Below, in pieces: positions 1-15,337 of a stretch of 15,337 bases of DNA (positions are counted from its first letter, which is position 1; every line of letters starts with the position of its first letter). Both the position numbers and the translations under genes were made by a program. The stretch spans positions 1-15,337 of the forward strand of contig JAFZLP010000129.1 in assembly GCA_017551405.1 (NCBI GenBank). Direction: 5' to 3'. Source of the stretch: Bacteroidales bacterium. Lineage in GTDB: Bacteria; Bacteroidota; Bacteroidia; Bacteroidales; UBA932. Under the pieces are notes generated by a model that saw only the letters and a list, made by a program, of their open reading frames with translations, had not been told where the DNA came from and searched no databases.

Positions 1-435
1 GCTGTACACGAACACGGCGCCCACCATCACCATCAGCAGTATCGAGAACACCAGCATTACGGTGGCGGTACCCTTGCCAAGATATTTCCGGATGATTTCG
101 GGAAGGCCGGCGCCTCCGCCCCGGACCGACAGCATGCCCGACATGTAATCGTGCACCGCTCCGGCGAATATGCATCCGAACACTATCCACAGGTAGCAGG
201 AAGGGCCGAACTTGGCCCCCATGATTGCGCCGAATATGGGCCCCGTACCCGCAATGTTCAGAAACTGGATCATATAGACCTTCCAGGAGGGCATAGGCAC
301 ATAGTCCACTCCGTCCGCCTTGGATACAGCGGGCGTAGGGCGCGAGGGATCGGGGCCGAAGGTCCTCTCCACGAACCTCCCGTACAATACATACCCCAGG
401 ATCAGGGCGGCAAGGCTTATCAGGAATGAGAACAT
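1..435 (-). CDS. cstA: Carbon starvation protein CstA family, N-terminal part (runs off the window)
   Basis: The minus strand is open from an ATG at 435 to the window edge, giving 145 residues with no stop. The protein starts with a hydrophobic segment (MFSFLISLAALILGYVLYGR). It contains the hallmark CstA region at about residues 58-100: FLNIAGTGPIFGAIMGAKFG, then LWIVFGCIFAGAVHDYMSGM, followed by GAGLPEIIRKYLGKG. CstA proteins are multi-spanning inner-membrane transporters linked to peptide or pyruvate uptake during carbon limitation; the substrate here cannot be read from the sequence. It starts 13 bases after the rsmD stop, so it is probably the last visible gene of the rsmD operon. The identification is firm and the rest of the gene lies outside the window. 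Confidence 0.93.
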   Translation of the reverse strand, partial: MFSFLISLAALILGYVLYGRFVERTFGPDPSRPTPAVSKADGVDYVPMPSWKVYMIQFLNIAGTGPIFGAIMGAKFGPSCYLWIVFGCIFAGAVHDYMSGMLSVRGGGAGLPEIIRKYLGKGTATVMLVFSILLMVMVGAVFVYS

Positions 436-448
436 GGTCTGATGTTCG

Positions 449-985
449 TTAAGCGGGTTCGAAAAAGCTGAAATGCACGCGTCCGTAAACCTTTTCCTTT
501 ACGAAACACGGATGGGCGGTGAAGGTGTGCTCATCCCCGTGCTCGAGGATGAGATAACGCTCAGGATGGAGTATACCGGCCTCCAGAACGCGGTCAGGGA
601 TGGTCTCAAGCCCCTCCAGCGCATACGGAGGATCGGCGAAAACGATATCGAACTTCTCTTTGCAGACGGGAAGGAAGTCGAAAACGTTGTCGTGTACGGC
701 CGTGACATTGTCCAGCCCCAGGCGGGCGGCTTCCTTTTTTATGAAGCGGGCGTTTTCGCGGGACATCTCCACGCAGTACACCCGGCCTGCGCCGCGGGAC
801 GCGAATTCAAAACTGATGGCTCCGGTACCCCCGAAGAGGTCGAGGACCTTCAGGGAGTCGAATTCGTATTCGTTTCCGAGTATGTTGAAGAGCCCCTCCT
901 TCGCGAAATCGGTAGTGGGGCGGGCAAGGTAGCGGGGAGGCAGTTCGATAGTCCGGCCCTTGAGTCTGCCGCCGATTATCCTCAT
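449..985 (-). CDS. rsmD: 16S rRNA (guanine966-N2)-methyltransferase RsmD
   Basis: A 178-residue protein of normal family length. It begins MRIIGGRLKGR, the usual RsmD start, so I take the ATG at 985 and not the longer open frame upstream. The Rossmann-fold SAM-binding motif DLFGGTGAISFEFASRGA lies at residues 49-66, with CVE at the end of the next strand. The N6/N2-methyltransferase catalytic motif DPPY is at 118-121. RsmD methylates G966 of 16S rRNA in the assembled 30S subunit, using S-adenosylmethionine. The start overlaps the stop of the upstream DUF3822-like gene in an ATGA arrangement, which suggests coupled translation. The cstA gene follows 13 bases downstream. Placement next to a DUF3822 gene is a familiar Bacteroidota arrangement. 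Confidence 0.96.
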   Translation of the reverse strand: MRIIGGRLKGRTIELPPRYLARPTTDFAKEGLFNILGNEYEFDSLKVLDLFGGTGAISFEFASRGAGRVYCVEMSRENARFIKKEAARLGLDNVTAVHDNVFDFLPVCKEKFDIVFADPPYALEGLETIPDRVLEAGILHPERYLILEHGDEHTFTAHPCFVKEKVYGRVHFSFFEPA

Positions 986-1464
986 AACAGTTCGACGCTC
1001 CTGAAATAACGGTAAAGGCTCATTTCGTCTTCGGGCGAAATCTTGTGGCGCCAATAGATGGAGCTGACTTCCGGGTTGAGCTGCAACTGGTTGAGGGCAA
1101 GGAAGATATAATACTCTGCCGTGGTGAAGTCGGGAGCTTCGAAACTGTTTGCCAGGAGCAGCCCGTTGCCCTGGGCGATGCCCAGATACAGGCGGCCTTC
1201 CTTCCAGCTTGCAAGGATCTTGTTGTAGTCCTGGATGCCCGGGAGGTCCCGGAGCACGTACCACAGCTCGGGCACGGCGCCGGTGTCTTCGGAGGGAGCG
1301 GCATACACCAGCACGGAATCGTACTGGCGCATCTCGACGGCCTTTACCACGTCGCCCTCATCAAGAACAACGACTTCCCCAAGGATGTCCCTTGAGGAAG
1401 CCTGTTGGTAGAAATGCGCCGGCACCAGAGTGCACTTCGGCGTAAGAAGGCTGGTTTCTTCCAC
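982..1464 (-). CDS. DUF3822-like protein, short form
   Basis: A 160-residue soluble protein that resembles the second half of the Bacteroidota DUF3822 family (a predicted actin/ASKHA-like fold). The matching stretch starts near KCTLVPAHFY (residues 10-19). It continues with GRLYLGIAQGNGLLLANSFE at about 91-110, then a C-terminal TTAEYYIFLALNQLQLNP segment and the ending YRYFRSVELL. From memory, family members are about 250 residues with an extra N-terminal portion, so this copy is short at the N-terminus. The start is a GTG at 1464 that overlaps the TAG stop of the upstream gene by one base, and an upstream extension would run into that gene. The 3' end overlaps rsmD by 4 bases. The role is unknown; the steady neighbour is rsmD. 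Confidence 0.75.
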   Translation of the reverse strand: MEETSLLTPKCTLVPAHFYQQASSRDILGEVVVLDEGDVVKAVEMRQYDSVLVYAAPSEDTGAVPELWYVLRDLPGIQDYNKILASWKEGRLYLGIAQGNGLLLANSFEAPDFTTAEYYIFLALNQLQLNPEVSSIYWRHKISPEDEMSLYRYFRSVELL

Positions 1465-2162
1465 TATTCCCAGTTACCCGCGTTGTTGTTAGGTGCGGAG
1501 ATGGAACCTACCTGAAGGCCTTCGTAACGGTTCTTGTCGCGCTGGTCGGCATCGAGATTGATACGAAGCTGGTTGTCCAGACCCTTGAGGAGAGCCTTGT
1601 AGGGCATTCTGGCCTCGAACAGAGGAACGGGCACGCCGGATACCATCTTGGTGACAGCCTCCATTTCGACAAGTTCGCCGTCGGAGAACGGGATGTACTT
1701 GAGGTCGTCGAGGTTGATGTCGGGACGGTCGTTGAAGAGAGTGTCCTTGACCGGAATCTTGCTCTCGATGGTGTAGACAAGATTATGGTCGCCTTTAAGA
1801 TAGAGCTCCTGGAGCATCTCGGGGGTAACCTTCTTGCCGCGCATGCTCCTCTTGACAGCCTCGGTGTGGGCAACTGCCAGGGAGTCGTCCATGGAGCCGA
1901 CCTGCATGATGATGGACATCTTGCCGTTGTTGTAGAAATCCTTGAGGGAATCCACGGTGCTGGTGAACCTGCCGGTAACGGACTTGTAGGCCACCTGGAG
2001 GGTGCGGATGTCCTTGAGGCGCTGGATGGCGACGCTCTCGCGATAGGCCTTCTGCTTATTGAAGTTGACCGGCTTGTTGATGCTCTTTACGATTGCGATT
2101 GCAAGGAATACGCACGCCGCGGCCAGCAGGATTTCAAGAATGATCTGGAGTGATTTCTTCAT
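1464..2162 (-). CDS. Membrane-anchored protein of unknown function, pseudopilin-like layout
   Basis: A 232-residue protein with one N-terminal membrane helix (about residues 5-27, after MKKSLQ), then a charged helical stretch and a long polar domain probably outside the cytoplasm. The segment at about 43-80 (RESVAIQRLKDIRTLQVAYK, then GRFTSTVDSLKDFYNNGKM) resembles pseudopilins and pilins in layout: a helix leading into a 'Q.AY...G.FT...DSL..F' pattern. I see no prepilin peptidase site and no secretion genes nearby, so this is only a structural hint. It is the first gene of the operon with the DUF3822-like gene, rsmD and cstA. A Bacteroidota promoter box (TAACTTTG) lies 37 bases upstream. No known function is assigned. 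Confidence 0.85.
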   Translation of the reverse strand: MKKSLQIILEILLAAACVFLAIAIVKSINKPVNFNKQKAYRESVAIQRLKDIRTLQVAYKSVTGRFTSTVDSLKDFYNNGKMSIIMQVGSMDDSLAVAHTEAVKRSMRGKKVTPEMLQELYLKGDHNLVYTIESKIPVKDTLFNDRPDINLDDLKYIPFSDGELVEMEAVTKMVSGVPVPLFEARMPYKALLKGLDNQLRINLDADQRDKNRYEGLQVGSISAPNNNAGNWE

Positions 2163-2199
2163 AACGTTATTTTGTTTTTCAATTTGCTCTAAAACCCTA

Positions 2200-2230
2200 C
2201 AAAGTTAGAAAAAGATTGCATCAAAAGCAA
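2200..2230 (-). promoter_or_regulatory. Promoter for the 2162-to-1 operon
   Basis: On the minus strand the box TAACTTTG (2207-2200) matches the Bacteroidota -7 consensus TAnnTTTG. A TTG sits at 2230-2228, 20 bases further upstream, matching the -33 element. The start codon at 2162 is 37 bases downstream of the box. The site is interleaved with the opposing promoter of nrnA. Confidence 0.7.
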
Positions 2231-2247
2231 TATTATTCGTAAATTTG
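2216..2247 (+). promoter_or_regulatory. Promoter for the nrnA operon
   Basis: TAAATTTG at 2240-2247 is a perfect match to the -7 box TAnnTTTG, with a TTG at 2216-2218 (21-base spacer). The start at 2275 leaves a leader of about 20 bases. A longer open frame starting with TTG at 2245 would begin inside this box, which supports the ATG at 2275. Confidence 0.75.
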
Positions 2248-2274
2248 CTCACTTTTTATTTTACGGATACGGCT

Positions 2275-3315
2275 ATGCAGGCAGTCATCAGCAAAGAAAA
2301 AGCGGACAGACTCGACTCCATTCTCCGGTGCAGCCGCAATGCGGCCATCGTGGTGCACACGCGCCCCGACGGCGACGCGCTGGGGAGCGGCATCGCCATG
2401 CGCCGCTATCTTTCCGAAAAAAGAGGGCTGCAGGCCACGCTGGTCGTCCCCGACACCCTCCCCCAGACGCTGCGTTTCCTCACCGACGGCGAACCACTCG
2501 TGAACGCCGAAGAAGATTCCGCCGGAGCCGAAAGCGCCATCCGCAGCTGCGATCTGCTCATAGTCCAGGACATGAACGCCTTCCGCAGGGCCGGTTCCCT
2601 GGAAAAGGCCCTCGATGAATGTCCGGCCAGGGAAAAGGTCCTCATCGACCACCACCTCAACCCGCAGGAAGACCAGTTCACCCTCGTCTTCTCCACGCCG
2701 GACGTTTCTTCCGCCAGCGAACTGCTGTACTGGGTTCTCAAGGCACTCGAAGGCAGCGCTGAAAAACTGCCGGCGGCAAGCCTGTACGCCCTCATGACGG
2801 GCATGACCACCGACACCAACAATTTCGCCAACTCGGTGTTTCCGAGCACCCTCGAAATGGCAGGGGAACTGCTCGCCGCGGGAGTCGACCGCAACGACAT
2901 AGTCGGGCATCTCTACCAGGAATTCAGCGAGACCCGCATCCGCGCATTCGCCGCCCTGCTGGGCAGCCATCTTACGATACTCCCGGGAGGCATAGCATAC
3001 ATAGTGGCCACCAGACAGTTCCAGAAAGAGTATCCGCTCCGCGAAGGAGAGACCGAAGGCCTCGTGAACATCCCGCTCGGGATAGGAGCAGTGAACATGA
3101 GCCTCTACCTCAAGGAAGAGAAAGACCATTTCCACGTGAGCATCCGCTCCAAGAAGGGATGGAGCGCCAACCGGATGGCCATGGAGTATTTCAATGGCGG
3201 GGGGCACGAGCTCGCGGCCGGCGGAAACCTGTATTTCCCCCGCGACATTGCCTCTCCAGAGTTAATTTATGATTATCTTGCCGCAACCGCGGCACGATTC
3301 GTGCAGAAAGACTGA
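2275..3315 (+). CDS. nrnA: DHH/DHHA1 phosphoesterase, NrnA-type oligoribonuclease / pAp phosphatase
   Basis: 346 residues, normal NrnA length. DHH-domain motifs are all present: HTRPDGDALGS at 28-38 (metal ligands H28, D32, D34), D99 in the QDMN segment, the name-giving D125-H126-H127, and D180 in TTDTNNF. The C-terminal DHHA1 RNA-binding domain shows GGGHELAAGG at 308-317. Such enzymes degrade 2-5 nucleotide RNAs to mononucleotides and, in many bacteria, dephosphorylate pAp to AMP with Mn2+ in the cytosol. The ATG at 2275 is chosen because the upstream TTG falls inside the promoter. It is the first gene of a five-gene run, 5 bases before the FKBP-like lipoprotein gene. Which of the two activities dominates cannot be read from the sequence. 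Confidence 0.93.
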   Translation: MQAVISKEKADRLDSILRCSRNAAIVVHTRPDGDALGSGIAMRRYLSEKRGLQATLVVPDTLPQTLRFLTDGEPLVNAEEDSAGAESAIRSCDLLIVQDMNAFRRAGSLEKALDECPAREKVLIDHHLNPQEDQFTLVFSTPDVSSASELLYWVLKALEGSAEKLPAASLYALMTGMTTDTNNFANSVFPSTLEMAGELLAAGVDRNDIVGHLYQEFSETRIRAFAALLGSHLTILPGGIAYIVATRQFQKEYPLREGETEGLVNIPLGIGAVNMSLYLKEEKDHFHVSIRSKKGWSANRMAMEYFNGGGHELAAGGNLYFPRDIASPELIYDYLAATAARFVQKD

Positions 3316-3320
3316 CCTAT

Positions 3321-4331
3321 ATGAAAAAATACGCAAGCGTTCTCCTTCTGGCTGCCGCCATGGCTGCGTTCTCCTGTGCCCGTGAAGGCACCGAGGGGGC
3401 CAGCGACGCCGAAAAGATATATCTCGACGCCTTCATGAACGAGAACTACCCCGGAGCCAGGAAGACCGAACTCGGAGTCTACATACTCGAAGACACCCCC
3501 GGTGACGGCGCCTACGTCGGCGACGCCAAATATGTCCGCGTGGAATACACCACCCAGGATCTCCAGGGCAACTACGGCAGCAGCACCTTCGCCCAGATCA
3601 ACCGCCAGCTCGGCACCTACAAGGCCACCAACTACTACGGCCCGGCGATATGGTACCGCGGCGAAAGCCAGGACAATCTCAGGGTGGGCCTCGAGGATGT
3701 CATCTCTACCATGAACATAGGCGGCACCCGCAAGGCCGTCATCCCCGGCTGGCTGTTCACCACCGAACGCTTCAACACGCCGGAAGAGTACGTGCAGAAC
3801 TGCAGCGGTACCACAGCCGTATACACGATAAGGCTGGCCGAAGCCTTCGACGACGTGGAAAAGTGGGAAAAGGATTCAGTCCTCAACTATGTCAGCGCCA
3901 ACCTTCCGGGTGCGCAGACCGACACTGCCATGGCCGGCTGGTATTACAAGCGCACCGGCGAGCCCACCAGCGAGGAAACCTTCGCCGAAGACACTACCCT
4001 GTTCATCAATTACACCCTTTACAGGCTCGACGGAACGATGCTGGAGACCACCATCGAGAAGCTCGCGAAAGACAACGGCATCTATTCATCTTCAGCCAGT
4101 TACACCACCCAAAAAATAACCTGGCATTCCGACTGCACCAAGATTACCATGGGTTCGGACAGCAGTTCCGACGTCGTGGACGGCTTTGCGAATGCCTTCG
4201 TCCACATGCATCCCGGTGAAAAGGGCACCGTGGTGTTCTGGTCCGGGGAGGGTTATTCCACTTCCGGCTCCGGAAGCACCATTCCTCCATACTGCCCCCT
4301 CCGTTTCGACGTTGAAATCGCCGGCAAATAA
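3321..4331 (+). CDS. Lipoprotein with two degenerate FKBP-type peptidyl-prolyl isomerase-like domains
   Basis: 336 residues. The signal sequence MKKYASVLLLAAAMAAFSC predicts lipidation at C19; the lipobox AFSC is slightly off consensus, which is common in this phylum. I read two FKBP-like repeats. Repeat 1 is at about 70-172 and contains VGLEDVISTMNIGGTRKAVI, like the 'GfeeaL.gMk.GgkR.v.iP' motif. Repeat 2 is at about 226-334 and contains VDGFANAFVHMHPGEKGTVV, then GYSTSGSGSTIPPYCPLRFD, the 'AYG...IPP.spLiFdVel' ending. Repeat 1 is strongly eroded, so isomerase activity is doubtful; a chaperone or purely structural periplasmic role is possible. The start is 5 bases after nrnA, and the stop TAA is directly followed by the ATG of the MATE gene. 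Confidence 0.82.
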   Translation: MKKYASVLLLAAAMAAFSCAREGTEGASDAEKIYLDAFMNENYPGARKTELGVYILEDTPGDGAYVGDAKYVRVEYTTQDLQGNYGSSTFAQINRQLGTYKATNYYGPAIWYRGESQDNLRVGLEDVISTMNIGGTRKAVIPGWLFTTERFNTPEEYVQNCSGTTAVYTIRLAEAFDDVEKWEKDSVLNYVSANLPGAQTDTAMAGWYYKRTGEPTSEETFAEDTTLFINYTLYRLDGTMLETTIEKLAKDNGIYSSSASYTTQKITWHSDCTKITMGSDSSSDVVDGFANAFVHMHPGEKGTVVFWSGEGYSTSGSGSTIPPYCPLRFDVEIAGK

Positions 4332-5729
4332 ATGGCAGCGACAATCTCAGGCGCACCTACTGAACTCGGCACCCGAAGCATAGGGACGCTGTTGAAGCAG
4401 TACGCCATACCCGGCATCATCGCGATGACGGCCACTTCGCTGTACAACATGGTGGACAGCATCTACATCGGCCACATCAAGGATGTCGGCGCCCTCGCCC
4501 TTTCCGCCGTGGGAGTATGCTCCCCCATCATGAATCTGGGCGTGGCGCTGGGCACGCTGGTAGGCGTGGGAGCGTCCACCATCATGTCCGTCCTCCTGGG
4601 GCAGAAGAACTACGCCAACGCCAGGAAGGTGCTCAGCAACGAGATAACCCTGAACCTCATACTCGGTGTGCTGTTCACGGCGGTCATACTCATCTGGGAG
4701 GAGCCCATCCTTTACTTCTTCGGGGCCAGCGAAAGGACGATGCCTTTCGCCAAGGCCTACCTCACCTGGATCATGATCGGCAACGTGATTTCCCACCTGT
4801 ATTTCGGTCTCAACAGCCTCATCCGGGCTACCGGAAGTCCGAAGACCGCAATGGGACTCACGCTGTTCACGGTGCTGTTCAACGCCGCCCTGGATCCGGT
4901 CTTCATCTTCGCGCTGGGCCTCGGAGTCAAGGGGGCGGCCATGGCCACGGTAATCAGCCAGTTCCTCGCGCTCTGCTTCACCCTGCGCTATTTCAGCGAC
5001 AAAAACAGAGTCGTCCACTTCGGAAACCGCATCCTTGAAATTGACTGGAAGATAGCCAAGAACTCCCTGGCCATAGGCCTGGGGCCCTTCCTGATGAACA
5101 GCGCCGCCTGCATAGTGAACCTGTTCATCAACCAGCAGCTGCGCAGATACGGAGGCGACCTTGCGATAGGCGCCTACGGCATCGTGGCGCGCGTAAGCTT
5201 CTTCTTCCTGATGATAGTCATGGGCTTCAACCAGGGGATGCAGCCCATCGCCGGCTACAACTACGGCGCCAGGCAGTACTCCCGTGTTCGCCGGGTGTAC
5301 CTTCTCACCGCGGCATGGGCAACCGGCGTCTGCGTGCTCGGCTTCATCCTTTGCGAAGCTTTCCCCCGCACGGTGGTCGGCATCTTCACGAACCACGAAG
5401 ATCTCCTTCAAATCAGCGCCAAAGGCCTGAGAATCATAAACCTGACCTTCTTCCTGGTAGGAATGCAGATGGTCAGCACCAATTTCTTCCAATGCCTGGG
5501 CATGGTAAGGAAGAGCATCTTCCTGTCCCTCACCAGGCAGCTCCTTTTCCTCGTGCCGCTCGTCTACCTGCTCCCTCTCCGGCTGGGCATTGAAGGCGTG
5601 TGGTACAGCTTCCCCATTTCCGACGCCGTGTCGTTCGTGATCACGGGGATATTGATTCTGAATCTGATGCAAAAATTCCGCAAACTGGGTGACGGGGACG
5701 ACCCCGCCATCCTGGGAAGCGCAATATAA
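4332..5729 (+). CDS. MATE family multidrug/cation exporter
   Basis: 465 residues, about 12 membrane helices, the normal size for MATE transporters. Two homologous halves are visible. The first includes LLKQYAIPGIIAMTATSLYN and VDSIYIGHI near residues 20-52. The second starts around 230 (WKIAKNSLAIGLGPFLMNSA) and includes FNQGMQPIAGYNYGARQYSR near 298-317, the typical second-half motif. MATE proteins export cationic drugs and metabolites in exchange for Na+ or H+ across the inner membrane. The N-terminal layout resembles the MepA-like branch common in Bacteroidota and Firmicutes; the substrate is unknown. The ATG directly abuts the previous stop, and the 3' end overlaps the next gene by one base (TAATG), so it belongs to the nrnA operon. 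Confidence 0.95.
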   Translation: MAATISGAPTELGTRSIGTLLKQYAIPGIIAMTATSLYNMVDSIYIGHIKDVGALALSAVGVCSPIMNLGVALGTLVGVGASTIMSVLLGQKNYANARKVLSNEITLNLILGVLFTAVILIWEEPILYFFGASERTMPFAKAYLTWIMIGNVISHLYFGLNSLIRATGSPKTAMGLTLFTVLFNAALDPVFIFALGLGVKGAAMATVISQFLALCFTLRYFSDKNRVVHFGNRILEIDWKIAKNSLAIGLGPFLMNSAACIVNLFINQQLRRYGGDLAIGAYGIVARVSFFFLMIVMGFNQGMQPIAGYNYGARQYSRVRRVYLLTAAWATGVCVLGFILCEAFPRTVVGIFTNHEDLLQISAKGLRIINLTFFLVGMQMVSTNFFQCLGMVRKSIFLSLTRQLLFLVPLVYLLPLRLGIEGVWYSFPISDAVSFVITGILILNLMQKFRKLGDGDDPAILGSAI

Positions 5730-6349
5730 TGACACACATGGAAACCACTATCATCAACTTGGGACGCCAGTTCGGAGCGGGAGGCCTGCAGATAGCCAAC
5801 GCCATCGGGGCAAAGCTTGGAATCCCCGTATACGACAAGGAGCTCATCGCCAAAGCCGCGGAACGCAGCGGTTTCAGCAGGGAGTTCTTCGAACGCAGGG
5901 ACGAGAAAAAGGGCTTCCACCTGTTCCAGAACATCCTCGGAATAGGGCGCACCACATCCCTTCCCCAGAATTTCATCAACGACGACGACCTGTTCAAGAT
6001 ACAGAGCGAGGTGATTTCCGAAATCGCTGAAAAGGAATCAGCGATTTTCGTAGGCAGGGCCGCAAACTACATCCTCAGGGAAAAGAAGTGCCTTGACGTG
6101 TTCATCTGCGCGCCGAAGGCCGACAGGATCAAGAGGGTCTCCGAAAGGCTCGGTATCAGTCCGTCGGATGCCGAAGCCATGATAGACAAGAAAGAGCGCG
6201 TCAGGGAGGACTTTTACAATTTCTTCACTTTCGGGGAATGGGGAAAGGCCTCGGACTACGACCTCTGCGTGAATTCCTCGCTGCTCGGCATCGAAGGCAG
6301 CGCCCAGTTCATAATCGATTACGGACGTTCAGCCGGGCTTATCAAATGA
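5729..6349 (+). CDS. Cytidylate kinase-like family protein
   Basis: 206 residues matching the Cytidylate_kin_2-type P-loop family common in Bacteroidota and Clostridia. The N-terminal nucleotide-binding loop reads NLGRQFGAGGLQIANAIGAK (residues 10-29), followed by LGIPVYDKELI. Later come SAIFVGRAANYIL, FICAPKADRIKRV, the segment KKERVREDFYNFFTFGEWG, and the ending YDLCVNSSLLGIEG. The usual GSGGRE loop is GAGGLQ here, so substrate or activity may have shifted. The reaction is presumably transfer of phosphate from ATP to a nucleoside monophosphate or similar small molecule in the cytosol, but this family is separate from housekeeping Cmk and poorly characterised. The start could be the ATG at 5729 (1-base overlap with the MATE stop) or the ATG at 5738. 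The 3' end overlaps the next gene by 4 bases. Confidence 0.85.
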   Translation: MTHMETTIINLGRQFGAGGLQIANAIGAKLGIPVYDKELIAKAAERSGFSREFFERRDEKKGFHLFQNILGIGRTTSLPQNFINDDDLFKIQSEVISEIAEKESAIFVGRAANYILREKKCLDVFICAPKADRIKRVSERLGISPSDAEAMIDKKERVREDFYNFFTFGEWGKASDYDLCVNSSLLGIEGSAQFIIDYGRSAGLIK

Positions 6350-7599
6350 GAAAAGCTTTCCTGATTGCGGCAATCGCCCTGAGCGTCGTCTCCTGCGGGA
6401 GGCGCAAGGCCGGCCACACCCGCATCGAGGGCCTCAACGCGGTGATAACCAATGCCATGTCCGACAGCATCGGGCTTGAGAAGCTAGACAAGGACATTAA
6501 AGTGTTCATGCAGCGCTGGTGGATCAAGGGCCTGTCCCTTTCCGTGACCCGCGGCGATTCCCTGCTGTATGCGAAAGGCTACGGCTGGGCCGATGAAGAA
6601 AAGGGCGAAAAGATGGAGGCGGGCACGATCATGAGGGTCGCCTCCGTTTCCAAGCTGCTCACCGCCACCGGAATCATGAAACTCCGCGAGGAGGGCAAGC
6701 TGGCCCTGTCCGACAAGGTCTTCGGCCCGGACGGCATCCTGTGCGACACTTCCTTCACCAAGGCTATCAAGGACCGCAACTACTACAAGATTTCGGTGAG
6801 CGATCTGCTCAGGCACGAGAGCGGCCTTTCCATCAGGCGTGGAGATCCCATGTTCACCACCCGCGACATCATGAACATCTACCGCCTCGACGAGGCGCCC
6901 GACCACCATACCCTGGTGAGGCTCATGCTTTCGAGGCCCCTGGGCTTCGAACCCGGGAAGAGCCAGGATTATTCCAATTTCGGATACCTGCTCCTGAGCA
7001 TGATCATCGAAAAGGTCGGCGGCAAACCCTACGAGGACTGGATGCAGGAAAACATCCTCAAACCCGCCGGATGCCTCGACATGCACCTGGCCTACAACTA
7101 TTACGGGCAGAAGTATCCGAACGAGGCCCGCTACTACATGCAGGACAACGATCCTCCGGTCCCGGAGTACAACAACAGCAGCGACAGCGTGGCGAGATGC
7201 TACGGCGGAAACGACATCCGTGCGCTCTCGGGGGCCGGGGCATGGGTCTGCAGCACTCCGGAACTGGCACTCTTCGTGGCCTCGATAGACGGCAATCCCG
7301 GAGTGACCGACGTAATCTCCTCCAAGAGCGTGCACGCTATGACCGCCCACAGCGACAATCACAAGTTCGCGATAGGCTGGAACTCGGTCAAGCCGGGGGA
7401 AGGATGGATACGCACCGGCTCTTTCTCAGGCACGAACGCCATCATTTACCGCTTCCCCGACGGCGAATGCTGGGTGCTCGTCGACAACACCCACAACTGG
7501 AAAGGACCGCGCTTCTCGCGCTCACTCAAACAATTCGTAGAGCAGTGCAAGAAGCGCTATTCCGATAAAATGCCCCGGAGGGACCTCTTCGATTACTGA
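6346..7599 (+). CDS. Serine hydrolase lipoprotein, beta-lactamase / DD-peptidase (class C-like) family
   Basis: 417 residues. The signal MRKAFLIAAIALSVVSC gives a lipobox (VVSC, lipidated C17), so the protein is anchored in the cell envelope. The class C/AmpC-like active site is present: S100-V-S-K103 (SxxK) in MRVASVSKLLTATG, Y209-S-N211 (YxN), and the third motif RTG at 356-358 in WIRTGSFSGTNAI, where family members often have HTG or KTG. Members include penicillin-binding DD-peptidases, esterases and D-amino acid amidases; true beta-lactamase activity is not implied. The ATG at 6346 overlaps the kinase stop (ATGA), and the longer open frame lacks a signal peptide. Its last 7 bases overlap the 3' end of the opposing GH2 gene. 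It is the last gene of the nrnA run. Confidence 0.9.
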   Translation: MRKAFLIAAIALSVVSCGRRKAGHTRIEGLNAVITNAMSDSIGLEKLDKDIKVFMQRWWIKGLSLSVTRGDSLLYAKGYGWADEEKGEKMEAGTIMRVASVSKLLTATGIMKLREEGKLALSDKVFGPDGILCDTSFTKAIKDRNYYKISVSDLLRHESGLSIRRGDPMFTTRDIMNIYRLDEAPDHHTLVRLMLSRPLGFEPGKSQDYSNFGYLLLSMIIEKVGGKPYEDWMQENILKPAGCLDMHLAYNYYGQKYPNEARYYMQDNDPPVPEYNNSSDSVARCYGGNDIRALSGAGAWVCSTPELALFVASIDGNPGVTDVISSKSVHAMTAHSDNHKFAIGWNSVKPGEGWIRTGSFSGTNAIIYRFPDGECWVLVDNTHNWKGPRFSRSLKQFVEQCKKRYSDKMPRRDLFDY

Positions 7600-9458
7600 T
7601 CCAGCAGTTCTATGATGCGCCTGTTGGCGGCACTGACCCTTGCGGGGTCGAGCTTGTCGACGGCTCTGTCGTAGGTCATGAAGCCGTTCAGCTCCCTTTC
7701 CACGTCGGTGGTCTGGGTGTAGATGGCGGCGCTGCAGCCCTGTTTCACCAGTTCCGGCATCATGGCCGAGAACTCTTCGTACTTGGCGGTGGCCTCGTCG
7801 CTGCTCGCGAATTCCACGTAGCCCCAGTTGTTGTCCTGGATCCACATGTGTCCCTCTACGGGAAGGCCGATTCCGCCGTATTCACCGAGCACGTTCACGA
7901 GGGCGTCGTCCCAGATGCGCATCTGCGGATGCGGATAATAGTGCGAGTCGAGTATATCGCCCACTCCCCCGGAGATCCAGTTGCCGCCGGAAGCCATGTT
8001 TATGAGGCGCGAGCCGTCCAGGCTGCGGGTGAAGTCCACCACTTCGGCAGTCTTGAACTGCCCCCAGGCCTCGTTGAACGGAACCCAGACCACTATGCAG
8101 GGGAACTTGCGGTGCTGGCGGATGATCTCTTCCCACTCGGCGAGGAAATTGGCTCGGGCCTCCTCGCTAAGCTGGTCGTCGTTGCCGGCGTCATAGACGT
8201 CTTCGCCCTGCGCCCAGTCGGCGCCGGACATGTAGCATGCGGAACTCGGCATGTCCTGCCATACGAGGACGCCGTTCCGGTCGCAGTGGTAATACCAGCG
8301 GGCGGGCTCCACCTTGATGTGCTTGCGTATGGCGTTGAAACCGAAGTCTTTGGTGCGGATTACGTCATACTCCAGCGCCTCGTCGGTCGGAGCGGTATAC
8401 AGGCCGTCGGGCCACCAGCCCTGGTCGAGCGGACCATACTGGAAAAGGATTCTGTCGTTGAGCGCGAGGCGCAGATGCCCCTCGGCGTCGGCTTTCTTGG
8501 AGATTCCCCTGTAAGCCGTATAGCAGTTCACCTTGTCTATGCACCTGCCGTTTTTCAGGAGCGTGATGCGCAGGCCGTACAGATACGGGCTGTCGGGGCT
8601 CCAGAACTCGGGATTGTCGAGCCTGAGGGAGACGGCTTCGCCGGATTTGCCTTCTGCCGAGGCGATTACCTTACCGGAAGGAGCCTCAGTGGAATAGCCT
8701 ACGCCGCCCTCAAGCAGCTCCACCTTTACGGCATCGCCGCCTACTGAATAGGGCGTGACCGCGATGGTGCCGGTGGAGAGGTCTGCCACCGCATCGTAAT
8801 CCCTGATGTGGCCTTTCCTGCTGACCGCCTCGAACCACACGCTCTGCCATATACCTGAAACCGCGGTATACCAGATGCCGCCGGGACGGAGCGTCTGTTT
8901 GCCGCGGGGCTGGAGGTTGTTGTTGGTACCGTCGAGAACCTTGAGCTCGAGAATCTGCCGGCCCGGCTTGAGATACTTCGTGACATCGAAGGAGAAGGCG
9001 GTATAGCCTCCCTGGTGCTCGCCTACCATCCGGCCGTTGAGCCACACCTCGCATTTCCAGTCCACGGCTTCGAAATGCAGGATCACCTCTTTGGTGAGCC
9101 TCCACCAGAACGGGACGCGGAAGCTGCGCCTGTACCAGAGCGCGTCATCGGGAGTAAGCCTGCCCGCCACTCCGCTGAGCGACGATTCCAGGGCGAAGGG
9201 GACAAGGATGGCGCCCGTGCTGTCCGGCATGGACGCGGCATCTTTCCCGCTCACAGCATAATCCCAAAGACCGTTGAGGGAACGGTATCTGCCGCGGACC
9301 ATCTGGGGACGCGGATATTCCCTGTGGGCGTTTTCGGGGGTTACTTCAGAGGCCCAGCGGGTGCGGATACGGTCGCCCGCGGGTTTCCATTCAGCGTGAG
9401 CTGACATCGCCGCGGCAAGGAGCACGGCGAGAGAAACGAGCATGACTTTTGTTTTCAT
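7593..9458 (-). CDS. Secreted glycoside hydrolase family 2 enzyme
   Basis: 621 residues from the ATG at 9458 (a GTG two codons earlier is less likely). A classical signal peptide, MKTKVMLVSLAVLLAAAMSA, ends near HAEW at 22-24. The N-terminal sugar-binding beta-sandwich (about 55-210) has RSLNGLWDYAVSG, LWYRRSF, WLNGRMVGEHQGGYTAFSFD and GGIWYTAVSGIWQSVW. An immunoglobulin-like middle domain (about 215-320) ends with WSPDSPYLYGL. A TIM barrel follows, with the acid/base N462-E463 in VPFNEAWGQF and the likely nucleophile E526 in VLGEYGGIG. Family members remove beta-linked galactose, glucuronic acid, mannose or arabinose; the specificity here is not readable. It lacks the extra C-terminal domains of LacZ-size enzymes. 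It is divergent from the GHL10-type gene, sharing a 39-base promoter region. Confidence 0.93.
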   Translation of the reverse strand: MKTKVMLVSLAVLLAAAMSAHAEWKPAGDRIRTRWASEVTPENAHREYPRPQMVRGRYRSLNGLWDYAVSGKDAASMPDSTGAILVPFALESSLSGVAGRLTPDDALWYRRSFRVPFWWRLTKEVILHFEAVDWKCEVWLNGRMVGEHQGGYTAFSFDVTKYLKPGRQILELKVLDGTNNNLQPRGKQTLRPGGIWYTAVSGIWQSVWFEAVSRKGHIRDYDAVADLSTGTIAVTPYSVGGDAVKVELLEGGVGYSTEAPSGKVIASAEGKSGEAVSLRLDNPEFWSPDSPYLYGLRITLLKNGRCIDKVNCYTAYRGISKKADAEGHLRLALNDRILFQYGPLDQGWWPDGLYTAPTDEALEYDVIRTKDFGFNAIRKHIKVEPARWYYHCDRNGVLVWQDMPSSACYMSGADWAQGEDVYDAGNDDQLSEEARANFLAEWEEIIRQHRKFPCIVVWVPFNEAWGQFKTAEVVDFTRSLDGSRLINMASGGNWISGGVGDILDSHYYPHPQMRIWDDALVNVLGEYGGIGLPVEGHMWIQDNNWGYVEFASSDEATAKYEEFSAMMPELVKQGCSAAIYTQTTDVERELNGFMTYDRAVDKLDPARVSAANRRIIELLDQ

Positions 9459-9463
9459 ATCCA

Positions 9464-9471
9464 CAAATATA
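9464..9471 (-). promoter_or_regulatory. Promoter -7 box of the GH2 gene, apparently leaderless
   Basis: On the minus strand TATATTTG (9471-9464) fits TAnnTTTG exactly, and the ATG at 9458 lies only 5 bases after it. Transcription would begin at or next to the start codon. No clear TTG lies 19-21 bases upstream, so the -33 element is weak or absent. Confidence 0.55.
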
Positions 9472-9485
9472 CAGAATTATTTTGC

Positions 9486-9493
9486 TAATTTTG
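9486..9493 (+). promoter_or_regulatory. Promoter -7 box of the GHL10-type gene, apparently leaderless
   Basis: TAATTTTG at 9486-9493 fits TAnnTTTG, and the ATG at 9498 follows after 4 bases, so the mRNA would have almost no leader. No good -33 TTG is visible. The box is 14 bases from the opposing one, so both polymerases could hardly bind together. Confidence 0.55.
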
Positions 9494-9497
9494 AAAG

Positions 9498-10613
9498 ATG
9501 AAACTCCGCGGTATCCTTCTATTGAGCCTTCTCTGCCTTCCGCTGGCGGCACAGCCCGCTGAGGAAATGCGCGGGGCGTGGATCGCCACCGTGGGCGGTA
9601 TCGACTGGCCTGCCCAGGAAGAGAACTGCTTCACCCAGCGGGCGAACCTCATCGACATGATAAGGGATCTGGGCGACATGGGCTGCAACACCGTCTTCTT
9701 CCAGGTAGTCAGCGAGATGGACGCCATGTACAGCTCCGGCCTGCTCCCCTGGAGCCGCGAGCTTACCGGCACCGAGGGCGGAGAACCCATTTTCGACCCG
9801 CTTTCCGTGGCCGTCCTGGCGGCACACGAGTACGGAATGAAAATCCATGCCTGGATCAATCCGCTCCGGGTCAGCCGCAGCGACACCACCACCAGGGCCG
9901 CCGACTGTATAAAGTTCGTCCATCCCGAGTGGGTCAGGAACGTGAACGGCAAAGAATATCTCGACCCCGGCTACCCCGAGGTCGCGGAGTTTCTGTCCGG
10001 AATAGCCTTCGAAATACTCACCAGATACGACGTGGACGGCCTGCACATAGACGACTATTTCTATCCGGACGGGCTCCAGAAAGACGACAGCCTCTGGGAC
10101 GACAGCGATCTTTACAAGCAGTACGGCGGCGGCAAGAGCCTCCAGGAATGGCGCTACAGCAACATCGACCGCATAGTCCGCACCCTCTACGACACCGTGC
10201 ACTCCATAAGGCCGGACGCCCTGTTCGGGGTCTCCCCCTCCGGGCTCATCGCAAACACCTCAAGGCTCTATGCCGACCCGCGCCGCTGGGCCGCCGAAGG
10301 CTATCCCGACTATCTGATACCCCAGATCTACTGGAGCACCGACAGGGGCGACAACGCGGCTTTCGCGAGCGCGCTCAGCGACTGGAAAGGCCTGGGAATT
10401 CCGCTCTATGTGGGGCTGGCGGCATACAAGCACGACCCCGCGTATTCCCGCCGCAAGAAAGACTCGGCATACAAGAATCTGTCGGAATTCGCGAAGGAGC
10501 TAGAAATCTGCCGCAATTGCGGATACGCAAACGGGCACGTATGGTTCCGTGCCCGTTACATTCTTCAGGAAGATTTCTTCAAATATATCTCGGAAACCCT
10601 TTACTCTGAATAG
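9498..10613 (+). CDS. Secreted family 10-like glycosyl hydrolase (GHL10 / YngK-type TIM barrel)
   Basis: 371 residues. A signal peptide (MKLRGILLLSLLCLPLAAQP) is followed at once by the family start EEMRGAWIATVGGIDWP (22-38). Further hallmarks are GCNTVFFQVVSEMDAMY (62-78), LPWSRELTGTEG, EYGMKIHAWINPLRVS (111-126), the acidic strand end YDVDGLHIDDYFYPDG (177-192), FGVSPSG (243-249), and DYLIPQIYWS (271-280). The conserved acidic residues D185 and D186 are the probable catalytic or metal-site positions. Homologues act outside the cytoplasm; some hydrolyse peptidoglycan-derived sugars, but most are untested. It has no accessory C-terminal domain, which makes it shorter than many relatives. It ends 17 bases from the convergent ptb gene, with no clear terminator between them. 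Confidence 0.9.
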   Translation: MKLRGILLLSLLCLPLAAQPAEEMRGAWIATVGGIDWPAQEENCFTQRANLIDMIRDLGDMGCNTVFFQVVSEMDAMYSSGLLPWSRELTGTEGGEPIFDPLSVAVLAAHEYGMKIHAWINPLRVSRSDTTTRAADCIKFVHPEWVRNVNGKEYLDPGYPEVAEFLSGIAFEILTRYDVDGLHIDDYFYPDGLQKDDSLWDDSDLYKQYGGGKSLQEWRYSNIDRIVRTLYDTVHSIRPDALFGVSPSGLIANTSRLYADPRRWAAEGYPDYLIPQIYWSTDRGDNAAFASALSDWKGLGIPLYVGLAAYKHDPAYSRRKKDSAYKNLSEFAKELEICRNCGYANGHVWFRARYILQEDFFKYISETLYSE

Positions 10614-10630
10614 CCTTTTCCGGCAGCATC

Positions 10631-11545
10631 TTACTTGGAAATGCTCATCACAGCAGTAGCGATGCTGCAGAGCTTGGTGTCGGCGGTATCGGCACGGCTG
10701 GCGAGCACGCACGGAGCGGTTACGCCAACGAGGATGCCGGCCTGGCGGATGCCCTCGCCGCAGAGCTTGGAGTTGCATTTCCAGAACACGTTCGCGCTCT
10801 CGATGTTCGGGAAGAGCATGCAGTCGGCGTCGCCTGCAACCGGGCTGACGAGCTTCTTGATTGCAACGCTCTCGGGATCGATAGCAACGTCGAGTGCCAG
10901 CGGGCCGTCGCCTATGCACTTGGCTATCTGGCCGCGGTCGCACATCTTGGCGAGCATGGCGCCTTCTATGCAGGCGGGCATCGAATCGAGCATCTGCTCG
11001 GATGCGGCGATGAAGGCGATTTTCGGCTTGTCCAGGCCGAAGGAACGGGCCGTAGAGACAAGATAGCCGGCTATCTTCACCTTCTGACGGAAGTCAGGGG
11101 CCGGAATGACTGCCATGTCGGAGAGGAAGAGGAGCTTGGGATAGTGCGGGTTCTCGATAACTCCAACGTGGCTCAGCACGCCCTTCGGAGGCAGGAGACC
11201 GGTCTCTTTGTTGAGGATGGCGCGCAGGAACTTGTCGGTGCTGCAGAGGCCCTTCATGAGCACGTCTCCCTCACCGTCATGCACCATCTGCACAGCCTGG
11301 GCGACAGCCTTGAGCTCGACGGGATTGTTAACGATGTTGAACTTGCCGGCGTCCATGCCGTTCTTGGCGCAGACGTCTTTGATCATGGCTTCGTCGCCGA
11401 CGAGGGTGGCTTCTACGAAACCGGCCTCGGCAGCCTTGTATGCAGCTTCGATGGAGTGTTCATCGACGCCCCAGGCGACGACGAGTTTCTTGCAGATTTT
11501 TTTAGCCTTGAGCTCTGCGAAAAGGTCGTTGAAACTAGCTATCAT
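10631..11545 (-). CDS. ptb: Phosphate butyryltransferase-type phosphotransacylase
   Basis: 304 residues, the length of Ptb and clearly shorter than Pta. Motifs run in order: DVLMKGLCSTDKFLRAIL (about 94-111), LSHVGVIENP, AVIPAPDFRQKV, RGQIAKCIGDGPLALDVAI (about 203-221), SPVAGDADCMLFPNIES (about 233-249), and GVTAPCVLASRADT near the C-terminus, which matches the phosphotransacylase GxxxPxVLxSRAD signature. The enzyme exchanges CoA for phosphate on a short-chain acyl-CoA, giving acyl phosphate. It lies 19 bases downstream of ackA, so the likely path is acyl-CoA to acyl phosphate to acid plus ATP. Whether acetyl, propionyl, butyryl or branched acyl groups are used cannot be told; Ptb-family enzymes are often broad. 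Confidence 0.92.
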   Translation of the reverse strand: MIASFNDLFAELKAKKICKKLVVAWGVDEHSIEAAYKAAEAGFVEATLVGDEAMIKDVCAKNGMDAGKFNIVNNPVELKAVAQAVQMVHDGEGDVLMKGLCSTDKFLRAILNKETGLLPPKGVLSHVGVIENPHYPKLLFLSDMAVIPAPDFRQKVKIAGYLVSTARSFGLDKPKIAFIAASEQMLDSMPACIEGAMLAKMCDRGQIAKCIGDGPLALDVAIDPESVAIKKLVSPVAGDADCMLFPNIESANVFWKCNSKLCGEGIRQAGILVGVTAPCVLASRADTADTKLCSIATAVMSISK

Positions 11546-11564
11546 AGTGTTATTAGATAAGATT

Positions 11565-12779
11565 CTATTCGTCGAGCGCGGAAACGATGCGCATGGTGTC
11601 GCGGGCGATCATGAGCTCTTCCTCGGTGGGGATGAGGGCGACCTTCACCTTTGAGTCGGGAGTGGAGATCATGGCCTCGGTTCCGGAAGCCATGTTGGCC
11701 TCGTAATCGACCTTGATGCCCAGGTAGGTGAGATTCTCGCATACGCGGCGGCGCAGGCGGCTGTTGTGCTCGCCTATGCCGGCGGTGAAGACCAGGAGGT
11801 CGATGCCGTCCATGGCGGCCACATAGGAACCGATGAGCTTGACTATGTCGTAGGTGAGCTTCTTGAGCACGAGCTTGGCCCTGTAGTCACCGGAATTGGC
11901 GAGTTCGTCCATTTCGCGGGCGTCGGAAGTCCTGCCGCTGAGGCCCATGAAGCCGCTCTTCTTGTTCATGAGGTCGGTCATATCGTCGGGAGTGAGGTTC
12001 TCCTTCTTCATGATGTACGGGACGATGTTGGCGTCGATGCAGCCGCAGCGGGTGCCCATAATCATGCCCTCGAGCGGGGTGAAGCCCATGGAAGTGTCGA
12101 TGCACTTGCCGTTGAGCACTGCGCACACCGAAGAGCCGCTGCCGATGTGGCAGGTGACGATCTTGGAATGGCCGATGTCTATGCCGGCGAAACGCGCACC
12201 TTCGTGGGAAACGTAATCATGGGACGTTCCGTGCGCACCGTAGCGGCGTACATGGTATTTGGTGTAATACTCATACGGGAGGGCGTAAATATAGGCGTAG
12301 TCCGGCATGGTCTGGTGGAAAGCGGTATCGAACACCACCACCTCGGGAACGGACGGGAGTACGGCCTGGCAGGCACGGATGCCGAGAAGATGGGCCCTGT
12401 TGTGCAGGGGCGCGAACTCGGCGCAGATTTCAATCTTCTTGAGGACGTCGTCGTTGACAAGGGCACTGCCGGTGAAATAGTCGGCTCCCTGCACGACGCG
12501 ATGGCCCACGGCCTCGATGTCGTCGAAGGTCTTGAGAACGCCGTGATCCTTGTCTACAAGGTCGTCGAGAATAAGTTTCATACCAACCGTGTGGTTGGGG
12601 ACGGGAAGATAAACTGTCCGGGACTCCTTGCCCGCCGGGCTGTAGGTGCTGATGCCTTCGGGAAGGCCGATCTTTTCTACAATACCCTTTGCCAGAATAT
12701 CATACACGTCGTCGCTCTTGATGTCCATGAGCCTGTACTTGATGGACGAGCTGCCGCAATTGATTACCAGTACTATCAT
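11565..12779 (-). CDS. ackA: Acetate kinase
   Basis: 404 residues, the normal size. ASKHA-fold motifs: INCGSSSIKYRL at 6-17 (N7), VGHRVVQG at 91-98 (R94), DTAFHQTMP at 151-159 (catalytic D151), RYGAHGTSH at 179-187 (H183), the phosphate loop HIGSGSSVCAV at 211-221, DTSMGFTPLEG at 228-238, GTR with R244, FTAGIGEHN at 331-339, and PTEEELMIAR near the end. Butyrate kinases are shorter and lack the TSMGFTPLEG segment. The enzyme makes ATP and acetate from acetyl phosphate in the cytosol. Oddities are CGCIDA where most AckA proteins have SGDIDP, and GRTSDAREM in place of the usual G(I/V)SSDMR. It is upstream of and co-transcribed with ptb. Confidence 0.95.
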   Translation of the reverse strand: MIVLVINCGSSSIKYRLMDIKSDDVYDILAKGIVEKIGLPEGISTYSPAGKESRTVYLPVPNHTVGMKLILDDLVDKDHGVLKTFDDIEAVGHRVVQGADYFTGSALVNDDVLKKIEICAEFAPLHNRAHLLGIRACQAVLPSVPEVVVFDTAFHQTMPDYAYIYALPYEYYTKYHVRRYGAHGTSHDYVSHEGARFAGIDIGHSKIVTCHIGSGSSVCAVLNGKCIDTSMGFTPLEGMIMGTRCGCIDANIVPYIMKKENLTPDDMTDLMNKKSGFMGLSGRTSDAREMDELANSGDYRAKLVLKKLTYDIVKLIGSYVAAMDGIDLLVFTAGIGEHNSRLRRRVCENLTYLGIKVDYEANMASGTEAMISTPDSKVKVALIPTEEELMIARDTMRIVSALDE

Positions 12780-12799
12780 AACGTATTATTAATAACTCG

Positions 12800-12807
12800 C
12801 AAATTTA
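12800..12807 (-). promoter_or_regulatory. Promoter -7 box of ackA-ptb
   Basis: Minus-strand TAAATTTG (12807-12800) is a perfect TAnnTTTG match, 20 bases ahead of the ackA ATG at 12779. No convincing TTG stands 19-21 bases further upstream. Confidence 0.6.
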
Positions 12808-12906
12808 ATCTGTTTTTTCCGATATTGAAATCTATTCGCCTAAAGAAACGTTAAAATTTCACTTTTACTCCCCCGTTTTATCTTCCGGTTCATTACTTTT
12901 CCGCCC

Positions 12907-13977
12907 ATGAAGGCGGATGCGGACATAGTGAGGCTGTCGGTGCCGTTCGTGGCGGGAGTGGGGCTCGCCGCCTGGATCGACGCACCGCTCGTCAGCGCTA
13001 CAGCCGCCCTCGCAGCAGTTGCCGCATTTTTTTTCTTCGCTGCGCGAAGCGGCGGCCGAACGGCCGCCATCGCCCTGCTCTTCCTCGGCCTGGGCGTCCT
13101 CTGCCATTCCGGATCCGCCATACTCCCCTTCCGCAATCCGGCACCGTCGGCCGCCTCCGCGGCGCTGGAAAAGCTTTCCGCCCTGATAGACAGCCTGCCC
13201 TTCTCCGAACGGGAGACAAACGCTCTCCTGAAAGCCTTCCTGACCGGACAGAGAAAAGGGATCGGAAAGGCCATGTCCGACAGTTTCAGGGCCGCGGGCG
13301 CATCCCACCTGCTTGCCCTGAGCGGACTCCATCTCGGAGTCATATATCTGATACTGAGCAAGTTGCTGGCCATCATCGGAAACTCCAGACTTGCGTATGC
13401 AGTGCGCTCCATACTCATAGTGGCCTGCTCCGCGTTCTACGTGATTATGACGGGGGCATCGCCTTCGATCGTGAGGGCCTTCCTGTTCATACTGCTCGCC
13501 GAAATCGCCCGGAACTGCCCGGACAGGAGCAAGACTCCGCTCGGCGTATGGTGCACAGCCCTGCTCATCCAGCTGGTTTTCAGGCCGGAAGTCATTTCCG
13601 CCACCGGGTTCCGGCTGTCGTACCTGGCGATGCTGGGAATCTTTCTGCTGTATCCCTCCATGAAAGAGTGGTATCCGGGCGGCGGCAGTAAAAGGGCAAA
13701 ATGGAACCCTCTCCGCCGCATGTGGGAGGCGATGGCGCTGTCGACAAGCTGCCAGCTGTTCACCGCACCGCTGGTATGGTTCACCTTCCATACCTTTCCG
13801 GAATACTTCCTGCTCACCAACCTCATCGCCCTCCCGCTCACCGAAGCCCTGATTGCCTGCGGAGTCGCCCTCACGGCGCTGGCCGCTTTCGGCGCCGCTC
13901 CCGCCCCGCTGCTTCGACTCACGGACTGCCTTTCCTTCGCCCTCCGCCGTTCCCTCGAGACCATCGCCACCATGTAG
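12907..13977 (+). CDS. comEC: ComEC/Rec2-family competence protein, short form
   Basis: 356 residues, mostly membrane helices. N-terminal hydrophobic segments (about 9-45 and 52-70) precede a polar stretch (75-125). The Competence-domain signature GASHLLALSGLHLG lies at 131-144, then GASPSIVRAFLF at about 183-194, TGFRLSYLAMLGIF and several C-terminal helices. ComEC forms the inner-membrane channel for single-stranded DNA during transformation. Typical Bacteroidota proteins are about 650-750 residues, with an OB-fold region between N-terminal helices and sometimes a C-terminal metallo-beta-lactamase domain. Here the OB-fold seems reduced or missing and no hydrolase domain follows. The frame closes at TAG 13975-13977 without sign of a frameshift. 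A tract of eight T at 13027-13034 encodes phenylalanines. An imperfect box, TACTTTTC at 12894-12901, is the only promoter candidate. Confidence 0.8.
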   Translation: MKADADIVRLSVPFVAGVGLAAWIDAPLVSATAALAAVAAFFFFAARSGGRTAAIALLFLGLGVLCHSGSAILPFRNPAPSAASAALEKLSALIDSLPFSERETNALLKAFLTGQRKGIGKAMSDSFRAAGASHLLALSGLHLGVIYLILSKLLAIIGNSRLAYAVRSILIVACSAFYVIMTGASPSIVRAFLFILLAEIARNCPDRSKTPLGVWCTALLIQLVFRPEVISATGFRLSYLAMLGIFLLYPSMKEWYPGGGSKRAKWNPLRRMWEAMALSTSCQLFTAPLVWFTFHTFPEYFLLTNLIALPLTEALIACGVALTALAAFGAAPAPLLRLTDCLSFALRRSLETIATM

Positions 13978-14009
13978 TCCGAAGCATCACGAAGCATCTC
14001 TCCCCGATT

Positions 14010-14039
14010 TTGGAGATTCCGCGAATTTGTCTAACTTTG
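14010..14039 (+). promoter_or_regulatory. Promoter of tRNA-Ser
   Basis: TTG at 14010-14012 and TAACTTTG at 14032-14039 are separated by 19 bases, a very good match to the Bacteroidota TTTG / TAnnTTTG promoter. The mature tRNA starts 12 bases after the box. The region between the comEC stop and this promoter holds only a short direct repeat (CGAAGCATC twice, 13980-13999). Confidence 0.78.
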
Positions 14040-14051
14040 CATCCCCGTCCT

Positions 14052-14136
14052 GGAAGGTTGGCCGAGTGGTCTATGGCGGCAGTCTTGAAAACTGTTGTGC
14101 GGCAACGCACCGGGGGTTCGAATCCCTCACCTTCCG
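14052..14136 (+). tRNA. tRNA-Ser (anticodon TGA)
   Basis: An 85-base class II tRNA. The acceptor arm GGAAGGT (14052-14058) pairs with ACCTTCC (14129-14135), with discriminator G at 14136. The D-arm includes GGCCGAGTGGTC. The anticodon loop CTTGAAA at 14084-14090 carries TGA at 14086-14088. The long variable arm GTGCG/CGCAC (14097-14110) is diagnostic for serine. The T-arm has stem GGGGG/CCCTC and loop TTCGAAT. The CCA end is not encoded. It reads UCA and related UCN codons. A strong promoter precedes it and dense hairpins follow 6 bases later. Confidence 0.97.
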
Positions 14137-14142
14137 CGCTAT

Positions 14143-14275
14143 GCAATGCAATAGCAGGTGCCGCACAAGAGTGCGGCACTTTCTGTTAGAGCATGTCTGC
14201 TCTCGAAAGCTAGCTTTCGGTGACAGACATGCTCTAACGGGAAGCAACCTTCGGTTGCACGTGCTGTTGCATTGC
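14143..14275 (+). repeat. Cloverleaf-like composite inverted repeat (possible structured RNA or small non-coding element)
   Basis: A 14-base outer arm, GCAATGCAATAGCA (14143-14156), pairs with TGCTGTTGCATTGC (14262-14275) with one U-G wobble. Inside lie three separate hairpins. Hairpin 1 is GTGCCGCAC/GTGCGGCAC at 14158-14179 (9 bp). Hairpin 2 has a 15-bp perfect stem (14185-14199 with 14224-14238) around a 16-base palindrome CGAAAGCTAGCTTTCG (14204-14219). Hairpin 3 is GCAACC/GGTTGC at 14244-14258. Together they form a four-way junction. The single imperfect pair is U-G on the plus strand but A-C on the minus strand, which favours a plus-strand RNA. No protein is encoded that I would believe. 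The strand and the nature of the element are inferences. Confidence 0.6.
14158..14184 (+). terminator. Possible terminator after tRNA-Ser
   Basis: A 9-bp perfect G/C-rich hairpin (14158-14166 with 14171-14179, loop AAGA) is followed by TTTCT. It is well placed to end the tRNA transcript 22 bases past its 3' end. The T-run is short, and the hairpin is also the first arm of the larger fold, so termination may be partial. Confidence 0.5.
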
Positions 14276-14279
14276 TCTC

Positions 14280-14336
14280 GGATGGAGAGGGAAATGCGAA
14301 GTCGCCTCGCGACTGAGCAAATCCCCCATCCCATCC
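14280..14336 (+). repeat. Second multi-part inverted repeat
   Basis: GGATGG (14280-14285) pairs with CCATCC (14331-14336). Inside, GGGA/TCCC (14289-14292 with 14322-14325) and TGC/GCA (14295-14297 with 14317-14319) flank a two-base A-A internal loop. A tip hairpin, AGTCGC/GCGACT at 14300-14314, is separated by possible tandem G-A pairs (14298-14299 with 14315-14316). Tandem G-A and A-A mismatches are RNA-like on the plus strand. It begins 5 bases after the cloverleaf-like element and may belong to it. Confidence 0.45.
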
Positions 14337-14345
14337 ACATAAAAA

Positions 14346-14393
14346 CGCAAAAACGTGGCCGGGAGGCATTTCAAACCCTTCCCGTCCACGTTT
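14346..14393 (-). terminator. Rho-independent terminator of the GlsB-like gene
   Basis: Read on the minus strand, AAACGTGG (14393-14386) pairs with CCACGTTT (14358-14351). An inner CGGGAAGG/CCTCCCG stem carries a one-base bulge. The hairpin is followed by a T-rich run containing GCGTTTTTA. It starts 22 bases after the stop codon at 14416. Confidence 0.75.
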
Positions 14394-14415
14394 CAGACTT
14401 CCAGTGTGGCTGGAT

Positions 14416-14685
14416 TTACTTCTTTATCACCTTCTTGATCAGGTTCCAGACCCACAGAAGGACCACGGCTCCGATGAGAGCGCTGAGAATCTGGCCGTAC
14501 CACTCGGACCAGAAGGATCCGCCGGCACCGATGAGGCCGAGAAGCCAGCCGCCGACGAGACCGCCGAGAAGGCCGATGATGATGTTCCAGATGAGGCCGC
14601 CCTTGTCTTTAATCACGAAGAAACCGGCAAGCCAGCCTGCGATGGCTCCGAAGAGCAGGGTAAGGAGAATGTTCACAATGTCCAT
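14416..14685 (-). CDS. GlsB/YeaQ/YmgE-type small membrane protein (transglycosylase-associated family)
   Basis: 89 residues, the usual size of the family. Three hydrophobic helices rich in glycine are visible: MDIVNILLTLLFGAIAGWLA, then IWNIIIGLLGGLVGGWLLGL (about 32-51), then ILSALIGAVVLLWVWNLI (about 66-83), with a lysine-rich tail (KKVIKK). The GAIAGWLAG and GGLVGGWLLG stretches are the family marks. Members are induced by stress in several bacteria; no biochemical activity is established. I choose the ATG at 14685 because longer frames start upstream of or inside the promoter. It has its own promoter and terminator, so it is a single-gene transcript convergent with the tRNA region. Confidence 0.9.
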   Translation of the reverse strand: MDIVNILLTLLFGAIAGWLAGFFVIKDKGGLIWNIIIGLLGGLVGGWLLGLIGAGGSFWSEWYGQILSALIGAVVLLWVWNLIKKVIKK

Positions 14686-14714
14686 AATGCGTGTTATTAG
14701 TTGGTCGTTGACAA

Positions 14715-14745
14715 CAAATTTAGCAAATAATCCGGCAAGTGCCAA
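14715..14745 (-). promoter_or_regulatory. Promoter of the GlsB-like gene
   Basis: Minus-strand TAAATTTG (14722-14715) with TTG at 14745-14743, a 20-base spacer, is a full match to the Bacteroidota promoter. The start at 14685 is 29 bases downstream of the box. It lies in the gap between the lipoprotein stop (14758) and this gene, so the two genes can be transcribed separately. Confidence 0.78.
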
Positions 14746-14757
14746 CACTCGCGGATA

Positions 14758-15333
14758 CTATTTCCTCCTCGGATGAGGGCCGTATTCGAAGCGACGGATG
14801 ATGTTCTTGCGGGCCTTCAGGAAGTACTTCCGCACTTTTTCCGGCCTGTTGCCGCGAAAATCTTCGTACGACAATCCCGCTCCTGCGGAAATCCGGATAT
14901 TCGACAGTCCGGTGTAAATGATCCTGTCCAGTTCTTCGGGCCTTATTTCGAACAGGGCCGTATACCTGGTCCCACGGCTGCCGGCTTCTCCGACCTTGTT
15001 GAGGGTATTGCAGCCGAGACGGATTTCGGAACCGTCGCGGAGCGAGAAGACGAGCAGGGCACCTTCGGGAGTGCGTTTGTAGGACCTGAATCCCACATAC
15101 CACTCTTCATAATCCGGCGTCCTGTTGATTTCGTGCACGAAATCTTCGAGGAAGATGCCGTACTCCACTCCGTGGGTGGATTTCAGGTTGAGATCGTTGG
15201 CGAGAATCTGCCTCCACTCGTTGTTCTTGAGCATGGTGTCGGTCTCGATCCTGGTGAGCGTGCCGCAGGATGAGACAAGCAGGATTGAAACCAAAATGGC
15301 GGGCGCAAGTCTGCGCAGGGAAAGTGTATTCAT
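14758..15333 (-). CDS. Lipoprotein of unknown function
   Basis: 191 residues. The N-terminus MNTLSLRRLAPAILVSILLV is followed by SSC, a good lipobox with lipidation predicted at C23, so the protein should be attached to a cell-envelope membrane. The mature part is mixed and charged: KNNEWRQILANDLNLKSTHG, then EEWYVGFRSYKR, LLVFSLRDGSEIRLGCNTLN, and a basic tail ending YGPHPRRK. I recognise no family or active site. The start ATG at 15333 is 4 bases from the window edge, so promoter and upstream neighbour cannot be seen. No terminator is evident between it and the GlsB-like gene, so read-through is possible. Confidence 0.82.
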   Translation of the reverse strand: MNTLSLRRLAPAILVSILLVSSCGTLTRIETDTMLKNNEWRQILANDLNLKSTHGVEYGIFLEDFVHEINRTPDYEEWYVGFRSYKRTPEGALLVFSLRDGSEIRLGCNTLNKVGEAGSRGTRYTALFEIRPEELDRIIYTGLSNIRISAGAGLSYEDFRGNRPEKVRKYFLKARKNIIRRFEYGPHPRRK

Positions 15334-15337
15334 AATA

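Follow-up and report, generated by a model that had tools for sequence, protein, structure and literature searches.

A folded element after tRNA genes of Bacteroidota, probably a gene-less mobile element

A cloverleaf of 133 bases, nearly fully paired, lies at positions 14143–14275 of the window (the whole 15,337-nucleotide stretch of a Bacteroidales contig analysed here), directly 3′ of the gene for tRNA-Ser(TGA). It probably forms the body of a non-autonomous mobile element, about 200 bp long and without genes, whose insertion site is the 3′ end of a tRNA gene. Its relatives are found at tRNA 3′ ends, some of them between pairs of tRNA tails; subfamilies are swapped at orthologous tRNAs, some copies stand in tandem, and the fold is kept. 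Therefore, a gene-less integrative mobile element is the most likely explanation.

Structure of the element

Folded as RNA, the cloverleaf reaches −88 kcal/mol, against a mean of −42.1 (sd 3.7) for 200 dinucleotide shuffles (z −12.5); no shuffle (0/200) is as stable. The original prediction, made from the DNA letters, had described an outer stem of 14 bp (P1) with a single T-G wobble, three hairpins of 9, 15 and 6 bp, and a 16-base palindrome in the loop of the 15-bp stem, and all of these are where it placed them (Table 1). The 15-bp part of P3 (14185–14199/14224–14238) encloses the palindrome, and the predicted stem is longer. The further claim that this is more structure than a terminator needs agrees with the z score, with the conservation of P1 and the P3 tip, and with the presence of P5 in relatives; an ordinary terminator is rejected on these grounds.

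The full feature seems to be larger than 133 bases, comparison with relatives suggesting a unit that runs from inside the tRNA gene (14121) through P5 to a second, decayed tRNA tail. The possible inverted copy of the tail is not significant alone, 52 of 500 shuffles being equally good. The hairpin beyond the second tail may, by analogy with two relatives, be the tRNA gene's original terminator, displaced by the insertion. The carrier genome (1.24 Mb, 205 contigs, 90% complete) holds a single copy of the element by DNA search (BLAST, matching both strands), and also two diverged structural relatives, at tRNA-Ser(CGA) and tRNA-Gly(GCC).

Table 1. Coordinates of the element, its parts and its flanks in the window
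Feature	Position	Strand	Basis
tRNA-Ser (TGA), gene that hosts the element	14052..14137	+	ARAGORN; Rfam RF00005, 57 bits
Tail 1: 3′ strand of tRNA T-stem/acceptor; left copy of flanking direct repeat	14121..14137	+	
P1, 5′ arm of outer stem	14143..14156	+	fold
P2 hairpin (9 bp), then T-rich stretch; resembles a terminator when read on the tRNA strand	14158..14179	+	fold
P3, long hairpin	14182..14242	+	fold, relatives, covariation
P3 tip, 16-base palindrome CGAAAGCTAGCTTTCG (commonest form in relatives GAAAGCTWGCTTTC)	14204..14219	+	
P4 hairpin (6 bp)	14244..14258	+	fold
P1, 3′ arm of outer stem	14262..14275	+	fold
Possible degenerate inverted copy of tRNA tail, 11/13 bases	14279..14292	+	
P5 hairpin with internal loop, extending into AATCCC	14287..14327	+	fold; P5 of relatives
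Tail 2: decayed right copy of tRNA tail, 9/12 first bases, 199 bp from tail 1	14320..14336	+	
Hairpin; may be the original tRNA terminator	14351..14393	.	fold; analogy with L291, L207

Relatives at tRNA 3′ ends

A search of relatives had been set beforehand as a test of the prediction, and relatives do exist in the genomes of the family. By DNA similarity, 299 family genomes yielded the window's own copy and one relative only, which lies directly after a tRNA-Ser(GCT) gene and has compensated stems and an identical 16-base palindrome. The palindrome occurs at 14 places in 12 of 398 family genomes (reversed control, 0 among the matches listed); 12 of the places are 3′ of a tRNA gene, and the remaining two are partial copies in one genome (G014). 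Of 249 genomes from the window's family, at least 61 (in 10 of 25 genera) contain the structure according to a covariance model built from four copies, a lower bound because stricter filters were applied and 12 candidates scored in each genome; 168 genomes with no match are left out of the list. Examined here are 73 of the 88 distinct places, the other 15 being weaker ones. Many assemblies are MAGs, and one (G234) is listed with 8% contamination.

In 65 of the 73 places the element lies on the 3′ side of a tRNA gene and starts at −9 to +14 nt relative to the end of that gene; the tRNAs are 40 Ser, 21 Arg, 2 Gly, 1 Met and 1 His. Of the remaining eight, one (L090) has a tRNA cut by the contig end, and the other seven begin with an exact 14/14 tRNA 3′ end, compared with control means of 9.0–10.0 (30 windows per locus; the best control match is 11 at three loci and 14 at the other four, there perhaps from a random window on the same boundary). 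A tail displaced in this way is expected at the distal end of an integrated element.

Genome contigs were also scanned for the P3-tip motif within a CGTC...GTAA frame, an asymmetric loop that 12 of the 65 family copies have and the window copy lacks. At least 120 stretches were found, among these 111 from Bacteroidota and 9 from Lachnospirales; the Bacteroidota among the stretches listed are Flavobacteriales, Bacteroidales, Chitinophagales and others. Among 121 matches listed, 93 have a tRNA gene 20–160 nt upstream on the same strand, 1 has it on the other strand, and 27 have none called. Of these 27, 14 carry a piece of a tRNA 3′ end matching at 12/14 or more, compared with 1 of 27 controls. 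When proteins of non-tRNA loci were scanned (ten, from nine loci), full tyrosine recombinases were found in L189, L184 and L188, each beside a tRNA tail fragment (14/14, 13/14 and 11/14, respectively); a protein of L248 matched a tyrosine recombinase below the cut-off, and the remaining proteins belong to other families or to none. In eight Lachnospiraceae stretches (L179, L192, L199, L205, L250, L256, L258, L271) the tip motif lies in hairpin clusters, some of them between tRNA genes; by eye, L199 and L250 contain tandem repeats of the outer-stem arm. Simpler elements with a single hairpin, maybe a minimal form, were seen by eye after tRNA-Ser genes (L295, L298, L301, L317, L321, L357), and several of these have a CTTG-like tip and are followed by P5-like hairpins.

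The far ends of the elements resemble the tail of their own tRNA. In the 53 usable elements of the 65, the right end matches the own tail at 8.58 of 12 bases and permuted tRNAs at 7.94, with 0 of 2000 permutations as good. The 17-base tail recurs at the far end with at least 14/17 in 8 of 83 motif loci (1.0 expected with swapped tRNAs); it reaches at least 16/17 in seven, which enclose a unit of 169–278 bp, and is exact in three. The other 75 have no well-kept right tail and that of the window is decayed, which counts against the mobile-element reading. A further point against that reading is that elements of the same subfamily at different tRNA genes end with the tail of their own tRNA, which a target-site duplication explains more easily than a carried att core. 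The original prediction took a single copy with no flanking duplication as a sign against a mobile repeat; the copy is indeed single in its own genome by DNA similarity, yet related copies do have the flanking duplication.

For example, a cousin of the window element in a genome of the same genus (L291 in G333; identity 79% over 47 bases and 73% over 62) carries two exact tails at a distance of 196 bp, with a terminator-like hairpin behind them, and L207 has a 16/17 tail followed by such a hairpin (both hairpins by eye). Exact tails are also present in L236 and L215. Elements may be stacked: two different ones stand in a row in L194, each closed by a tail copy, and near-identical copies are in tandem in L204. 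In L281, three decayed tail-like units with a spacing of about 21 bp were seen by eye between the element and a kept second tRNA-Arg tail. The inverted tail copy also favours the own tRNA across the set (8.06 vs 7.51 of 12 for permuted tRNAs, 0/2000) but is weak copy by copy, with at most 3/500 shuffles as good in 2 of 12, and was rejected as a general feature.

The content of the site changes between genomes. In genus g15, four Ser-TGA loci (L293, L294, L296, L297) have upstream flanks that are 79–87% identical and carry different subfamilies, those of L293 and L297 being related; L293 and L294 also have a common downstream gene at 80%. L299 has an element and L292 has none, with a downstream gene common at 80% and unmatched upstream flanks. 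L301 and L304/L306 have both flanks in common, with a simple hairpin or a truncated element between them, and L311 and L320 are 98.7% identical upstream, differ after the tRNA and have no downstream match. Two tRNA loci of one genome (G091) carry elements that are 86% identical. No clean empty site was found in the close relatives examined, which also counts against mobility. L333, a 96% sibling of L291, has other DNA at the site with a DUF1016 fragment (Pfam); an integrase end suspected there by eye was not borne out by Pfam, which detected no integrase in that DNA. The ComEC gene is present in 79 of 81 genus genomes; in the 30 loci read, no tRNA-Ser-TGA stands beside it except in the window's own genome. 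By eye, truncated copies (L304, L306, L311, L317, L321, L013) run into an inverted tRNA tail at the P3 tip or close to it, which would suit a breakage or recombination point in the P3 hairpin.

It is unlikely, given the flanks and the fold, that these structures are left ends or scars of larger integrative elements, that is, att ends of ICEs or islands or decayed cis-mobilizable remnants, and not independent elements. Tyrosine-recombinase elements do use tRNA tails, tandem truncated right halves occur, and in L187 and L270 a cloverleaf (by eye in L187) is followed by 1–2 kb of other DNA and another tail. Against this, the bare 169–278 bp unit recurs between tails of at least 16/17, one outer stem with three hairpins is common to 62 of the 65 tRNA-end copies, and an exact P5 pattern in seven genomes matched at cloverleaf loci only (9/9, one of them a partial copy). 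The pattern gave 0 matches in G000 and G015, whose P5 differs. The two segments between tRNA tails (L187:663-2023 and L270:499-2889) differ in content: that of L270 encodes an AAA/DUF4143 ATPase and a DUF3791 protein, and the ORFs of L187 match no Pfam family.

Conservation of the fold and its strand

The 54 model pairs are 92.8% canonical over 73 tRNA-strand rows, compared with 57.1% (maximum 58.7%) in 200 shuffles, and 53 of the 54 have changes on both sides. The alignment excludes L132, where the model matched the other strand only, and L076, a duplicate of the window; it was fitted to the model, and these values are thus biased toward the model pairing. The covariance-model check proposed with the prediction showed changes in the stems to be compensatory, not stem-breaking. 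The P3 tip is mostly GAAAGCTWGCTTTC in relatives. Its centre is oriented (n = 62: CTTG 26, CTAG 22, CTCG 8, CAAG 1, CGAG 1, CCAG 1, others 3), and it stands between a T-run on the left (112 of 129 sequences) and an A-run on the right (95 of 129; at least 6 in 8).

A G.T pair is a wobble only in the fold of the tRNA strand and an A.C pair only in that of the opposite strand. In the helices, G.T exceeds A.C by 192:81 in 166 sequences and by 183:100 in 129 less redundant ones (84:45 in the model-collected and 108:36 in the motif-collected set); the sequences share kinship, so that p-values are too small. With strict flanks the ratios are 36:3 for P2, 29:8 for P3, 12:3 for P4 and 7:11 for P1. Under a looser rule P4 leans the other way (22:36) and P1 is even (33:35). 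Hence, P2 and P3 appear from these counts to be under selection on the tRNA strand. The strand lean of P4 depends on the filter, and P1, the would-be terminal inverted repeat, has no strand bias; both count against a mobile element. Transcription-linked C-to-T mutation is a possible source of the bias. The bias of P2 and P3 speaks against a cruciform with no strand preference, though such mutation could mimic that bias.

Selection of P2 and P3 on the tRNA strand, covariation, and the position and orientation after tRNA genes would all suit a structured RNA that arises when transcription runs on past the tRNA gene, with a role in tRNA processing or regulation and with tail repeats that stem from other insertions. 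We regard such an RNA as quite improbable, since P2 and the T-run (at least 6 T in 8 in 112/129) should end transcription before P3, orthologous tRNAs lack the element or carry different subfamilies, and only 5 of the 59 tRNA flanks surveyed in two genomes carry it (by eye; further copies in G015). As for the RNA proposed in the original prediction, selection of the fold on the tRNA strand is compatible both with an RNA and with single-stranded DNA.

A strand-specific hairpin with an oriented tip, and the asymmetric CGTC...GTAA loop of 12 of 65 copies (the window not among them), would also suit a REP-like element or one derived from IS200/IS605, in which a Y1 HUH transposase recognises P3 and moves the DNA in single-stranded form. 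This origin is very improbable: to our knowledge, neither a 17-base flanking duplication nor a single target class is expected for IS200/IS605, and the exact P5 pattern is not scattered through the genome. P5 as a genome-wide REP is rejected, all nine matches of that pattern being at cloverleaf loci.

Other identities were set aside. In Rfam 15 the window matches only tRNA at the gathering score, weaker matches being below family cut-offs. Eight non-tRNA loci gave one cut tRNA only, and 19 tip-motif loci gave tRNA, rRNA and, in L235, a Flavo-1 match 2 kb from the element. No blastn match at E 1e-5 was found in phage or plasmid records. In the viral collection the tip motif occurs in 1 stretch and the 16-base palindrome in one (L003:5664-5679); the latter has no tRNA nearby, looks intein-coding by eye, and is probably due to chance.

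Possible mechanism and known systems

Based on these comparisons, a gene-less mobile element would insert by site-specific exchange within the T-arm/acceptor tail, and as the exchange lies inside the tail the tRNA would stay whole with a complete 3′ end. With the old terminator displaced by about 200 bp, P2 would take over termination, and a second tail would be left at the far end and then decay. Less certainly, the recombinase would act in trans and would most likely be of the tyrosine type, like those carried by integrative elements with the same tRNA tails as their sites. Given the tRNA-strand bias of P2 and P3, a factor in trans may recognise that strand in its folded, single-stranded form, perhaps through the P3 tip and P5; integron integrases recognise folded single-stranded attC sites. 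Mobility is supported by several lines; the enzyme and the folded-strand step are a proposal. No mobilising enzyme was identified in this analysis, and tyrosine recombinases using the same tails are the first candidates.

Like the element, MITE- and REP-type repeats are short, non-coding, palindromic and presumably moved in trans. The element differs in having one target class, flanking repeats made of tRNA tails and few copies per genome. As possible terminal inverted repeats, its P1 arms are inverted and covary but differ between copies, and multiple similar copies are absent from the carrier genome, where one BLAST copy and two diverged structural relatives are found. Thus, the mobile repeat of the original prediction is supported in substance, and its identity as a classical MITE is not. 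Rickettsia palindromic elements are likewise short non-coding repeats. Tycheposons are found at tRNA genes with tyrosine recombinases; they share the site with the element but are larger gene-bearing islands, whereas the element is small and gene-less.

Cis-mobilizable elements (CIMEs) are described, in the part of the source available, as flanked by attL and attR, devoid of integration genes, located at tRNA 3′ ends and subject to tandem accretion (PMC5704250). The element resembles them in its att-like flanking repeats, the absence of integration genes, the tRNA 3′ end and tandem stacking. Two tails, as putative attL and attR, are present in fresh relatives and decayed in the window. CIMEs are decayed gene-bearing elements, whereas here a short folded unit recurs, mostly gene-less in the copies examined; the recurrent bare unit argues against gene loss from an ICE or IME, and the other DNA in L187 and L270 argues for it. 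Integron cassettes and their attC sites, as characterised in the available part of another account, are variable in sequence, conserved in structure, strand-specific and stackable, and may end transcription (PMC8876359). The element shares variable sequence, conserved fold, possible strand-specific reading, stackability and a possible terminator; it targets a tRNA gene and has no cargo in most of the copies examined. As a sign of attC-like recognition of a folded strand, the P3 bias is suggestive only. The element works like a CIME and perhaps like integron cassettes, and is assigned to neither.

The PINSR repeat of Prevotella intermedia, as far as the available part of its description goes, is 188 bp long with 177–184 intergenic copies per genome and reportedly no terminal inverted repeats (PMC4755523). 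It is a short non-coding repeat of the same phylum, but has a high copy number and no tie to tRNA genes stated in that part (PMC4755523); by this description it was set aside as a different repeat. No published description of the element was found in Rfam or in the literature searched, many subscription papers being outside its reach, and the family is apparently undescribed.

A bolder extension, which we hold to be unlikely, is that Bacteroidota tRNA genes act as integron-like platforms, where a recombinase that reads the tRNA strand in folded, single-stranded form captures small, mostly gene-less cassettes, sometimes with genes, in tandem at the tRNA tail. If the element is a gene-less mobile element, it would represent a kind of structured mobile DNA that is widespread at the tRNA genes of Bacteroidota and apparently undescribed. 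Some of the variable sequence, rich in hairpins, that follows these genes would then be accounted for, and the known integrative elements would gain a gene-less member. Strand-specific recombination at folded sites could also be put to the test here, outside integrons.
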